The position numbers and the translations under genes were made by a program. The notes under the pieces are model-generated. The model was not told the DNA's origin and did not search any database. It was given only the letters and a program-made list of their open reading frames with translations. From Rhodococcoides kyotonense (GTDB taxonomy: Bacteria; Actinomycetota; Actinomycetes; Mycobacteriales; Mycobacteriaceae), in the NCBI RefSeq assembly GCF_900188125.1, contig NZ_FZOW01000004.1, positions 248,001-312,000 of the forward strand: a DNA stretch of 64,000 bases. Reading direction: 5' to 3'. The stretch's first letter is position 1. Every line of letters begins with the position of its first letter. Below, one piece after another: positions 1-64,000 of the stretch.

Positions 1-482
1 TCGATTTCGAGGATGATGCGGGCCGCGGCTGCCTTGGCGAGCAGATCCTTGGCGATCTCGAGGTTCTCGTCGATCGGGACCGCGGAGCCGTCCCACATGT
101 GCGACTGGAACAGCGGGTTACGACCGGCGTCGACGCGTTCCTGCGAGATCGCGATCAGCGGACGAACGTACGTGTCCAGCTTGTCCTTGGGGCAGTGGTC
201 GGTGTGGAGCGCGATGGTGACGTCGTACTTCGCGGCGATCACGTGCGCGAACTCGGCCAGTGCTACCGCACCGGTGACCATGTCCTTGACTCCGAGACCG
301 GAGCCGAACTCGGCGCCACCGGTCGAGAACTGGATGATGCCGTCACTTCCCGCGTCGGCGAAACCTTTGATTGCGGCGTTGATGGACTCGGAACCCACGC
401 AGTTGATCGCCGGAAATGCGAACTGGTGTTCCTTCGCCCGGCCAAGCATCTCTGCGTAGACCTCGGGAGTTGCGATCGGCAC
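1..482 (-). CDS. fba: Class II fructose-bisphosphate aldolase, N-terminal part (runs off left edge)
   Basis: This is the N-terminal 160 or so residues of a class II (metal-dependent) fructose-bisphosphate aldolase, which interconverts fructose-1,6-bisphosphate with DHAP and glyceraldehyde-3-phosphate in the cytosol. The reading begins MPIATPEVYAEMLGRAKEHQ and contains FPAINC, STGGAEF and the metal-binding ALHTDHCPKD segment typical of the family. The GTG start is chosen because a GGAGGA ribosome site lies about 8 bases upstream; an ATG eight bases further out is in another frame. The C-terminus lies outside the window. A divergent DedA gene follows, as for Rv0363c/Rv0364 in M. tuberculosis. 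Confidence 0.93.
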   Translation of the reverse strand, partial: MPIATPEVYAEMLGRAKEHQFAFPAINCVGSESINAAIKGFADAGSDGIIQFSTGGAEFGSGLGVKDMVTGAVALAEFAHVIAAKYDVTIALHTDHCPKDKLDTYVRPLIAISQERVDAGRNPLFQSHMWDGSAVPIDENLEIAKDLLAKAAAARIILEI

Positions 483-667
483 GGCGTCATTCCTCCAATG
501 TGAACCAGATTGATTGTCTCCTGCAGTATGGCAAGCCGCGGCCGCGACTGTCGCGGTACCCACCTCGACGCCACCAGCGACGATCTGGACGAATCGGACA
601 GCGGCTTCGGAGGGAATGGACACCTGTTGTTCAGGTTCTCCCAGGTTCGGCCGGTAAGGTAGGCGCG

Positions 668-1396
668 GTGAGTCTTCTTGCTGCCTCGGAATCCGTGACG
701 ACGAACCTGGCTTTGTTGCCCGGCTTTCTCGATCCAGTCAACCTGCTCAACTCGTTCGGCACCTGGGTGCTCGTGGGACTACTACTCGTGGTCTTCATCG
801 AGTCGGGTCTGCTGTTCCCTCTCCTTCCCGGTGACTCGCTGCTGTTCACGGCAGGTCTCATCGCGGCGTCGAAGTCCACGGAGGTCCAACCCTTCGCCTC
901 GATCTGGACGCTGATCATCCTGATCCCGATCGCGGCGATCGCGGGCGATCAGGTCGGCTACTTCATCGGCCGCAAGGGCGGAGCCGGGCTGTTCAAGACC
1001 AACGACGCGAAGTTCTTCAAGAAGAAGTACATCGACGAATCGCACGCATTCTTCGAGAAGCACGGCCCGATCACGATCATCCTGGCTCGCTTCGTCCCGA
1101 TCGTCCGGACGTTCGCGCCGGTCGTCGCAGGCGCGTCGAAGATGAAGTACTCGATCTTCGTCACCTACAACGTCGTCGGCGGCATCATCTGGGGTGCCGG
1201 AGTCACGTTGCTCGGTTACTTCCTCGGCCAGATCGCCTTCATCCGCGACAACGTCGACATCATCTTCATCATCATCGTGCTGGTGTCGGTCCTGCCCATC
1301 GTCATCGAGGTGGGCAAGCGCATGCTGAAGGCACGCAAGACGCCGCTGTCGGAGGCCACTGACGCCATCGACGCCCAGGACAACCCCAACTCCTAG
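668..1396 (+). CDS. DedA-family (SNARE-associated/VTT) membrane protein 1
   Basis: This is a 242-residue integral membrane protein of the DedA/VTT family, whose members are implicated in lipid carrier or phospholipid scrambling and envelope homeostasis. Visible landmarks are the ESGLLFPLLPGDSLL re-entrant motif near residue 45, GDQVGYFIGRKGG, and FVPIVRTFAPVVAGAS about two thirds along, followed by two hydrophobic C-terminal segments. The GTG start follows an AAGGTAGG site; the frame stays open upstream but with non-family sequence. The exact substrate cannot be read from sequence. A second DedA gene starts 16 bases downstream, so the two are probably one transcription unit. Confidence 0.9.
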   Translation: MSLLAASESVTTNLALLPGFLDPVNLLNSFGTWVLVGLLLVVFIESGLLFPLLPGDSLLFTAGLIAASKSTEVQPFASIWTLIILIPIAAIAGDQVGYFIGRKGGAGLFKTNDAKFFKKKYIDESHAFFEKHGPITIILARFVPIVRTFAPVVAGASKMKYSIFVTYNVVGGIIWGAGVTLLGYFLGQIAFIRDNVDIIFIIIVLVSVLPIVIEVGKRMLKARKTPLSEATDAIDAQDNPNS

Positions 1397-1412
1397 ATCG
1401 CGTGCGACAACA

Positions 1413-2075
1413 GTGATTCAGTCGATGGGCCAGTTCGGTCCCCTTGAAACCGCAGGGCCGCTCGTGGTCTGGCTCGTAGTGGTGACGTTCGTCTTCCTCG
1501 AGTGCGCGGTCATCATCGGATTGTTTCTGCCCGGCGACTCGATGCTCGTCACCGCGGGCATCGTCATGGCGACCCACGCGTCGGGCACGGGCCACATCTG
1601 GGCGCTGTCCGTGGGTGCGATGATCGCCGCCATCGTCGGCAATCAGGTGGGCTACGTGATCGGCCACCGAACGGGATCGAAACTCGTCGCCCGCAAGAAC
1701 GGCAAATACCTCAACACGAAGAACCTGCACAAGGTCAACCTGCTGCTCGAGAAGCACGGTTTCTGGGCCGTTCTGGTCGCGCGATGGATCCCGTGGGTGC
1801 GCACACTGTGCCCCATGGTCGCGGGCGCAGCGAAGATGAATCACCGCCGCTACACCATCGCGAGCACTCTGGGGGCCATCATCTGGGCCCCGGTTCTGCT
1901 GCTCGTCGGCTTCTATTTCGGCAGTTTCCTCGAGAAGATTCCGTGGCTGTTGCCTGCGGTTCTGATCGGAATGATCGTGCTTCTCGTCGTCGGGACAGGC
2001 CTCGGCATCTGGCAGTACCGAAAAGAAATGGCACGGCCGGAGGAATTCGTCGAGGTCGAGGAAGTTCTCGAGTAA
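1413..2075 (+). CDS. DedA-family membrane protein 2
   Basis: This is a 220-residue paralogue of the preceding gene with the same landmarks: ECAVIIGLFLPGDSML near the N-terminus, GNQVGYVIGHRTG, and WIPWVRTLCPMVAGAAKM. GTG at 1413 gives the full-length form; ATG at 1425 is an alternative. The protein ends in an acidic tail (EEFVEVEEVLE). Tandem DedA copies suggest partly redundant or heteromeric transport roles, which is inference. It ends one base before the convergent methyltransferase gene, leaving no room for a conventional terminator. Confidence 0.88.
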   Translation: MIQSMGQFGPLETAGPLVVWLVVVTFVFLECAVIIGLFLPGDSMLVTAGIVMATHASGTGHIWALSVGAMIAAIVGNQVGYVIGHRTGSKLVARKNGKYLNTKNLHKVNLLLEKHGFWAVLVARWIPWVRTLCPMVAGAAKMNHRRYTIASTLGAIIWAPVLLLVGFYFGSFLEKIPWLLPAVLIGMIVLLVVGTGLGIWQYRKEMARPEEFVEVEEVLE

Positions 2076-2076
2076 T

Positions 2077-2865
2077 TCAGTTCTTCTGCGCGACGACGAA
2101 TATCCGTCGGAACGGAAAGAGCGTGCCCGCCGGTGTCGACGGATATGCCTCCCTCAGCATCGCGGCATAGCGCTCTTCGAAGCGAGAGCGCTGGTCGGCG
2201 TCGAGTACGTCGAGGACCGGCCGCAGCCCTGTCCCCCGCACCCAGTTCAGTACCGGATCTTCCCCGGTGAGCACGTGCACGTACGACGTCTCCCACGCGT
2301 CGACGCGCGCGCCTGCCACCTGCAGCGCCGACGCGTACTGCACGGCCGAGTCCACGCTGTCGGTCCCCCGCAGGACACCGCCGACGATCGGCGACCATTC
2401 CGGCGTGGCTGCCAGCTCACGCATCAGCACGTGCGACGGCGCATCGAAGTTGCCGGGAACCTGGAAGGCCAGCGTCCCACCGGCGTTCAGTTGCGACACC
2501 CACGCGGCGACGAGGCCGCGGTGCTCGGGCACCCACTGCAGCGCCGCATTCGACACGACGACGTCGACGCCCGTGGCATCGAAGTCCGAGATGTCGCCCA
2601 GCGACACCGACACGTTCGACGGCAGGTCGGAGGGCTGCTTCGCGACCATGTCCGACGACGAGTCGAGACCGGTGATGCGAGCAGTGGGCCACCGCTGAGC
2701 CAGTGATGCAGTCAGAACACCTGTGCCACAGCCCAAGTCGACGACCTCCGCCGGCGCGTCGTGCCGCACGCGCTGTACCAGGTCGAAATAGGGGCGCGAC
2801 CGTTCGTCGGCGTACCGCTGATACACCGTCGGGTTCCAGGACGTGGGCCGCTGGGAAGCCGTCAT
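2077..2865 (-). CDS. tam: Trans-aconitate 2-methyltransferase
   Basis: This is a SAM-dependent class I methyltransferase of the Tam family, which methylates trans-aconitate, an inhibitory by-product that damages aconitase flux. The N-terminus WNPTVYQRYADERSRPYFDL and motif I VVDLGCGTGVLT are characteristic, followed by GLDSSSDM (the acidic SAM-ribose binder), VVSNAALQWVPEH and FQVPGNFDAPSH. The ATG at 2865 is preferred over a GTG four codons upstream because a GAAGGGG ribosome site abuts that GTG and sits about a dozen bases from the ATG. The tail faces the DedA operon. Confidence 0.9.
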   Translation of the reverse strand: MTASQRPTSWNPTVYQRYADERSRPYFDLVQRVRHDAPAEVVDLGCGTGVLTASLAQRWPTARITGLDSSSDMVAKQPSDLPSNVSVSLGDISDFDATGVDVVVSNAALQWVPEHRGLVAAWVSQLNAGGTLAFQVPGNFDAPSHVLMRELAATPEWSPIVGGVLRGTDSVDSAVQYASALQVAGARVDAWETSYVHVLTGEDPVLNWVRGTGLRPVLDVLDADQRSRFEERYAAMLREAYPSTPAGTLFPFRRIFVVAQKN

Positions 2866-2895
2866 ACGCGAATGCACCCCTTCTCTGTATCCGGC

Positions 2896-4038
2896 TTATC
2901 TGTATCCGGCGCTCGACACCGTGTACGCCGCTTCCATCAACATCCATCCACTGAGCTGCACCGACAGGTCACGCTCGGGAACGACCGACGATCGGACCGT
3001 TCCCCCGGTGAACGTGGCGACCGTGTGGCCGGGCCCCGGCAGCCGAGCCTGAGTCTCCCACGACGCACCGAACAGTGGGTGGTCCTCGACTTCGAGTCGG
3101 TTCTCCCACGCGGCCTCGGCGGACCGAAGCACGATGTTCGCCGCCAGCGCCCGAGCACCGTCGTCCTCGTCCGTGTCACCCGGAAGCATCGTCGCGACCA
3201 GCGCCAGGTATCGAGCCAGGATTCCGTCGAACAATCCGCCGTCACCCCCACCGCTTCCGACGACGACGCCGTCGCGGCACAGATGCGTGTCGACGGCAGC
3301 GACCAACGCGTGAACGCGTTCCCGGTGCCGCGGAGCACCGAGGCGCACCGCGAGTTCGGTCTCGATACCGAGCACGACACCCTGGCAATAGCTGTACACG
3401 GCTCGGTCGACGTCACCGCCGCCCATCTGGGTCGTTCCGCGGGCTCCACTCGCGCGGATGCCGTCGAAGATCAGCCCGGTGTCGGGGTCGCGGAGCGTCG
3501 CGTCGATCCAGTCCGCCATGGCCTGTGCTCGCCACAGCCTGCCGCTTCGCGCGAGAAGAATCGACGCGGGCCCGTTCGCGGGCGTGTTGAAGAAACTATC
3601 GCCCTTGCGCCACGGGATACCGCCGCCCGAGTCGGGCATCCACGCGTCGAACAGTTCCATCTCGAGTGCCTGGATGCCCCCGCGATTGTCGACGGCATGC
3701 ATCCGCTGCGCCCGTTCGAGCGCGAGCCCGAGCCACGCCATGTCGTCGTAGTAATTGTTGGTCCACCCGCTGATGTTCCGAACACGATGTGCACGAGCGA
3801 TTTTGGCGAGCCGTCGTCGGCGCTTCGCCGTCGGTTCACGATCGGCGGCGTCGACGGCGCAGTCCAGCAGGTGTGCCTGCCACCAGTAATGCCAACGAAA
3901 GTACAGTCGCTCACGTCGGACCGGCGGCCATGCGACGACGGCCAGCGCAGTACCCGGCAGGCCCCACAACCGACGCACATGCCGTGCGACGACGGCCCCC
4001 TCCGCAGCATCTGCTCGCTGCGACCACTGCTCCTGCAT
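2896..4038 (-). CDS. Glycoside hydrolase family 76-type protein (alpha-1,6-mannan-active fold)
   Basis: This 380-residue protein has the (alpha/alpha)6 GH76 pattern: NISGWTNNYYDDMAWLGLAL with the adjacent Asp pair expected in the active site (about residues 97-98), then GGIPWRKGDSFFNTPANGPASILLAR and later YSYCQGVVLG. GH76 enzymes cleave alpha-1,6-mannosyl linkages. In Mycobacteriales a related cytosolic-looking homologue (Rv0365c) lies in this neighbourhood with no proven substrate. No signal peptide is visible, so action on mature lipomannan outside the cell is doubtful. It is monocistronic and read in the same direction as tam. Confidence 0.85.
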   Translation of the reverse strand: MQEQWSQRADAAEGAVVARHVRRLWGLPGTALAVVAWPPVRRERLYFRWHYWWQAHLLDCAVDAADREPTAKRRRRLAKIARAHRVRNISGWTNNYYDDMAWLGLALERAQRMHAVDNRGGIQALEMELFDAWMPDSGGGIPWRKGDSFFNTPANGPASILLARSGRLWRAQAMADWIDATLRDPDTGLIFDGIRASGARGTTQMGGGDVDRAVYSYCQGVVLGIETELAVRLGAPRHRERVHALVAAVDTHLCRDGVVVGSGGGDGGLFDGILARYLALVATMLPGDTDEDDGARALAANIVLRSAEAAWENRLEVEDHPLFGASWETQARLPGPGHTVATFTGGTVRSSVVPERDLSVQLSGWMLMEAAYTVSSAGYR

Positions 4039-4081
4039 GTCTAGATCCTGCCATTACCTCGGCGGGCGGGTCACGAAGGTG

Positions 4082-4762
4082 TCACGTCCACGCATTCGAC
4101 AGGTCCGCGTGACGTCTGATCCACGCGTGCATCGCGATTCCCGCGGCGACGCCCGCGTTGATGCTGCGCGTCGACCCGAACTGCGCGATCGACACGGTCA
4201 TCGACGCGCCACCGCGCGCCTCGTCGGTGACACCTGGCCCTTCCTGCCCGAACAACAGCAGGCAGTCCCGAGGCAGTTCCGCGGTTTCGATCGGCACGGA
4301 ACCCGGGGTGTTGTCGACGGCGACGACGGTCAGGCCGTGCTCCTGCGCGAACGAGAGAAGATCGGCGACCGTCTCGTGGTGGTGAATGTGCTGATATCGA
4401 TCGGTCACCATGGCGCCCCGACGATTCCATCGACGACGACCGACGATGTGAACCGCTTGTGCCGCAAAGGCATTGGCGGTTCGGACGACGGTTCCGATGT
4501 TGGCGTCGTTGGCGAAGTTCTCGATCGCGACATGCAACGGGTGACGACGACCGTCGATGTCGGCGACGATCGCCTCGCGCGTCCAGTACCGATAGGCGTC
4601 GACGACATTGCGACGGTCCCCTGCGTCGAGCAGATCGGGGTCGTAGCGAGAATCCGTCGGACGTGGACCGTCACGCTCGACCTCCCAGGGGCCGACGCCG
4701 TTGGGATTGTCACCCCACTCCGTCGGGCCGACGGGGTCATCGCCGAAGCCGTTGTCGCTCAA
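4082..4762 (-). CDS. SpoU/TrmH-family RNA 2'-O-methyltransferase
   Basis: This 226-residue SPOUT-fold methyltransferase carries the three family motifs: IENFANDANIGTVVRTANAF (motif 1), LLLFGQEGPGV (motif 2) and SIAQFGSTRSINAGVAAGIAM (motif 3, the SAM knot). The likely role is ribose methylation of tRNA or rRNA; the exact nucleotide is not readable. The TTG start at 4762 overlaps the TGA stop of the upstream lipoprotein gene (TATTGA), so translational coupling is likely. A longer frame exists but would run far into that gene. The order resembles Rv0380c-Rv0381c. Confidence 0.85.
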   Translation of the reverse strand: MSDNGFGDDPVGPTEWGDNPNGVGPWEVERDGPRPTDSRYDPDLLDAGDRRNVVDAYRYWTREAIVADIDGRRHPLHVAIENFANDANIGTVVRTANAFAAQAVHIVGRRRWNRRGAMVTDRYQHIHHHETVADLLSFAQEHGLTVVAVDNTPGSVPIETAELPRDCLLLFGQEGPGVTDEARGGASMTVSIAQFGSTRSINAGVAAGIAMHAWIRRHADLSNAWT

Positions 4763-5361
4763 TAGACTTCGTTGCTGTCGGGAGCGATACGGAAGCCGTG
4801 TCCGGTCTCGTCGTTGCCACAGGAGATGCCGTCGGCCGCCGATGTGCACGTGTAGCCGTCGGCCGCGATGGTCTGACCGATTCCGAGCGGCGGATCGATG
4901 ACCTCACCCCCCGACGTGTAGACCGCACCACCGGCGCACATGAACGACGCCTCACCCTCGTTGGTGACGCGAATTCCGTTGCCCCAGCTGATCATGCAGT
5001 CCTCGGGACGCGGCGGCACCGGGTCCGTGACGCCTTGGCATCCCGCTTCGGTGCGCGAGGCCAGCGTGACGATGCCGCACTGGAACTGCCCGTCCGGCGA
5101 ACTGAAGTAGTACGCCCCGTCGAGCGCCGCGTACGTGGTCTGCGGCGTCGGCACGGGAGCGGGCTCGGTGGTCGTGGGGACAGGCGCCTCGGTCGTCGTG
5201 ACGGGTGCTTCGGTCGTCGTGGTCGGTGCTGCCGACGAGGCGGTCGTCGTCGGCACAGGTGCCGAGGTGGCGGCGACGTCGGCACCGGATTCGCTTCCGC
5301 ATCCCGCAAGCAGAACGCCTGCCGCGAAAATTCCGGCCACTGCCAGACGTTTGTTCACCAT
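4759..5361 (-). CDS. Secreted lipoprotein with Thr/Pro/Ala linker and Cys-rich C-terminal domain
   Basis: This predicted lipoprotein of about 200 residues has the N-terminus MVNKRLAVAGIFAAGVLLAGCGS, with a clear lipobox (LAGC). The mature Cys is followed by a roughly 60-residue low-complexity linker rich in TTT/PAP repeats, typical of cell-wall spanning tethers. The globular C-terminal part has six Cys residues (for example FQCGIVTL, AGCQGV, DCMISWGNG, FMCAGG, YTCTSAADGISCG), probably paired as disulfides outside the membrane. ATG 5361 is chosen over a GTG-type start 11 codons upstream because it gives a correct signal peptide. The function is unknown. Confidence 0.82.
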   Translation of the reverse strand: MVNKRLAVAGIFAAGVLLAGCGSESGADVAATSAPVPTTTASSAAPTTTTEAPVTTTEAPVPTTTEPAPVPTPQTTYAALDGAYYFSSPDGQFQCGIVTLASRTEAGCQGVTDPVPPRPEDCMISWGNGIRVTNEGEASFMCAGGAVYTSGGEVIDPPLGIGQTIAADGYTCTSAADGISCGNDETGHGFRIAPDSNEVY

Positions 5362-5460
5362 GTTCGAACCCGACCCCGTTCTCGCTTGACCCATGTCGCT
5401 CAGCGACCATACCGGCGATCGAGGACGACCGCCGCCGGGGTGCGAGTTACCCGAGGTCGG

Positions 5461-6264
5461 TCACGTGTGACTCAGTCGGCGGTTCACTTCCCGCGTCAAC
5501 CATGCGGGCGAGAACCGCGATCCGAGCGACAGAGCCTTCGACTGCAGACCGACCGGGAAGTGCACCTTCTGCAGCAACTGCTTCCGACGCAAGCCCGTGG
5601 CCGGCCGCGTCGCGTCGAAGATCGCCTGCGAGACGTCGTCGGCGGTGAGTTTGATGCCGAGCGTGTCGGTGGTCCCGGTGGAGACGTCCTTGGTCATCGC
5701 CGTCTGCACGAACAGCGGCCACATGGCCTTGACCGAGATGTCGTACTTGCGCCACTCGAGGTCGAGCGCCTCGGTGACTCCGCGCACCGCGAACTTGGTG
5801 GCACCGTAGGTGACAAGCTCCGGCTGCCCGTAGATCGCCGACGCCGAACACAGGTTGACAACCTGAGCACCGCGGGTTGACTTCAGGTACGGGAACGCCG
5901 CGAGAGTGCCGTAGACGACTCCGTTGAAGTTGATGTCGATCTGACGCTTGTGCACCTCGAGCGGCATGTCCTCGAAAGGCCCCGCGACCAGAATGCCCGC
6001 GTTGTTGATCAGAACGTCCAAACGACCGTCGGATTCGGCGTCGAACTCCTTCAGCCGCTTCTCCCACTGCTGTGGATCCGTCACGTCGAGTACGCCGGCG
6101 ACGATGCGACCTCCGGCGGACGTCACTTCCTTGCTCAACGACGCCAACCCGGTCTCGTCGATGTCGTAGGCACCGACGAGGTAGCCCGAACGTGCGAACT
6201 TGACGGCGGTGGAGCGTCCGATACCGGCGGCAGCGCCGGTGATGAACACGGATTGCGTAGGCAT
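5461..6264 (-). CDS. Short-chain dehydrogenase/reductase
   Basis: This is a classical SDR of 267 residues: nucleotide motif TGAAAGIGRSTA near the N-terminus, structural NNAGILVAG, and active-site YGATK (Tyr and Lys four apart) with a preceding Ser (CSASAIYGQ). AYDIDE after beta-2 places an acidic residue where NAD(H) preference is usual. The substrate is unknown; mycobacterial homologues are annotated broadly as ketoreductases. It stands alone between the lipoprotein gene and a divergent membrane protein gene, with about 90 bases of shared promoter region. Confidence 0.88.
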   Translation of the reverse strand: MPTQSVFITGAAAGIGRSTAVKFARSGYLVGAYDIDETGLASLSKEVTSAGGRIVAGVLDVTDPQQWEKRLKEFDAESDGRLDVLINNAGILVAGPFEDMPLEVHKRQIDINFNGVVYGTLAAFPYLKSTRGAQVVNLCSASAIYGQPELVTYGATKFAVRGVTEALDLEWRKYDISVKAMWPLFVQTAMTKDVSTGTTDTLGIKLTADDVSQAIFDATRPATGLRRKQLLQKVHFPVGLQSKALSLGSRFSPAWLTREVNRRLSHT

Positions 6265-6352
6265 CTGGACAGAATAAGCGTTACGCCGGTTATCGGTAAG
6301 TCCCTCGCGTACTTTTCGGGACTAGTCTGAAGATCTCGCCGAGGAGATGTGG

Positions 6353-6802
6353 GTGAATCACGAACGGGTACTGCGGGCCGTCGCTGCAGTGGCGGTGGTC
6401 TATGTGATCGTGCTCGTGATCTGGGCCGGATGGCTCAGGCCACGAGCGGAACCGGGCACCCTTCCCTACCAGCTGATGTTCCTGATCGCAGGATTCGCGG
6501 TCGCGCTCGGGGTCGCGATGATGGTGGCGAATCGTCGGACGGCCGAGCAACGCAAGCTCGCCAAGCGAGGCGTCGAGGGCTGGGCGACGGTGGAGTCCTC
6601 ACGCCGGATCGACGACGACTCCACCGAACTGCACCTGGCGTTCACGGTTCCCGGGTCGAAGCCGTTCGCCGGGCGCATCGTCTACTCCATCCCGCCCGAC
6701 GAGGCGTCGCGCTTCGAACCGGGAAGCACGTTGCCGATCATGGTCGATCCCTCCGATCACCACCGGGTGCTGCTACTTCCGGGACAGACTCCCGACCAAT
6801 AG
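6353..6802 (+). CDS. Two-TM membrane protein with DUF3592-like soluble domain
   Basis: This is a small membrane protein of about 149 residues. Two hydrophobic segments (about residues 8-26 and 42-60) are followed by a soluble beta-rich domain beginning at RGVEGWATVESSRRI and ending in PIMVDPSDHHRVLLL, a pattern typical of DUF3592-type proteins. GTG at 6353 is preferred because an AGGAG site sits six bases upstream; the ATG at 6347 abuts that site. The function is unknown. Its last 30 bases overlap the convergent YhhN gene. Confidence 0.72.
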   Translation: MNHERVLRAVAAVAVVYVIVLVIWAGWLRPRAEPGTLPYQLMFLIAGFAVALGVAMMVANRRTAEQRKLAKRGVEGWATVESSRRIDDDSTELHLAFTVPGSKPFAGRIVYSIPPDEASRFEPGSTLPIMVDPSDHHRVLLLPGQTPDQ

Positions 6803-7441
6803 GTACTGAGCGAGTGCGTACGTCGACAGGACCGCGCCTTCTGCGAGCCGCCTTGCCCTCTCGCTCATGGGCGTGAGGCGTCGGAACACGATGAGCGCGT
6901 CGGACACCGTGAACAGAATCCCACCCGCGGCGAGCCACGTTCTGCTGTCGCGACCGGGAACCACGACGCCTGCGCGGACCGTCGCGTCGGGTGCCAGGCG
7001 CGGGTCCGCTGCCAGCGTCGACATCGTCGCGAGCAGAACGCCGTAGCCGGCGAGGCCGGGTGCGACGTCGGGCGATCGTCTCGCCATCGACCCCGCGGCG
7101 ACGGCCCATCCCGCCGCACGTGGAAGCGCGGCCGTCGCCGTGATCCTTGCCCCTCGCCCCGCGAGCAACGCCGAATAACAGGCCTGCATGACGGCGAACG
7201 CGCTCGCACCGCGCAAGATCCGCGAGTCGTCGTCGGGATCGAGCATCAGAACGTCCCCGGCCGTCGCGGCGGCCAGCGCGGCGACGAGCGTCGGCGACGG
7301 TGTCGACAGCCCGGCGGCGAGAGCAGGCATCATCAGCGGCTTGGCGACTCGGTGCAGTCGGTCGCGTCCGGTGGCCGCTCCGATCACCGTCGCGGCCGCC
7401 GTTCCGGCGAAGAACATCCTGGCTACCGTCGTTCGATTCAT
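6773..7441 (-). CDS. YhhN-family membrane protein (lysoplasmalogenase-like)
   Basis: This multi-pass membrane protein of about 222 residues has the YhhN/TMEM86 pattern: KPLMMPALAAG early, AATAGDVLML in the middle (the conserved GD), SALLAGRG, and FTVSDALIVFRRL toward the end (the conserved SD). Eukaryotic and some bacterial members hydrolyse the vinyl-ether bond of lysoplasmalogens; the true substrate in an actinobacterium is uncertain. ATG 7441 is chosen because a GAGGGG ribosome site precedes it, whereas a GTG two codons upstream overlaps that site. Confidence 0.82.
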   Translation of the reverse strand: MNRTTVARMFFAGTAAATVIGAATGRDRLHRVAKPLMMPALAAGLSTPSPTLVAALAAATAGDVLMLDPDDDSRILRGASAFAVMQACYSALLAGRGARITATAALPRAAGWAVAAGSMARRSPDVAPGLAGYGVLLATMSTLAADPRLAPDATVRAGVVVPGRDSRTWLAAGGILFTVSDALIVFRRLTPMSERARRLAEGAVLSTYALAQYLLVGSLSRK

Positions 7442-7564
7442 CGACACCCCTCGTGCTTCGCAAAACTAATTAGTTGTGTGATGCTGGCCCCTATCGCTTG
7501 ATCGGAACCGCTCAGCTTGTCATCGTTGAAAGGTAAACACGAGGAATGACACGTTGGGACTACG

Positions 7565-8164
7565 ATGCGCCGGAAACATACAGAACACGCCCGCACCTCC
7601 GGTGTCGGCTACCTCCCGTCGCACAATCCCCTGTTCAGACGGTCCGATCGCATTCAGTCTCGCATCAAGAGCGTCGTCGTCACCCTCATGATTCTGATGG
7701 TTCCCGTCGCAGCCTTGCTCGGAACGTCCACTCTTGCCACGCAGCAGGCCATGGTCGTCGAGCAGCGCACGTCGCTTCACCAGGTCACCGCGACCACCTC
7801 TGCAGAAGCGGAAGCCATGCCGCTCGCCTCCGGTGACGGTGGCACAACGACTACCGCGTCCGTGGACGCCAGCTGGACCTACCAAGGCACCGCGCACAGC
7901 GGACCCGTGTCGGTCACGTTGAGCTCCCCCGCCGGGACGGAATTGCAGATCTGGGTCGACGACAACGGTGACCGCAGCTCTCAGCCGATCTCCGGTGCCG
8001 ACGCCGTCGCTGCCGCCCTGTTCGCCGGATTCGGCAGCCTCTTCTTCGTCGCCATGATCCTGTCCGGGATCTATTCCGCCGTTCGTTACCGCCTCGACCA
8101 GCAGCGGGACGCGCAGTGGGATCAGGCGATCAGGAACTTCATGGACGAGAACAGCCTGAGCTAG
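7565..8164 (+). CDS. Rv1733c-like membrane protein
   Basis: This 199-residue protein has two transmembrane segments bracketing an external domain: TM1 around residues 38-58 (VVVTLMILMVPVAALLGTS) and TM2 around 147-170 (AVAAALFAGFGSLFFVAMIL). The loop contains the ASWTYQGTAHSGPVSV...ELQIWVDDNGD segment seen in Rv1733c-type proteins, which in M. tuberculosis belong to the dormancy (DosR) regulon. I see no convincing DosR box upstream, so hypoxic control here is unsupported. ATG 7565 is taken as start. A strong hairpin follows the stop. Confidence 0.72.
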   Translation: MRRKHTEHARTSGVGYLPSHNPLFRRSDRIQSRIKSVVVTLMILMVPVAALLGTSTLATQQAMVVEQRTSLHQVTATTSAEAEAMPLASGDGGTTTTASVDASWTYQGTAHSGPVSVTLSSPAGTELQIWVDDNGDRSSQPISGADAVAAALFAGFGSLFFVAMILSGIYSAVRYRLDQQRDAQWDQAIRNFMDENSLS

Positions 8165-8171
8165 GCGCTCC

Positions 8172-8203
8172 CCCCTTCACGCATATGAGTTTGCGTGGAG
8201 GGG
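8172..8203 (+). terminator. Rho-independent-like hairpin after the Rv1733c-like gene
   Basis: Arms CCCCTTCACGCA (8172-8183) and TGCGTGGAGGGG (8192-8203) pair over 12 positions with a single wobble around an 8-base loop. It begins 7 bases after the stop codon. No long T run follows, as is usual in actinobacteria. Confidence 0.7.
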
Positions 8204-8240
8204 CCCTGAGTTGAACCGGCCGCAGCTGCACGATTCGACA

Positions 8241-8259
8241 TACATAATTAGCTTATGTA
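8241..8259. promoter_or_regulatory. Perfect 7-5-7 palindrome, candidate MarR operator overlapping a leaderless promoter
   Basis: TACATAA-TTAGC-TTATGTA is a perfect inverted repeat (7-bp arms, 5-bp spacer) just upstream of the MarR gene. A TAACAT hexamer (8258-8263) fits a -10 element and lies 7 bases before the GTG at 8271, so transcription may begin at or next to the start codon. Binding by the adjacent MarR protein would then block its own promoter and the MFS gene. Confidence 0.68.
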
Positions 8260-8270
8260 ACATTATTCGA

Positions 8271-8714
8271 GTGCTGGAACCCGACGCCTTGTCTCGTGAC
8301 CTACTCGTCGAACTGGTGACCACCTCGTCTCGGTTCGCCCGCTTGGCGGCCCGACTCGGAAGCGACGACCACCCACGAGCCTGGATGCGCGCCCTGTCCC
8401 TGCTCGAGGAGTACCAACCGCTGCGCATCAGCGAATTCGCTCGACTCGATCGATGCTCACAACCGTCGGCGACGGCATTGCTCGGAAAACTCGCCGAGCG
8501 CGGACTCGTCGAACGCACGACCGACCCGTCGGACTCACGTGCGGTTCTCGTCGAGATGACCGACGACGGTGTCGAGTGGCTTCGAGCGGGGCGCACCTAC
8601 ATAGGCGACGGGTTACTCCCCTACCTTTCCGACTTCGAGCCGGATCAATTGAAGAAGCTGACCGCCGGCTTGAGTGAACTACGCACGATGCTCAAGACGT
8701 CGATCTCCGAATAG
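8271..8714 (+). CDS. MarR-family transcriptional regulator
   Basis: This winged-helix regulator of about 147 residues shows ALSLLEEYQPLRISEFARLDRCSQPSATALLGKLAERGLVERTTDPSDSRAVLVEMTDDG, the MarR DNA-binding core with the recognition helix and the DxR wing motif. GTG 8271 is preferred over a TTG 20 codons upstream because the longer form would translate through the palindromic operator; the shorter form appears leaderless. The MFS transporter begins 28 bases after its stop, so it very probably controls efflux of a small toxic or phenolic compound. The inducer is unknown. Confidence 0.87.
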   Translation: MLEPDALSRDLLVELVTTSSRFARLAARLGSDDHPRAWMRALSLLEEYQPLRISEFARLDRCSQPSATALLGKLAERGLVERTTDPSDSRAVLVEMTDDGVEWLRAGRTYIGDGLLPYLSDFEPDQLKKLTAGLSELRTMLKTSISE

Positions 8715-8741
8715 AAGCGTTATTTCGCAAGGAGAACACCA

Positions 8742-9962
8742 GTGAACACATCCTCGGAAAGCTTGCTGAAACAGCCGAAAGCCGTGTGGGCCGTTGCCTT
8801 CGCGAGTGTCATCGCATTCATGGGAATCGGACTCGTCGATCCGATCCTGAAACCGATCGGTGAGCAGCTCCACGCGTCGCCGTCGCAGGTGTCGTTGCTG
8901 TTCACGAGCTACATGCTCGTCACCGGCGTGGCGATGCTCATCACGGGAGTGGTCTCGAGCAGGTTCGGCCCGAAGAAGACACTCCTGGCGGGATTGGCCG
9001 TCATCGTCGTATTCGCCGCTCTCGCAGGCCTTTCCGGAACCGTCGGCCAGATCATCGGATTCCGCGCAGGCTGGGGACTCGGTAACGCTCTGTTCATCGC
9101 GACCGCGCTCTCGACGATCGTCGGCGCAGCATCGGGTGGCGTCGCACGCGCGATCATCCTGTACGAGGCCGCACTCGGCATCGGCATCGCGACGGGTCCG
9201 TTGGTCGGCGGCGTCCTCGGTGGAATCTCCTGGCGCGGACCGTTCTTCGGCGTCGCGGCACTGATGGCCGTTGCGTTCATCCTGCTCGTCGTCATGCTCC
9301 CCGACACACCGAAGCCCGCGCACACCACGTCGATCCTCGATCCGTTCCGCGCACTGCGCCACCGCGGACTGCTGACCGTCGGCATCACTGCACTGCTGTA
9401 CAACTACGGCTTCTTCACGTTGCTGGCCTACACACCGTTCCCGCTCGACATGGGTACGTACAGCATCGGATTCATCTTCTTCGGCTGGGGACTGTGCCTC
9501 GCGATCGCGTCGGTGTTTCTCGCGCCTCGACTTCAGCGTGCGTACGGAACGCTCAACATGATGATGGCATCGTTGTTGCTGTTCGCGATCGACCTCGGTG
9601 TCATGGCACTGTTCACCGAGAACAAGACCGTGCTGATCGTCGGCACCGTCGTTGCCGGACTGTTCCTCGGCGTCAACAACACCCTCATCACCGAGACCGT
9701 GATGATCTCGGCACCCGTCGAGCGTTCCACTGCGTCGGCTGCATACAGCTTCGTTCGTTTCGTCGGCGGCGCAGCAGCTCCGTACCTCGCAGGCAAGCTC
9801 GGCGAGAGCAACGCGCACGTGCCGTTCTGGGTCGGCGCCGTGTGCACAGTGCTCGCCATCGTCGTGTTGTCCACGGGCCGAAAGGTTCTGGCTCACGTCG
9901 ACGAGCACGACCCCGCTCCCCACAGCGTCGACGAGGCACAGGCAGTGACAGTGGGTGACTGA
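8742..9962 (+). CDS. MFS drug-type efflux transporter
   Basis: This 406-residue major facilitator protein has about 12 hydrophobic segments. Typical landmarks are DPILKPIGEQLHASPSQVSLLFTSYML in TM1-2, the RFGPKKTLLAG loop 2-3 (motif A type), and GPLVGGVLGGISWRGPFF (motif C-like, drug:H+ antiporter signature). The GTG start has an AAGGAG site seven bases upstream. Together with the MarR gene it forms a self-regulated efflux module. The substrate cannot be told from sequence. Confidence 0.88.
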   Translation: MNTSSESLLKQPKAVWAVAFASVIAFMGIGLVDPILKPIGEQLHASPSQVSLLFTSYMLVTGVAMLITGVVSSRFGPKKTLLAGLAVIVVFAALAGLSGTVGQIIGFRAGWGLGNALFIATALSTIVGAASGGVARAIILYEAALGIGIATGPLVGGVLGGISWRGPFFGVAALMAVAFILLVVMLPDTPKPAHTTSILDPFRALRHRGLLTVGITALLYNYGFFTLLAYTPFPLDMGTYSIGFIFFGWGLCLAIASVFLAPRLQRAYGTLNMMMASLLLFAIDLGVMALFTENKTVLIVGTVVAGLFLGVNNTLITETVMISAPVERSTASAAYSFVRFVGGAAAPYLAGKLGESNAHVPFWVGAVCTVLAIVVLSTGRKVLAHVDEHDPAPHSVDEAQAVTVGD

Positions 9963-9998
9963 CAGCGGCTGCACCACATTGTTCACTTCAGTCCCATT

Positions 9999-10030
9999 GG
10001 TAACACTTCGGTAACCAATCTCTCGGTAAA
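9999..10030 (+). promoter_or_regulatory. GGTAA direct repeats (MtrA-like box candidate)
   Basis: GGTAAC occurs at 9999-10004 and again at 10010-10015, exactly 11 bp apart, and a third GGTAAA is at 10025-10030. Tandem GTAAC-type repeats one helical turn apart resemble remembered binding sites of the response regulator MtrA, which controls cell-wall genes in actinobacteria. The following gene encodes a surface protein. This is inference from pattern only. Confidence 0.4.
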
Positions 10031-10045
10031 GGTTCACAAACCTTT
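10028..10045. promoter_or_regulatory. Perfect inverted repeat in the promoter of the alanine-rich protein
   Basis: AAAGGTT-CACA-AACCTTT (7-bp arms) covers the expected -35 area of a promoter whose -10 may be TATGGT at 10054-10059. A bound regulator here would block RNA polymerase. The regulator is unknown. Confidence 0.5.
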
Positions 10046-10168
10046 CGGTCCGTTATGGTTCGTCGGGGCACTAGTACGTGTGCCTCACTAACAACATTTC
10101 CCTGCGTCGGGGGCGGGGATGTGGGTGGTCTTCCCATGGCCGCCACCGACCGAAGGGCCAGTAGATCC

Positions 10169-11953
10169 ATGTCGCAGAAGTCGATTGCTCGATCCCGACG
10201 CACCCGCCTCGCCGCCGCCGGAGCCGTACTCGCTCTGTCGTTCGCCGTGGCAAGCCCAACGCTGGCGGCTGCTCAGGAGCAGACACCGGAGGAAAGCGTC
10301 GTCGAGGAGACGACCCCGGCTACCGAACCGACGCCCGCGCCGGACACCTCCGCGCCGGCCGAGACTCCCCCGGCCACGGACATCGTCGCGCCGAGCGCGA
10401 CGGTTCCCCCGACCGGACCCGTCGTCGAGACTCCGTCCGCCGAACGGCCGTTCCCGCAGATCACCGGCGGAATCGTCGTCAACGCGGACGGAACGGTGAC
10501 GTTCAACGTCGACGTCGTACCGCAGCTGTCGGACGCCGAGAAGGCCGCGTTGGCTGCAGCCGAACAAGCGACGAAGGTGGCCACCGACGCGGCAACCGCT
10601 GCCCAAGCTCGCTATGACGCTGCCGTCGCCACGGCCGCAGAATCGCGCGACGCGGCGGCCGAGGCAGAAGTGGAATCCGCGGCCGCAGCACTCGACGCGA
10701 CCAAGGCAGCACAGGCCGCCGAGGCAGCGAAGCTCGATGCCATCACCGCAGCCGGGCTCGCCACCAAAGCAAAGGAAGACGCCGCTGCCGCCGACGCTGC
10801 AGCCGCCACCGCGCAGGAGGCTGCCGACGCCGCCGCGACTGCAGCAGCCGCAGCCGACGAGAACGCCACCCAGCTCGAGGCCGATGCCGTCGCCGCAAGA
10901 TCGGTGGAAGCGACGCAGGCAGCTACCGAAGCCCGCGCCGACGCGACGGCCAAGGCCGAGCTCGCAGCGACCGCCCAGGCTGATTTCGACGCAGCGACCC
11001 TGGCAGCACGAGATGCGGCCACCGCACTTCCCGCGGCGTTCGAGACGCTGAACCTGGCGAAGATCAATGCAGCCGTTCGCGCAGCGGCCTCGACGGCAGC
11101 ACGTGCGCTCTCGGCAGCAGTGGACGCACGAACTGCCGCTGACATCGCCGCTGCGGCGGATGCTCGGGCCGGAGAGCTCGAAGCCGAGGCAGCAACATCG
11201 ACCGAGGCAGCTGTCGCCGCGACCAAGGCCGCGGAAGATGCTCGAGCAGAAGCCAATTCGGCTGCCGCCGATGCCACCGCCAAAGCAGACGCCGCTGCCG
11301 CAGCCGCGGCGGAGGCATCCGCCGCAGGTGAAGCGTCGGCGGATCTGCAAGCGAAGGCAGACGAGGCCGCTGCCGCAGCCGAGGCAGCAACCACGGCTGC
11401 AGCCGCCGCCACAGCGAAAGCCGACGAACTCGCCGCTGCAGCCGCGACGGCGAAAGAGGCTGCCGACGCGGCAGATTCGGCCGTCGCCGATGCCAAGGCT
11501 GCCGCCGAAACAGCCAAGACCGCTGCCGATGCCGCAGCCAAGACGGAGGCCGACTTGAAGGCCGACGCCGCGGCGCTGGCTGCGAGCGGACCCAAGCTGA
11601 GCCTGACGATCAACCTCGGCGACGTCACGCGTGAGGATGTTGCAGTGACCGAGGTCGACGACACCACGGTCGCGGTGGACGACACCGGCGTGTCGCTGGT
11701 CGGCGTATCCAACGAGGACGGTTCGTTCACGGTGGTCGACTACTTCACGACCAACGAGGACGGTGTGACGGTTGTCGCGGGTGAACTGCCGGCAGTGGAT
11801 CTCGCGCTCGGAGATTCCGCCGAGGCCAGTGCGGATTCCGAGGGATCCTCCGCTACCCCGGCGATTCTGGCGGGCGTCGGTGTCGTCGCGATCGCGGCCG
11901 TGGGAGGCGCCGTCTACCTGCGTCGTCGCAACTCCACCGATGCGTCGGTGTAG
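10169..11953 (+). CDS. Large alanine-rich coiled-coil surface protein with C-terminal membrane anchor
   Basis: This secreted protein of 594 residues has a signal peptide (MSQKSIARSRRTRLAAAGAV... cleaved near TLAAAQ), a Pro/Thr/Glu-rich stretch, then about 380 residues composed almost only of Ala with Lys, Glu, Asp and Thr (KAAEDARAEANSAAADATAK and similar). This should form long helical coiled coils. A non-repetitive domain (LSLTINLGDVTREDVAVTEV onward) precedes a C-terminal hydrophobic helix (ILAGVGVVAIAAVGGAVYL) and an RRRN tail. That end looks like a cell-wall sorting signal without a recognisable LPXTG. ATG 10169 follows GAAGGG. It overlaps the next gene by 14 bases. Confidence 0.8.
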   Translation: MSQKSIARSRRTRLAAAGAVLALSFAVASPTLAAAQEQTPEESVVEETTPATEPTPAPDTSAPAETPPATDIVAPSATVPPTGPVVETPSAERPFPQITGGIVVNADGTVTFNVDVVPQLSDAEKAALAAAEQATKVATDAATAAQARYDAAVATAAESRDAAAEAEVESAAAALDATKAAQAAEAAKLDAITAAGLATKAKEDAAAADAAAATAQEAADAAATAAAAADENATQLEADAVAARSVEATQAATEARADATAKAELAATAQADFDAATLAARDAATALPAAFETLNLAKINAAVRAAASTAARALSAAVDARTAADIAAAADARAGELEAEAATSTEAAVAATKAAEDARAEANSAAADATAKADAAAAAAAEASAAGEASADLQAKADEAAAAAEAATTAAAAATAKADELAAAAATAKEAADAADSAVADAKAAAETAKTAADAAAKTEADLKADAAALAASGPKLSLTINLGDVTREDVAVTEVDDTTVAVDDTGVSLVGVSNEDGSFTVVDYFTTNEDGVTVVAGELPAVDLALGDSAEASADSEGSSATPAILAGVGVVAIAAVGGAVYLRRRNSTDASV

Positions 11954-12518
11954 TGCCGCTGTCGCTCTGGTCCTGGTGCTGACAGGCTGCGCGAGTAGCG
12001 AAGTCGCGCCCGCGTCACCGGACAGATCCGCGGTGGAGTCACGGATTTCCGTGGCTCCACCGGTCCCGGTGGCCGCCGCGCAGCCCGACTGGATCGAGTT
12101 GCGCTCCGCGGATGCGGTGACCTACATGAGCAGCCCGATCAATCCAGAAGGGTTGTACCGCAACAGTGATCAGGTCCTGAACCCGGTCGACGAGCTTCCT
12201 GCCTGGTGGGCCGAGAGCGGATTGCCCGGGACTGACACGCAGGAGACGGTAGTGGTCGCGGGCCACAACTACTCGAAAAGAGAAGCGCCCTTCAGGGCGC
12301 TCAGCGTCGTGCAGCCCGGAGACCGAGTCGTACTGAGCACATCGAACGGCACGCTCGACTACACCGTCGAGACCGTCGGACCACTTCCGAAGGGGTCTCT
12401 GTTGGGCGACAACGACTTACGCGCTCAGGTGCCGGGCAGGTTGATCCTGGCGAACTGCGACGTCCGGGGCGGGGAACCGACGAACGACAATTTCATCGTC
12501 GTGGCGCAGTTGACGTAG
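11940..12518 (+). CDS. Sortase-like (class E/F type) lipoprotein
   Basis: This 192-residue lipoprotein (lipobox LTGC, Cys17) has a sortase-like domain: His109 in VVVAGHNY, and Cys173 in LILANCD replacing the usual TLTC. The region where sortases carry the catalytic Arg reads EPTNDNFIVVAQL, with no Arg at the aligned place. It may be a divergent transpeptidase or an inactive binder. ATG 11940 lies inside the end of the alanine-rich gene, so the pair is translationally coupled and probably works together at the cell surface. Confidence is high for the fold and low for activity. Confidence 0.75.
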   Translation: MRRCSAAVALVLVLTGCASSEVAPASPDRSAVESRISVAPPVPVAAAQPDWIELRSADAVTYMSSPINPEGLYRNSDQVLNPVDELPAWWAESGLPGTDTQETVVVAGHNYSKREAPFRALSVVQPGDRVVLSTSNGTLDYTVETVGPLPKGSLLGDNDLRAQVPGRLILANCDVRGGEPTNDNFIVVAQLT

Positions 12519-12528
12519 GGCGCTGCGC

Positions 12529-12574
12529 CATGTGTCCGGAAATACATAGCCCTCTATGCATTTCCGGACACATG
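12529..12574. repeat. Convergent-gene palindrome, family A, copy 1
   Basis: Two 21-bp arms, starting CATGTGTCC and ending GGACACATG, with one mismatch flank a 4-base loop CCCT. It fills the space between the sortase-like gene stop (12518) and the pyrE stop (12576), so it can act as a terminator for both. Three further copies are at 20407, 27170 and 40683. Confidence 0.85.
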
Positions 12575-12575
12575 C

Positions 12576-13115
12576 CTATAGACCCAGATCCGCGAGGCCC
12601 AGCAGCGAACGGTATTCGAGACCCTCGGCGGCGATGATGCCGTCGGCCCCGGTTGCCCGGTCGACGACGGTCGCGACACCCACGACGATGGCCCCGACGT
12701 CACGCAACGCCTTCACCGCGGTGAGCGGGGAGTTACCGGTCGTGGTGGTGTCCTCGACGACCAGAACACGCTTCCCGACGACGTCGGGCCCTTCGATCTG
12801 ACGCTGCATCCCGTGCGCCTTCGCGGCCTTGCGGACGACGAACGAGTCGATGGGACGACCGGCGGCATGCATGATCGACAGCGCTACCGGATCGGCACCC
12901 ATCGTCAGTCCACCGACGGAGTCGAAGTCCCAGTCCGCGACCAGTTCGCGCATCTGAGATCCGATGAGTGCACCGGCGCGGTGGTGCAGCGTCGCGCGGC
13001 GCAGGTCGACGTAGTAGTCGGCTTCCTTACCCGACGACAGCGTCACCTTGCCGTGTACGACGGCGAGTTCACGAACGAGCTCGGCCAATTCGGCGCGCTC
13101 GGCACTGCTGGCCAT
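12576..13115 (-). CDS. pyrE: Orotate phosphoribosyltransferase
   Basis: This 179-residue enzyme joins orotate with PRPP to give OMP in pyrimidine synthesis. The PRPP-binding motif is VLVVEDTTTTGNS; other landmarks are KVTLSSGKEADYYVDLRRATL at the N-terminus and GGLTMGADPVA. ATG 13115 is chosen because it is preceded by AAGGGAT at the right distance; the frame continues 15 codons upstream without family sequence. M. tuberculosis has the homologue (Rv0382c) in the same neighbourhood near clpB. Confidence 0.93.
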   Translation of the reverse strand: MASSAERAELAELVRELAVVHGKVTLSSGKEADYYVDLRRATLHHRAGALIGSQMRELVADWDFDSVGGLTMGADPVALSIMHAAGRPIDSFVVRKAAKAHGMQRQIEGPDVVGKRVLVVEDTTTTGNSPLTAVKALRDVGAIVVGVATVVDRATGADGIIAAEGLEYRSLLGLADLGL

Positions 13116-13183
13116 GAGAGATCCCTTCGATCGATTCCTGCCCCGAGAATCTACCGACAACGATCGACGCCGACACTGGCGAC

Positions 13184-13798
13184 CTACGCGGCGATGTTCT
13201 CCGGCGTCTCGTCGTCGGCGAGATCGACGTGCTCGACGAACGGCTCGGGTGTGGTGACCTTGAGCGCCTTGGCGACGTACTTGGACGGGAACGACGTGCG
13301 CAGCAACGACAGTCGATACGCATTGTCGTTGTACACGCGAACAGCTCCCGCGATGCGCTTCTCGGTGGTCTCGAGATCACCGGCCGGCCCTTGAAAAGCC
13401 CAGTTGGACTTGAGTTTCGGATGCCGGTCCGATTCCGCGAGAACCGCGTGGACGGCGACGGACAGCGCGTTCTCGGCGGCAGCCTGCGACGTCAGGCCGA
13501 GCCCACGCTCACGGACGGCCTTGGACCACGACCTCGCTCCGACGAGCTGGCGAACCGCATCCTGGTCCATCCCCGACGACTCGATCGAGGCGATGAGCGG
13601 TTCCAACTGCACGTACCGGCGGTCGAGCTCGACCGTGACCAGTTGGCGGCTGGCCGCAGTGTTCGACCGATAGCGGCGAATCCTCCGTTCGACGCTCGCC
13701 ACGTAGGCAAGAACCAGGACTACGAGGATCGCCACGATCACGAAAACAGTCACGAGGTACGAATTTAACGGGGTTCGTCGCGACACGCCCGTAGGCAC
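13184..13798 (-). CDS. LemA family membrane protein
   Basis: This 204-residue LemA-type protein has one N-terminal transmembrane helix (about residues 13-34, YLVTVFVIVAILVVLVLAYV) followed by a long helical bundle. The C-terminal YNDNAYRLSLLRTSFPSKYVAKAL is the conserved LemA end (usual form YN..V..YN....FP...FA). The typical YNxLV motif near the N-terminus is replaced by RRYRSNTAASRQL. The function of LemA proteins is unknown. The GTG start lies 16 bases after the upstream SDR stop, suggesting one operon. Confidence 0.8.
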   Translation of the reverse strand: MPTGVSRRTPLNSYLVTVFVIVAILVVLVLAYVASVERRIRRYRSNTAASRQLVTVELDRRYVQLEPLIASIESSGMDQDAVRQLVGARSWSKAVRERGLGLTSQAAAENALSVAVHAVLAESDRHPKLKSNWAFQGPAGDLETTEKRIAGAVRVYNDNAYRLSLLRTSFPSKYVAKALKVTTPEPFVEHVDLADDETPENIAA

Positions 13799-13814
13799 GC
13801 CCGGACGAGGACGG

Positions 13815-14627
13815 CTATGTTCGCCCGCGGCCGCGTCCGACGACGTTCGTCAACTTGCGCACGGCACCTTTCGGCACCTTCGTCCCGATCGCGGTGAGCA
13901 CCTTGTACTGCGCGCCTGGGACGCTGATGACCTTGCCTTTGTCGAGATCGTCGATCGATGCCTGGACGACCTGGTCCACGTTCAGCCACATGAATCGAGG
14001 GATCGTCGACATCTCGATGCCTGCCCGTTCGTGGAATTCGGTCTTGATGAAGCCGGGGCACAGCGCCTGCACCTGCACGCCGGTCCCCGCGAGTCCGCCG
14101 GACAACCCCTCGGAGAACGAGATGACGTAGGCCTTCGACGCCGAATAGGTCGATCCTCGTCCCGACAGCAACCCGGCCACACTGGCAACGTTGACGACCG
14201 TCCCCTTCGCTGCCGTGACCATCGACGGCAACGCGGCGCGCGTCAACTGCATGACCGCGGTGACGTTGACGTCCAACTGCGCCTGCAGCAACTCGGGCGG
14301 CGCGGTCCAGAATTCACCCGACGTTCCGAAACCTGCGTTGTTGACGAGGAATTCGACGCCACGTTCGAGACGTGCGATCACCTGGTCTCGTCCCTGCTGA
14401 GTGGCGAGGTCGGCCGCGACGATCTCCGAATCGGTACCGAATCCGATGCGCAGTTCGTCGGCCAGGGACCGCAGCTTCAATTCGTTGCGTGCCACCAAGA
14501 CGAGGTCGTAGCCGCGCGCCGCGAGATGTCTCGCATATCCGGCGCCCAAGCCCGACGTCGGGCCCGTGACGAGGGCGACGGGACGAAGCTTCCGAGGGAT
14601 CTCCGGTTCGATCGGATCAGCGGTCAT
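13815..14627 (-). CDS. Short-chain dehydrogenase/reductase (NADP-type)
   Basis: This is a 270-residue classical SDR: VTGPTSGLGAGYARHLA nucleotide motif, VARNE after beta-2 (an Arg that favours NADP(H)), NNAGFGTSGEF, catalytic Ser in VASVAG and YSASKAY. The C-terminal KVPKGAVRKLTNVVGRGRGRT tail is basic. The fold matches the DltE/YqjQ-like group that acts on lipid or ketoacyl substrates, but no substrate can be named. It is probably co-transcribed with lemA downstream. Confidence 0.86.
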   Translation of the reverse strand: MTADPIEPEIPRKLRPVALVTGPTSGLGAGYARHLAARGYDLVLVARNELKLRSLADELRIGFGTDSEIVAADLATQQGRDQVIARLERGVEFLVNNAGFGTSGEFWTAPPELLQAQLDVNVTAVMQLTRAALPSMVTAAKGTVVNVASVAGLLSGRGSTYSASKAYVISFSEGLSGGLAGTGVQVQALCPGFIKTEFHERAGIEMSTIPRFMWLNVDQVVQASIDDLDKGKVISVPGAQYKVLTAIGTKVPKGAVRKLTNVVGRGRGRT

Positions 14628-14647
14628 GCGAGAAGGCTATAGCGTCT

Positions 14648-15478
14648 TCACGAGTCGGTGGGACGTCCTTCTCGAGACTCCGTGCGACGGGCATTCGCTG
14701 CCCGGTTGATCGGCGTCGGCCTCGGTGCGCCTTCCGGGCGTCTCGGTCCCTGGACACGCGGGGCTGGCCCGGGCCGTCCCTGCGGCGGCGCCTGGGGCCG
14801 TTCGACGTCGGGGGCAGGACGCTGCCTGGGCGACGGTGCCCCGACGCGTGGGTTCGGGCCGGTCCTGCGAGCCACCGGCGGCAACACGTGGAGCATGCCG
14901 GACAGCCTGGCGACGGCGTCGATGGCGGCGTCCCATTCGCGGCCGGAGCTTCCCAGTGGCATCGATCCGAGCGTCCAGTCGTTCTCGCTCCACAGCAGCG
15001 ACACATGCGGGGGTACGGATTCGGTGAAGGCCGCCATCCGCTGGTCACAGACGCGCCGTGCGACGTCGACGTCGGTTGCGAACACAACACGCGGGCCGAT
15101 CGAGCCCAGAAGTTCGAGGTCACCGTCCTTGGGCGGTGGCGTCGACTTTGCCCTCAGATCGATGTCGACGTCGGATCCGACGGGCCGCTGTACCGCGACG
15201 ATCGTGGTTTCTTCCTCGACGTCGAACAGTACGAAGTTCTCACCTCGACGTACGCCGCGCACGACGTCGACGGCAACGTCGTGCTCCGGCTTCGCCAGTG
15301 CGGCTCGACGGAACTGGCGAACCAGGTCGTCGCTGGTCGACTCGTACGTGTAGCCCTGAGCCTTGGCCCACATCTGGCGCACACGTCCGAGTTGGTCGCG
15401 CCGCGACCTGTCGATATAGAGAAGTGCGACCGCACCCACGAGGGCGATCGCTGCAAGTCCGAACCACATAGCCGTCAT
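14648..15478 (-). CDS. Membrane-anchored protein with Pro/Arg-rich tail (Rv0383c-like position)
   Basis: This 276-residue protein has one N-terminal transmembrane helix (about residues 5-21, WFGLAAIALVGAVALLY), a soluble middle domain containing RGVRRGENFVLFDVEEETTIVAVQRP and ending near LSGMLHVLPPVARR, and a disordered Pro/Arg-rich tail of about 75 residues. The middle segment suggests a conserved actinobacterial family of unknown function. Its place between pyrE and clpB matches Rv0383c, so orthology is likely but not proven. Confidence 0.72.
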   Translation of the reverse strand: MTAMWFGLAAIALVGAVALLYIDRSRRDQLGRVRQMWAKAQGYTYESTSDDLVRQFRRAALAKPEHDVAVDVVRGVRRGENFVLFDVEEETTIVAVQRPVGSDVDIDLRAKSTPPPKDGDLELLGSIGPRVVFATDVDVARRVCDQRMAAFTESVPPHVSLLWSENDWTLGSMPLGSSGREWDAAIDAVARLSGMLHVLPPVARRTGPNPRVGAPSPRQRPAPDVERPQAPPQGRPGPAPRVQGPRRPEGAPRPTPINRAANARRTESREGRPTDS

Positions 15479-15522
15479 CGCTCGTCAGCCTATCGCCTCT
15501 CACGGACACGTCATTCGCGGAG

Positions 15523-16386
15523 TTACGGCGTTTCGATGATGATGTCGGCCGTGATGGCGCCGCCCTCGGCGGGTGTGCCGTTCACGACGACATTCGACCC
15601 GACCTTCAACGCCGACAGGTCGAATCCCGACAGAGACAGCACCTGCGTCTGCGGTGTCGTCAGCACGGTGACCGGGGCACCGTCGATGCCCTGCAGTTGG
15701 ATCGTCGTACCGTCGATGGCCGTGATCGCGCCGATCGCCGCCCCGGAGTTTCCGAGAATCTCCGGAATGCCGCCGGGAACCAGTCCACCCGGGACCGACG
15801 GAGTCGGCGACGGTTGCTGACTGGGCGTCGGGAGGGGCGCGACCGTCGTGGGCAGCGGCCGAACGGTCGTCGGCGCGGCCGCCGTGGTCGAACTCGTCGG
15901 CTGGTTGGTGACGAAGAAGATCCCTGCCAGCACGACGACGGCCAGCGCAGCGAGCGCCAGCAGGGCGAAGAGCCACTTCTTCGACGAGCCGCCCCCTCGC
16001 GGCGGCTCCCCGGGATGTTCGGGCTGCTGCTGGTAGTTCTGGGGTTGGTAGTTCTGGGGCGGGCCGTACGACTGGGTGTACTGATGGCCTGGCCCGTACT
16101 GCTGATTCGGGTCGTACGGAGGCAGCGCCTGCGTGGGATTGGGCTGCTGCTGCGGATAGCCGTACTGCTGAGTCGGCTGGTCCGGATAGGGCTGCGAGTC
16201 TGGATAGGGCTGGGAGTCCGGGTACTGCTGGTACCCCTGGGGTGGGTAGTTCTGGAATTGCTGCGTCGGCTGATCCGGGTACTGCTGCCAGGCCTGGGTC
16301 GGCTGGTCGCGGTCCTGAGGGTCCGGCGGCGGGTTCGCCGTACCGTCCTCCCACGGCCGGTCGCGCGGATCATCCGGGTTCGTCAT
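15523..16386 (-). CDS. Gln/Pro-rich single-pass membrane protein with DUF5666-like external domain
   Basis: This protein of about 287 residues has three parts. The cytoplasmic N-terminal 130 residues are extremely rich in Gln, Pro and Tyr (QQYPDSQPYPDSQPYPDQ and similar). One helix follows (KKWLFALLALAALAVVVLAGIFFV). The external part has a Thr/Pro linker and a beta-rich domain (IGAITAIDGTTIQLQGIDG...KVGSNVVVNGTPAEGGAITADIIIE) that resembles DUF5666. ATG 16386 begins MTNPDDPRDRPWEDGT. The N-terminal region looks like a self-associating linker; the function is unknown. Confidence 0.78.
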   Translation of the reverse strand: MTNPDDPRDRPWEDGTANPPPDPQDRDQPTQAWQQYPDQPTQQFQNYPPQGYQQYPDSQPYPDSQPYPDQPTQQYGYPQQQPNPTQALPPYDPNQQYGPGHQYTQSYGPPQNYQPQNYQQQPEHPGEPPRGGGSSKKWLFALLALAALAVVVLAGIFFVTNQPTSSTTAAAPTTVRPLPTTVAPLPTPSQQPSPTPSVPGGLVPGGIPEILGNSGAAIGAITAIDGTTIQLQGIDGAPVTVLTTPQTQVLSLSGFDLSALKVGSNVVVNGTPAEGGAITADIIIETP

Positions 16387-16415
16387 TACTCGAGAGTACG
16401 TCGCGTGCATCCCCC

Positions 16416-16505
16416 ACCCCGCCGAGATCGAGGTTATGCACGCATTTCGGTCGACAACACGGCACAACTTCGATCTCGGCGGGGTTCGGATCTCGGCGGG
16501 GTTCG
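16416..16505. repeat. Long inverted repeat plus 17-bp tandem repeat downstream of clpB
   Basis: A perfect 16-bp inverted repeat (16416-16431 ACCCCGCCGAGATCGA, complement at 16470-16485) encloses 38 bases. The right arm is part of a 17-bp unit, GATCTCGGCGGGGTTCG, that is tandemly duplicated (16472-16488 and 16489-16505). It starts just after the clpB stop and runs toward the next minus-strand gene, so a terminator with an alternative second right arm is plausible. Confidence 0.75.
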
Positions 16506-16507
16506 GA

Positions 16508-19054
16508 TCAGCCCAGGACCAGCGTGTCCCCGTCCGGCGAGACGTTCACCGGAACGACGTCGCCGTCGCGCACGGTGCCTGCCAGAAGGAGCTTCGCGAG
16601 CTGGTCGCCGATCGCCTGCTGGATCAGCCTGCGCAGCGGCCGAGCACCGTACAGCGGATCGTAGCCACGCACCGCGAGCCACAACTTCGCCGGCGACGAG
16701 ACGTCCAGCGTCAGCCTGCGCGCAGCCAGACGCGTCGCGAGCTGCCCGAGTTGGATGTCGACGATCGACTCCAACTGGTCCTCGGACAACGCGTCGAACA
16801 CCACGACGTCGTCGAGACGGTTGACGAACTCCGGCTTGAACGCTCGACGCACCGCATCCATCACCTGGTCCTTCGATCCGCCTGCACCGAGGTTGGACGT
16901 CAGGATCAGGATGGTGTTGCGGAAATCGACCGTGCGGCCCTGGCCATCGGTCAACCTGCCCTCGTCGAGCACCGCGAGCAGGATGTCGAAGACGTCCGGG
17001 TGCGCTTTCTCGACTTCGTCGAACAAGATCACGCTGTACGGCCGCCTGCGCACCGCCTCGGTGAGCTGACCACCTGCCTCGTAGCCGACGTAGCCGGGAG
17101 GTGCACCGACAAGCCTCGCCACCGCGTGCTTCTCGCTGTACTCGCTCATGTCGATGCGGACCATCGCCCGCTCGTCGTCGAACAGGAAGTCCGCGAGAGC
17201 CTTCGCGAGTTCGGTCTTACCGACACCGGTCGGTCCGAGGAACAGGAACGACCCTGTCGGACGGTTCGGATCGGCGACGCCGGCGCGAGCGCGGCGGACG
17301 GCGTCGGACACCGCTTGAACGGCGTCCTTCTGCCCGACGACGCGCGTGCCCAACTCGTCTTCCATGCGAAGGAGCTTGGCTGTCTCACCCTCGAGCATCC
17401 GCCCTGCCGGGATGCCGGTCCACGCTGCGACGACGTCGGCGACATCGTCCGGCCCGACCTCCTCCTTCAGCATGACGTCGTCCTGCGCAGGAGTGTCCTC
17501 GGTCTTCTGGGCGAGTTCCTTCTCGAGCGCCGGAATCCGTCCGTAGCGAAGTTCGGCGGCTTTGCCCAGATCACCGTCTCGCTCTGCGCGCTCGGATTCG
17601 CCGCGAAGGTTCTCCAGCTCTTCCTTCAGCACACGAACCGAGTCGATGGCGTTCTTCTCGTTCTGCCACCGAGTGCTCAGCTGCGCGAGCTTCTCCCGGC
17701 CGTCGGCGAGTTCGGCACGCAGTTTTTCGAGACGAGCCTTCGACGCGTCGTCGGTCTCCTTCTCGAGTGCCATCTCCTCGATTTCGAGACGACGCACGGC
17801 ACGCTCGACCTCGTCGATCTCGACCGGACGCGAGTCGATCTCCATGCGCAGTCGGGATGCGGCCTCGTCGACCAGGTCGATTGCCTTGTCCGGCAGGAAG
17901 CGCGCGGTGATGTACCGATCGCTCAAGGTGGCGGCGGAGACCAGCGCAGAGTCGGTGATTCGGACACCGTGGTGGACCTCGTACCGCTCCTTGAGTCCGC
18001 GCAGGATGCCGACCGTGTCCTCCACCGAGGGCTCACCGACGTAGACCTGTTGGAAGCGCCGTTCGAGAGCGGCGTCCTTCTCGATGTACTTGCGGTACTC
18101 CTCGAGCGTCGTCGCGCCGACCAGCCGCAGCTCACCGCGGGCGAGCATCGGCTTGATCATGTTGCCCGCGTCCATCGCGGACTCACCCGTCGCGCCTGCA
18201 CCGACGATGGTGTGCAGCTCGTCGATGAACGTGATGACCTGGCCTGCGGAGTTCTTGATGTCGTCGAGCACGGCCTTGAGGCGTTCCTCGAACTCGCCGC
18301 GGTATTTCGCACCGGCGACCATCGAACCGAGGTCGAGTGAGACGACGGTCTTGCCGCGCAGGCTCTCCGGCACGTCGCCGTCGATGATGCGCTGCGCGAG
18401 CCCCTCGACGATGGCGGTCTTGCCGACGCCGGGCTCACCGATGAGCACCGGGTTGTTCTTGGTACGACGGGACAGGACCTGCACGACGCGTCGGATCTCG
18501 GTGTCGCGACCGATGACCGGGTCGAGTTTGCCCTCGCGAGCACGTGCCGTCAGATCGGTGCTGTACTTTTCGAGCGCCTGGTAGGTGCTCTCGGGGTCGG
18601 CGTTGGTGACACGCGCGCTGCCGCGGACCGTCTGGAACGCGTCGCGCAGCTCGTTGGGGCCTGCCCCGTGGCCGGTCAGGAGCTTGGCGACGTCACTGTC
18701 GCCCGTCGCGAGCCCGACCATGAGGTGCTCGGTGGAGACGTACTCGTCGTCCAGTTCGGTCGCGAGGTTCTGTGCCGTGGTGATGGCAGCGAGCGCTTCA
18801 CGCCCGAGCTGCGGTGTTGTCGTGGAACCGGTTGCCGACGGCAGACGATCGACGAACTTCTGGGCTTCACCCCGTACGGTCACCGGGTCGACGCCGACAG
18901 CCTTCAACAATGGCGAGGCGATGCCGTCTGTCTGATCCAGCAACGCCACCAACAAATGCGCCGGACGGATGTCCGGGTTACCCGCCGCGGATGCGGCCTG
19001 CAGGGCGGCGCTGAGCGCGGCCTGCGTCTTCGTGGTGGGGGTGAAACTGTCCAC
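16508..19054 (-). CDS. clpB: ATP-dependent chaperone/disaggregase ClpB
   Basis: This full-length 848-residue ClpB rescues aggregated proteins together with DnaK. It has an N-terminal Clp-N repeat domain, a first AAA+ module with Walker A GEPGVGKT at 206-213 and Walker [11 protein letters not shown], a coiled-coil middle domain (about 410-530), and a second AAA+ module with GPTGVGKT near residue 605 and [14 protein letters not shown]. The terminal sensor-2 motif is [11 protein letters not shown]. Promoter-proximal HAIR repeats point to HspR control. It is divergent from the globin-reductase gene, as in Rv0384c/Rv0385. Confidence 0.97.
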
Positions 19055-19110
19055 CGGTCACCTGCTTTCTGTGAAAGAGAACTCGTGTCGGTGTGTACAA
19101 CGATACAAAG

Positions 19111-19131
19111 GTTGAGTCTGTTCCGCTCAAC
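19111..19131. promoter_or_regulatory. HAIR element (HspR operator) upstream of clpB
   Basis: GTTGAGT-N7-GCTCAAC matches the HAIR inverted repeat CTTGAGT-N7-ACTCAAG except for the outermost pair and one inner base. HspR represses dnaK and clpB through such sites in actinobacteria. It lies 57 bases before the clpB start and 100 before the divergent globin gene. Confidence 0.85.
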
Positions 19132-19230
19132 TTCGACATTCTGAAGAAACTTTTGTGGCCCGTGTGGCTCGAACGGGATACCCTCGACCGGTCTACTTCG
19201 GAACCGTCTACCTGAGACGGAGGTTGCTCG

Positions 19231-20394
19231 ATGCTCGATGAGCGAACGATCTCCCTGGTTCGCGCCGGTTTCAAGGCCGTGCTGGCCGCAGACGAGGGGC
19301 CCGAGCAACTTGCCCGATCGTTCTACGCGCAGCTCTTCGCCGAGCATCCCGAGTTCCGAAACTTCTTCCCCGCGTCGATGGACGAGCAACGCGAGCACTT
19401 CGTCAAGGCTCTCGCGTGGGTGTTCGACAATCTCGACCGGGACGATCGCGTCGTACCTTTTCTGGAACAGCTGGGCCGTGACCATCGCAAGCACGGGGTC
19501 GACGGATCCCACTTCCGCGCCGGCGGCTCCGCGCTGATCACAGCGTTTCGCACGTTCGTCGGAAACGAGGTGTGGACGGACGAGGTCGAGGTCGCATGGC
19601 ACGACACTCTTGCATTGGTCACCGACAACATGGCCGTCGCCGCGGATTCCGACGAGATGCCGCCCTATTGGGGTGCGACGGTCGTCGACCACCGACGCAT
19701 TCTCGACGACCTGGCCGTCGTCCGTCTTCAGCTCGACGAGAGCATTCCGTACTACGCGGGCCAATACGTCAGCGTGCAGATTCCGCAACGCCCCAAACTA
19801 TGGCGTTATCTGTCGCCCGCGATTCCGAGCAACTCGCAGGGCGAGATCGAATTCCATGTCCGACGCGTATCCGGCGGCTGGGTGAGTCCGGCGATCGTCG
19901 GTGAGACCGTCGTCGGCGATCGTTGGGCCGTCAGCCCGCCTCTGGGTGGGCTGCACGTGGACCGCTCCATCGCCGAGGACGTCCTGATGATCGCAGGCGG
20001 CACGGGCCTCGCTCCACTGCGCGCGCAGATCATGGACATGGCGCGCATGAGCCGCAATCCGCGCGTCCACTTGTTCATGAGCGGCACCTACCCACGCGAC
20101 CTGTACGACGCGCAGACGCTCTGGCAGCTCTCGCTGTCCAACCCGTGGCTCACCGTCGTGCCCGTCACCGAGGAGTACGAGGACCCGTGGTGGCATTCCA
20201 CCCTGTCCGCGGAGTTGCCGTCGGGCATGCATCATCGGCTGCACGGGCCGATCGGCAAGGTCGTCACGCAGTTCGGTTCGTGGGCGGACCGCCAGATCCA
20301 GATCTGCGGTTCGCCGTCGATGGTTCGTACGACGCTGTATGCCCTCCGCAAAGTGGGTACGCCGATGGAGCATGTGCAGCACGATCCGCTGTAG
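19231..20394 (+). CDS. Flavohemoglobin-like globin-reductase (Rv0385 type)
   Basis: This 387-residue protein fuses a globin domain (residues 1-135, LVRAGFKAVLAAD...FYAQLFAEHPEFRNFFP, proximal His in LGRDHRKHGV) to an FAD/NAD(P)H reductase (YYAGQYVSVQIP, then LMIAGGTGLAPLRAQIMDM and IQICGSPSMV). Classical members oxidise nitric oxide to nitrate. The FAD motif RxYS reads RYLS here, a deviation that fits the divergent type II mycobacterial group, so NO dioxygenase activity is not certain. It is divergent from clpB and shares its promoter region. ATG 19231 follows GGAGG. Confidence 0.86.
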   Translation: MLDERTISLVRAGFKAVLAADEGPEQLARSFYAQLFAEHPEFRNFFPASMDEQREHFVKALAWVFDNLDRDDRVVPFLEQLGRDHRKHGVDGSHFRAGGSALITAFRTFVGNEVWTDEVEVAWHDTLALVTDNMAVAADSDEMPPYWGATVVDHRRILDDLAVVRLQLDESIPYYAGQYVSVQIPQRPKLWRYLSPAIPSNSQGEIEFHVRRVSGGWVSPAIVGETVVGDRWAVSPPLGGLHVDRSIAEDVLMIAGGTGLAPLRAQIMDMARMSRNPRVHLFMSGTYPRDLYDAQTLWQLSLSNPWLTVVPVTEEYEDPWWHSTLSAELPSGMHHRLHGPIGKVVTQFGSWADRQIQICGSPSMVRTTLYALRKVGTPMEHVQHDPL

Positions 20395-20406
20395 GCAGCT
20401 TCGCTG

Positions 20407-20452
20407 CATGTGCACGAAAATACATAGCCCGCTATGCATTTTCGTGCACATG
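20407..20452. repeat. Convergent-gene palindrome, family A, copy 2
   Basis: Twenty-one-base arms (CATGTGCACG... to ...CGTGCACATG) with one mismatch flank loop CCCG. It lies between the globin-reductase stop (20394) and the acyl-CoA ligase stop (20458), which converge. It is the same family as copy 1, sharing the inner ATACATAG/CTATGCAT core, but the outer arm bases have co-varied on both sides. Confidence 0.88.
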
Positions 20453-20457
20453 GGCTT

Positions 20458-22005
20458 TTAGATCTTCCCCCGACCATCCCAGTACGGATCCCGGAGACGC
20501 CGCTTGTACAGCTTGCCGTTGGGATCGCGGGGTAGCTCGTCGGTGTAGTCGATCGACTTCGGGAGCTTGTACTTTGCGAGCCTGCTACGGGCGAAATCGA
20601 GAATGGCGGCTGTCAGCTCATCGGACGGGTCCACGCCCTCCTCCGGCTGCACGACCGCCTTGATCTCTTCACCCCAATCCTCGTGCGGCACACCGAACAC
20701 CGCGACGTCGGCGACCTTCAGATGGGCAATAAGCTCGCCCTCGATCTCGGCCGGATAGATGTTGACCCCGCCGGAGATGATCATGTCGGACTTGCGATCA
20801 CAGAGGAACAGGTAGCCGTCCTCGTCGAGGTAGCCGATGTCGCCGAGCGTGAACAGATCGCCGACGCGTGAGTCCTCGGTCTTCTTCTTGTCGTGGTGAT
20901 ACTCGAATGTCGAAGCGCCCATGCGCATGTACACCTGGCCGGGTTCGCCCGGCGCAAGCTCGTTTCCGTCGTCGCCGAGGACCTTGACCACCGAGTTGGG
21001 CCACGGCAGGCCGACCGATCCGGGCTTGCGCAGCCATTGTTCACCCGAAATGACCGTTCCCCCACCCTCGGTCGCCGCGTAGTACTCGGTGACGACAGGG
21101 CCCCACCACTGCAACATCTTTCGCTTCACTTCGAGCGGACACGGTGCGGCGCCGTGGATCATGACACGCAACGACGACACGTCGTACTTTTCCCGGACGC
21201 TCTCCGGTAGCGCCAGCAACCGATGGAACTGCGTCGGAACCATGTGACTGTGCGTCACGCGGTGACGTTCGATCAGCGCCAGCATCTCCTCGGGATCCCA
21301 TCGATCCATCAGAATCACCTTGTGTCCCAGCTGAATCGAGATGGCAACGAAGTTCAGGACCGCAGTGTGATACAGCGGCGAACCGCAGATGTGCACGTGG
21401 TCGTCGAACGGCGCGATTCCGAAGATCGAAAAGAATCCGCTCGACGCCAGGGGCACCTGATCCGGATCGGCCCCGGTCAGCGGCCGTCGCACACCTTTGG
21501 GCTTTCCCGTCGTTCCCGACGTGTAGAGCATAGGCCCACCCGCAGTGCGGATTTCGGGTCGGGCGTCGGAATCACCGAGGTCTTTCAGTGGCGTGAAGCC
21601 GTCGATCGTGCCGACCGAAAACGTATGAGGCACGGCCGATTCTTCCGCGGCCCGACGTGCCTCATCGGCGAAACGCTCCGACGCCACAAAGGCTTTCGCC
21701 TCACTGTCCTTCAGGATGTACGCCACCTCGGGTCCCGTCAGATGCCAGTTGACGGCAACGATGTAGAGCCCGGTCTGGAATGCCGCGAAGTAGAACGCGA
21801 CGAGATCGGCGCTGTTGTGGAGCATCATGACGACGCTGTCGCCCGGCCTCAGTCCCAGGTCCTGCAAGCCGCGGCCGTATCGATTCGCGTCGGACACCAA
21901 CTCGCCGTACGTGTGCGAGCCCCCTGCGGGATCGACGACGGCCACTCGATCCGGCTCCTCGGCGGCGATGTTCCACAGTCCACCCCTGCGCGTCACTGTC
22001 GTCAT
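20458..22005 (-). CDS. Acyl-CoA synthetase (FadD family), KstR-controlled
   Basis: This 515-residue ANL-superfamily ligase activates a carboxylic acid as acyl-AMP and then acyl-CoA. Motifs are MLYTSGTTGKPKGV (P-loop-like A3), EYYAATEGGG (A5), GDIGYLDEDGYLFLCDRKSDMIISGG (A7/A8) and PNGKLYKRRL with the catalytic Lys (A10). A perfect KstR box lies 12 bases upstream of the ATG at 22005, so a sterol side-chain or degradation acid is the probable substrate. I cannot assign it to FadD17, FadD19 or another named member with confidence. A longer start three codons upstream is less family-like. Confidence 0.87.
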   Translation of the reverse strand: MTTVTRRGGLWNIAAEEPDRVAVVDPAGGSHTYGELVSDANRYGRGLQDLGLRPGDSVVMMLHNSADLVAFYFAAFQTGLYIVAVNWHLTGPEVAYILKDSEAKAFVASERFADEARRAAEESAVPHTFSVGTIDGFTPLKDLGDSDARPEIRTAGGPMLYTSGTTGKPKGVRRPLTGADPDQVPLASSGFFSIFGIAPFDDHVHICGSPLYHTAVLNFVAISIQLGHKVILMDRWDPEEMLALIERHRVTHSHMVPTQFHRLLALPESVREKYDVSSLRVMIHGAAPCPLEVKRKMLQWWGPVVTEYYAATEGGGTVISGEQWLRKPGSVGLPWPNSVVKVLGDDGNELAPGEPGQVYMRMGASTFEYHHDKKKTEDSRVGDLFTLGDIGYLDEDGYLFLCDRKSDMIISGGVNIYPAEIEGELIAHLKVADVAVFGVPHEDWGEEIKAVVQPEEGVDPSDELTAAILDFARSRLAKYKLPKSIDYTDELPRDPNGKLYKRRLRDPYWDGRGKI

Positions 22006-22016
22006 GGCAAACAATC

Positions 22017-22030
22017 TAGAACGTGTTCTA
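22017..22030. promoter_or_regulatory. KstR operator upstream of fadD gene
   Basis: TAGAACGTGTTCTA is a perfect palindrome matching T-n2-AAC-n2-GTT-n2-A. It overlaps the final three bases of the upstream oxidoreductase gene, so the ligase has its own KstR-controlled promoter inside the tail of its neighbour. Confidence 0.9.
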
Positions 22031-23056
22031 CTGCTTCAGCAAGGCCCCGAGCTCCCGCACCCGCGCCGGCGTCGGCGCTGTCACCAGAAGCATCGTGACG
22101 CCCGCGTCCTCCCATCGCTTCACTTCACCGCGCACGTGGTCGGCGTTTCCGATGATCATCGTCTCCGCGACCATCTCGTCCGGCACCACCGCGGCAGCCT
22201 CGCCCTTACGGCCTTCACGAAAGAGAGCCGAGATCTTCTCGACCTCGGCGTCGTACCCCATCCGGCGGTAGACCTGGGCATGGAAGTTCAATTCGGGCGC
22301 GCCCATTCCACCGACGTACAGCGCGATCGTAGGCTTGAGCTGGGCAATCGCCGACGCACGGTCGTCGGTCAACACCACCTGGCACGTCGCTGCAATCTCG
22401 AAATCTTCTCGCGTCCGACGCGCACCTGGCCGGCCGAATCCCTCGTCGAGCCACGCGTTGTACATCGGCGCGAGCCGCGGCGAGTAGTAGATCGCGAGCC
22501 ACCCGTCGGCGATCTCGGCCGTCAGCGCGACGTTCTTGGGCCCTTCGGCGCCGAGCCAGATCGGCAGGTCAGCGCGGAGAGGGTGCGTGATCGGCTTGAG
22601 CGGCTTCCCGAGTCCGGTTCCACCAGCAGGCAGAGGATAGTGTGGCCCCGCGCTGGTCACTGGGCTTTCGCGAGCGAGAACCTGCCGCACGATGTCGACG
22701 TACTCGCGCGTGCGGGCGAGCGGTTTCGGAAACGGCTGCCCGTACCAGCCCTCGACCACCTGAGGTCCGGACACGCCGAGACCCAGGATCGCCCGCCCGC
22801 CGCTGAGGTGGTCGAGCGTCAGGGCATGCATCGCGCAGCTGGTCGGAGTACGTGCAGACAGCTGCGCGACGGAGGTTCCGAGGGCGACGCGCGACGTGCG
22901 GGAGCCCCACCAGGCGAGTGGCGTGAAGGCGTCGGACCCCCACGATTCCGCCGCGAAGACTGCATCGAAACCGGCCGCCTCCGCCGCGTCGACGAGCTCT
23001 CCCGTCCCCGCAGGTGGCTGAGCCCCCCAGTATCCGAGTTGCAATCCGAGCTTCAT
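22028..23056 (-). CDS. LLM-class F420-dependent oxidoreductase (Rv3520c-like)
   Basis: This 342-residue TIM-barrel luciferase-like protein begins MKLGLQLGYWGAQPPAGTGE and contains AESWGSDAFTPLAWWG, GVSGPQVVEGWYGQPF and PIWLGAEGPKNVALTAEIADGWL, very close to my recollection of Rv3520c. Such enzymes use F420 or FMN to oxidise or reduce a carbonyl or alcohol. The steroid-cluster position suggests an intermediate of sterol side-chain loss, not yet defined. ATG 23056 follows GGGAAGG. Its terminal codons overlap the KstR box of the downstream ligase. Confidence 0.9.
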   Translation of the reverse strand: MKLGLQLGYWGAQPPAGTGELVDAAEAAGFDAVFAAESWGSDAFTPLAWWGSRTSRVALGTSVAQLSARTPTSCAMHALTLDHLSGGRAILGLGVSGPQVVEGWYGQPFPKPLARTREYVDIVRQVLARESPVTSAGPHYPLPAGGTGLGKPLKPITHPLRADLPIWLGAEGPKNVALTAEIADGWLAIYYSPRLAPMYNAWLDEGFGRPGARRTREDFEIAATCQVVLTDDRASAIAQLKPTIALYVGGMGAPELNFHAQVYRRMGYDAEVEKISALFREGRKGEAAAVVPDEMVAETMIIGNADHVRGEVKRWEDAGVTMLLVTAPTPARVRELGALLKQ

Positions 23057-23094
23057 CGCGTCGCCTTCCCATCGTCCGGTCTTGCCACCATAAT

Positions 23095-23108
23095 AAGAAC
23101 CTGTTCTA
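23095..23108. promoter_or_regulatory. KstR operator between the Rv3520c-like and DUF35 genes
   Basis: AAGAACCTGTTCTA fits the KstR consensus except the first base (A for T). It sits between divergent genes, 38 bases from the oxidoreductase start and 9 from the DUF35 start, so it can control both. Confidence 0.75.
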
Positions 23109-23117
23109 CTGAAAAAT

Positions 23118-24092
23118 GTGACTTCGGTGAACGCACCACTCAGCGCACCTCTCTCTGCCCCACTGAACAATGCTTTCGACTACACGCGATCGGTCGGGCC
23201 GACCATCGGAGAATTCCTGACGGGGTTGCGTCGGGGGCAGATCCGCGGCGGCCGCGGGAGCGACGGGCGTGTCCACGTCCCGCCACCCGAATACGACTCT
23301 GCGACACAGCAACCCATCACCGATTTCGTCGACGTCGGATCCACGGGCACGGTCGTCTCGTGGGCGTGGGCACAGACGCCGTACGACGGTCAGCCGCTCG
23401 ATCGCCCGTTCGCCTTCGCGCTGATCCGGCTCGACGGGGCCGATACATCGCTGCTTCATGCCGTCGACGCAGGTTCGTCGGACGCCATGGCGACGGGCAT
23501 GCGCGTGCATGCCCGGTGGGCAGAGGATCGCGTCGGCGATATTCACGACATCGTGTGCTTCTTACCGGGAGAGCAGCCTGCGGAACGACCCGTCGAATCG
23601 GGGGAGGCCGACCCCGTCGAGATGATCACGACGCCGGTGCGGCTGGAGTACATGCATTCCGCGTCGGCCGAGGAGAGCTACTACCTTCGCGGCCTGAAGG
23701 AAGGGCGCATTCTCGGCGGGCGGACCGACTCGGAGGGCAAGGTGTACGTGCCACCGCGCGGCGCGAACCCGACCGATGGACGCCCGACGACCGAGCAGGT
23801 CGAACTACCGGATCGCGGCATCGTGACGACGTTCTGCGTCGTCAACGTTCCGTTCCTCGGGCAGCGGATCACGCCGCCGTACATCGCCGCGTACGTGCTG
23901 CTCGACGGCGCCGACATCGCGTTCCTCCATCTGATCCTCGAGTGTGATCCCGCTGATGTGCGGATGGGCATGCGCGTCGAGGCGAAGTGGAAACCTCGCG
24001 AGGCGTGGGGCTACACGCTGGAGAACATCGACTACTTCCGTCCGACGGGTGAGCCGGACGCCGAGTACGACACCTACAAGCACCACCTCTGA
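23118..24092 (+). CDS. Tandem DUF35 (OB-fold) acyl-CoA-binding protein (Rv3521-like)
   Basis: This 324-residue protein has two DUF35-type OB-fold units: the first from about 28 to 150 (IRGGRGSDGRVHVPPPE ... DIVCFLPGE) and the second from about 185 to 310 (GRILGGRTDSEGKVYVPPRG ... NIDYFRPTGE). The zinc-ribbon Cys residues usual before DUF35 are absent in both. The gene starts an operon with ltp4 and ltp3. By analogy with the known Ltp2-ChsH2(DUF35) aldolase complex it probably feeds acyl-CoA to those thiolase-like partners. The N-terminal APLSAPLSAPL comes from a short DNA repeat. Confidence 0.87.
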   Translation: MTSVNAPLSAPLSAPLNNAFDYTRSVGPTIGEFLTGLRRGQIRGGRGSDGRVHVPPPEYDSATQQPITDFVDVGSTGTVVSWAWAQTPYDGQPLDRPFAFALIRLDGADTSLLHAVDAGSSDAMATGMRVHARWAEDRVGDIHDIVCFLPGEQPAERPVESGEADPVEMITTPVRLEYMHSASAEESYYLRGLKEGRILGGRTDSEGKVYVPPRGANPTDGRPTTEQVELPDRGIVTTFCVVNVPFLGQRITPPYIAAYVLLDGADIAFLHLILECDPADVRMGMRVEAKWKPREAWGYTLENIDYFRPTGEPDAEYDTYKHHL

Positions 24093-24101
24093 GGGGCGGC
24101 A

Positions 24102-25151
24102 ATGACGGATATCGCAGTGGTGGGATTCGCTCAGGCACCGAACGTGGCCGAGACGGCAGGCACCACGAACGGCGTCGAGATGTTGGTGCCGTGCTTCCAG
24201 CAGCTGTACGCCGAGCTCGGAATCACCAAGTCCGACATAGGATTCTGGTGTTCCGGTTCGTCCGATTACCTTGCGGGGCGCGCCTTCTCGTTCATCTCGG
24301 CGATCGACGCCATCGGCGCGGTCCCGCCGATCAACGAGTCGCATGTCGAGATGGACGCGGCCTGGGCCTTCTACGAGGCATGGGTCAAGTTGATGACGGG
24401 CGAGGTCGAGACAGCGCTCGTCTACGGGTTCGGTAAGTCCTCGGCAGGATTGCTCCCCAAGATCCTTGCGATGCAGTTGGATCCGTATCTCGCCGCGCCC
24501 CTGTGGCCGGATTCGTTGTCGCTGGCCGGTATTCAGGCCCGCCTGGGTATCGACGCCGGTAAGTGGGACGAGCGTGCGATGGCGGAGGTCGCCGTCCGAA
24601 ACAGGGCAAACGCGCATCCGCTGGCCCAGCTGACCGAGCCTCTGGACGTCGAGACCCTCCTGCGCACGGACTACATCGCCGATCCCCTACGCGCCCACGA
24701 CTGCGCACCGGTGACGGACGGGGCGTCGGCGATCGTGTTGGCTTCGGGCGATCGGGCGCGTGAGCTCCGCGAGAACCCGGCATGGGTCAGTGGGATCGAG
24801 CATCTCGTCGACTCACCCGAGATCGGAGCCCGAGATCTGACGACGGCGCCATCGGCTCACAACGCGGCACTGAAGGCGTCGGGAGGGGACCTGGCAAGCA
24901 TTGCGTCGGCCGAGTTGCACGCGCCGTTCACACATCAGGAATTGATTCTGTCGCAGTGGCTTTCGAGTGACACCGTCGTGAATCGCTCCGGCGGAACACT
25001 CGTCGGGAACGCGATGTTCTCCGCCGGCCTCGAACGCATCGGCCACGCCGCGACGCGCATCTTCGACGGCATCGACGACCGCGTGCTCGCACATGCGACG
25101 AGCGGTCCACTGCTGCAACAGAATCTGGTCGCAGTCATGGAGGGGAGATAG
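24102..25151 (+). CDS. ltp4: Thiolase-like lipid-transfer/aldolase protein Ltp4
   Basis: This 349-residue thiolase-fold protein begins MTDIAVVGFAQAPNVAETAG and includes HDCAPVTDGASAIVLAS and VNRSGGTLVGNAMFSAGL, which align with the Rv3522 type. The reactive thiolase Cys is not at its usual place (FWCSGSSDYL is the nearest), consistent with the retro-aldol or non-thiolytic group. It follows the DUF35 gene by nine bases and abuts ltp3. The likely role is cleavage or transfer of a steroid side-chain CoA ester, by inference from Ltp2. Confidence 0.86.
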   Translation: MTDIAVVGFAQAPNVAETAGTTNGVEMLVPCFQQLYAELGITKSDIGFWCSGSSDYLAGRAFSFISAIDAIGAVPPINESHVEMDAAWAFYEAWVKLMTGEVETALVYGFGKSSAGLLPKILAMQLDPYLAAPLWPDSLSLAGIQARLGIDAGKWDERAMAEVAVRNRANAHPLAQLTEPLDVETLLRTDYIADPLRAHDCAPVTDGASAIVLASGDRARELRENPAWVSGIEHLVDSPEIGARDLTTAPSAHNAALKASGGDLASIASAELHAPFTHQELILSQWLSSDTVVNRSGGTLVGNAMFSAGLERIGHAATRIFDGIDDRVLAHATSGPLLQQNLVAVMEGR

Positions 25152-26321
25152 ATGAGCAAGCAACCCGCCGCTGTTCTCGGCACCGGCCAGACGCACTACG
25201 TCGCCAAGCGGCACGACGTCTCGATGTCCGGCCTGCTGCGCGAGGCGATCGACCGTGCGATGACCGACGCCGAGGTGACGTGGGACGACATCGATGCCGT
25301 CGTCGTCGGGAAAGCTCCCGATCTGTTCGAGGGCGTCATGATGCCCGAGTTGTTCATGGCCGACGCCATCGGTGCCACGGGGAAGCCGCTGCTCCGCGTC
25401 CACACCGCCGGGTCCGTCGGCGGCTCGACCGGGGTCGTGGCGTCGTCGCTCGTGCAGTCGGGGGTGCACAGGCGAGTGCTGGCGGTGGCATGGGAGAAGC
25501 AGTCGGAGAGCAATGCCATGTGGGCGTTGTCGATTCCGATTCCGTTCAACATGCCTGTCGGCGCGGGCGCGGGAGGTTACTTCGCGCCGCACGTGCGGTC
25601 GTACATTCGACGCTCGCATGCACCGGAACACATCGGCGCGATGGTCGCCGTCAAGGACCGTCTGAATGGCGCGAAAAATCCGTATGCCCACCTGCGACAA
25701 CCGAACATAACGCTGGAATCGGTACAGGCGTCGCAAATGCTGTGGGATCCCATACGGTACGACGAGACCTGTCCGTCGTCCGATGGGGCGTGTGCCGTCG
25801 TCATCGGGGACGAGACCTCCGCGCGCGCACGGGAATCCGACGGCAAGAATGTGGCGTGGATTCACGCGACGGCGATGCGCACCGAGCCGACGACGTTCGC
25901 AGGCCGTGACCAGGTCAGCCCGCAGGCGGGCAAGGATGCCGCCGCGGCACTGTGGAAAGCAGCCGGAATCACCGATCCACTGACCGAGATCGACGCTGCT
26001 GAGATCTACGTTCCGTTCTCGTGGTTCGAGCCGATGTGGCTGGAGAACCTCGGGTTCGTGGGCGAAGGTGAGGGCTGGAAGCTGACCGAGGCCGGTGACA
26101 CCGCGATGGGAGGAACGTTGCCGGTCAACTGTTCCGGCGGCGTACTGTCGTCGAATCCGATCGGGGCGTCGGGGCTGATCCGGTTCGCGGAAGCCGCGAT
26201 GCAAGTGATGCACAGAGCGGGCGACCACCAGGTCGACGGCGCAAGGAAAGCGCTTGCCCACGCGTACGGCGGTGGATCACAATACTTTTCGATGTGGGTC
26301 GTAGGGAGCGAGCAGCCGTGA
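25152..26321 (+). CDS. ltp3: Thiolase-like lipid-transfer/aldolase protein Ltp3
   Basis: This 389-residue thiolase-superfamily protein starts directly after the ltp4 stop (TAG-ATG). Motifs: VLGTGQTHYVAKR at the N-terminus, VHTAGSVGGSTGVVASSLV where thiolases carry the nucleophile Cys (here Ala-Gly-Ser), SSDGACAVVIGDE, and NCSGGVLSSNPIGASGLIRFAEA near the C-terminus. Loss of the nucleophile argues against simple thiolysis and for an aldolase-type role, perhaps as a heterodimer with Ltp4. The last bases overlap the next gene (GTGA). Confidence 0.86.
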   Translation: MSKQPAAVLGTGQTHYVAKRHDVSMSGLLREAIDRAMTDAEVTWDDIDAVVVGKAPDLFEGVMMPELFMADAIGATGKPLLRVHTAGSVGGSTGVVASSLVQSGVHRRVLAVAWEKQSESNAMWALSIPIPFNMPVGAGAGGYFAPHVRSYIRRSHAPEHIGAMVAVKDRLNGAKNPYAHLRQPNITLESVQASQMLWDPIRYDETCPSSDGACAVVIGDETSARARESDGKNVAWIHATAMRTEPTTFAGRDQVSPQAGKDAAAALWKAAGITDPLTEIDAAEIYVPFSWFEPMWLENLGFVGEGEGWKLTEAGDTAMGGTLPVNCSGGVLSSNPIGASGLIRFAEAAMQVMHRAGDHQVDGARKALAHAYGGGSQYFSMWVVGSEQP

Positions 26322-27190
26322 AGTACACCGTCGGAATTGCGATGACGCCGTTGGACGAACTGACCACCTTGGCCAAAACCGCCGAGGAATGCGGCTTCTC
26401 GTCGATCGCACTACCGGATTCGTTGTTCTACATGGAGAGCCAGGCCGCGGACTATCCCTACACGCCCGACGGTTCGCGCATGTGGACCGCAGAGACGCCG
26501 TGGGTCGACCCGCTGATCGGTGCGGCCGCGATGGGTGCAGTGACGTCGCGCATCGAGTTCTACACGCAGGTACTGAAACTGGGTTCACGCAACCCGGTTC
26601 TTCTGGCACGCCAGGTCGGTTCGGTAGCCGCGATGACCGGCAACCGATTCGGCTTCGGCGTCGGAATCGGCTGGGCACCCGAGGAATTCGAGTGGTGCGG
26701 GGTTCCCTACGAGCGGCGAGGCAAACGCGTCGACGAGATGATCGACGTCATCAAGCTGATCCTAGGCGGCGGCATGGTCGAACATCACGGTGAGTTCTAC
26801 GACTTCGACAAGTTGCAGATGAGCCCGACGCCGACGAAACCGGTGCCGTTCTACGTCGGTGGTCATACCGACGTGGCGCTGCGACGGGCTGCCCGCGTCG
26901 GAGACGGCTGGACGTCGGCGATGATCAAGTTCGACGACCTGGTGTCCGTCATCGCCCGGCTGCGTGCGTTGCGCGTCGAATACGGAAAGGCCGACGAGCC
27001 GTTCGAGATCCAGACAGTGTGCATCGACCGCTTCGGCAAGGACGGATTCGCGGAGCTCGAGGAGGCCGGGGTCACCGACATCATCACTGTGCCCTGGGTG
27101 TTCGACGGCATCGGGTTCGACGGGCCTCTGGAGGCGAAGCAGGATTCGTTGCGACGGTTCGCTGATGCTCATGTGCACGAAAATACATAG
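26318..27190 (+). CDS. LLM-class F420-dependent oxidoreductase 2, ending inside palindrome copy 3
   Basis: This 290-residue luciferase-like oxidoreductase begins MKYTVGIAMTPLDELTTLAK and shows NRFGFGVGIGWAPEEFEW, the F420-binding family core, then PVPFYVGGHTDVALRRAARVGDGW. GTG 26318 overlaps the ltp3 stop and follows GGGAG, so it is the last gene of the DUF35-ltp4-ltp3 operon. The final five codons and TAG stop (V-H-E-N-T-stop) are supplied by the left arm of the palindrome. The substrate is probably a sterol side-chain intermediate. Confidence 0.88.
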   Translation: MKYTVGIAMTPLDELTTLAKTAEECGFSSIALPDSLFYMESQAADYPYTPDGSRMWTAETPWVDPLIGAAAMGAVTSRIEFYTQVLKLGSRNPVLLARQVGSVAAMTGNRFGFGVGIGWAPEEFEWCGVPYERRGKRVDEMIDVIKLILGGGMVEHHGEFYDFDKLQMSPTPTKPVPFYVGGHTDVALRRAARVGDGWTSAMIKFDDLVSVIARLRALRVEYGKADEPFEIQTVCIDRFGKDGFAELEEAGVTDIITVPWVFDGIGFDGPLEAKQDSLRRFADAHVHENT

Positions 27191-27215
27191 CGGGTTATGT
27201 ATTTTCGTGCACATG
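27170..27215. repeat. Convergent-gene palindrome, family A, copy 3
   Basis: Arms of 21 bases, CATGTGCACG... and ...CGTGCACATG, flank loop CGGG, with one mismatch at the loop edge. The left arm contains the stop codon of the F420-dependent oxidoreductase; the cyp125 stop is 5 bases beyond the right arm. Confidence 0.88.
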
Positions 27216-27219
27216 AGCG

Positions 27220-28485
27220 CTAGTGCCTGACGGGACAACCACCCGTGTAATCGACGCGAAACTCCTTGACCCCGTTGAGCCATCCGGACCGCAGACGCCT
27301 CGGGTCGGCGACCTTCGTGATGTCCGGGATGTTGTCGGCGATGGCGTCGAACATCAGGCCGATCTCCATGCGCGCCAGGTTGGCGCCGATGCAGTAGTGC
27401 GCGCCGTGGCCACCGAACCCGACGTGCGGGTTGGGGTTTCGGGTGATGTCGAACCGGTGCGGATCGTCGAACACGTCCTCGTCGAAGTTGGCCGATCCGT
27501 AGAACATCGCGACACGTTGGCCTGCTTTGATCGTCGTCCCGCTGAGCTCGAAATCTTCGAGAGCCGTGCGCTGGAATGCGGTGATCGGGCTTGCGTAGCG
27601 GACGATTTCGTCTGCCGTGGTGGCTGGACGCTCCTTCTTGTACAGCTCCCATTGGTCCGGGTTCGCCATGAACGCGGCCATGCCGTGCGTGATCGCGTTG
27701 CGGGTCGTCTCGTTGCCTGCGACCGCGAGGATGATGACGAAGAACCCGAACTCCTCGGGGGCCATGTGATCGCCGTCGATGTCGGCGTTGATGAGCGTGG
27801 TGATGATGTCGTCCTTCGGACATTTCCGCCGCTCGTCGGCCATCTGATAGGCGTAGCTCAAAATCTGGGTCGACGCCTCGACCGGGTCGATGTCGAAATC
27901 CGGGTCGTCGTACGACGTCATCTCGTTGGACCAATCGAAGATTTTCTTCCGGTCCTCCTGCGGAATTCCGATCAGGTCGGCGATCGCCTGCAACGGCAGT
28001 TCCGACGCGATTTCGGTGACGAAGTCGCCGTTCGGGTTCTTCGCCGCGTTCTTGACGATGATGTCTGCCCGGCGTTCGAGTTCGGCACGCAGTCCGTTGA
28101 TCGCCTTCGGCGTGAATCCCTTCGACACGAGTTTGCGCGTCTTGGTGTGTTGCGGCGCATCCTGATTCAGCATCACGAACCGTTGCAGCTCGATCTGCTC
28201 GCGTGTGATGTCGTCGTTGAAACGGGGTAGCGCGGTGTTCTCTCGACTCGAGAATATGTCGCTGCGTTTCGAGATCTCCTTGACGTCAGCATGCTTGGTG
28301 ACGACCCAGTAGCCGTCGTCGTGAAATCCGCCGACTGTCGGAGCTTGTGGGCACCACCAGATGGGCGCCGTCTTCCGCAGCTCGGCGAATTCCTTCACCG
28401 GTATGTGGCTTTCGTAGATTCCGGGATCGGTGGGGTCGAAACCCTCCGGAAGATCGGGACGCGTGAGGTCCGGTCGTACTGTCAC
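27220..28485 (-). CDS. cyp125: Steroid C26(27)-monooxygenase cytochrome P450 CYP125
   Basis: This 421-residue P450 oxidises the terminal methyl of cholesterol or cholestenone to the acid, the first side-chain step. Motifs: I-helix VIILAVAGNETTRNAI, ExxR in DEIVRYASP, and heme loop FGGHGAHYCIGANLAR (Cys near 365). WWCPQAPTVGGFHDDGYWVVTKHADVKEIS near the N-terminus matches CYP125. GTG 28485 is preferred because AGGAG lies four bases upstream; the ATG five codons earlier (28500) has the KstR box touching it and no ribosome site. It is divergent from fadA5. Confidence 0.93.
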   Translation of the reverse strand: MTVRPDLTRPDLPEGFDPTDPGIYESHIPVKEFAELRKTAPIWWCPQAPTVGGFHDDGYWVVTKHADVKEISKRSDIFSSRENTALPRFNDDITREQIELQRFVMLNQDAPQHTKTRKLVSKGFTPKAINGLRAELERRADIIVKNAAKNPNGDFVTEIASELPLQAIADLIGIPQEDRKKIFDWSNEMTSYDDPDFDIDPVEASTQILSYAYQMADERRKCPKDDIITTLINADIDGDHMAPEEFGFFVIILAVAGNETTRNAITHGMAAFMANPDQWELYKKERPATTADEIVRYASPITAFQRTALEDFELSGTTIKAGQRVAMFYGSANFDEDVFDDPHRFDITRNPNPHVGFGGHGAHYCIGANLARMEIGLMFDAIADNIPDITKVADPRRLRSGWLNGVKEFRVDYTGGCPVRH

Positions 28486-28501
28486 TGGCTCTCCTGACAT
28501 C

Positions 28502-28515
28502 TGCAACACGTTCTA
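28502..28515. promoter_or_regulatory. KstR operator at the cyp125 promoter
   Basis: TGCAACACGTTCTA matches T-n2-AAC-n2-GTT-n2-A fully. It lies 16 bases upstream of the preferred cyp125 start. Confidence 0.85.
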
Positions 28516-28569
28516 GGTTTATTCAAACACAGGGATCGATTCGGCGGAAGAATACGTTCCATTCAGATA

Positions 28570-29737
<1,168 letters not shown>

Positions 29738-29813
29738 AAAGCGACCGAAAAGTACGTTCCGATAGCAGTTTTCGTCTCTGCACAGCGGTTATTCACCGGC
29801 TATCATCGAGGGT

Positions 29814-29836
29814 GCCGCATGCACCACGCATGCGGC
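29814..29836. terminator. Perfect hairpin between fadA5 and the EspR-like gene
   Basis: GCCGCATGC-ACCAC-GCATGCGGC forms a perfect 9-bp stem with a 5-base loop. A TATCAT -10-like hexamer just upstream (29801-29806) would place it in the 5' leader of the EspR-like gene, so it may be a leader hairpin rather than the fadA5 terminator. Confidence 0.6.
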
Positions 29837-29865
29837 CATGACGGTAGGTCGAAAGAAGAATTCCG

Positions 29866-30285
29866 ATGTCCGCAGATTTCGCGGCCAGACTGAACACGCT
29901 CTTCAACACGGTGCATCCGCCAGGTCGTAAACCACATACCAACGCCGAGGTCGCCGACGCATTGGCCGACGGTGGTCACCAGATCTCCAAGCCGTACATC
30001 TCGCAGCTACGCTCCGGGCAACGCACCAACCCGTCGGACGACACCGTCGCCGCGCTCGCCCGGTTCTTCAAGGTCAAATCCGACTATTTCTTCAACGACA
30101 TCTATGCCATGAAGGTCGACAACGATCTCGACCTCATCACGCAGATACAGGGGTACGGGCTGCGTCGGCTGTCGTCGCGCGCGTTCGACCTGTCCGAGGA
30201 CTCTCAGAACCTACTGAGCTCGGTGGCCGAGAAGCTCCGCGTCAGCGAGGGTCTGCCCGAAGTCCCACCGGACAGCACTCGCTGA
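29866..30285 (+). CDS. EspR-like nucleoid-associated transcriptional regulator
   Basis: This 139-residue helix-turn-helix protein closely resembles EspR (Rv3849): FAARLNTLFNTVHPPGRKPHTNAEVADAL, PYISQLRSGQRTNPSDDTVAALARFFKVKSDYF (the DNA-binding core and linker), and a C-terminal dimerisation helix region RRLSSRAFDLSEDSQNLLSSVAEKLRVSEGLP. EspR is a long-range chromatin organiser controlling secretion and lipid genes in M. tuberculosis. No ESX genes are nearby, so its targets here are unknown. It may be a paralogue of the canonical EspR. Confidence 0.85.
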   Translation: MSADFAARLNTLFNTVHPPGRKPHTNAEVADALADGGHQISKPYISQLRSGQRTNPSDDTVAALARFFKVKSDYFFNDIYAMKVDNDLDLITQIQGYGLRRLSSRAFDLSEDSQNLLSSVAEKLRVSEGLPEVPPDSTR

Positions 30286-30293
30286 CTGCGACG

Positions 30294-30572
30294 CTAGCTG
30301 CTCGCGGCCTTGGCTGCGATCCGCGCCTGCACCTCGGGACGACGCAGAGGCGGGAGCGTGGGTGGCGGCTGGCGTCGCTCGGGAAGCGCGTCGAGCAGCC
30401 GATGAGTCGTCGCGGTCACTTCGGCGACGGCCTTCTCGAATGCGTCGCGCGTCGCGTCGGACGTCTTTTGCACGCCGCTGATCTTGCGGACATACTGACG
30501 CGCCGCGGCCTCGATCTCGTCGTCCGTCGCATGCGGTTCCAGCCCACGCAGTGTGGTGATGTTTCGGCACAT
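30294..30572 (-). CDS. DUF2277 family protein
   Basis: This 92-residue protein begins MCRNITTLRGLEPHATDDEIEAAARQYVRKISGV, diagnostic of DUF2277 (Cys-Arg-Asn start, LRGLEP, ARQYVRKISG). The function is unknown. ATG 30572 is chosen since the family begins exactly there; a GTG three codons upstream also keeps the frame. It converges with the EspR-like gene eight bases away and lies directly after the TetR gene. Confidence 0.83.
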   Translation of the reverse strand: MCRNITTLRGLEPHATDDEIEAAARQYVRKISGVQKTSDATRDAFEKAVAEVTATTHRLLDALPERRQPPPTLPPLRRPEVQARIAAKAASS

Positions 30573-30593
30573 GCCCGCCACGATAGCCCTGCT

Positions 30594-31157
30594 CTAGCTC
30601 CCCAGCAGCCCTTCGAGCGCACGCATGCACAGCGCTTTGACGTCGTCCTCGGAGATGGTCTTGCGGTCGATCCAATCGATACACACGGCGCGGACGAACG
30701 ACACCCATCCCCGCAGCGCTGCCTTGGTGACCTCGTTCCGCATGTCCGCGGGGAGCGCGGCGAGAATGCGTTCCTGTTGCGCCTCGAACTCGGCCGTCAG
30801 GATCGACTGAATCTCGTTGTCGCCCAGCATCGATCCACGATTGACCGCCCTGACACCGTGTTCGTGTTCGACGGCGTATCGGATGTAGGCGTCGAGTCCG
30901 GCCGCGACCTGTTCGACGACCGGCAGGGCTGTGTCCGGCGCCGTGATGTCGAGGATGCGCGAGGATTCGACGCGAATGATCTCGGTGAAGAAGTCCCGCT
31001 TCGACGGGAAGTAGTGGTACATCAGGCCACGTGAGACGCCCGCGAGGTCTGCGACTTCCTCGATCCACACGTCGTCGTACGGCCGGTCGGCGAAGAGCCG
31101 CGACCCGATGTCGAGCAGTTGCGTTCTCCGCTCGGCGGGAGACAGACGTTTCCTCAT
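30594..31157 (-). CDS. TetR-family regulator facing a P450 gene
   Basis: This 187-residue TetR protein has its N-terminal HTH in RRTQLLDIGSRLFADRPYDDVWIEEVADLAGVSRGLMYHYFPSKRDFFTEII, followed by an all-helical ligand domain. ATG 31157 is clear from family alignment. It is divergent from a CYP102-like heme domain, the same layout as BM3R1/CYP102A1 in Bacillus, where the repressor responds to fatty acids and related molecules. Direct repeats in the shared 88-bp region are its likely targets. Confidence 0.88.
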   Translation of the reverse strand: MRKRLSPAERRTQLLDIGSRLFADRPYDDVWIEEVADLAGVSRGLMYHYFPSKRDFFTEIIRVESSRILDITAPDTALPVVEQVAAGLDAYIRYAVEHEHGVRAVNRGSMLGDNEIQSILTAEFEAQQERILAALPADMRNEVTKAALRGWVSFVRAVCIDWIDRKTISEDDVKALCMRALEGLLGS

Positions 31158-31174
31158 GGCGCCCCGAATGCTAC

Positions 31175-31230
31175 TTGACACCGGTTCAGTAGCGAGTACG
31201 TTCGTTGTTGTATCCGAGTTCAGTAACGAG
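31175..31230 (+). promoter_or_regulatory. Promoter of the CYP102-like gene with duplicated 13-bp sites
   Basis: TTGACA (31175-31180) and TACGTT (31197-31202) with 16-bp spacing form a good promoter. GTTCAGTAGCGAG (31184-31196) lies in the spacer and GTTCAGTAACGAG (31218-31230) in the leader, 34 bp apart and differing in one base. These are the best candidates for TetR binding. Confidence 0.6.
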
Positions 31231-31245
31231 CGAGAGGTACTGCCC

Positions 31246-32652
31246 ATGTCCACCGACGTCGCATTCCGCGCATCGGCACTCCCCCATCCACCCAAGCGCG
31301 TGCCGGTCATCGGCGACGTCCTCGGTGCGCATGTGTCCACTCCCGTGCAGGATTCGATGGCTCTCGCCAAGTCGCTCGGGCCGATCTTCGAACGGGTGGT
31401 CCTGGGCCGGCGGTTCGTCATCGTGTCCGGCGCCGACCTGGTCGAGGATCTGTGCGACGAGAACCGATTCGTCAAACACGTCGCACCCGCGGTGGAGGGC
31501 CTGCGCTCCATCGGCGGCGACGCGCTGTTCACCGCGTACTCGCACGAACCGAACTGGCAGAAGGCACACGACCTCCTGCGTCCGGCCTTCGCGCAGAGCG
31601 CCATGCGCAGCTACCACGACATCATGGTCGACGTCGCCTCCGACCTGTCGCGGCGCTGGCGCGAGCACACCAGGGTCGACGTCTCGTCCGACATGACGAA
31701 GCTGACGCTCGACACCATCGGCCGCACCGGCTTCAGCTACACGTTCGACTCGTTCACCCGCGACGAGCGACATCCTTTCGTCGATGCGATGGTGCGCACC
31801 CTGACCCACAATCAGCGACGCGAAGTGCTGCAGCTACCGATCGTCAGCGACGTGTGGTTTCGTCGGCGCGATCGGCAGAACGAGAAGGACAAGCAGTACA
31901 TGGCCGATCTGCTCGACGACATCATCCGGAAGCGGAGAGACAGCGGCATCTCCTCGGACCGGCCCGATCTGCTCGACATCATGCTCGACGCAGCCCGCGA
32001 CGCCGACAATCCCAATGCGTTGGACGAGGTCAACATCCGGCAGCAGATCGTCACGTTCCTCATCGCCGGACACGAAACCACCTCCGGCGCTCTGTCTTTC
32101 GCGCTCTACTACCTGTCCCGGCATCCCGAGATCTTCGCCGCAGCTCGTGCCGAGGTGGACGAAGTGTGGGGCCGCACCGTGTCAGGCAACGACGCGCCGG
32201 CGTTCGAGCAGGTTCCAAAACTGCGGCTGGTCAGGCGCATCCTCGACGAAACGCTCCGCCTGTGGCCGACGGCTCCCGCGTTCGCACGAGAAGCGCGTCG
32301 GGACACCGTGATCGGCGGTACGTACCCGATGCAGAAAGGCGATTGGGCTCTCGTCCTGATTCCCGGTCTCCACCGCGACCCGGTGTGGGGCGACGATCCG
32401 GAGCGGTTCGATCCGGATCGCTTCCTGTCCGCCGGTGTCCGGTCACGGCCGGGGCATGTCTACAAACCATTCGGGACCGGTGAGCGCGCGTGCATCGGCC
32501 GGCAGTTCGCCATTCACGAAGCCGTACTCGTTCTGGGAACGATCTTGCAGCAGTTCGACATTCGTGCCGATCCCGACTATCGCCTGAAGATCGAAGAACG
32601 CCTGACGCTGATGCCGAAGGACTTCGAACTGACTATCTCAGTCCGGCAGTAG
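31246..32652 (+). CDS. CYP102-like cytochrome P450, stand-alone heme domain
   Basis: This 468-residue P450 resembles the heme domain of the fatty acid hydroxylase P450-BM3: FLIAGHETTSGALSFALYYL (I helix), ETLRLWPTAPAFAREARRDT (ExxR region), and YKPFGTGERACIGRQFAIHEAVLVLG (heme Cys loop). BM3 is a natural fusion with a flavin reductase, but here the protein stops after the heme domain and the next gene is dinB on the other strand. It must therefore use separate redox partners. Fatty acid or related hydroxylation is inferred. ATG 31246 follows GAGAGG. Confidence 0.87.
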   Translation: MSTDVAFRASALPHPPKRVPVIGDVLGAHVSTPVQDSMALAKSLGPIFERVVLGRRFVIVSGADLVEDLCDENRFVKHVAPAVEGLRSIGGDALFTAYSHEPNWQKAHDLLRPAFAQSAMRSYHDIMVDVASDLSRRWREHTRVDVSSDMTKLTLDTIGRTGFSYTFDSFTRDERHPFVDAMVRTLTHNQRREVLQLPIVSDVWFRRRDRQNEKDKQYMADLLDDIIRKRRDSGISSDRPDLLDIMLDAARDADNPNALDEVNIRQQIVTFLIAGHETTSGALSFALYYLSRHPEIFAAARAEVDEVWGRTVSGNDAPAFEQVPKLRLVRRILDETLRLWPTAPAFAREARRDTVIGGTYPMQKGDWALVLIPGLHRDPVWGDDPERFDPDRFLSAGVRSRPGHVYKPFGTGERACIGRQFAIHEAVLVLGTILQQFDIRADPDYRLKIEERLTLMPKDFELTISVRQ

Positions 32653-33861
32653 CGGAACGGATATCCCTGTATTTCGACCCAGCAGCACTCCTCTCGTCAG
32701 GGCCTTCTTTCCGAATTTGTTGTGTACGCCGTCGAGGGCCACGTCCAGCGCCGAGGCGCTGGGTGCGTCCTGCGCCTTGTCGAACTGCAACTCCAACTGC
32801 TCGGCCCCACTGCGCTCGATGTTCGACACCGTGACGCCGACGAGAGTGATCCCGCGCTCGGCGATGAGGGTCACCGCGTCGCGCAGCAAGGTCAACGCCG
32901 CGTCCTCGATGTCGCGGGTGTCGGCCGTCGCTCGTGGGAGCGTGTGCGAGCGGGTGACGCGAGTGAAGTCGGCGAACCGCAGCCGCAGCACCACGGTGCG
33001 CCCGGTTCGATCCGCCGCCCGCATGCGCTGCGTCACGCGGTCGATCAACGCGATGAGCGACGCTTCCACGTCCTGCGGGGACGTCGGACCGCGCCCCAAC
33101 GCATGCTGCGCACCGATGGAACCGCGTCCGCGGTAGGTCTTGACCTGACGTGGATCCCGATTGTTGGCGAGCGCATGCAGGTGACGACCGGCGCCCCTGC
33201 CGAGAATCGACACGATCGACGCCTCGCTGTGCGCGGCGATGTCCCCGATGGTGGTGATGTCGAATGCATGCAGCTTCTCCGCGGTGACCTTGCCGACGCC
33301 CCACAGTCGCTCGATCTTCAACGGATGCAGGAACTCGAGCTCCTTGCCGGGCTCGACGAGCAGCAATCCGTTGGGCTTGCCGACGGCACTGGCGACCTTC
33401 GCGAGGAACTTGGTGCACGCGATGCCGACGGTGATCGGTAGCCCGACCTGCTCACGGACGTCTCTGCGCAGCCGCTCGGCGATCTGCACCGGCGTACCTG
33501 CGATCTTGCCGAGCCCACCGACCTCGAGAAATGCCTCGTCGACCGAGATGCCTTCCACCAGCGGCGTCGTTTCCCTGAAGATGTCGAACACTGCCCTGCT
33601 GGCGTCGATGTACGCGTCCATGCGAGGTGGCACGACGATGGCGTGTGGACACAGCGCGCGTGCCTGACCTCCACTCATCGGTGTCCGCACCCCGTACGCC
33701 TTGGCCTCGTAGCTGGCGGCGAGCACGACTCCCCCGCCGACCAGCACCGGCTTGCCACGCAACCGGGGATCGTCCCGCTGCTCGACCGACGCGTAGAACG
33801 AATCGAGGTCGGCATGCATGATGCTGGCCTGCGGTAGTTCGTCGAAGTCGGGCACGAACAT
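32638..33861 (-). CDS. dinB: DNA polymerase IV (Y-family translesion polymerase)
   Basis: This 407-residue Y-family polymerase has catalytic acidic residues in IMHADLDSFYASVEQRDDP and VEGISVDEAFLEV, helix-hairpin-helix around LWGVGKVTAEKLHAF, and a C-terminal little finger domain. DinB bypasses damaged bases at the cost of fidelity. The most upstream start (33861) lies inside a perfect LexA box; the core begins at Met15, so a downstream start is possible. The gene end overlaps the P450 gene by 15 bases. The C-terminal GISVPLLPD may be a weak clamp-binding motif. Confidence 0.9.
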   Translation of the reverse strand: MFVPDFDELPQASIMHADLDSFYASVEQRDDPRLRGKPVLVGGGVVLAASYEAKAYGVRTPMSGGQARALCPHAIVVPPRMDAYIDASRAVFDIFRETTPLVEGISVDEAFLEVGGLGKIAGTPVQIAERLRRDVREQVGLPITVGIACTKFLAKVASAVGKPNGLLLVEPGKELEFLHPLKIERLWGVGKVTAEKLHAFDITTIGDIAAHSEASIVSILGRGAGRHLHALANNRDPRQVKTYRGRGSIGAQHALGRGPTSPQDVEASLIALIDRVTQRMRAADRTGRTVVLRLRFADFTRVTRSHTLPRATADTRDIEDAALTLLRDAVTLIAERGITLVGVTVSNIERSGAEQLELQFDKAQDAPSASALDVALDGVHNKFGKKALTRGVLLGRNTGISVPLLPD

Positions 33862-33868
33862 ATGTTCG
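33855..33868. promoter_or_regulatory. LexA (SOS) box overlapping the dinB start
   Basis: CGAACATATGTTCG is a perfect palindrome matching the actinobacterial LexA box CGAAC-N4-GTTCG. The dinB start ATG is formed by its centre, so repressor binding would cover the start of the message. Confidence 0.85.
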
Positions 33869-33937
33869 CACGACCCACCGACAAGTTCGAGCCCCGCAAA
33901 GACACCCCCGAGCGCCTACCTCGCCGGTACCATTCAC

Positions 33938-33951
33938 CAAGCATTTGCTTG
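33938..33951. promoter_or_regulatory. Perfect palindrome upstream of fadD3 (KstR2-like candidate)
   Basis: CAAGCATTTGCTTG is a perfect 14-bp palindrome 56 bases before fadD3. KstR2, which controls fadD3 and HIP genes in mycobacteria, recognises CAAG/CTTG palindromes, but its published spacing differs as I remember it (CAAG-n2-CTTG), so the assignment is tentative. Confidence 0.5.
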
Positions 33952-33973
33952 CCGCACGCACCGGGGGGACACA

Positions 33974-34003
33974 GTGGAGGCAGACACAGTGGAGGCAGGG
34001 GAC
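33974..34003. repeat. 15-bp tandem duplication at the fadD3 start
   Basis: The unit GTGGAGGCAGACACA begins at 33974 and at 33989, and a third partial copy (GACACAGTGAG) carries the start. Each unit contains an in-frame GTG and a GGAGG ribosome site, so three starts in the same frame are possible. Confidence 0.7.
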
Positions 34004-34006
34004 ACA

Positions 34007-35536
34007 GTGAGTATCGAAATGCACACCAGCCCGGCCGCGCTACGCCGCGCCGTCGAGCAGTTCGGCGACCTCGACGCAGTAGTGGACGACGACGTCCGAT
34101 GGACTTTTCGCGATCTCCATCGACAGGTCGCGATCGTCGCCCGAGCCCTCGTCGCGCGTGGCGTCGCGGCTGGGGACCGCGTCGCGATCTGGGCGCCCAA
34201 CACACACCACTGGGTCGCGTCGGCGCTGGCTGTTCACTATGCGGGCGCCATCGTCGTTCCGATCAACACCCGTTACAAGGCCACCGAGGCACACGACATC
34301 CTGACACGTAGCCGAGCCGTCGCATTGTTCGTGGCGGGGGAATTCCTCGGCGTCGACAGATTCGCCGAACTGAAAGCCGTCGGACTTCCCGTCGGCTTGC
34401 TGACCGTCATCCGGCTGGGCGGGCAGGTTCCACAGAACGACACCGCCATTCCGTGGTCGGATCTGCGGTTCCTCGGGGCAGCAGCGACCGAGGACGCCGT
34501 CGAGACGCGGGCGGACGGTGTCGGCGCGGACGACGTCTCGGACATCCTGTTCACATCGGGGACGACGGGCCGAAGCAAGGGCGTTCTCAGTGCGCATCGG
34601 CAGCTCATCGGCGTCGCACGGGCGTGGGCCGACTGCGCGACGCTGAACTCCGACGACCGTTATCTCGTCATCAACCCGTTCTTCCACAGTTTCGGGTACA
34701 AGGCCGGGATGGTCGCGGCGCTTCTCACGGGCGCCTGCATCGTGCCGCACTCGGTGTACGACGCCGAGACAGCGATGGGGATCGTCGAACGCGAACGCAT
34801 CACGGTCCTCCCCGGCGCGCCGACGATCTTCTCGACCATCCTCGATCACCCGTCGCGGCCTCGCCACGACCTGTCGACGCTCCGAGTCGCCGTGACCGGA
34901 GCCGCCGTCGTCCCCGTCGCGCTCGTCGAACGCATGCAGAACGACCTGAAGCTCGACGTCGTCCTCACCGCGTACGGACTCACCGAAGCCGTCGTGGCAA
35001 CGATGTGCCGCCCAGGCGACGACGCGCGGACCGTCGCGACGACATCCGGTCGCGCGACGGCCGACATGGAGGTGAAGATCGCGTCGTCGGGCGAGATTCT
35101 TCTCCGTGGTCCGAACGTCATGCTCGGCTACCTCGACGACCATGCAGCCACATCGGAAGCGATCGACGACGACGGGTGGCTGCACACCGGCGACATCGGA
35201 ATCCTCGACGGCCGTGGGTATCTCACGATCACCGATCGCCTCAAGGACATGTACATCGCTGGTGGTTTCAACGTGTATCCGGCGGAGATCGAGCAGTCCT
35301 TGGCGAGGCTGCCGGGCGTCGCGGAGTCCGCTGTGGTCGGAATCCCCGACGATCGGCTCGGCGAGGTCGGTCACGCGTTCGTCGTGCCGCGAGAGGGATC
35401 GACGCTGACGGCGGACGACGTCGTCGCCTACTGCCGGGAACAGATGGCGAACTTCAAGGTCCCGAGAGTCGTCACGTTCCGAGAGTCGTTGCCGCGCAAT
35501 GCCAGCGGGAAGGTTCTCAAGACCGAATTGCGCTGA
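34007..35536 (+). CDS. fadD3: HIP-CoA ligase FadD3
   Basis: This 509-residue ANL ligase activates the C/D-ring remnant HIP (3a-alpha-H-4alpha(3'-propanoate)-7a-beta-methylhexahydro-1,5-indanedione) with CoA. Motifs: ILFTSGTTGRSKGVLSAHRQ, LTAYGLTEAVVATM, GWLHTGDIGILDGRGYLTITDRLKDMYIAGGFNVYP, and PRNASGKVLKTELR with the catalytic Lys. INPFFHSFGYKAG and RPGDDARTVATTSGR match the FadD3 type. GTG 34007 is chosen with GCAGGGG just upstream; two upstream in-frame GTGs arise from the tandem repeat. It converges with hsaB. Confidence 0.88.
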   Translation: MSIEMHTSPAALRRAVEQFGDLDAVVDDDVRWTFRDLHRQVAIVARALVARGVAAGDRVAIWAPNTHHWVASALAVHYAGAIVVPINTRYKATEAHDILTRSRAVALFVAGEFLGVDRFAELKAVGLPVGLLTVIRLGGQVPQNDTAIPWSDLRFLGAAATEDAVETRADGVGADDVSDILFTSGTTGRSKGVLSAHRQLIGVARAWADCATLNSDDRYLVINPFFHSFGYKAGMVAALLTGACIVPHSVYDAETAMGIVERERITVLPGAPTIFSTILDHPSRPRHDLSTLRVAVTGAAVVPVALVERMQNDLKLDVVLTAYGLTEAVVATMCRPGDDARTVATTSGRATADMEVKIASSGEILLRGPNVMLGYLDDHAATSEAIDDDGWLHTGDIGILDGRGYLTITDRLKDMYIAGGFNVYPAEIEQSLARLPGVAESAVVGIPDDRLGEVGHAFVVPREGSTLTADDVVAYCREQMANFKVPRVVTFRESLPRNASGKVLKTELR

Positions 35537-35541
35537 CGCAC

Positions 35542-35585
35542 CCGTGCGTGCGTAGTTGGTCCAGGTTGTCACTACGCACGCACAG
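35542..35585. repeat. Convergent-gene palindrome, family B, copy 1
   Basis: Around a 4-base loop (CAGG) stand a left arm CCGTGCGTGCGTAGTTGGTC and a right arm ending CACTACGCACGCACAGG; the outer 13 bp (35544-35556 and 35571-35583) pair perfectly. It lies between fadD3 and hsaB, which converge. A second copy is at 61520. Confidence 0.82.
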
Positions 35586-35599
35586 GCGCCGAAGGCGCA

Positions 35600-39105
<3,506 letters not shown>

Positions 39106-39137
39106 CTGTGCCGCCTTCCGTGGATTCCCGTAAAGAC

Positions 39138-39151
39138 TAGAACACGTTACC
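39138..39151. promoter_or_regulatory. KstR operator 1 at the hsaA side
   Basis: TAGAACACGTTACC fits the consensus apart from the last base. It is the closest box to hsaA (33 bases from the GTG). Confidence 0.7.
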
Positions 39152-39161
39152 GCTCACTGTC

Positions 39162-39175
39162 GAGAACCCGTTCCA
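39162..39175. promoter_or_regulatory. KstR operator 2 in the hsaA-kshA gap
   Basis: GAGAACCCGTTCCA differs from the consensus in the first base only. With 39138 it forms a close pair 24 bp apart, about two helical turns, on the hsaA side. Confidence 0.6.
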
Positions 39176-39206
39176 CCGCTCTTACTAGCGCATTCCTACC
39201 CAATTC

Positions 39207-39220
39207 TATAACGTGTTCTA
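39207..39220. promoter_or_regulatory. KstR operator at the kshA promoter
   Basis: TATAACGTGTTCTA fits fully. TATAAC at its left end doubles as a -10 element; the same sequence context recurs at kstD. Confidence 0.88.
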
Positions 39221-39252
39221 CTGGGTGCGACGATCAGAACGAAGGGGTGCAC

Positions 39253-40383
39253 ATGGCCAAGATCCGTGAAATCGACGTCGGCGAGACACCGACCCGGTAC
39301 GCCCGCGGCTGGCACTGCCTCGGACTGACCACGACCTTCTCCGACGGTGAACCACACGCGGTACACGCGTTCGGAACCAAGCTCGTGGTGTTCGCCGACG
39401 CGTCGGGCAAGATCGTGGTTCTCGACGGATATTGCCGCCACATGGGCGGCGACCTCACCCAGGGAACCGTCAAAGGCGACGCCATCGCCTGCCCGTTCCA
39501 CGACTGGCGTTGGGGCGCCGACGGCAAGTGCACCGACATTCCCTATGCCCGACGGGTACCTCCGCTTGCCAGGACTCGCACGTGGACGACGCTCGAGCAG
39601 AACGGGCAGTTGTTCGTCTGGAACGACGCCGAGGGAAATCCGCCGCCCGAGGATGTGACGATCCCCCGCATCGACGGGGCGTACAGCGACGACTGGACCG
39701 AGTGGACGTGGAACTCGATGGTCATCGAGGGCGCGAACTGCCGCGAGATCATCGACAACGTCGTCGACATGGCCCATTTCTTCTACATTCACTACGCGTT
39801 CCCGACGTACTTCAAGAACGTCTTCGAGGGGCATATCGCGTCGCAGTACCTCAACACCAAGGGTCGCCCCGATATCGGCATGGCGTCGCAGTACGGGGGC
39901 GACACGCTTCTGAAATCCGAGGCGTCGTACTTCGGGCCGTCGTACATGATCAATCCGCTGATCAACATCTACGGCGGGTACGAGGTGAACAGCGTTCTGA
40001 TCAACTGCCACTACCCGATCGATCAGAACTCGTTCGTGCTGCAATGGGGAATCACCGTCAAGAAACCCGAAGGAATCGACGACGCCACGGCGACCAAGCT
40101 TGCGGAGAAGTTCACCGAGGGAATCAGCGTCGGATTTCTGCAGGACGTCGAGATCTGGAAGAACAAGACCAAGATCGACAACCCGCTGCTGTGTGAGGAG
40201 GACGGACCGGTGTACCAGCTGCGGCGCTGGTACGACCAGTTCTACGTCGACGTCGCCGACGTCACCGACACGATGACCGGGCGGTTCGAGTTCGAGGTCG
40301 ACACGACGAAGGCCAACGAGGCCTGGCAGCACGAGGTGGAGGAGAACCTCGCGCGCCAGGCGGCGGAGAAAGCAGATGCATGA
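39253..40383 (+). CDS. kshA: 3-ketosteroid 9alpha-hydroxylase oxygenase KshA
   Basis: This 376-residue Rieske non-heme iron oxygenase hydroxylates C9 of androstadienedione, which with KstD opens ring B. The Rieske cluster motifs are GYCRHMGG and CPFHDWRW; the mononuclear iron site follows in NVVDMAHFFYIHYAFP. ATG 39253 has GAAGGGG just upstream. The reductase partner KshB is not in this window. The following small Cys-rich gene overlaps its stop (ATGA). Confidence 0.95.
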   Translation: MAKIREIDVGETPTRYARGWHCLGLTTTFSDGEPHAVHAFGTKLVVFADASGKIVVLDGYCRHMGGDLTQGTVKGDAIACPFHDWRWGADGKCTDIPYARRVPPLARTRTWTTLEQNGQLFVWNDAEGNPPPEDVTIPRIDGAYSDDWTEWTWNSMVIEGANCREIIDNVVDMAHFFYIHYAFPTYFKNVFEGHIASQYLNTKGRPDIGMASQYGGDTLLKSEASYFGPSYMINPLINIYGGYEVNSVLINCHYPIDQNSFVLQWGITVKKPEGIDDATATKLAEKFTEGISVGFLQDVEIWKNKTKIDNPLLCEEDGPVYQLRRWYDQFYVDVADVTDTMTGRFEFEVDTTKANEAWQHEVEENLARQAAEKADA

Positions 40384-40703
40384 ACACGTGGGCCAAAGCT
40401 CCTGATTTCGTGAACGATCCGGCTCGGGTGCAGGAGATACGCGCCCAGACGGTCCGCGACAGGGAGCGCTACCTCGACGCGGGCCTCTCACCCGTGGAAT
40501 GTCGCGCGTGCGGGACGTGTGTTCTGGTGCGCAAGAACAGCTTCAAGCAGACGTCGGTCCAGTGGACGTCCCCGCCGTCCGAGACGTGCCCGGTGTTCCG
40601 CGACGCAGGCGACTCGGCGACGCGCGACTCGTGCCCGCGGATGCAGGATTCGATCGATCATGCGGTATTGGAGGGACTAGTCCATGTGCATGGAAATACA
40701 TAG
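40380..40703 (+). CDS. Small Cys-rich protein coupled to kshA, ending inside palindrome copy 4
   Basis: This 107-residue protein has no family I can name. It overlaps the kshA stop by four bases, so it is made with kshA. Four Cys are visible: CRACGTC (Cys41, Cys44, Cys47 by count), then ETCPVF and DSCPRMQD, enough for a metal or Fe-S site. The first 40 residues are charged and helical. The last codons (V-H-G-N-T, then TAG) come from the palindrome arm. It may be an assembly or accessory factor for the Rieske oxygenase, which is inference. Confidence 0.72.
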   Translation: MNTWAKAPDFVNDPARVQEIRAQTVRDRERYLDAGLSPVECRACGTCVLVRKNSFKQTSVQWTSPPSETCPVFRDAGDSATRDSCPRMQDSIDHAVLEGLVHVHGNT

Positions 40704-40728
40704 CGGGCTATGTATTTCCATGCACGTG
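40683..40728. repeat. Convergent-gene palindrome, family A, copy 4, holding both stop codons
   Basis: The arms (CATGTGCATGG... and ...CCATGCACGTG) flank loop CGGG. The plus-strand gene stops with TAG at 40701-40703, directly left of the loop, and the minus-strand hsaF stops with TAG at 40710-40708, directly right of it. Both genes therefore end on mirror-image codons. Confidence 0.9.
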
Positions 40729-41730
40729 CGGCGAAGCCGCCTTCAACTCCAGAGCGATGTCGATCAGCTGATCCTCCTGCCCACCGACCAACTTTCGCGC
40801 CCCGGCACGGACGAGCAGTTCGGCCGAGGACACCCCGTACCTCTCGGCTTGACGCTCGGCGTGCCGGAGGAAGCTCGAGTACACCCCGGCGTATCCCATC
40901 ATCAGCGCCTGCCGGTCGAGCAGACACTCCGCAGGCATGACGGGACGAACCACGTCCTCCGCCGCATCGCAGATCGCGAAGAAATCGATGCCCGTCTCGA
41001 TGCCGAGCTTGTCGCACACCCCGACCAACGCTTCGACCGGCGTATTGCCCGCGCCCGCACCGAATCTGCGTGCGCTGCCATCGATCTGCCGAGCCCCTGC
41101 CCGCACCGCACAGATCGAATTGGCCACTGCCAGATCGAGATTCTCGTGTCCGTGGAAGCCCACTTGCGCGTCGTCGCCCAGTTCCGCCACCAGTGCGGCG
41201 ACCCTATCGGTCACCTGCTCGAGCACCAACGCTCCCGCCGAGTCGACGACGTAGACACACTGACAACCGGCGTCCGCCATGATTCGTGCCTGCTTCGCCA
41301 GCGCCTCGGGCGGCTGCGAATGCGCCATCATCAGGAATCCGACGGTTTCGAGTCCCCGATCTCGTGCGAGTCCGAAATGCTGCACGGCCACGTCGGCCTC
41401 CGTGCAATGTGTCGCGATCCGGCAGATCGACGCGCCGTTCCCCTGCGCCGTCACGATGTCGTCCTTGACGCCGAGACCGGGCAGCATGAGGAACGCGATC
41501 TTGGCATTCTTCGCCGTGCTCGCAGCGGTCGAAATCAGCTCTTGCTCCGGCGTTTTCGAGAACCCGTAATTGAACGACGACCCACCGAGACCATCACCGT
41601 GCGTCACCTCGATGACGGGCACACCCGCGCCGTCGAGAGCTGCGACGATGCTGCGTACGTCCTCGGCAGTGAACATGTGCCGTTTGTGATGGGAACCGTC
41701 ACGCAACGACGTATCGGTCACTCTGATCAT
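40708..41730 (-). CDS. hsaF: 4-hydroxy-2-oxohexanoate aldolase HsaF
   Basis: This 340-residue class II pyruvate aldolase (DmpG family) cuts 4-hydroxy-2-oxohexanoate to pyruvate and propanal, passing propanal to HsaG. Landmarks: [17 protein letters not shown] (metal Asp, catalytic His), [34 protein letters not shown] (metal His pair) and [15 protein letters not shown]. The ATG overlaps the hsaG stop. The C-terminal SPHVHGNT tail is written by the palindrome arm, replacing the natural end, so the last residues are probably not functional. Confidence 0.94.
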
Positions 41731-42632
41731 GAAATCTTCTCCTCCACGAGACTCTTCGCCACTTCTTCGCCGACGCGCGTCGCCGCGGCCGTCATGATGT
41801 CGAGGTTGCCCGCGTAGGCGGGCAGGAAGTCGCCTGCCCCTTCGACTTCAACGAAGATCGTCACCTTCGCGAATCCACCCGACATGTCCGACGCTGTGTC
41901 GAACTGCGGTTCGTTGAGCAACCGGTACCCGGGCACGTAGTCGGCGATGTCGTCGGCCATCCGATGGATCGAGGCGGCGATTGCGTCGGTGTCGGCGTCG
42001 TCGGGAATGGCGCAGAAAATGGTGTCTCGCATGATCATCGGCGGATCGGCCGGGTTCAGGATGATGATCGCCTTACCGCGCGCTGCGCCACCGATCTGTT
42101 CGATCCCTCGGCTCGTGGTCTTGGTGAACTCGTCGATGTTCGCCCGCGTACCCGGTCCCGCGGACAGCGACGCCACCGACGCGACGATCTCGGCGTACGG
42201 CACGTCGACCACCCGCGACACTGCGTGCACCATCGGGATGGTCGCTTGCCCGCCGCACGTGATCATGTTGACGTTCGGCGCGTCGAGGTGAGCGCGCAGA
42301 TTGACGAGTGGTACGACGGCAGGTCCGACGGCCGCAGGCGTCAGGTCGATCGCCCGAATTGCCGCCTCCGCGTATCGTGGTGCGGCCTCGCGGTGCACAT
42401 ATGCGGACGTCGCCTCGAACACCAGATCCGGCTTGTCGTCCTGCGCGAGCAGCCAGTCGATCCCGTCTGCGCTGGTCTCGAGCCCCAGCCTCGCGGCACG
42501 CTTCAATCCTTCACTGGCAGGATCGATTCCGATCATCCAGCGTGGCTCGACGAGCTCCGATCGCTGTAGCTTGTACAGCAGATCGGTGCTGATGTTGCCC
42601 GAACCGACGATTGCAGCCGTCGCTTTCGCCAT
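41727..42632 (-). CDS. hsaG: Acylating propanal dehydrogenase HsaG
   Basis: This 301-residue acetaldehyde/propanal dehydrogenase (DmpF family) makes propionyl-CoA from the aldehyde delivered by HsaF. Motifs: [17 protein letters not shown] (NAD binding), [19 protein letters not shown] with catalytic Cys about 126, and [14 protein letters not shown]. It is followed by hsaF with a four-base overlap and preceded by hsaE with an 18-base gap. Confidence 0.94.
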
Positions 42633-42650
42633 GGTGCGATCCTTTCCGTT

Positions 42651-43436
42651 TCAGAAGAATTCGAGATTCACGGTGCCAAGCCCCGCGAACTCTGCACGGA
42701 ACCGATCACCGGCACGTGCATCGATTGCCCGCGTGCACGACCCGGGCAGCACGATGTCACCCTTCTTCAGGCGGACACCGAAGCCATCCACCTTGCGGGC
42801 CAACCACGACACCGCCGTCACCGGATTCCCCAGAACCGCATCGCTGCGTCCTTCTGCTATCCGGATGCCGTTGCGCCACAACACTGCATCGATAGCCAGC
42901 AGGTCGATGTCCGCGGGCGGCACCCGCTGCTCACCCAACACGAACCCCGCCGACGACGCGTTGTCGGCGATGGTGTCGGGTAGCCCTATCTTCCAGTCTC
43001 GTATTCGACTGTCGATCAGCTCGATCGACGGGGCGACGAACTCCGTGGCCTCCATGACATCGTCCACCGTGCACGACGCACCGGGTAGGTCGGCGCCGAG
43101 GACGAACGCGACCTCCACCTCGACCCGCGGATAACAGAACGTCGAAGAATCGACCGGAACAGTCTGGAACACTTCCATATCCGCGAGCAGATGTCCGTAG
43201 TCCGGCTCGTCGACACCCATCATCTGCTGCATCGCGAGGGACGACAACCCGACCTTGTGGCCGACCACCCTTGCCCCGTCGGAGACGCGTCGTCGAATGT
43301 TGATGAGTTGGATCTCGTAGGCGTCGACGACGTCGATGCCCGGCGCGTCGACCACGAGGGGCCCGATGGGCGACCGGTTCGATTCCGCGGCGGCCAGTCT
43401 GGCCGCGAGGTCAGATCGAGTCTGCGTCGACAGCAT
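42651..43436 (-). CDS. hsaE: 2-hydroxyhexa-2,4-dienoate hydratase HsaE
   Basis: This 261-residue hydratase of the MhpD/TesE family adds water to the A-ring fragment 2-hydroxyhexa-2,4-dienoate. Motifs: VVGHKVGLSSLAMQQMMGVDEPDYGHL and PRVEVEVAFVLG (metal ligands), FVAPSIELIDSRI and ADNASSAGFVLG. ATG 43436 follows GGGAGAG and overlaps the upstream flavoprotein gene by 26 bases; a GTG nine codons earlier is the alternative. Confidence 0.92.
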   Translation of the reverse strand: MLSTQTRSDLAARLAAAESNRSPIGPLVVDAPGIDVVDAYEIQLINIRRRVSDGARVVGHKVGLSSLAMQQMMGVDEPDYGHLLADMEVFQTVPVDSSTFCYPRVEVEVAFVLGADLPGASCTVDDVMEATEFVAPSIELIDSRIRDWKIGLPDTIADNASSAGFVLGEQRVPPADIDLLAIDAVLWRNGIRIAEGRSDAVLGNPVTAVSWLARKVDGFGVRLKKGDIVLPGSCTRAIDARAGDRFRAEFAGLGTVNLEFF

Positions 43437-45036
43437 GCCGCTCTCCCAACGCCGCAGTGACACCGGCTCGCCGGCCGGAGAAGATGCAATCCGCCAGGGA
43501 CAGGCCGCTCACGTAGGAATTGGAACAGAGCCCGACGGCAGTGCGCCCCGCCGCGAAGAGTCCCGGGATCGATTTCCCTGCTTCGTCTTTCACAGCGCCG
43601 GTGCCCTCGTCGACGACGAGGCCGCCGAGCGTGATCATCGCGCACGGATTCATCATCTTGCCGAGCGCGGTCCCGGCCGGGATGCCCGCGTCGTACAGCG
43701 TGAAGGGGCCCTGCGCGATAGGCCGCCGGAAGTCGTCGTGTTTTCCGAAGTCGTCCGGATGTCCCGACAAGATCGCCGCGTTGTGTCGCTCCACGGTCTC
43801 GCGTAGCCCGCGGGGGTCGACGCCCGCCGCGCGTGCGACCTCCTCGATGGTCATTCCTCGCACCGCAGTACTCCGCAAACCTGCGTTCTGCACTCGCTGG
43901 AACCAGAGCGATTGCCGCGGAAGCTGTTTCCTCGCGTCGCGACTCAGATCCGCGTCGACGAGAACCCATCCACGCCCACCGCCCGAATTCACGATCGCGT
44001 GTCCGATCGCAGCGCCGTACCTGGACTCGTCGACCATGCGCCTCCCCTGTGCGTCGACGAGCAACGAACCGAGAAAGGGCGACGGCGGAACGATGAATCG
44101 CCACGCCGATACGTTGCCCAATTTTGCTGTCGCAGCGCCGACGTCGGTCCCGAGCGCGATGCCGCTCCCGTCGTCGCCTGCGGTGCCGAGCGCGATCCCG
44201 CCGGTGTACTTCGGGGCATGTTCTCTCATCATCGCGCGATCGGCGACGAAACCGCCTGCACTGAGTACGACCCCGCGTCGCGCCTCGATTCTGACGACCT
44301 CGCAGTATTTCTTCTCGATGTGCGCGAGACGCCGCTCGAGCATGTACCGAAATTGTGGCGCATAGATTCCGGGTTTGGCCGACAGCGATCCCAGCACTCG
44401 ATGCGCGCGTCGAATGTGCTCCGGCGCGTTCGCGACGGTGCGGCACACGATCCCGCGCACTCGGCCGTCCTCGACCACGAGGTCGCACGCCCGTGTCTGT
44501 GAAATCAGCTGCACCCCAGCTCTTTCTGCCGTACGAGCCAGGGGCCCGAACAACATCTTGCCCGACGTCCCTCGCCCCTTCGCGCGATGTCCCCGAGGCG
44601 CGGGCCTTGCCACGGCACGAAACTTGCCCGATGCTTCGCTGCCCGAGTAGTACAGGTAGTGGCGGTTGCTGGGATACGACGTCTTGTACGGGCACAGCGT
44701 CGACGAGAAGGGGACGCCCCGCGCCGACAACCACTCGATCGTCTCGGCGCTCCCCTCACAGAACCGTCGCAGCGTGTCCGGTTCCACCGCGTCGCCGACT
44801 TCTTCGGCGAGGTAGGCGTACATGTCGTCGACGGTGTCCTCAACGTTCGCCCCACGCTGCACCGACGTCCCGCCGCCCGCGTACACGATCCCGCCCGAGA
44901 GAGCGCTCGCGCCGCCGCCGCTGTAGCGGTCGATCGCGACGACGTCGGCACCCGCCTCGACGGCTTCCAGAGCGGCGGCCACTCCCGCGGCTCCGTACCC
45001 GACCACAACGACGTCGGTCTGCAGATTCCAGGTCAC
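43411..45036 (-). CDS. FAD-dependent 3-ketosteroid dehydrogenase-like flavoprotein (possible Delta4-(5alpha) type)
   Basis: This 541-residue flavoprotein shares the KstD/Kst4D/fumarate reductase fold: DVVVVGYGAAGVAAALEAVEAGADVVAIDR (dinucleotide site), GGGASALSGGIVYAGGG, VVLSAGGFVADRAMM, and NSYVSGLSLADCIFSGRRAG near the C-terminus. The Tyr-x-Ser in NSYVSG fits the catalytic area of Delta4-(5alpha)-dehydrogenases, as I recall it. It is distinct from kstD facing it and lies at the head of the hsaE-hsaG-hsaF operon, where mycobacteria have no such gene. A role on 5alpha-reduced steroids is inferred. Confidence 0.82.
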   Translation of the reverse strand: MTWNLQTDVVVVGYGAAGVAAALEAVEAGADVVAIDRYSGGGASALSGGIVYAGGGTSVQRGANVEDTVDDMYAYLAEEVGDAVEPDTLRRFCEGSAETIEWLSARGVPFSSTLCPYKTSYPSNRHYLYYSGSEASGKFRAVARPAPRGHRAKGRGTSGKMLFGPLARTAERAGVQLISQTRACDLVVEDGRVRGIVCRTVANAPEHIRRAHRVLGSLSAKPGIYAPQFRYMLERRLAHIEKKYCEVVRIEARRGVVLSAGGFVADRAMMREHAPKYTGGIALGTAGDDGSGIALGTDVGAATAKLGNVSAWRFIVPPSPFLGSLLVDAQGRRMVDESRYGAAIGHAIVNSGGGRGWVLVDADLSRDARKQLPRQSLWFQRVQNAGLRSTAVRGMTIEEVARAAGVDPRGLRETVERHNAAILSGHPDDFGKHDDFRRPIAQGPFTLYDAGIPAGTALGKMMNPCAMITLGGLVVDEGTGAVKDEAGKSIPGLFAAGRTAVGLCSNSYVSGLSLADCIFSGRRAGVTAALGERHAVDADSI

Positions 45037-45059
45037 TGACTCGCCTCCCGAGGAGTAAC

Positions 45060-45073
45060 TGTAACGTGTTTTC
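45060..45073. promoter_or_regulatory. KstR-like operator at the flavoprotein-hsaEGF promoter
   Basis: TGTAACGTGTTTTC matches the consensus except for the last base. It sits 24 bases upstream of the flavoprotein start. Confidence 0.6.
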
Positions 45074-45137
45074 GTTCTGATCCCACACCAGGCTGATTCT
45101 TCCTGGCAGAAAGCATGGACTGACGCCCATACAATTC

Positions 45138-45151
45138 TATAACGTGTTCTA
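45138..45151. promoter_or_regulatory. KstR operator at the kstD promoter
   Basis: TATAACGTGTTCTA fits fully, and TATAAC inside it serves as a -10 candidate nine bases before the kstD ATG. The 20 bases AATTCTATAACGTGTTCTAC are identical to those at kshA. Confidence 0.88.
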
Positions 45152-45152
45152 C

Positions 45153-46814
45153 ATGATCACGGAGGATTACGACATCGTCGTCGTCGGCAGCGGGGCAGGC
45201 GGCATGACCGCCGCCCTCACGGCGGCACACCGAGGACTGCGCGTCGTCGTCATCGAGAAGGCGTCGCACTTCGGTGGTTCGACGGCACGCTCGGGCGGCG
45301 GCGTCTGGATTCCAGGAAACGAGGCACTCGAGGCCGACGGCGTCGACGACACCCCCGAGGCCGCGCGCGAGTACCTCCACGCGATCATCGGCGACGTCGT
45401 CTCGAAGGAACGCATCGACACCTATCTCGAGCGAGGCCCGGAGATGCTCGGTTTCGTCCTGCGCACTTCGCCGTTGAAGATGCAATGGGTGCCCGGGTAT
45501 TCGGACTACTACCCCGAGGCGCCGGGTGGTCGAGTCGGCGGCCGATCGGTGGAACCCACGCCGTTCGACGCGTCACGCCTCGGCAGCGAGATCGAGAACC
45601 TCGAGCCGGACTACGGCAAAGCACCTCTCAATGTCGTTCTCACCCAGGCCGATTACCGAAAGATCAACCTCGTACGACGCCACCCCAACGGCATCGCTCG
45701 CATCGCGCGTGTCGGAATGCGCTGGCTCAGAGCCAAACTCACGGGCCAGCACTTGCTCGGTCGTGGCCAGGCTCTTGCCGCGGCATTGCGCGCAGGGCTT
45801 CTCGACGCAGGCGTGCCAGTCCTGCTCGACACCCCGATGGACGAGTTGCTTCTCGAGGACGGTCGTGTCCGCGGTGTCACCAGCGGAGATCGGATATTTC
45901 GGGCTGCACTCGGCGTCGTGCTCGCGTCGGGCGGGTTCGAACACAACGAGACGATGCGTAAGCAGTACCAGCGCGAACCGATCGGCACCGAGTGGACCGT
46001 GGGCGCGAAGGCGAACACCGGCGACGGTATCCGTGCGGCACAGAACCTCGGAGCCGCAGTCGATCTGATGGACGATGCGTGGTGGGGCCCGTCGATCCCA
46101 CTGACCGGCGGGCCGTGGTTCTGCATCGCAGAGCGCACGCTGCCGGGCGGGATCATGGTGAACGCGTCGGGGCGCCGGTTTCTCAACGAGGCGGCGCCCT
46201 ACGTCGAGGCAGTGCATCGAATGTACGGCGGCGAGTACGGAATCGGCGACGGGCCGGGTGAGAACATTCCGACGTGGATGATCATCGACCAGCGCTACCG
46301 TGACCGCTACATCTTCGCGGGACTGCAACCGAAGAAGCGGTTCCCGTCCCGCTGGATCGAGGCCGGCGTCGTCGTCCAGGGCGCGACCATCGCCGAGCTG
46401 GCGGCCAAGACCGGCCTTCCCGCATCCGAGCTGACCGAAACGATCCAGCGGTTCAACGGTTTCGCGCGCTCGGGCGTCGACGAGGATTTCGGTCGCGGCA
46501 CCAGCGGGTACGACAAGTACTACGGCGATCCGACCAACAAGCCGAACCCGACGCTCGGTGCACTGGACAAGCCGCCGTTCTACGCCGTGCAGATGGTGCC
46601 CGGAGACCTGGGGACCAAGGGCGGACTCGTCACCGATGCCGATGCCCGTGTCCTGCGCGACGACGGCAGCGTCATCGACGGCCTGTATGCCGTCGGCAAC
46701 GCCAGTGCTCCGGTGATGGGCCATACCTACGCGGGTCCCGGTGCGACGATCGGGCCCGCGATGACATTCGCCTACCTTGCAGTTCTGGACATGGCAGGCA
46801 GGGACCACCGGTGA
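45153..46814 (+). CDS. kstD: 3-ketosteroid Delta1-dehydrogenase KstD
   Basis: This 553-residue FAD enzyme inserts the C1-C2 double bond in ring A of 3-ketosteroids. Motifs: DIVVVGSGAGGMTAALTAAHRGLRVVVIEK, SARSGGGVWIP-like GSTARSGGGVWIPGN, DYYPEAPGGRVGGRS (catalytic Tyr region), AWWGPSIPL, and YAVGNASAPVMGHTYAGPGATIGPA near the end. The GTG three codons upstream lies inside the KstR box; ATG 45153 is preferred and would be nearly leaderless. The order kstD-hydratase matches Rv3537-Rv3538. Confidence 0.94.
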   Translation: MITEDYDIVVVGSGAGGMTAALTAAHRGLRVVVIEKASHFGGSTARSGGGVWIPGNEALEADGVDDTPEAAREYLHAIIGDVVSKERIDTYLERGPEMLGFVLRTSPLKMQWVPGYSDYYPEAPGGRVGGRSVEPTPFDASRLGSEIENLEPDYGKAPLNVVLTQADYRKINLVRRHPNGIARIARVGMRWLRAKLTGQHLLGRGQALAAALRAGLLDAGVPVLLDTPMDELLLEDGRVRGVTSGDRIFRAALGVVLASGGFEHNETMRKQYQREPIGTEWTVGAKANTGDGIRAAQNLGAAVDLMDDAWWGPSIPLTGGPWFCIAERTLPGGIMVNASGRRFLNEAAPYVEAVHRMYGGEYGIGDGPGENIPTWMIIDQRYRDRYIFAGLQPKKRFPSRWIEAGVVVQGATIAELAAKTGLPASELTETIQRFNGFARSGVDEDFGRGTSGYDKYYGDPTNKPNPTLGALDKPPFYAVQMVPGDLGTKGGLVTDADARVLRDDGSVIDGLYAVGNASAPVMGHTYAGPGATIGPAMTFAYLAVLDMAGRDHR

Positions 46815-47668
46815 TCGATCCGTCCGTTGCGCTCGGCGCCGAACTACCGCAGCAACACTTCGGTTGGACGACAAGCGATGTGCAGACCTACCACCTCGCG
46901 CTCGGTGCCGGCCGGCGGCATCTGAGCGCCGACGAACTCCGCTATCTCGACGACGCGGACCCGCAGGTGCTCCCGACGTTCGCCACCGTCGCCCCGACGT
47001 TCCATGCCACCGAAGCGCCGCGGGTGCACTTTCCCGGCATCGACATCGATCTGGCCAAGGTGGTGCACGGGACGCAGGAGGTCACGGTCCTCGGACCGAT
47101 ACCTGATGCAGGACAAGCGCGTTCGACGACGCGCATCGCCGATGTATGGGACAAGGGCAAAGCCGCGGTGATCCTGCAGGAAACAACTGCGACGGCACCC
47201 GACGGGACCGACCTGTGGCGTGCCACGTCGTCGATCTTCGCGCGGGGCGAAGGCGGATTCGGCGGCGAACGTGGGCCGTCGACCTCGGTCGTTCTTCCGA
47301 GCCGCGACCCGGATGTCGTGGTCGATGTTCCGACGATGCCTCAGCAGGCCTTGCTGTACCGCATGTGTGGAGACCGCAATCCCCTGCATTCGGATCCGCA
47401 CTTCGCCTTGGCCGCAGGCTTTCCCGCACCGATACTGCACGGGCTGTGCACATACGGGATGGTGTGCAAGGCCGTCGTGGATTCCGTTCTTGCCGGTGAC
47501 GCCGCAGCTGTGCACAGTTTCGCGGCCAAGTTCGCCGGTGTCGTCTACCCCGGTGAGACGTTGACGTGCCGCATCTGGGACGACGACGGCAGATACCTCG
47601 CCGCGGTCACCGTCCGCGACCGGGACCATGCACCAGCACTGACCGACGTCGTCCTGCTTACCCAGTGA
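46811..47668 (+). CDS. MaoC-like 2-enoyl-CoA hydratase (Rv3538-like)
   Basis: This 285-residue double-hotdog hydratase hydrates a side-chain enoyl-CoA. The N-terminal pseudo-repeat (TTSDVQTYHLALGAG, LPTFATVAP) is followed by a catalytic C-terminal hotdog with MCGDRNPLHSDPHFALAAGFPAPILHGLCTYG (Asp-His pair). GTG 46811 overlaps the kstD stop (GTGA). The position next to kstD and the motif match Rv3538/Hsd4B. Confidence 0.9.
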   Translation: MIDPSVALGAELPQQHFGWTTSDVQTYHLALGAGRRHLSADELRYLDDADPQVLPTFATVAPTFHATEAPRVHFPGIDIDLAKVVHGTQEVTVLGPIPDAGQARSTTRIADVWDKGKAAVILQETTATAPDGTDLWRATSSIFARGEGGFGGERGPSTSVVLPSRDPDVVVDVPTMPQQALLYRMCGDRNPLHSDPHFALAAGFPAPILHGLCTYGMVCKAVVDSVLAGDAAAVHSFAAKFAGVVYPGETLTCRIWDDDGRYLAAVTVRDRDHAPALTDVVLLTQ

Positions 47669-47694
47669 TCACTGACCGAACGGACTCGTATCCC

Positions 47695-49416
47695 ATGCCC
47701 GAATTCAACCGTCGCCAGTTCATCGCCGCAGGCGCCGGAGCCCTCGCTGCCGCGTCGGTGATGCGCGCCGTTCCGGTGTCCGCCGCTCCATTCGGCAGCG
47801 TCGACGCCACCTTGCCCGCGCCGCCCGCCTTTCCGCCGGGAATTCCGTTGTATCAGCAGCGGTACCAGAACTGGTCGAAGGAGATCATCCGCGACGCCGT
47901 CTGGACGTGCTCGCCGACGACGCCGGACGACGTTGTCACGCTGGCGAACTGGGCTCACGCGAACTCGTACCGACTCCGCCCACGTGGGGCGATGCACGGG
48001 TGGACTCCGTTGACGATCGTCAACGGCGAGAACATCGAGCGATTCATGCTCGTGGACACGACGGTTCATCTGAACGGCATCACCGTCGACCCGTCGACAT
48101 CCACGGTCACCGCGGGTGCGGGCGCGACGATCGAGGCGATCCTGCAGCAGTTGGAGAACAACGGCCTCGGATGGGTCAGCGTCCCCGCGCCCGGCGTGCT
48201 GACGGTCGCGGGCTCGCTCGCCGTCGACGCGCATGGAGCCGCGATCCCGGCAGACGGCGAAACACCGGTCTTCGGAACCACATACGGATCGTTGAGCAAC
48301 CTCGTCACCTCGCTGACTGCAGTGGTGTGGGACGGAAACGCCTACGCATTGCGCACGTTCGAGCGGTCGGATCCCGAGATAACCCCGCTGTTGACGCATC
48401 TCGGACGGGCCTTCCTGACGTCGGTGACGATGCAGGCAGGCGCGAACACTCGGATGCGCTGCCAGAGTTACACGGACATCGGGTGGCGTGAGATGTTCGG
48501 CGCGGCAGGCGCTTCGGGCCGAACCTTCGAGAGCTACCTGGCCAGAACCGGTCGCGTCGAGGCGATCTGGTACCCGTTCACGGAGAATCCGTGGCTGAAG
48601 GTGTGGTCTGTCAGCCCTGTCAAGCCGCCGGAGTCGCGCGAGGTCACAGGGCCGTACAACTATCCGTTCTCCGACAATCTGCCCGAGGTCGCGTCCGATC
48701 TGATCGGGCAGTTGACGGCCGGAAACACCTTCATCGCACCGGCTTTCGGGCAGGTCTACTACGGGACGACGGTAGCCGGACTGGCCGCCACCGGGTCGTC
48801 GGACATCTGGGGCTGGGCTAAGGACCTGCAGTTCTACATCAAGCCGAGCACACTGTTGCTCACCGAGGGCGGCGGTGCTGTCATCACGAACCGGGCCAAC
48901 GTCGCCCAGGTGATCCACGAGTTCACCGAATGGTTCGCCGGTCGCGTCGCCTACTACCAGTCCATCGGCCAGTACCCGATCAACGGTCCCGTCGAGATCC
49001 GATGCTGCGGGATGGACGATCCGGCCGACGTCGTCGTCGAGTCCGCGGGTCCACCGACGATCTCGGCGATGCGCCCGCGTCCCGATCACCCGGAGTGGGA
49101 CACAGCCGTGTGGCTGAACGTGCTCGGCGTCCCGGGCACGCCGGGGATGTTCGCGTTCTACCGCGAGATGGAGCAGTGGATGCGCTCGCACTACACCGGC
49201 TCGTGGGCGACCTTCCGCCCCGAATGGTCGAAGGGCTGGGCGTTCAGCGCCGAGTTGCCGTACCAGGATCCCGTCGTCATCGACTCGACGCTGCCGAACA
49301 CCTACCGCGAGGGAGTCCCGACGTCGGAGAACTGGGACACCGCGCGAGCGACGTTCGACGCCCTCGACCCCAATCGGATCTACAGCAACACCTTCATCGA
49401 CCGGCTGCTGCCGTAG
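47695..49416 (+). CDS. Secreted class II cholesterol oxidase (VAO type, covalent FAD)
   Basis: This 573-residue flavoprotein has a Tat signal (NRRQFIAAGAGALAAASVMRA, twin Arg) and PCMH-type FAD domain: RPRGAMHGWTPLTI contains the His that covalently binds FAD in class II cholesterol oxidases. VSVPAPGVLTVAGSLAVDAHGAAIPA follows, and substrate-domain segments include CCGMDDPADVVVE and DRLLP at the end. It converts cholesterol to cholest-4-en-3-one outside the cell with H2O2 release. It follows the hydratase by 26 bases, so it may be transcribed with kstD. Confidence 0.9.
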   Translation: MPEFNRRQFIAAGAGALAAASVMRAVPVSAAPFGSVDATLPAPPAFPPGIPLYQQRYQNWSKEIIRDAVWTCSPTTPDDVVTLANWAHANSYRLRPRGAMHGWTPLTIVNGENIERFMLVDTTVHLNGITVDPSTSTVTAGAGATIEAILQQLENNGLGWVSVPAPGVLTVAGSLAVDAHGAAIPADGETPVFGTTYGSLSNLVTSLTAVVWDGNAYALRTFERSDPEITPLLTHLGRAFLTSVTMQAGANTRMRCQSYTDIGWREMFGAAGASGRTFESYLARTGRVEAIWYPFTENPWLKVWSVSPVKPPESREVTGPYNYPFSDNLPEVASDLIGQLTAGNTFIAPAFGQVYYGTTVAGLAATGSSDIWGWAKDLQFYIKPSTLLLTEGGGAVITNRANVAQVIHEFTEWFAGRVAYYQSIGQYPINGPVEIRCCGMDDPADVVVESAGPPTISAMRPRPDHPEWDTAVWLNVLGVPGTPGMFAFYREMEQWMRSHYTGSWATFRPEWSKGWAFSAELPYQDPVVIDSTLPNTYREGVPTSENWDTARATFDALDPNRIYSNTFIDRLLP

Positions 49417-49535
49417 CGGGTGCCGGGGCGGGCTGGGGGTGCGCGATTCCAAGCCCTGGGTGGCCTTTCGCCGAGCTCCCCGCACGTGAAGACTGGGAAG
49501 CGCACCACTCGAGTCACCACGAAGGACTGTTTCCC
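49417..49535. other. Short intergenic region
   Basis: These 119 bases after the oxidase gene hold a GGGGCGGGCTGGGGG tract but no clear hairpin. A GAAGGACT ribosome site lies at its right end for the small secreted protein. I see no operator. Confidence 0.4.
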
Positions 49536-49796
49536 ATGCGCTCCACACTCGCCGCCGTCGCACTCGTCGCAGGCTCGCTCGCGCTCGGGTCAGGCATCGC
49601 GTCCGCGGCACAGATAAACGCAGCACAGATGCAGGGCGGCAACGCCGTCTACATCACCACCGGCCCGGCCGACCGCTGTCAGTCGTTCGCCGACGATGCC
49701 AACCGTTCGTTGTCGACCGGCGACGGGGCCGCAGCTCAGCAGATCGTCGACTCCGCCCAGGCCCAGGATTGCACGCTGATGCTCGTCGTTCCGTAG
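49536..49796 (+). CDS. Small secreted protein of unknown function
   Basis: This 86-residue protein has a clear signal peptide (MRSTLAAVALVAGSLALGSGIASA, cleaved before AQINAAQMQ). The mature part of about 60 residues holds two Cys (DRCQSFADD and DCTLMLVVP), probably disulfide-bonded. ATG 49536 follows GAAGGA. I recognise no family. It sits between the cholesterol oxidase and the GGDEF/EAL gene. Confidence 0.75.
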   Translation: MRSTLAAVALVAGSLALGSGIASAAQINAAQMQGGNAVYITTGPADRCQSFADDANRSLSTGDGAAAQQIVDSAQAQDCTLMLVVP

Positions 49797-49812
49797 ATCC
49801 GCAGGCATCGAC

Positions 49813-52194
49813 GTGCCCCGGCAGCCGCTGGACCGCTGCAGTGCGACGACGATGCCGGAAAGAAAGCGACCGGGCGCCCTGGTGTGGGAAGTTGTACCAG
49901 GGCAACCGCGCACGGCGCGATACGGAAGGATGCACTGGGTGAAATGGTGGTGGTACCCGGCGCTGGGGACTTTCGCGTGCATCGGATACTTTCTCTGCTC
50001 ACCCGGGATCGTGGCGGATTCGATCTACATCGCGATCGGACTGTCGTCGGTGGTCGCGATGCTCGTCGGGGTTCGAGTGAATCGCTCGAAGTCGATGCGA
50101 GCGTGGTACCTGATCGCGGCCGGCTCCGCATTCTGGGTTCTGGGCGACGCCGCGTGGCTCTGGATCTCCGAGGTCACCGGATCGGTGCCCCAACCGTCGG
50201 TCGCGGACGTCGTCTATCTCCTGGGCTACCCGGCCCTGGCCGCCGGCCTGTTCTCCCTCATTCATCGTGGGTGGCGACGCGGCGAGCTCAGCCACGTCGC
50301 CAACAGCAGCATCGTCATGGTGGCGTTCGGCCTGCTCATGTGGGTGTTCGTCATCGACTATCGCGCTGTCGACGTCTCGACAGCCGGAGGTGTCATCGGT
50401 GTCGCCTACCCGGCGATGGGCGTGTTCCTTCTCGGACTGCTCGTTCATTTCGTCGGCGGTGTCCAATGGCAGACGACGTCGTTCCGAGTGCTGACCGCAG
50501 CGATTCTCGCTGTCGTGTTCGCCGATACCGCGTCGAACTTCTCGTCGCTGGCGGGCTCGGGCAACGCCTCCGAACTGTCCGACGTCGGATATCTGGCGTT
50601 CTACGTGCTCGCCGGTACCGCTGCGCTGCATCCCTCGATGCGGACACTGCCACCACCTCGGGCCGACGGCGGTGCGCACACACGGGTTGTCGCGTCCTTC
50701 AACACCCCGGCCATTGCGATACTGACGCTTGCCGCGCTGGTCCCACCGACTGCCATGGCGATCATGCTGACCCGTGGCACTCCCGTCGCCCAGTGGGGTT
50801 GGGGAGTCGTGCTGTGCGCGGTCCTGCTCGTGTGCCTGGTGTTCCTTCGTGTCGTCGACCTGTTGCGGTTGCTTCATCAGCAGACGCAGTCGCTGCGATC
50901 GGTGGCCGAGACCGACACCCTGACCGGCCTGCGTAACCGCCGCGGCCTGCAGGAGTGGATCGACGCACGCCCCAACGAAGCGGATCCCCTCGCATTGCTT
51001 CTTCTCGACGTCGATCGCTTCCAGGAGATCAACGACACCTTCGGCCCCGAGATCGGCGACGAGGTCCTGTGCGTCATCGCTCAGCGTCTCGAGGGAGCGG
51101 TCGGCTCGCGAGGGGCCGTCGGTCGAGTGGGTGCCGACGAGTTCGCTGTCGCCCTCCACGCCGACGAGCGCGACGTCATGGCGATCGCTCGCGCGATGCA
51201 CCGATCGCTGAAGGAGTCCGTCGCGGTGCGACAGACAACGCTCCTCGTCGAGGCGAGCGTGGGCGTCGCCATCGCGGACGACGGCGACACAGGGACCGAC
51301 GGACTCATTCAGCGGGCAGGTCTCGCGGTGCATTCGGCGAAGACGGTCCAGCCGCGCATCACGCGCTACGACTCCTCCATGGACCGCGACAACAGCACGC
51401 AGTTGCTGCTGCTGAGCGACCTCACCGCAGCGATCGACGCCGGCCATCTCGAGGTGTACTACCAACCTCAAGTCGACCTCGCGACGATGGAGACCACGGG
51501 CGTCGAGGCGCTCCTCCGATGGAACGATCCGGTGCGAGGAGTGATGGAACCCGATCTGTTCCTTCCCATGGCCGAGCGCACCGGACTGATCCGTCCGATT
51601 GCCGAATTCGTTCTGACAGAAGCACTCTCGCAGCGGCACCGGTGGAGCCGAGCAGGTCTCGACCTGACGGTGTCGATCAACCTGTCGACGCGGAACCTTC
51701 TCGACACGGAACTGGTCGACCGGGTCGGGCGTGCACTGTCGGCAACCGGCAGCCAGGGCCGGGACCTCACGATCGAGATCACCGAGACCGTCGCCATGAC
51801 GGACCCGTCCGTCGCGATCGAATCGATGCTCGGCCTCCGTCGACTCGGTGTCGGTCTCGCGATCGACGACTACGGGACCGGCTACAGCTCCCTCGCCTAC
51901 CTGCAGCGCCTGCCGGTCCAACAGCTGAAGATCGACAAGATCTTCGTCCGCGACATGAATTCGATTCTGGCACATCACGTCATCGTGAAATCGACGATCG
52001 ACCTAGCCCGGACCCTCGGATTCACCGTGACGGCAGAGGGCGTCGAGACCCGAGAGACGTTGCTCGAACTGCGCGAACTCCAGTGCACCACTGCGCAGGG
52101 CTACCACCTCGGGCATCCCGTCCCCGGCGACGACATCCCCGCCGCCGTGGCGGCTCTGCACGTGGAACTGAAGGAAGTCGCCCCACACCCATGA
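49813..52194 (+). CDS. Membrane-bound GGDEF-EAL cyclic-di-GMP protein
   Basis: This 793-residue protein has about 9 N-terminal hydrophobic segments (residues 45-350, MHYT-free MASE-like sensor), then a GGDEF domain whose signature reads GRVGADEFAVAL (second Gly to Ala). A full EAL domain follows: GVEALLRWNDP, EITETVAM, IDDYGTGYSSLAYLQRLPVQQLKIDK and VTAEGVETRETL. The metal and catalytic residues of the phosphodiesterase half are present, so net degradation of c-di-GMP is most likely. The start is uncertain (GTG 49813, ATG 49852 or ATG 49930). Its stop overlaps bluB. Confidence 0.88.
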   Translation: MPRQPLDRCSATTMPERKRPGALVWEVVPGQPRTARYGRMHWVKWWWYPALGTFACIGYFLCSPGIVADSIYIAIGLSSVVAMLVGVRVNRSKSMRAWYLIAAGSAFWVLGDAAWLWISEVTGSVPQPSVADVVYLLGYPALAAGLFSLIHRGWRRGELSHVANSSIVMVAFGLLMWVFVIDYRAVDVSTAGGVIGVAYPAMGVFLLGLLVHFVGGVQWQTTSFRVLTAAILAVVFADTASNFSSLAGSGNASELSDVGYLAFYVLAGTAALHPSMRTLPPPRADGGAHTRVVASFNTPAIAILTLAALVPPTAMAIMLTRGTPVAQWGWGVVLCAVLLVCLVFLRVVDLLRLLHQQTQSLRSVAETDTLTGLRNRRGLQEWIDARPNEADPLALLLLDVDRFQEINDTFGPEIGDEVLCVIAQRLEGAVGSRGAVGRVGADEFAVALHADERDVMAIARAMHRSLKESVAVRQTTLLVEASVGVAIADDGDTGTDGLIQRAGLAVHSAKTVQPRITRYDSSMDRDNSTQLLLLSDLTAAIDAGHLEVYYQPQVDLATMETTGVEALLRWNDPVRGVMEPDLFLPMAERTGLIRPIAEFVLTEALSQRHRWSRAGLDLTVSINLSTRNLLDTELVDRVGRALSATGSQGRDLTIEITETVAMTDPSVAIESMLGLRRLGVGLAIDDYGTGYSSLAYLQRLPVQQLKIDKIFVRDMNSILAHHVIVKSTIDLARTLGFTVTAEGVETRETLLELRELQCTTAQGYHLGHPVPGDDIPAAVAALHVELKEVAPHP

Positions 52195-52910
52195 GCACAC
52201 ACTCCGCCACCCCACACTCCGCCACCCCACCCTCAGCCACCCCACACTCAGCCACCCCACCCTCCGCCATGTCGCTCTATACGGCGATCGCGTCGCGCCG
52301 CGACGTACGAGCCGAGTTCGATGGCACCTGCATCGACGACGCTGCGCTGCACCGCATTCTGTCCGCTGCCCACCAGGCTCCCAGCGTCGGGAACACACAA
52401 CCGTGGGACTTCGTGGTGGTGCGCTCACCGGAAACGCTGTCGACGTTCGCCCGGCACGTCGGAGAGCAGCGGGGCGCGTTCGCCGAATCTCTCCCTCCGG
52501 AACGCAGGACCACGTTCGATCCGATCCGGATCGAAGGCATCGAGACCAGCCGCACCGGCGTGGTCGTCACGTACGACCCCACCCGCGGAGGATCACACAT
52601 ACTCGGGCGGGCCACGGTGGACGACACCGGCTTGTTCTCGGCGGTGCTCGCGATCGAGAACCTGTGGCTCGCCGCGGTGGCAGAGTCGATCGGCGTCGGG
52701 TGGGTGTCGTTCTACGACGAGGTGTTCCTGACCGAACTGCTCGACATTCCCGCACCGGTCAGGCCGATCGCGTGGCTGTGCGTCGGACCCGTCACAGAGT
52801 TCCAACGAACTCCGGATCTCGAGCGGTTCGGGTGGAGACACGGCCGCCCCCTGGCCGACGCGATCCATCACGAGAAGTTCGGCGGGACTCACGGAGCCTC
52901 GACCGGGTAG
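52191..52910 (+). CDS. bluB: 5,6-dimethylbenzimidazole synthase BluB (nitroreductase family)
   Basis: This protein of about 239 residues has the BluB core from MSLYTAIASRRDVRAEF onward: LHRILSAAHQAPSVGNTQPWDFVVVR, AVLAIENLWLAAVAESIGVGWVSFYDEVF and PIAWLCVGPVTEF. BluB breaks reduced FMN to make the lower ligand of vitamin B12. Upstream of that core the frame contains 15-bp repeats (S-A-T-P-x) between a start at 52191 (overlapping the GGDEF/EAL stop) and ATG 52269. The shorter start gives a canonical BluB. No B12 riboswitch is evident. Confidence 0.86.
   Translation: MSTHSATPHSATPPSATPHSATPPSAMSLYTAIASRRDVRAEFDGTCIDDAALHRILSAAHQAPSVGNTQPWDFVVVRSPETLSTFARHVGEQRGAFAESLPPERRTTFDPIRIEGIETSRTGVVVTYDPTRGGSHILGRATVDDTGLFSAVLAIENLWLAAVAESIGVGWVSFYDEVFLTELLDIPAPVRPIAWLCVGPVTEFQRTPDLERFGWRHGRPLADAIHHEKFGGTHGASTG
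52200..52271. repeat. 15-bp tandem repeats at the bluB start
   Basis: About five units of CACTCCGCCACCCCA with small substitutions run in frame (H/P-S-A-T-P). They end at the core ATG at 52269, so the region is either an N-terminal extension or a variable leader. Confidence 0.8.
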
Positions 52911-53599
52911 AGGTCGTCGGCACGCTCCTCGTCGAGAATCCACCGGTCGACGTCTTCGAGCGGTTCGACAACCGACTCGGCGTCAGCAGCCGGCGAGACT
53001 ACGGGCCGCGAGACCGGTCGGGACAGCGGCTGCGGCGCAGACTCTTTCGATGAAACCGTCTCTATATCGTTCCAGGACAGCACTTCCGGTGAGGGAGGCA
53101 CCGATACGGCGGTGTCGGCTGCCGGGCGCTCGGTATGCACGCTCACGGCAGACGCTTGTTCGACGATCGGCGCGGGTTCCGGTGTCTCGGACGGGATCCG
53201 CACCAGAATTCCGAGGCCGTGCGTCGCCGCGAGAAGGCTCACCGGGGCGACCGTTGCGATGACCGCCGACAAGGCCGGATGGAGCACCCCTGCGTGGGAG
53301 ATGAAGGCATGCATCGCATTCGCCCCGATACTGACGAGAGCCGCGATGACGAGGACCCACCAGAAGAAGCGTCGCCCACTGCGTTGATCGTCGAATTGCG
53401 CCAGAGTGATGACCGAGATGGTGGCCTGCAGGATGGTGCCGTCCACGATGACCGGCCACAACCAGGACAGAACCCGCGGAACACCCGCCATCGTGGCCAG
53501 GTCCCACAGTGCGGCGAAACTCAACACGAACGACGCGATGCCGATGACGGTGGTGATGACGACCGCACTGACGAGCGTGGCGCGAAGGACCTTGTTCAT
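52889..53599 (-). CDS. DUF2637 membrane protein
   Basis: This 236-residue protein shows the DUF2637 pattern: four hydrophobic segments including SWLWPVIVDGTILQATISVI, WWVLVIAALVSIGANAMHAFISH and IATVAPVSLLAATHGLGILVRI, followed by a disordered Pro/Ser/Glu-rich tail of about 95 residues. DUF2637 proteins are found in actinobacterial mobile elements and chromosomes and act as unknown membrane factors. The gene overlaps bluB tail-to-tail by 22 bases. No mobility genes are near. Confidence 0.82.
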   Translation of the reverse strand: MNKVLRATLVSAVVITTVIGIASFVLSFAALWDLATMAGVPRVLSWLWPVIVDGTILQATISVITLAQFDDQRSGRRFFWWVLVIAALVSIGANAMHAFISHAGVLHPALSAVIATVAPVSLLAATHGLGILVRIPSETPEPAPIVEQASAVSVHTERPAADTAVSVPPSPEVLSWNDIETVSSKESAPQPLSRPVSRPVVSPAADAESVVEPLEDVDRWILDEERADDLYPVEAP

Positions 53600-53642
53600 G
53601 GGTCGACATCATGCACGGCCCCACCGACAAGAAAGGCAGATT

Positions 53643-53945
53643 TCAGGCCGGCGTGGATTCACTGCGGTAGTAGTCCGCCCTGTCGTGGGCCGACATGCCG
53701 CCCCACACTCCGTACGGCTCGTTCGCCGACAGTGCGTGCGACCGGCACTGGGACAGAACGGGGCACCGTCCGCAGACGTTCTTCGCCTTTTCTTCTCGCG
53801 TTGCCCGAGCCCGCCCGCGCTCACCTTCGGGATGGAAGAACACCGAGGAGTCGTAACCGCGACACAGGCCGTGGAGCTGCCAGTCCCAGACGTCGGCGCA
53901 CGGCACCGGCAATTCCACCGGACGGGAAGGCGCACCTCTCACCAT
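53643..53945 (-). CDS. WhiB-family Fe-S redox regulator, WhiB3-like
   Basis: This 100-residue WhiB protein has the four-Cys cluster in GLCRGYDSSVFFHP, then CGRCPVLSQC, and the VWGGMS turn. The N-terminal WDWQLHGLCRG and PEGERGRARATREEKAKNVCGRCP closely match WhiB3, which responds to redox and fatty acid supply in M. tuberculosis. ATG 53945 has a perfect AAGGAGG site upstream. The C-terminal basic tail typical of WhiB3 is shortened to RADYYRSESTPA. Confidence 0.88.
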   Translation of the reverse strand: MVRGAPSRPVELPVPCADVWDWQLHGLCRGYDSSVFFHPEGERGRARATREEKAKNVCGRCPVLSQCRSHALSANEPYGVWGGMSAHDRADYYRSESTPA

Positions 53946-53987
53946 CGACTGTTACCTCCTTCAGTGAACCAGCACACTATCTATTAT

Positions 53988-54005
53988 TTGCCACACTTTT
54001 GGCAA
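53988..54005. promoter_or_regulatory. Palindrome upstream of the WhiB gene
   Basis: TTGCCA-CACTTT-TGGCAA is a perfect 6-bp inverted repeat inside an AT-rich stretch between gntK and the WhiB gene, 43 bases from the start. It could bind a regulator of the WhiB promoter. Confidence 0.5.
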
Positions 54006-54052
54006 GACAATCATTCATTTGTAATACGTAAAAACCAGCGTCGCTGCTTCAT

Positions 54053-54574
54053 TCACTGAAATCTCTTCTCCAATTCGGCGATGATCCGAGCCGCGACTTC
54101 GGCAGGCGGAGGACCGACATCGACAACGATCGCGTCCTCGTCCGGTTCGATCGGCTCGAGCGTCGACAATTGCGTGTCGAGAAGGGTGCTCGGCATGAAG
54201 TGATCCATGCGCGCATTGAGCCGCCCACTGATTCGATCCCGAGTTCCGGCGAGATGGACGAATACGACAGTGCCGTCCGAGCCTTTTCTCAACACGTCGC
54301 GATAGCTGCGTTTGAGCGCCGAACACGTGACGATTCCGGGTTTGCCCGACTCCGTATGTGCCCGAATCCAATCCGCGATCGTCTCGAGCCACGGCCATCG
54401 ATCCTCGTCGGTCAGCGGCGTACCCGACGCCATCTTCGCGACGTTCGACGCCGGATGTAGATCGTCGCCCTCTTCGAGATCCCACTTGAGCGCACCGGCG
54501 AGAATGCCTGCCACAGTGGACTTTCCCGAACCCGACACTCCCATCAGAACCAGGACTGGATGTGTGGTGCTCAC
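54053..54574 (-). CDS. gntK: Gluconokinase
   Basis: This 173-residue kinase phosphorylates D-gluconate to 6-phosphogluconate. Walker A VLMGVSGSGKSTVAG, EGDDLHPASNVAKMASGTPLTDEDRWPWLE and TCSALKRSYRDVLR match the GntK family. GTG 54574 begins one base after the gntP stop, so the two are coupled. Confidence 0.94.
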   Translation of the reverse strand: MSTTHPVLVLMGVSGSGKSTVAGILAGALKWDLEEGDDLHPASNVAKMASGTPLTDEDRWPWLETIADWIRAHTESGKPGIVTCSALKRSYRDVLRKGSDGTVVFVHLAGTRDRISGRLNARMDHFMPSTLLDTQLSTLEPIEPDEDAIVVDVGPPPAEVAARIIAELEKRFQ

Positions 54575-54575
54575 G

Positions 54576-55964
54576 TCAGATCACCACACTCAACGCCAGC
54601 ACGCCCGTCAGGCCCGCCACCGAGATCACGCATTCCATCACGCTCCATGTCTTCAAGTTCTGCACCACCGATGTACCCAGATATTCCTTCACCAACCAAA
54701 AACCTGCGTCGTTCACATGCGAGAGGAACAACGAACCCGCTCCGATCGCCAACACCATCAGCGACACGTGCGTCGACGGCAGTTCCGCAGCAACAGGCGC
54801 GAGAATGCCCGACGCGGTCACCGTCGCTACCGTCGCCGACCCCGTCGCGACGCGAATGAGCACCGCGACCAGCCACGCAAGGAACAGAACCGGCAGACTG
54901 CTCGAGCTGATCGCGTCGGCGATGACGTCGGCGATTCCCGTGTCGATCAGCACCTGCTTGAATCCACCGCCCGCGCCGACGATCAGGAGAATTCCTGCGA
55001 TCGGCGGCAGCGAGCTTTCGAGCGATGTCGCGATGGCCGCACGGTCCATTCCGCCGCCTTTGCCGAGAAGACCGATACCGACGAGCACCGCGAGACCCAA
55101 CGCGACGATCGGGGTGCCGAGGAAATCGAGGAGCCCCTTCAGCGGAGAATCCGATTCCGCTGCAACGACATCCGCGAGAGCCTTGCCCAGCATCAGTACG
55201 ACGGGCAGAAGGATGGCTACGAGAGTCGCGGCGAAGGTCGGCCGTCGTCGACCGTTCTCGTTGTCGTTCTCGTCGTCCCCGGTCTCGAACAGCGCGGGCA
55301 CCGGCACGTCGACCCACTTCGCCGCGAGTCTGCCGAACAACGGGCCTGCGACGACGACCGTCGGAATCGCCACGAGCACACCGAGTCCGAGCGTCAGGCC
55401 GAGGTTCGCGTTCAAGGCGGACACCGCCACGAGCGGACCCGGATGCGGCGGCACGAGTCCGTGCATGGCCGACAGACCCGCGAGAGTCGGGATCGCGATG
55501 CGAATGAGCGACTGCCCCGACCTGCGCGCGACGAGGATGATGACCGGCATCATCAGCACGAGCCCGATCTCGAAGAACATCGGCAGGCCGATCACTGCGC
55601 CGACGAGCGCCATCGTCCACGGCAGCATTCGCGGACTCGATCGGCCGACGAGTGTGTCGACCACACGATCCGCTCCGCCCGAGTCGGCGAGCAGCTTGCC
55701 GAACATCGCACCGAAGCCGATGAGGATGCCGACGCTGCCCATCGTCTCGCCGAAGCCCTTGACGAAGGCGGCCACCGAATCGGCCGCGCCGAGCCCGGCT
55801 GCGATGCCGACGCCGACAGCGCCGACGGTGAGCGAGATGAACGGGTGCAGTTTCAGCCAGGTGATGAGCGCGATGATGACGGCGACGCCGACCACCGCGG
55901 CCGCTATCAGCTGCAGGTCGGACGCGGTTGCGTCGTCCGCAGCCTGGGCGAGTGTTGTGAGCAT
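54576..55964 (-). CDS. gntP: Gluconate permease
   Basis: This 462-residue GntP-family H+ symporter has about 12-14 hydrophobic segments. Landmarks include GGADRVVDTLVGRSSPRMLPWTMALVGAVIGLPMFFEIGLV, GLSAMHGLVPPHPGPLVAV and LFLSHVNDAGFWLVKEYLG, all typical of gluconate transporters. It is followed by gntK and faces the GntR-type regulator. Confidence 0.94.
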   Translation of the reverse strand: MLTTLAQAADDATASDLQLIAAAVVGVAVIIALITWLKLHPFISLTVGAVGVGIAAGLGAADSVAAFVKGFGETMGSVGILIGFGAMFGKLLADSGGADRVVDTLVGRSSPRMLPWTMALVGAVIGLPMFFEIGLVLMMPVIILVARRSGQSLIRIAIPTLAGLSAMHGLVPPHPGPLVAVSALNANLGLTLGLGVLVAIPTVVVAGPLFGRLAAKWVDVPVPALFETGDDENDNENGRRRPTFAATLVAILLPVVLMLGKALADVVAAESDSPLKGLLDFLGTPIVALGLAVLVGIGLLGKGGGMDRAAIATSLESSLPPIAGILLIVGAGGGFKQVLIDTGIADVIADAISSSSLPVLFLAWLVAVLIRVATGSATVATVTASGILAPVAAELPSTHVSLMVLAIGAGSLFLSHVNDAGFWLVKEYLGTSVVQNLKTWSVMECVISVAGLTGVLALSVVI

Positions 55965-56060
55965 GTTTCGGTCCGTCTCGGTGAGGTAGTCACGCCGTGG
56001 TAGTGCGGGTGACCGGCCTCACTATCCCCAATAATGTGGTGAATTGCAAGGTGCTGACTG

Positions 56061-56075
56061 ATTCGTACTACGAAT
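56061..56075. promoter_or_regulatory. GntR/FadR-type operator between gntP and the regulator
   Basis: ATTCGTACTACGAAT is a perfect odd palindrome whose core TCGTACTACGA fits the FadR-subfamily pattern T-n-GT-n3-AC-n-A. It lies between the divergent gntP and regulator genes, 96 bases from gntP and 59 from the regulator GTG. Confidence 0.78.
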
Positions 56076-56134
56076 AGACCGGAGCGTCCGCGCCTACTTT
56101 CCCCACACGGGTGGCGTGGCCGCATAATCGAGCG

Positions 56135-56866
56135 GTGGCAACCGAAGCGAGCGCCGAGTTCCTGCAGTTGCACGACTCCGTCCTGGAGAAACTGGGGCTG
56201 GACATCGTGAGCGGCACGGTGCCTACCGGTACCCGAATCTCGGCCGACGACGTCGCAGCGCGCTTCGAGGTCTCACGAACCGTCGTCCGCGAGGTCGTGC
56301 GCGTCCTCGAATCCCTCGGACTGTTGACAGTCCGACGACGCGTCGGCATCACCGTGCAGGGTTCCGATCTGTGGAACTCGCTCGACCCGCTCGTCATCCG
56401 CTGGCAGCTCGCCGGACCCAACCGCGCCCGGCAGCTGTCGATTCTCAGCGAAATGCGTTCCGGTATAGAGCCTTTGGCTGCCAAGCTCGCGGCGCGACGA
56501 GCCACCCCCGAGCAGTGCGGACAGCTGACGGCCGCGGTGATCGGCATGTCGGCGACGTCACGAGCCGCCGATTCCGACGCCTACCTGACGCACGATTCCG
56601 ACTTCCACCGCACGCTTCTGGCCGCGTCGGGCAATCCGATGCTGCGGTCGATGTCCGACATCGTCGTCGAGGTCCTCGCGGGCCGCACTCGCCACGATCT
56701 GATGCCGCACCGCGCCGAACCCGAAGCGATCCGCCTGCACGGCATCGTCGCATCGTCGATCCAGGCCGGGGATGCCGCAGCCGCGGAACAGGCGATGCTC
56801 GAGATCGTCACCGAGTCCGCGGACGCGATGCTTGCCGAGGAGCAGACAGAACGAGACCGGACGTAG
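56135..56866 (+). CDS. GntR-family regulator (FadR subfamily) of the gluconate genes
   Basis: This 243-residue regulator has an N-terminal winged helix (GTRISADDVAARFEVSRTVVREVVRVLESLGLLTVRRRVGITV) and an FCD ligand domain (LSEMRSGIEPLAAKLAARRA, DSDFHRTLLAASGNPMLRSM). GTG 56135 is favoured: a CATAAT -10 sits seven bases upstream, so the message may be leaderless. It is divergent from gntP-gntK and probably represses them until gluconate or 6-phosphogluconate is present. The last 59 bases overlap ltp2. Confidence 0.88.
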   Translation: MATEASAEFLQLHDSVLEKLGLDIVSGTVPTGTRISADDVAARFEVSRTVVREVVRVLESLGLLTVRRRVGITVQGSDLWNSLDPLVIRWQLAGPNRARQLSILSEMRSGIEPLAAKLAARRATPEQCGQLTAAVIGMSATSRAADSDAYLTHDSDFHRTLLAASGNPMLRSMSDIVVEVLAGRTRHDLMPHRAEPEAIRLHGIVASSIQAGDAAAAEQAMLEIVTESADAMLAEEQTERDRT

Positions 56867-58007
56867 GAACCCCGGTCCCGGCCGTCACGAGGACGTTCTC
56901 GACGTCCTGCACCTGATTGACCGACGTGCCCCGAATCTGACGAACGGCCTCGGCGATTCCGTTCATCCCGTGGATGTATGCCTCACCCAACTGCCCGCCG
57001 TGTGTGTTGAGGGGCAGTCGGCCGCCGAGTTCGATCGCCCCGTCACCGATGAAATCCTTTGCCTCACCGCGTTCACAGAATCCCAACTCCTCCAACTGCA
57101 TCAGCACGTACGGAGTGAAGTGGTCGTACAGAACCGCAGTCTGGATGTCCGACGGAGTCAGCCCCGACTGCGCCCACAACTGATCGCCGACAAGGCCCAT
57201 CTCCGGCAGTCCCGTCATCGCATCCCGGTAGTAACTGGTCATGATGTACTGGTCCGCGCCGCTTCCCTGCGCTGCCGCGGTGACGACGGCGGCAGGCTTC
57301 GCCAGGTCCCGCGCACGGTCCACCGACGTCACGACGAGCGCGATACCGCCGTCGGATTCCTGACAGCAATCGAGTAGGTGCAGTGGTTCGGCGATCCACC
57401 GCGAATTCTGGTGATCCTCCAGCGTGATCGGTTTTCCGTGGAAGAACGCCGCCGGGTTGTTCGCCGCGTGCTTACGATCGGCGACGGCGATGCGCCCGAA
57501 GTCCTCGCTGGTCACGCCGTAGACGTGCATGTAGCGACGCGCGACCATCGCGACGAACGATGCGGGTGTGCCGAGCCCGTGCGGATACGACCATCCTGCA
57601 TCGATGCCCGACGACGTCGGCGCCTGCGCGAGATGCGACGCGACCTGCCCGAATCGGGCACCCGAGCGTTCGTTGAATGCCCGATACGCGACGACGACGT
57701 CGGCGACCCCGGTCGCCACGGCCATCGCAGCCTGCTGAATCGTCGCGCACGCCGCGCCGCCGCCGTAGTGAATTCGACTGAAGAACTTCAGGTTCGGGAT
57801 GCCGACGGCCCGTGCGACGGCGGTCTCGGTGTTGGTGTCCATGGTGAACGTCGTCAGACCGTCGACGTCGTCGGGGCTCAGACCCGCGTCGTCCAGCGCG
57901 GCCGTCACCGCCTCGGCGGCGAGACGTAGTTCGCTGCGCCCGGAGTTCTTGGAGAAGTCCGTCGCTCCGATTCCGACGATCGCCGCCTTGCCGGACAGCG
58001 CGTTCAT
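56808..58007 (-). CDS. ltp2: Side-chain retro-aldolase Ltp2
   Basis: This 399-residue thiolase-like retro-aldolase cleaves the C17 side-chain CoA ester, releasing propionyl-CoA and a 17-ketosteroid, in complex with the DUF35 part of ChsH2. Landmarks: AAIVGIGATDFSKNSGRSELRLAAEAV, GGGAACATIQQAAMAV, SYYRDAMTGLPEMG and VLYDHFTPYVLMQ with its Tyr, then NTHGGQLGEAYIHGMNGIAEAVRQIRG. The C-terminal end carries some 15 extra residues (APRQASRPRTR) compared with my memory of the family. Its ATG overlaps chsH1 by four bases. Confidence 0.93.
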   Translation of the reverse strand: MNALSGKAAIVGIGATDFSKNSGRSELRLAAEAVTAALDDAGLSPDDVDGLTTFTMDTNTETAVARAVGIPNLKFFSRIHYGGGAACATIQQAAMAVATGVADVVVAYRAFNERSGARFGQVASHLAQAPTSSGIDAGWSYPHGLGTPASFVAMVARRYMHVYGVTSEDFGRIAVADRKHAANNPAAFFHGKPITLEDHQNSRWIAEPLHLLDCCQESDGGIALVVTSVDRARDLAKPAAVVTAAAQGSGADQYIMTSYYRDAMTGLPEMGLVGDQLWAQSGLTPSDIQTAVLYDHFTPYVLMQLEELGFCERGEAKDFIGDGAIELGGRLPLNTHGGQLGEAYIHGMNGIAEAVRQIRGTSVNQVQDVENVLVTAGTGVPTSGLVLSAPRQASRPRTR

Positions 58008-58384
58008 GCCAACCTCACCGTCGCCGTGATGTGGTCCCCGAGCGAATCCCTGCCGACGACGTCGACGGTCACCTCACCGCCGAGAACCTCCGCCACGCTT
58101 CCGGTCAGTGTCAACGTGTCGTACGCATACCAGGGGACACCGAGTTTCAGTGCGATGGAGCGCACTACGGCAGTCGGTCCGGCCCAGTCCGTGACGAAAC
58201 GCTGAACCAGGCCGGTGTCGGTGAGAATGTTGACGAAGATGTCCTTCGAACCCCGTTCGACGGCCTTGTCACGATCGTGGTGTACGTCCTGAAAGTCCCT
58301 GGTGGCCAACGCAGTCGACACGATGAACGTCGGATCGGCGGTGACCTGCAGCTCCGGCAGCACGTCGCCGACGGTCGCGATCAC
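58004..58384 (-). CDS. chsH1: MaoC-like enoyl-CoA hydratase subunit ChsH1
   Basis: This 126-residue hotdog protein is one half of the heteromeric ChsH1-ChsH2 hydratase that hydrates the 3-carbon side-chain enoyl-CoA. ATRDFQDVHHDRDKAVERGSKDIFVNILTDTGLVQRFV carries the catalytic Asp-His region. It overlaps chsH2 upstream and ltp2 downstream (ATGA both times), so all three are made stoichiometrically. Confidence 0.92.
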   Translation of the reverse strand: MIATVGDVLPELQVTADPTFIVSTALATRDFQDVHHDRDKAVERGSKDIFVNILTDTGLVQRFVTDWAGPTAVVRSIALKLGVPWYAYDTLTLTGSVAEVLGGEVTVDVVGRDSLGDHITATVRLA

Positions 58385-59292
58385 CGGGCTACCTTCCAGG
58401 CAGGCAACGTGAGGTCGTCGTCGATTCGGATGAACTCGGCCTGCACGGGTAAGCCGACTACGACGTCCGACGGTTCGACTCCCCGCAGTTCTCCGAGCAT
58501 CCGTACCCCTTCCTCCAGTTCGACGAGCGCCACCACGAACGGCACCGTGTGGCCCGGCACTGCGGGAGCGTGGTGGACGACGTAGCTGAACACCACTCCC
58601 CTACCACTCGCGACGACGTAGTCGATGGGCTTGCTCTTGTCCTGCCAGATCGCCGGAATCGGCGGATGCCGGATCGAACCATCCTGCACACGTTGGATTC
58701 TCAGCTCTCCCTGCCGAGTTCCTTCCCAGAAGAACTCGGTTTCCTGCGATGCGACGGGTCGGATCTGCCGGCTCGAATCAGGCTTGCTCTCGGGTGCGAA
58801 CTTCAGCACTCGGAACAGCATCTCCGCCACCGGCTCGTCGCCGACGTACCACGTGTTGAGCACCGTCACGAACCAGCCGTGGCCGAGTCCGGTCTTCTTC
58901 GGCCCGACGACAGTGTCGAGGCGAGCGCGAAGCGAAACCTTCTCGCCCAGAACGAGATAACGATGGTAGGTCTGTTCGCAGTTGGTCGCGACGATGGAGG
59001 TGAACCCGGCGTCGTCGAGGATGTCCATGATCTGTCCGAGTGGATCGTCACCCGATCGCGGCCGGTGGAGCCCACCCATCGTCCAGACCTGCGCCATCGC
59101 GGGAGGCGCGACGATACCGTCGTGACCGGCAGCCCGAGCGGACTCGTCGTCGACGTAGATGGGATTGGTGTCGCCGATCGCTTCGACCCAGTTGTTGATC
59201 ATCGGCTGGTTGATCGGGTCGCGGCCGAAGCGTGGCGATGACTCTCCCTGTGCGGCAATACGTTGCGCGGCCTCTGTGATGGATTCGCTCAT
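58381..59292 (-). CDS. chsH2: MaoC-DUF35 fusion hydratase subunit ChsH2
   Basis: This 303-residue protein has an N-terminal MaoC-like half (about 1-165: GDTNPIYVDDESARAAGHDGIVAPPAMAQVW) and a C-terminal DUF35 OB-fold half (about 180-303: FFWEGTRQGELRIQ, SGRGVVFSYVVHHAPAVPGHTVPFVVALVELEEGVRMLGEL). The MaoC half pairs with ChsH1 and the DUF35 half binds Ltp2. The zinc-ribbon Cys before DUF35 are replaced, as in the Rv3521-like protein. It overlaps chsE2 by ATGA. Confidence 0.93.
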   Translation of the reverse strand: MSESITEAAQRIAAQGESSPRFGRDPINQPMINNWVEAIGDTNPIYVDDESARAAGHDGIVAPPAMAQVWTMGGLHRPRSGDDPLGQIMDILDDAGFTSIVATNCEQTYHRYLVLGEKVSLRARLDTVVGPKKTGLGHGWFVTVLNTWYVGDEPVAEMLFRVLKFAPESKPDSSRQIRPVASQETEFFWEGTRQGELRIQRVQDGSIRHPPIPAIWQDKSKPIDYVVASGRGVVFSYVVHHAPAVPGHTVPFVVALVELEEGVRMLGELRGVEPSDVVVGLPVQAEFIRIDDDLTLPAWKVAR

Positions 59293-60437
59293 CGGATCAC
59301 CCGCGGTAGTCCGAGTCCGGCCGTCGCGATCAGTTCGCGCATCACCTCGTTGACGCCGCCGCCGAACGTGATGACGAGATTCCGTTTGATCTGCTTGTCC
59401 AACCAGGTCATGAGTTGTGCGGTGTCGGCGTCCGTCGGAGTTCCGTACCGCCCGACCATCTCGGCCGCGAGTCTGCCCACCCGTTGGACACGCTCGGTGG
59501 CGAACACCTTCGTCGCCGACGCGTCGGCGATATCCACGGAATCGGCTGCGCTCGAGGCGACCTGCCAGTTCAGAAGCTCGTTGATGCGGAACGTCGCGTG
59601 AATCTCACCGAGTGCACGACGCATGTCCGGTTGGTCGAGGAGACCGTGACTGTCGGCCCAGTCTCGCAGTCGCACGTACAGACCTGCGATGCGGCCGGCC
59701 GGTCCGAGCATGACGCGTTCGTGGTTCAGCTGTGTGGTGATGAGACGCCAGCCGGCGTTCTCGTCTCCGACCCGCATGTCCACGGGCACACGGACATCGG
59801 AGTAGTAGGTGGCATTGACGTGATGGGCGCCGTCGCACGTGATGATGGGCGTCCACGAGTACCCCGGATCGGTGGTGTCGACGATCAGCATGGAGATACC
59901 GCGGTGCCGTGAATCAGGCGTTCCCGTGCGCACTGCGAGCCAGATGAAGTCGGCGTCGTGCGCACCGGTCGTGAAGATCTTCTGTCCGTTCACGATGTAC
60001 TCGTCACCGTGGCGCACCGCCGTGGTCCGCAGCGATGCCAAGTCCGTGCCCGCTTCCGGTTCGGTGTACCCGATCGCGAAGTGAACCTTCCCTGCCAGAA
60101 TGGATGTCAGAAACCTGTCCTTCTGGGCGTCGGTGCCGTATCTCTGCAACGTCGGCCCGACGGTCTGCAGCGTCACCGCGGGTAGCGGAACATCCGCTCG
60201 TGCAGCCTCGTTCACGAAGATGGACTGTTCGACGTCACCGAATCCCCGGCCGCCGAACTCCTTCGGCCAGCCGACGCCGAGCCACCCGTCCGAACCCATC
60301 CTCTCGATGATGCGGCGGTAGGTCGGGCCGTGCCGCTCCGTCATCATCGTGTCCGCGTCGTCCTCGCTGACGAGATCGGCGAAGTAGTGCCGTAGTTCGG
60401 CTTGAAGCTTGGACTGCTCTTCGGTCAGTTCGACGAA
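59289..60437 (-). CDS. fadE29: Acyl-CoA dehydrogenase ChsE2 (FadE29)
   Basis: This 382-residue acyl-CoA dehydrogenase subunit works as an alpha2beta2 heterotetramer with ChsE1 on the 3-carbon side chain. FVELTEEQSKLQAELRHYFADLVSEDDAD opens the protein; FAIGYTEPEAGTDLASLRTTAVRHGDEYIVNGQKIFTTGAHDADFIWLAVRT is the FAD-binding middle. GGGVNEVMRELIATAGLGLPRV ends it. GTG 60437 overlaps the chsE1 end by 13 bases, which fixes the start. Confidence 0.93.
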   Translation of the reverse strand, partial: FVELTEEQSKLQAELRHYFADLVSEDDADTMMTERHGPTYRRIIERMGSDGWLGVGWPKEFGGRGFGDVEQSIFVNEAARADVPLPAVTLQTVGPTLQRYGTDAQKDRFLTSILAGKVHFAIGYTEPEAGTDLASLRTTAVRHGDEYIVNGQKIFTTGAHDADFIWLAVRTGTPDSRHRGISMLIVDTTDPGYSWTPIITCDGAHHVNATYYSDVRVPVDMRVGDENAGWRLITTQLNHERVMLGPAGRIAGLYVRLRDWADSHGLLDQPDMRRALGEIHATFRINELLNWQVASSAADSVDIADASATKVFATERVQRVGRLAAEMVGRYGTPTDADTAQLMTWLDKQIKRNLVITFGGGVNEVMRELIATAGLGLPRVIR

Positions 60438-61453
60438 CACGCTGCCCCCACGAGGTCGAGCCGGTACGATGATCCTCCGACGAGCCGCGCGAGATCCGCT
60501 GCGGCAGAGTAGAACTTGTGCATCGGATAGCTGATGTCGACACCGATACCACCATGCAGATGGTGACACATCTGCATCGCCGCGGGCAGTTCCGACGCTA
60601 TCCAGTACGCGAGGATGTCACCGTCATCGGCTGGACTGTCGGACTGCACCTGCCATACGGCGGACGTCGCCGCGACATGCAGTGTGCGAGAGACGATGTA
60701 CACGTCGGCGATCTCACCCGCGACGGCCTGGAACGTCGCGAGGGGCTTGCCGAATTGGCGACGGTCGGCAAGGTGGCGAGCAGTCAGTTCGACGGCGCCC
60801 GCAGCAAGACCGTCGGCGACGGCGCCGATCGCTGCCGTCGCGATCCGATACAGCGCGTCGATGTCCGACGTCACGAATTCGGCTGGTGCACCGTCGAATT
60901 CGATCGCATACTCGGGGTCGTCGCTCGATGCAGGCGTCCGAGTGAGACGCACTCCGTCGGCGGTGGGATCGACCAGAACGACGCCCGCCGACGTCGGCAC
61001 CAGGATGCTCCGCGCTTGTTCCGCATAAGCGACGGCGATCTTGGTACCCGTGACTCTGAGAGTGTCGCCGTCGAGATTCGCGACCGTCTGCGGATGCGTC
61101 GGGAAGGGGCGGCCGGGTTCCATCAACGCGGCGGTCAGGATGCACCCCGGCGTGACGGTTCGCTCGACGAGCTCTTGGTCGGCGAGCGTCACGAGCGGAA
61201 CGATTCCGAACCCCATGGTCGCCAGTGAAGGCCCTACCGCCGCCGCCTTGGCGAGCTCGGTGAGCACGGCGGCCGCGTCGAGCAGCCCGGATCCGTCGCC
61301 CCCGAGGGCTTCGGGAAGCAGCATCGTGAACAGACCTGCCTCCGTCATCGCCGCATGAAGGTCGGCCGTTCTCGATGCAGGAAGATCGCGAGCCAGGAGT
61401 GACGCGACCATGTCGGCCACCGTCGTCTGGGTCTCGTTTCCGGTGAAGTCCAC
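60425..61453 (-). CDS. fadE28: Acyl-CoA dehydrogenase ChsE1 (FadE28)
   Basis: This 342-residue partner of ChsE2 has the acyl-CoA dehydrogenase fold: LLPEALGGDGSGLLDAAAVLTELAKAA, DRRQFGKPLATFQAVAGEIADVYI and HHLHGGIGVDISYPMHKFYSAA. It lacks much of the usual FAD-binding core, as heteromeric partners do. GTG 61453 follows GGAGG, and a perfect KstR box lies 21 bases upstream; an ATG further upstream would include that box. It heads the chsE1-chsE2-chsH2-chsH1-ltp2 operon. Confidence 0.92.
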   Translation of the reverse strand: MDFTGNETQTTVADMVASLLARDLPASRTADLHAAMTEAGLFTMLLPEALGGDGSGLLDAAAVLTELAKAAAVGPSLATMGFGIVPLVTLADQELVERTVTPGCILTAALMEPGRPFPTHPQTVANLDGDTLRVTGTKIAVAYAEQARSILVPTSAGVVLVDPTADGVRLTRTPASSDDPEYAIEFDGAPAEFVTSDIDALYRIATAAIGAVADGLAAGAVELTARHLADRRQFGKPLATFQAVAGEIADVYIVSRTLHVAATSAVWQVQSDSPADDGDILAYWIASELPAAMQMCHHLHGGIGVDISYPMHKFYSAAADLARLVGGSSYRLDLVGAACSSN

Positions 61454-61474
61454 GCGTACCTCCGTCCGAGCCGG

Positions 61475-61488
61475 TAGAACGTGTTCTA
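61475..61488. promoter_or_regulatory. KstR operator at the chsE1 operon promoter
   Basis: TAGAACGTGTTCTA, a perfect palindrome, lies 21 bases before the preferred chsE1 start and controls the five-gene side-chain operon. Confidence 0.9.
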
Positions 61489-61519
61489 TTTTTAGCATCC
61501 TCGGGTGTGACTACGCCAC

Positions 61520-61563
61520 CCGTGCGCGGAGAGTTGGTCTCCTGACCAACTACGCACGCACGG
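61520..61563. repeat. Palindrome, family B, copy 2
   Basis: The right arm GACCAACTACGCACGCACGG is the exact complement of the left arm of copy 1 at 35542; its own left arm CCGTGCGCGGAGAGTTGGTC has four mismatches. The loop is TCCT. It stands between fadE34 (stop 61578) and chsE1, both on the minus strand, and probably terminates fadE34. Confidence 0.82.
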
Positions 61564-61577
61564 GCCGCGCAGCGGCA

Positions 61578-63671
61578 CTACCGCGGCAGCCCCAGAATCC
61601 GCTCGGCAGCGACGGTCTTCAGAATCTGCGACGTGCCGCCTGCGATCGACAGGCACCGCGTCAGCAACATCTCCTTCGCGAGCGGGCCGTCCACGACGCC
61701 TGCGAGTCCCGACGCCTCCAGCGCGAATTCGGCGACGTCTTGCCGGTGCCGAACACCGACGAGCTTGCGGACGCTCGATTCGGGGCCTGGGTCCTGCCCG
61801 TCGAGGCGTCGGAGCATCGCACGGACGTCGAGGACCGCGCCGACCTGCCCGTCTGCGAGCAGCCCACCGAGACGGTCGTCGAGAGCCGCGTCGAAAGAAT
61901 CTGCCGTCGCCTTCAGTACGTCTTCGAGTGCCGATCCGAGTGCAGACCCGCGGCTCATCGCGACACGCTCGTTCGACAGAGTCGTCCGTGCGAACTTCCA
62001 CCCGTCCCCCGGTCGACCGACGAGACAGTCGGACGGAACAACGACGTCGTCGAGGTAGACCTCGTTGAAGACCGCATCACCGGTGATCTCACGCAGCGGT
62101 TCGACGCGAATCCCCGGCGTGCGCATGTCGACGAGGAAGTAGCTGATTCCCTTGTGCTTCGGGGCATCGCGGTCGGTCCGGGCGAGGCAGATCGCCCAAT
62201 CGGCCTCGCGTGCCAGCGACGTCCAGATCTTGTGGCCACGCAGCCGCCAGCCGCCGTCGACCTGGGTAGCCGTCGTCCGGAGCGACGCCAAGTCCGAGCC
62301 CGCCTCGGGTTCACTGAACAGCTGGCACCAGGTGATGTCACCGCGCAACGTCGGGCCTGCGAATCGGTCGATCTGCTCGGCCGTTCCGTGTTCGAGGATC
62401 GTCGGCATCGCCCACCAGCCGATCACCAGGTCAGGCGGTTCGACGCCTGCCGCCGCGAGCTCCTCGGCGACGATCAACTGCTCCGCATGCCCTGCATCTC
62501 GGCCGTACGGACGCGGCCAATGGGGAGCTGCAAGCCCGGACTCTGCCAATGCGACGCGCGGATCCTCGGCGCGCGCGATGGCTGCGGCGTCGGATCGGAT
62601 GTTCTCGCGCAGTCCCGCATCCCCCAGCTCGATCTCGAGGTGTCGACGCGCCCCTGCTCGCGACAGTTCCGTCACCCGCCGACGCCACCGCGACGTGCCG
62701 CCGAACGCCTGCCGCAGCGACAGAGCGCGTCGTAGATACAGGTGCGCGTCGTGCTCCCAGGTGAACCCGATGCCGCCGAGCACCTGGATACAGTCCTCGG
62801 CGGTCTCGACGGCTGCGTCGAACGCGATCGACGCGGCGACGGCCGCAGCCAGCGGAAACTCGCGTCCGTCGGCCGCCACTGCCGCATCCCACGCTGCAGC
62901 CCTTGCCTTTTCGACGCGACACAGCATGTCGGCGCACAGATGCTTGATCGCCTGGAAGCTGCCGATCGGGGCGCCGAACTGCTCGCGGATCTTCGCGTAG
63001 TCGACGGCCGTGCGCAGACACCAGCCCGCGACGCCCGCTGCCTCGGCGGCGGACAGTGTCACCGCGAGGTCGCGCACGCGTGCGAACCCGACGCCGCGGA
63101 CGATGTGCTGCGCCTCGACTCCGGTCAGAGACAGCCTCGCCGACGGCATGCTGTGGTCGAGGCCGGTCAGCGCCTCGATCTTCACGCCGGGGGCGTCGGC
63201 CGGAACCCGACACCACAGTTCTTCACCTGCGTCGACCGGCACCAGCACGTCGACACCGTCCGCGAGGCCGAGTACGACGTCGACCTCCCCATCGAGAACC
63301 AGAACGGCCCCGTCGACACGACCGCGCACGGAACCTGGCGGCACCACCAGCGCACACGGTCGATCGCTGTCGATCATGGCCTCATCGCTGTCGATCATGG
63401 CGGCGACGGCCGTCGAGATCACCGGCCCGCCGACGAGACCCGCGCCGACTTCCTCGATCATCGCGGCGAGATCGGGGACGGTCCCGCCCGCCCCGCCTGC
63501 GTCCTCCGGCACGGCCACCGAGAACACGCCGAGGCCGACGAGTCCGGGCCAGGACGTGCGCCACACCTCCAGGTCGTGAGCGCGTAAAGTTACTGTCGGT
63601 TGCGCGGAGGACACCCAGGAACGGATCGAATTCTGGACGTCGCGCTGATCCTCTGTCGTGGCAATGGTCAC
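61578..63671 (-). CDS. fadE34: Fused two-domain acyl-CoA dehydrogenase FadE34 (ChsE3)
   Basis: This 697-residue protein contains two acyl-CoA dehydrogenase modules in one chain. The N-terminal half (to about 350) has PEDAGGAGGTVPDLAAMIEEVG, DYAKIREQFGAPIGSFQAIKHLCADML and LGGIGFTWEHDAHLYLRR. The C-terminal half has QLFSEPEAGSDLASLRTTATQVDGGWRLRGHKIWTSLAREADWAICLART. FadE34 dehydrogenates the 5-carbon side-chain CoA ester. The pseudo-duplicate MIDSDEAMIDSD reflects a 21-bp tandem repeat. It is divergent from kstR with one KstR box between them, as in Rv3573c/Rv3574. Confidence 0.93.
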   Translation of the reverse strand: MTIATTEDQRDVQNSIRSWVSSAQPTVTLRAHDLEVWRTSWPGLVGLGVFSVAVPEDAGGAGGTVPDLAAMIEEVGAGLVGGPVISTAVAAMIDSDEAMIDSDRPCALVVPPGSVRGRVDGAVLVLDGEVDVVLGLADGVDVLVPVDAGEELWCRVPADAPGVKIEALTGLDHSMPSARLSLTGVEAQHIVRGVGFARVRDLAVTLSAAEAAGVAGWCLRTAVDYAKIREQFGAPIGSFQAIKHLCADMLCRVEKARAAAWDAAVAADGREFPLAAAVAASIAFDAAVETAEDCIQVLGGIGFTWEHDAHLYLRRALSLRQAFGGTSRWRRRVTELSRAGARRHLEIELGDAGLRENIRSDAAAIARAEDPRVALAESGLAAPHWPRPYGRDAGHAEQLIVAEELAAAGVEPPDLVIGWWAMPTILEHGTAEQIDRFAGPTLRGDITWCQLFSEPEAGSDLASLRTTATQVDGGWRLRGHKIWTSLAREADWAICLARTDRDAPKHKGISYFLVDMRTPGIRVEPLREITGDAVFNEVYLDDVVVPSDCLVGRPGDGWKFARTTLSNERVAMSRGSALGSALEDVLKATADSFDAALDDRLGGLLADGQVGAVLDVRAMLRRLDGQDPGPESSVRKLVGVRHRQDVAEFALEASGLAGVVDGPLAKEMLLTRCLSIAGGTSQILKTVAAERILGLPR
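63366..63407. repeat. 21-bp in-frame tandem repeat in fadE34
   Basis: On the minus strand the unit ATGATCGACAGCGAT plus six bases is repeated (coding M-I-D-S-D-E-A then M-I-D-S-D-R-P), adding seven residues in a surface-like loop. It keeps the frame. Confidence 0.75.
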
Positions 63672-63706
63672 AGTGAAACCCCAGCTCTCGAGATGACTTT
63701 TACATC

Positions 63707-63720
63707 TAGAACGTGTTCTA
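63707..63720. promoter_or_regulatory. KstR operator between fadE34 and kstR
   Basis: TAGAACGTGTTCTA, a perfect palindrome, lies 35 bases from the fadE34 GTG and 43 from kstR, giving autoregulation as in M. tuberculosis. Confidence 0.9.
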
Positions 63721-63763
63721 ATACGCTAGCTGGTCAAGCTCGAGGTAAGAAGGAAAACCAACG

Positions 63764-64000
63764 ATGACCTCTTCATCTCGGCCGGGTGTGTCAGAACCCG
63801 CCGACAAGGACGGAGCCACGCCGTCGACACCGACGCCGCTGCGTTCGGTCGGCGTGCTCAGCGACGACGACCTGAGTTCCAACGCGCAGCGCGAACGCCG
63901 CAAACGCATTCTCGACGCCACCCTCGCCCTCGCCTCGAAGGGCGGATACGAGGCCGTGCAGATGCGTGCCGTCGCAGAACGCGCCGACGTCGCCGTCGGA
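63764..64000 (+). CDS. kstR: TetR-family sterol catabolism repressor KstR (N-terminal part)
   Basis: This is the first 79 codons of KstR; the rest runs off the right edge. After an N-terminal extension (MTSSSRPGVSEPADKDGATP...) the helix-turn-helix region reads SNAQRERRKRILDATLALASKGGYEAVQMRAVAERADVAVG, nearly identical to my memory of Rv3574. KstR represses the sterol genes until a steroid CoA thioester binds. ATG 63764 has an AGAAGGA site. The N-terminal extension of about 33 residues is longer than in M. tuberculosis and contains a TPSTPTP linker. Confidence 0.93.
   Translation, partial: MTSSSRPGVSEPADKDGATPSTPTPLRSVGVLSDDDLSSNAQRERRKRILDATLALASKGGYEAVQMRAVAERADVAVG

Follow-up and report, generated by a model that had tools for sequence, protein, structure and literature searches.

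A dispersed palindrome family docked against stop codons in Rhodococcoides kyotonense, with one copy ending two convergent genes

Results

One palindrome carries the stop codons of two convergent genes

The window, by which we mean the whole stretch of 64,000 nucleotides that was analysed, contains the features listed in Table 1. The kshA stretch of the first ORF of this locus, positions 39256 to 40383, matches 4qdc (E 1.9e-181) and also structure 2zyl, and the true kshA start is probably located downstream of the ORF start. The predicted product of the small gene that follows contains several cysteines (ECRACGTC, ETCPVF, DSCPRM). Searches of Pfam and NCBIfam, with E limits of 0.01 and 1e-5 respectively, gave no match for this gene, which is present in 14 of the 37 genomes of the genus, own genome included, and may encode an unnamed partner of the steroid oxygenase. 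It is faced by hsaF. The homology of HsaF to 4jn6 stops at residue 331 of 340, and hence the HsaF tail lies outside the conserved part of the protein.

Table 1. Positions of genes, palindrome copies and their parts in the window.
Feature	Position	Strand	Remarks
Copy 1	12529-12574	.	sortase-like stop 12516-12518, pyrE-like stop 12576-12578; native stops retained
Copy 2	20407-20452	.	native stops retained
Copy 3	27170-27215	.	left-arm TAG 27188-27190 ends F420-dependent oxidoreductase-like gene (26294-27190), ...ADAHVHENT
ORF containing kshA	39082-40383	+	3-ketosteroid 9alpha-hydroxylase oxygenase
Small gene	40380-40703	+	107 aa; overlaps kshA 3′ end; final residues arm-encoded
Copy 4, left arm CATGTGCATGGAAATACATAG	40683-40703	+	3′ TAG 40701-40703 is the small-gene stop
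Copy 4, loop CGGG	40704-40707	.	sole spacer of both stop codons, 4 nt
Copy 4, right arm CTATGTATTTCCATGCACGTG	40708-40728	-	5′ CTA 40708-40710 is the hsaF TAG stop
Mini-hairpin GCGGC-GAA-GCCGC beside copy 4	40728-40740	.	translated within hsaF tail
hsaF	40708-41730	-	4-hydroxy-2-oxovalerate aldolase; TIGR03217, 512 bits

The junction between the small gene and hsaF is occupied by copy 4, a palindrome of 46 bp whose 21-nt arms enclose a 4-nt loop and pair with a single mismatch in 21 pairs (a G-U pair in RNA). An earlier note on this DNA had proposed that the left arm ends with the TAG of the small gene, that the right arm opens with the CTA of hsaF, that only the 4-base loop lies between both stops, and that one palindrome ends the translation of both genes. 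Direct reading of the sequence confirmed each of these points: as read from the ORFs, the small-gene protein ends ...GLVHVHGNT and HsaF ends ...ASPHVHGNT, both frames terminate inside copy 4, and the gap from stop to stop is 4 nt. RNA of the region 40660-40760 has a predicted folding energy of -50.1 kcal/mol, against a mean of -29.4 kcal/mol for shuffled sequences (z -6.57; none of 200 shuffles matched it). A fold of this strength is not expected by chance, and a stable RNA hairpin 3′ of a gene, of the kind expected of an intrinsic terminator, is predicted at copy 4.

The orthologues of both genes end differently when the element is absent. In 12 element-free genomes the small gene ends ILSVPD, ILSVPSD or similar. 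hsaF was found at E <1e-100 in four other genomes; in the three without the element it ends ELQKEAVG, ELQKEAAVG and ELQREAAAPVV, and in the one with the element, G006, it ends PHVHENT on the same arm TAG. None of the 12 small-gene and none of the three hsaF orthologues without the element ends in VHGNT. Since all of them end differently (12/12 and 3/3), the arms wrote the final codons of both proteins. The earlier note had also supposed that the arms interrupt otherwise longer proteins, and in this it was mistaken. Counted from the last shared residues, the small protein of the window is 1-2 residues and HsaF 2-5 residues longer than in element-free relatives; because both proteins exceed their relatives in length, nothing is truncated at copy 4.

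G006 is the only relative found with the element at the copy 4 junction, and the small gene and hsaF were found as immediate convergent neighbours only in the window genome and in G006. The distance between the two genes is 3.8 kb in G031 and 4.5 kb in G009, and in G034 a partial, doubtful hsaF match at 2.4 kb is all that was found. The left arm of G006 is mutated and ends the small gene 10 nt earlier, which leaves a gap of 14 nt between the stops. The exact mirror is therefore not conserved.

Two other kinds of motif were observed in the window. Five motifs like TAGAACGTGTTCTA, which we take to resemble the KstR operator of cholesterol genes, are located at 22011-22031, 28564-28584, 39201-39221, 45132-45152 and 63701-63721, and a 15-bp unit, CACACTCCGCCACCC, is present in head-to-tail copies at 52198-52272.

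Copies, variants and range of the family

A palindrome scan of the 64-kb window (arm length minus twice the mismatches at least 15, loop 3-12) found four palindromes, and all four are copies of the element. The 6.3-Mb genome contains 124 copies of the core at up to 3 mismatches and none of the reversed pattern used as control. With up to 2 mismatches the core is present in 6 of the 37 genomes of the genus and in 5 of 301 genomes sampled from the family, all five belonging to this genus, both counts including the own genome. In the named genome collection, from which the own genome is possibly excluded, two species alone gave the exact core: Rhodococcus sp. KRD197, with 17 stretches, and Rhodococcoides kyotonense, with 3. 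A covariance model built on 32 copies gave matches in 29 of the 37 genus genomes, own included, at E 0.001 (one in G036, four in G009), and under stricter filters in 12 of 201 family genomes, representing 3 of 31 genera. Species-typical versions are GAATACATAA in G031, AAATACGTCC in G034 and CATGTGAACGG in G027. None of the 4227 Rfam families matched the window at the curated threshold, and among the titles and abstract openings listed for searches of the open-licence PMC literature, some of which had many more matches than those listed, there was no description of the repeat or of a mirror-image double stop, which is weak evidence.

Several variants of the element were observed. In long-loop copies an interior of 36-38 nt like AGGAGTGGAGCCTGCGGAACGACC, or its reverse complement, lies between the arms (L223:1478-1549, L224:1461-1532 and L225:1455-1526; also L222 and L226), and this interior looks like another hairpin seated in the loop. 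The window itself has stretches like AGGAGTGGAGCCTGCGGAACGACC at 3429-3454 and 23566-23591. In KRD197 (L174, NZ_JABFAO010000003.1) the palindrome of the copy 3 junction is extended to more than 60 bp, TTAGGCACTGAAGCGCATG...CATGCGCTTCAGTGCCTAA, and TAG/CTA is mirrored at its outer ends too. In addition, GC-rich mini-hairpins (GCGGC-TTC-GCCGC, GCAGC-TTC-GCTGC and similar) lie between stop codon and palindrome, in the window beside copy 4 (Table 1) and at 20395-20407 and 12519-12528, and also at other copies. These mini-hairpins are in places conserved across species where the central palindrome differs.

Most copies lie between convergent genes or 3′ of one gene, close to the stop codons

We read 99 copies with their flanks; since these were drawn from the best-matching places, weak copies are under-represented among them, and the 12 regions that were opened separately are not counted. 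Gene directions were assigned by a script that scores codon usage in the flanks, not taken from annotation; this scoring missed the small kshA-coupled gene at copy 4, and that side was set by hand to the TAG of the element. By this procedure 62 copies are located between convergent, 30 between tandem and 4 between divergent genes, and 3 were left untyped (one flank <150 bp). The 56 gene junctions of the window, taken from a gene list that includes two hand-added genes, comprise 11 convergent, 35 tandem and 10 divergent ones, a distribution that differs from that of the copies (Fisher p 1e-7). Thus, the copies lie mostly between convergent genes or 3′ of one gene. Not every gene-end hairpin in the window belongs to the family, since the convergent junction at 35537-35599 contains a hairpin, GTGCGTGCGTAGT...ACTACGCACGCAC, that is unrelated in sequence.

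The stop codons of the facing genes are tightly placed. Among 155 such genes, the stop lies 0-16 nt outside the palindrome in 113, within the near arm in 39 and at a greater distance in 3, two of the latter being doubtful gene calls (C24:155191, offset -211; C26:18487, offset -274). In 152 cases, therefore, the stop falls between 16 nt before the palindrome and the loop, and no facing frame (0/155) runs beyond the loop. The 39 stops within the arm consist of 31 on the arm TAG and 8 at variant stops, such as in CATAG. At copy 3 only one side ends in this manner, the P450-like gene on the other side ending outside the element, at 27220. Eighteen of the 20 fetched copies of KRD197 and kyotonense had enough flank; 12 of them are convergent, 5 tandem and 1 divergent, and 28 of their 29 facing stops fall in the same range, 3 of them on the arm TAG.

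The arm TAG ends a fifth of the facing genes

The arm TAG serves as the stop codon in 31 of the 155 genes, roughly one in five. The 31 predicted proteins end H-V-H-E/G-N-T/P, with HVH in 28 of them and YVH, PVH or HVP in the others. A blastp comparison of their last 250 residues, tails removed, gave no mutual match at E 0.001, and by this test the 31 proteins appear to be mutually unrelated. In the consensus arm one frame meets the TAG and the remaining two run open from end to end of the palindrome; all 31 genes enter in the closed frame, for which the naive chance is (1/3)^31. Because 31 genes use the closed frame and the 8 others end at variant stops, random fusion would not give this pattern.

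Both stops are on the arm TAG at 5 of the 99 copies, copy 4 included, where 2.3 are expected (Poisson p 0.09) if the two sides are taken as independent at a rate of 24 in 124 sides of the 62 convergent copies. Two frequent events can thus suffice to produce the mirror arrangement, with no need for a special device. In favour of a selected device coupling two gene ends are the five perfect mirrors, copy 4 included, and the presence of the element at the same junction in G006, but the excess over expectation is of the size just given, the small gene of G006 stops before the mirror position, and in the other relatives examined both genes end elsewhere. We consider such a device highly improbable.

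The junction of copy 3 gives an indication of how the arm TAG may have come into use. KRD197, G031 and G034 contain a palindrome of the family at this junction and have their own stop before it (KYL, TYF, KYVR). In the alignment the window genome lacks ~20 bp, and with them the final codons of the gene, its native stop and the spacer. This deletion, at a single junction, argues for a fail-safe reading, in which the arm TAG looks like a back-up stop that takes over after loss of the native stop. Tail lengths were compared in an orthologue table reduced from 63 to 61 matches by dropping those with <65% identity or >25 unaligned residues. For the three arm-TAG genes open to comparison, 12 of 13 comparisons differ, the exception being hsaF of G006, where the element is present; 21 other facing genes gave 48 comparisons, of which 45 agree, C9:44560_R and C25:12657_L sharing one orthologue in the table. 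The palindrome-family labels in this table come from a regular expression and undercount: the five rows labelled 'other long' comprise two family variants, two of a third-kind palindrome (C25:228893 both sides, in G027) and one of another palindrome (G034), and some rows labelled 'none' do contain a palindrome (C25:260540 in G009).

According to the fail-safe reading, a small deletion would remove the native stop, so that the frame would enter the arm and end on the TAG just before the loop, adding H-V-H-E/G-N-T to the protein. Fusions entering in the other frames would read through the hairpin, and none was seen. Copy 4 would then represent loss of the native stop with rescue by the arm on both sides.

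The stem is conserved by paired changes

In an alignment of 32 sequences 96.7% of the cells pair, and double changes are present at 10 of the 21 pairs. Cells changed on both sides number 54, where shuffles give 15.3 and slid structures no more than 10, and none of 500 shuffles reaches any of the five covariation measures, in a set in which most of the sequences come from one genome and with a shuffle control that ignores relatedness. The copies of G031, G034 and G027 are the most divergent in sequence, and their pairing is largely retained. The alignment indicates that the stem of the palindrome has been kept by compensatory changes.

Positions G4 T5 G6, A13 A14 T15, C17 and T19, and most of their partners, are invariant in the 32 sequences. 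A hairpin does not need these invariant bases, which implies that a sequence-specific constraint or recent copying is also present; the extra conservation could point to a DNA-binding protein or to such copying. Bases conserved beyond pairing, together with species-typical variants that recall the dialects described for the uptake sequences of Neisseriaceae (PMC3630211), would also fit a DNA-uptake-type or protein-binding signal whose paired copies form hairpins by chance. Against this, a search for half-sites with 2 mismatches allowed gave 130 on the forward and 127 on the reverse strand, about as many as there are palindromes, and in the 12 regions opened every half-site except C6:193211 is paired within 60 bp. 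Moreover, uptake signals are described as generally reaching at least 1,000 per genome (PMC1852404). The half-site numbers and the pairing in the opened regions led us to reject an uptake signal, and we regard a signal of either type as very unlikely.

Turnover at orthologous junctions

Both flanking genes of 10 window-genome junctions could be located in one or more relatives. No long palindrome is present at junction C25:43301 in G027 (8 bp between stops), at C25:233468 in G009 (7 bp), or at the copy 2 junction in G027 (10 bp) and G009 (29 bp). A second palindrome family, AGTGGCRCGGTTRAGTG (L220 and L221, that is G009:C1:118539 and G017:C99:3537), shares some of its gene-end junctions with the present one. 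The second family has a 10-nt interior, and its exact copies number 31 in G009, 29 in G017, 1 in G027 and 0 in the window genome. At C25:228893 a third kind of palindrome is present in G027, and the mini-hairpin beside the right stop of this junction is nearly identical in all three species. The finding of other palindromes at the same junctions indicates that gene-end hairpins are common in the genus and that the particular family changes.

Presence and absence at conserved junctions (C25:43301, C25:233468 and copy 2) would be compatible with a selfish REP- or MITE-like palindrome that inserts beyond stops, where it does least harm, its effects on expression being incidental. The species-typical variants and copy numbers fit the same explanation, as does the restriction of the exact core to 20 stretches of two named species, own genome possibly excluded. 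A search restricted to Y1 found no Y1/RAYT transposase (PF01797) in the window genome, the control being positive in 5 of 14 known genomes, and this rules out a RAYT-driven REP. Also, no arm-bounded transposon was present in the 12 regions opened, and the compensatory changes described above argue that the stem is kept. Taken together, we hold a purely selfish palindrome to be somewhat unlikely. Empty sites were found, and their flanks are too diverged to define a target-site duplication. Two exact half-sites 2.6 kb apart (C6:190629 and C6:193211) had been candidates for the ends of a transposon, which was ruled out on opening the region: C6:190629 has its partner half-site 38 bp beyond, and C6:193211 stands unpaired, with the interior motif seen in long-loop copies in front of it.

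Comparison with known systems

Uptake sequences, REP elements, RU-1 and the Rickettsia palindromic elements (RPEs) each have one aspect in common with the element, and uptake sequences, REP elements and RPEs each have a testable defining feature that the present family lacks. The inverted uptake-sequence terminators of Neisseria and Pasteurellaceae are described as dispersed hairpins that likewise favour tail-to-tail genes and are thought to end transcription (PMC1852404). The present family differs from them in that abundant single arm sites were not found, the stem is 21 bp long and the arm contains a stop that genes use. REP elements (GTAG, CGTC) are described as short dispersed palindromes 3′ of genes, mainly unidirectional or convergent ones (PMC3733652), and our element, too, is dispersed, intergenic and 3′ of genes. 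In contrast to REP it has no Y1/RAYT, is a near-perfect palindrome of 46 bp instead of units of 20-40 bp, and is tightly docked to stops; a GTAG/CGTC tag is absent from the element end, the consensus beginning CATGTGCACGGAAATACATAGC....

Enterobacterial RU-1, of 127 bp, is reported likewise to remove the normal stop and to add a repeat-encoded C-terminal tail, as in an amidase lengthened from 461 to 496 residues (PMC2759123). Compared with RU-1 as described there, the tail added by the present family is ~6 residues long, is always read in one frame, occurs on 31 genes in one genome and can be used at both ends. RPEs, of ~150 bp, are described as palindromic repeats that encode an in-frame part of unrelated proteins, fused inside genes (PMC10969869), whereas the present family stops translation before the loop and none of the 155 facing frames is translated through it. 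Finally, tR2 of E. coli is likewise a hairpin near a stop codon, but closeness to the stop is described as making tR2 fail (PMC4824070), and in the present family this closeness is the rule.

Discussion

We think it probable that the element belongs to a dispersed palindrome family, common across the genus, placed against stop codons and providing two-way 3′-end hairpins for the facing genes. The stem would form at the 3′ ends of both transcripts. In RNA it would then be a two-sided barrier, keeping 3′ exonucleases from both mRNA ends and/or preventing run-on into the opposing gene, to which intrinsic or factor-dependent termination is perhaps added.

The nearest alternative in mechanism is a classical bidirectional intrinsic terminator. 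In it, RNA polymerase would be released in both directions by the inner stem CATAG-loop-CTATG together with the U-rich arm UAUUU that comes after it, and the closeness of the stops would be due to short intergenic space alone. The convergent location and the strong, covarying stem are in line with this, as is the pairing of an A-rich left arm with a U-rich right arm on both strands. These U-rich bases lie inside the arm, though, and the stem is not followed by a T run: a consensus scan of 40300-41000 on both strands found no U-tract or terminator-like site. In addition, tR2 of E. coli is reported to be repressed by ribosomes when the stop is less than ~27 nt away (PMC4824070). Both stops of copy 4 are within the hairpin, a position at which a terminator in E. 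coli is repressed by ribosomes, and the 152 facing stops that fall in the stem or no more than 16 nt from it are in this range as well. Also, 30 of the 96 typed copies lie between tandem genes and hence follow one gene only. Plain intrinsic termination is thus a poor fit, given the lack of a U-tract and stops closer than ~27 nt, and we judge the classical terminator unlikely. M. tuberculosis is reported to have few canonical intrinsic terminators (PMC10937400), which implies that related high-GC bacteria may end transcripts otherwise. Together, the lack of a U-tract, the tight stops and the scarcity of such terminators in M. tuberculosis lead us to favour, with moderate confidence, a two-way 3′-end barrier with or without termination. 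This barrier, placed at the level of RNA, is put forward with less assurance than the fail-safe stop.

A broader proposal, which we make tentatively, is that the element belongs to a stop-docked hairpin cassette, in which interchangeable palindrome families are gained, lost or swapped as units at orthologous 3′ ends and carry a fail-safe stop in the used frame. If this is true, 31 unrelated proteins of one cell would share a C-terminal hexapeptide.

Dispersed palindromes are usually treated as extragenic. The DNA described here is both a 3′-end hairpin and coding sequence that ends proteins, and it presents a clear case of a repeat that rewrites many protein C-termini, namely those of a fifth of the facing genes examined. 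The exchange of unrelated palindromes at the same orthologous junction constitutes a tractable record of element turnover. The spacing between stop and hairpin (0-16 nt, or inside) is the reverse of that expected for a working terminator from the ribosome-interference rule of E. coli, and the family thereby offers about 100 natural constructs on the ends of convergent transcripts in high-GC actinobacteria.
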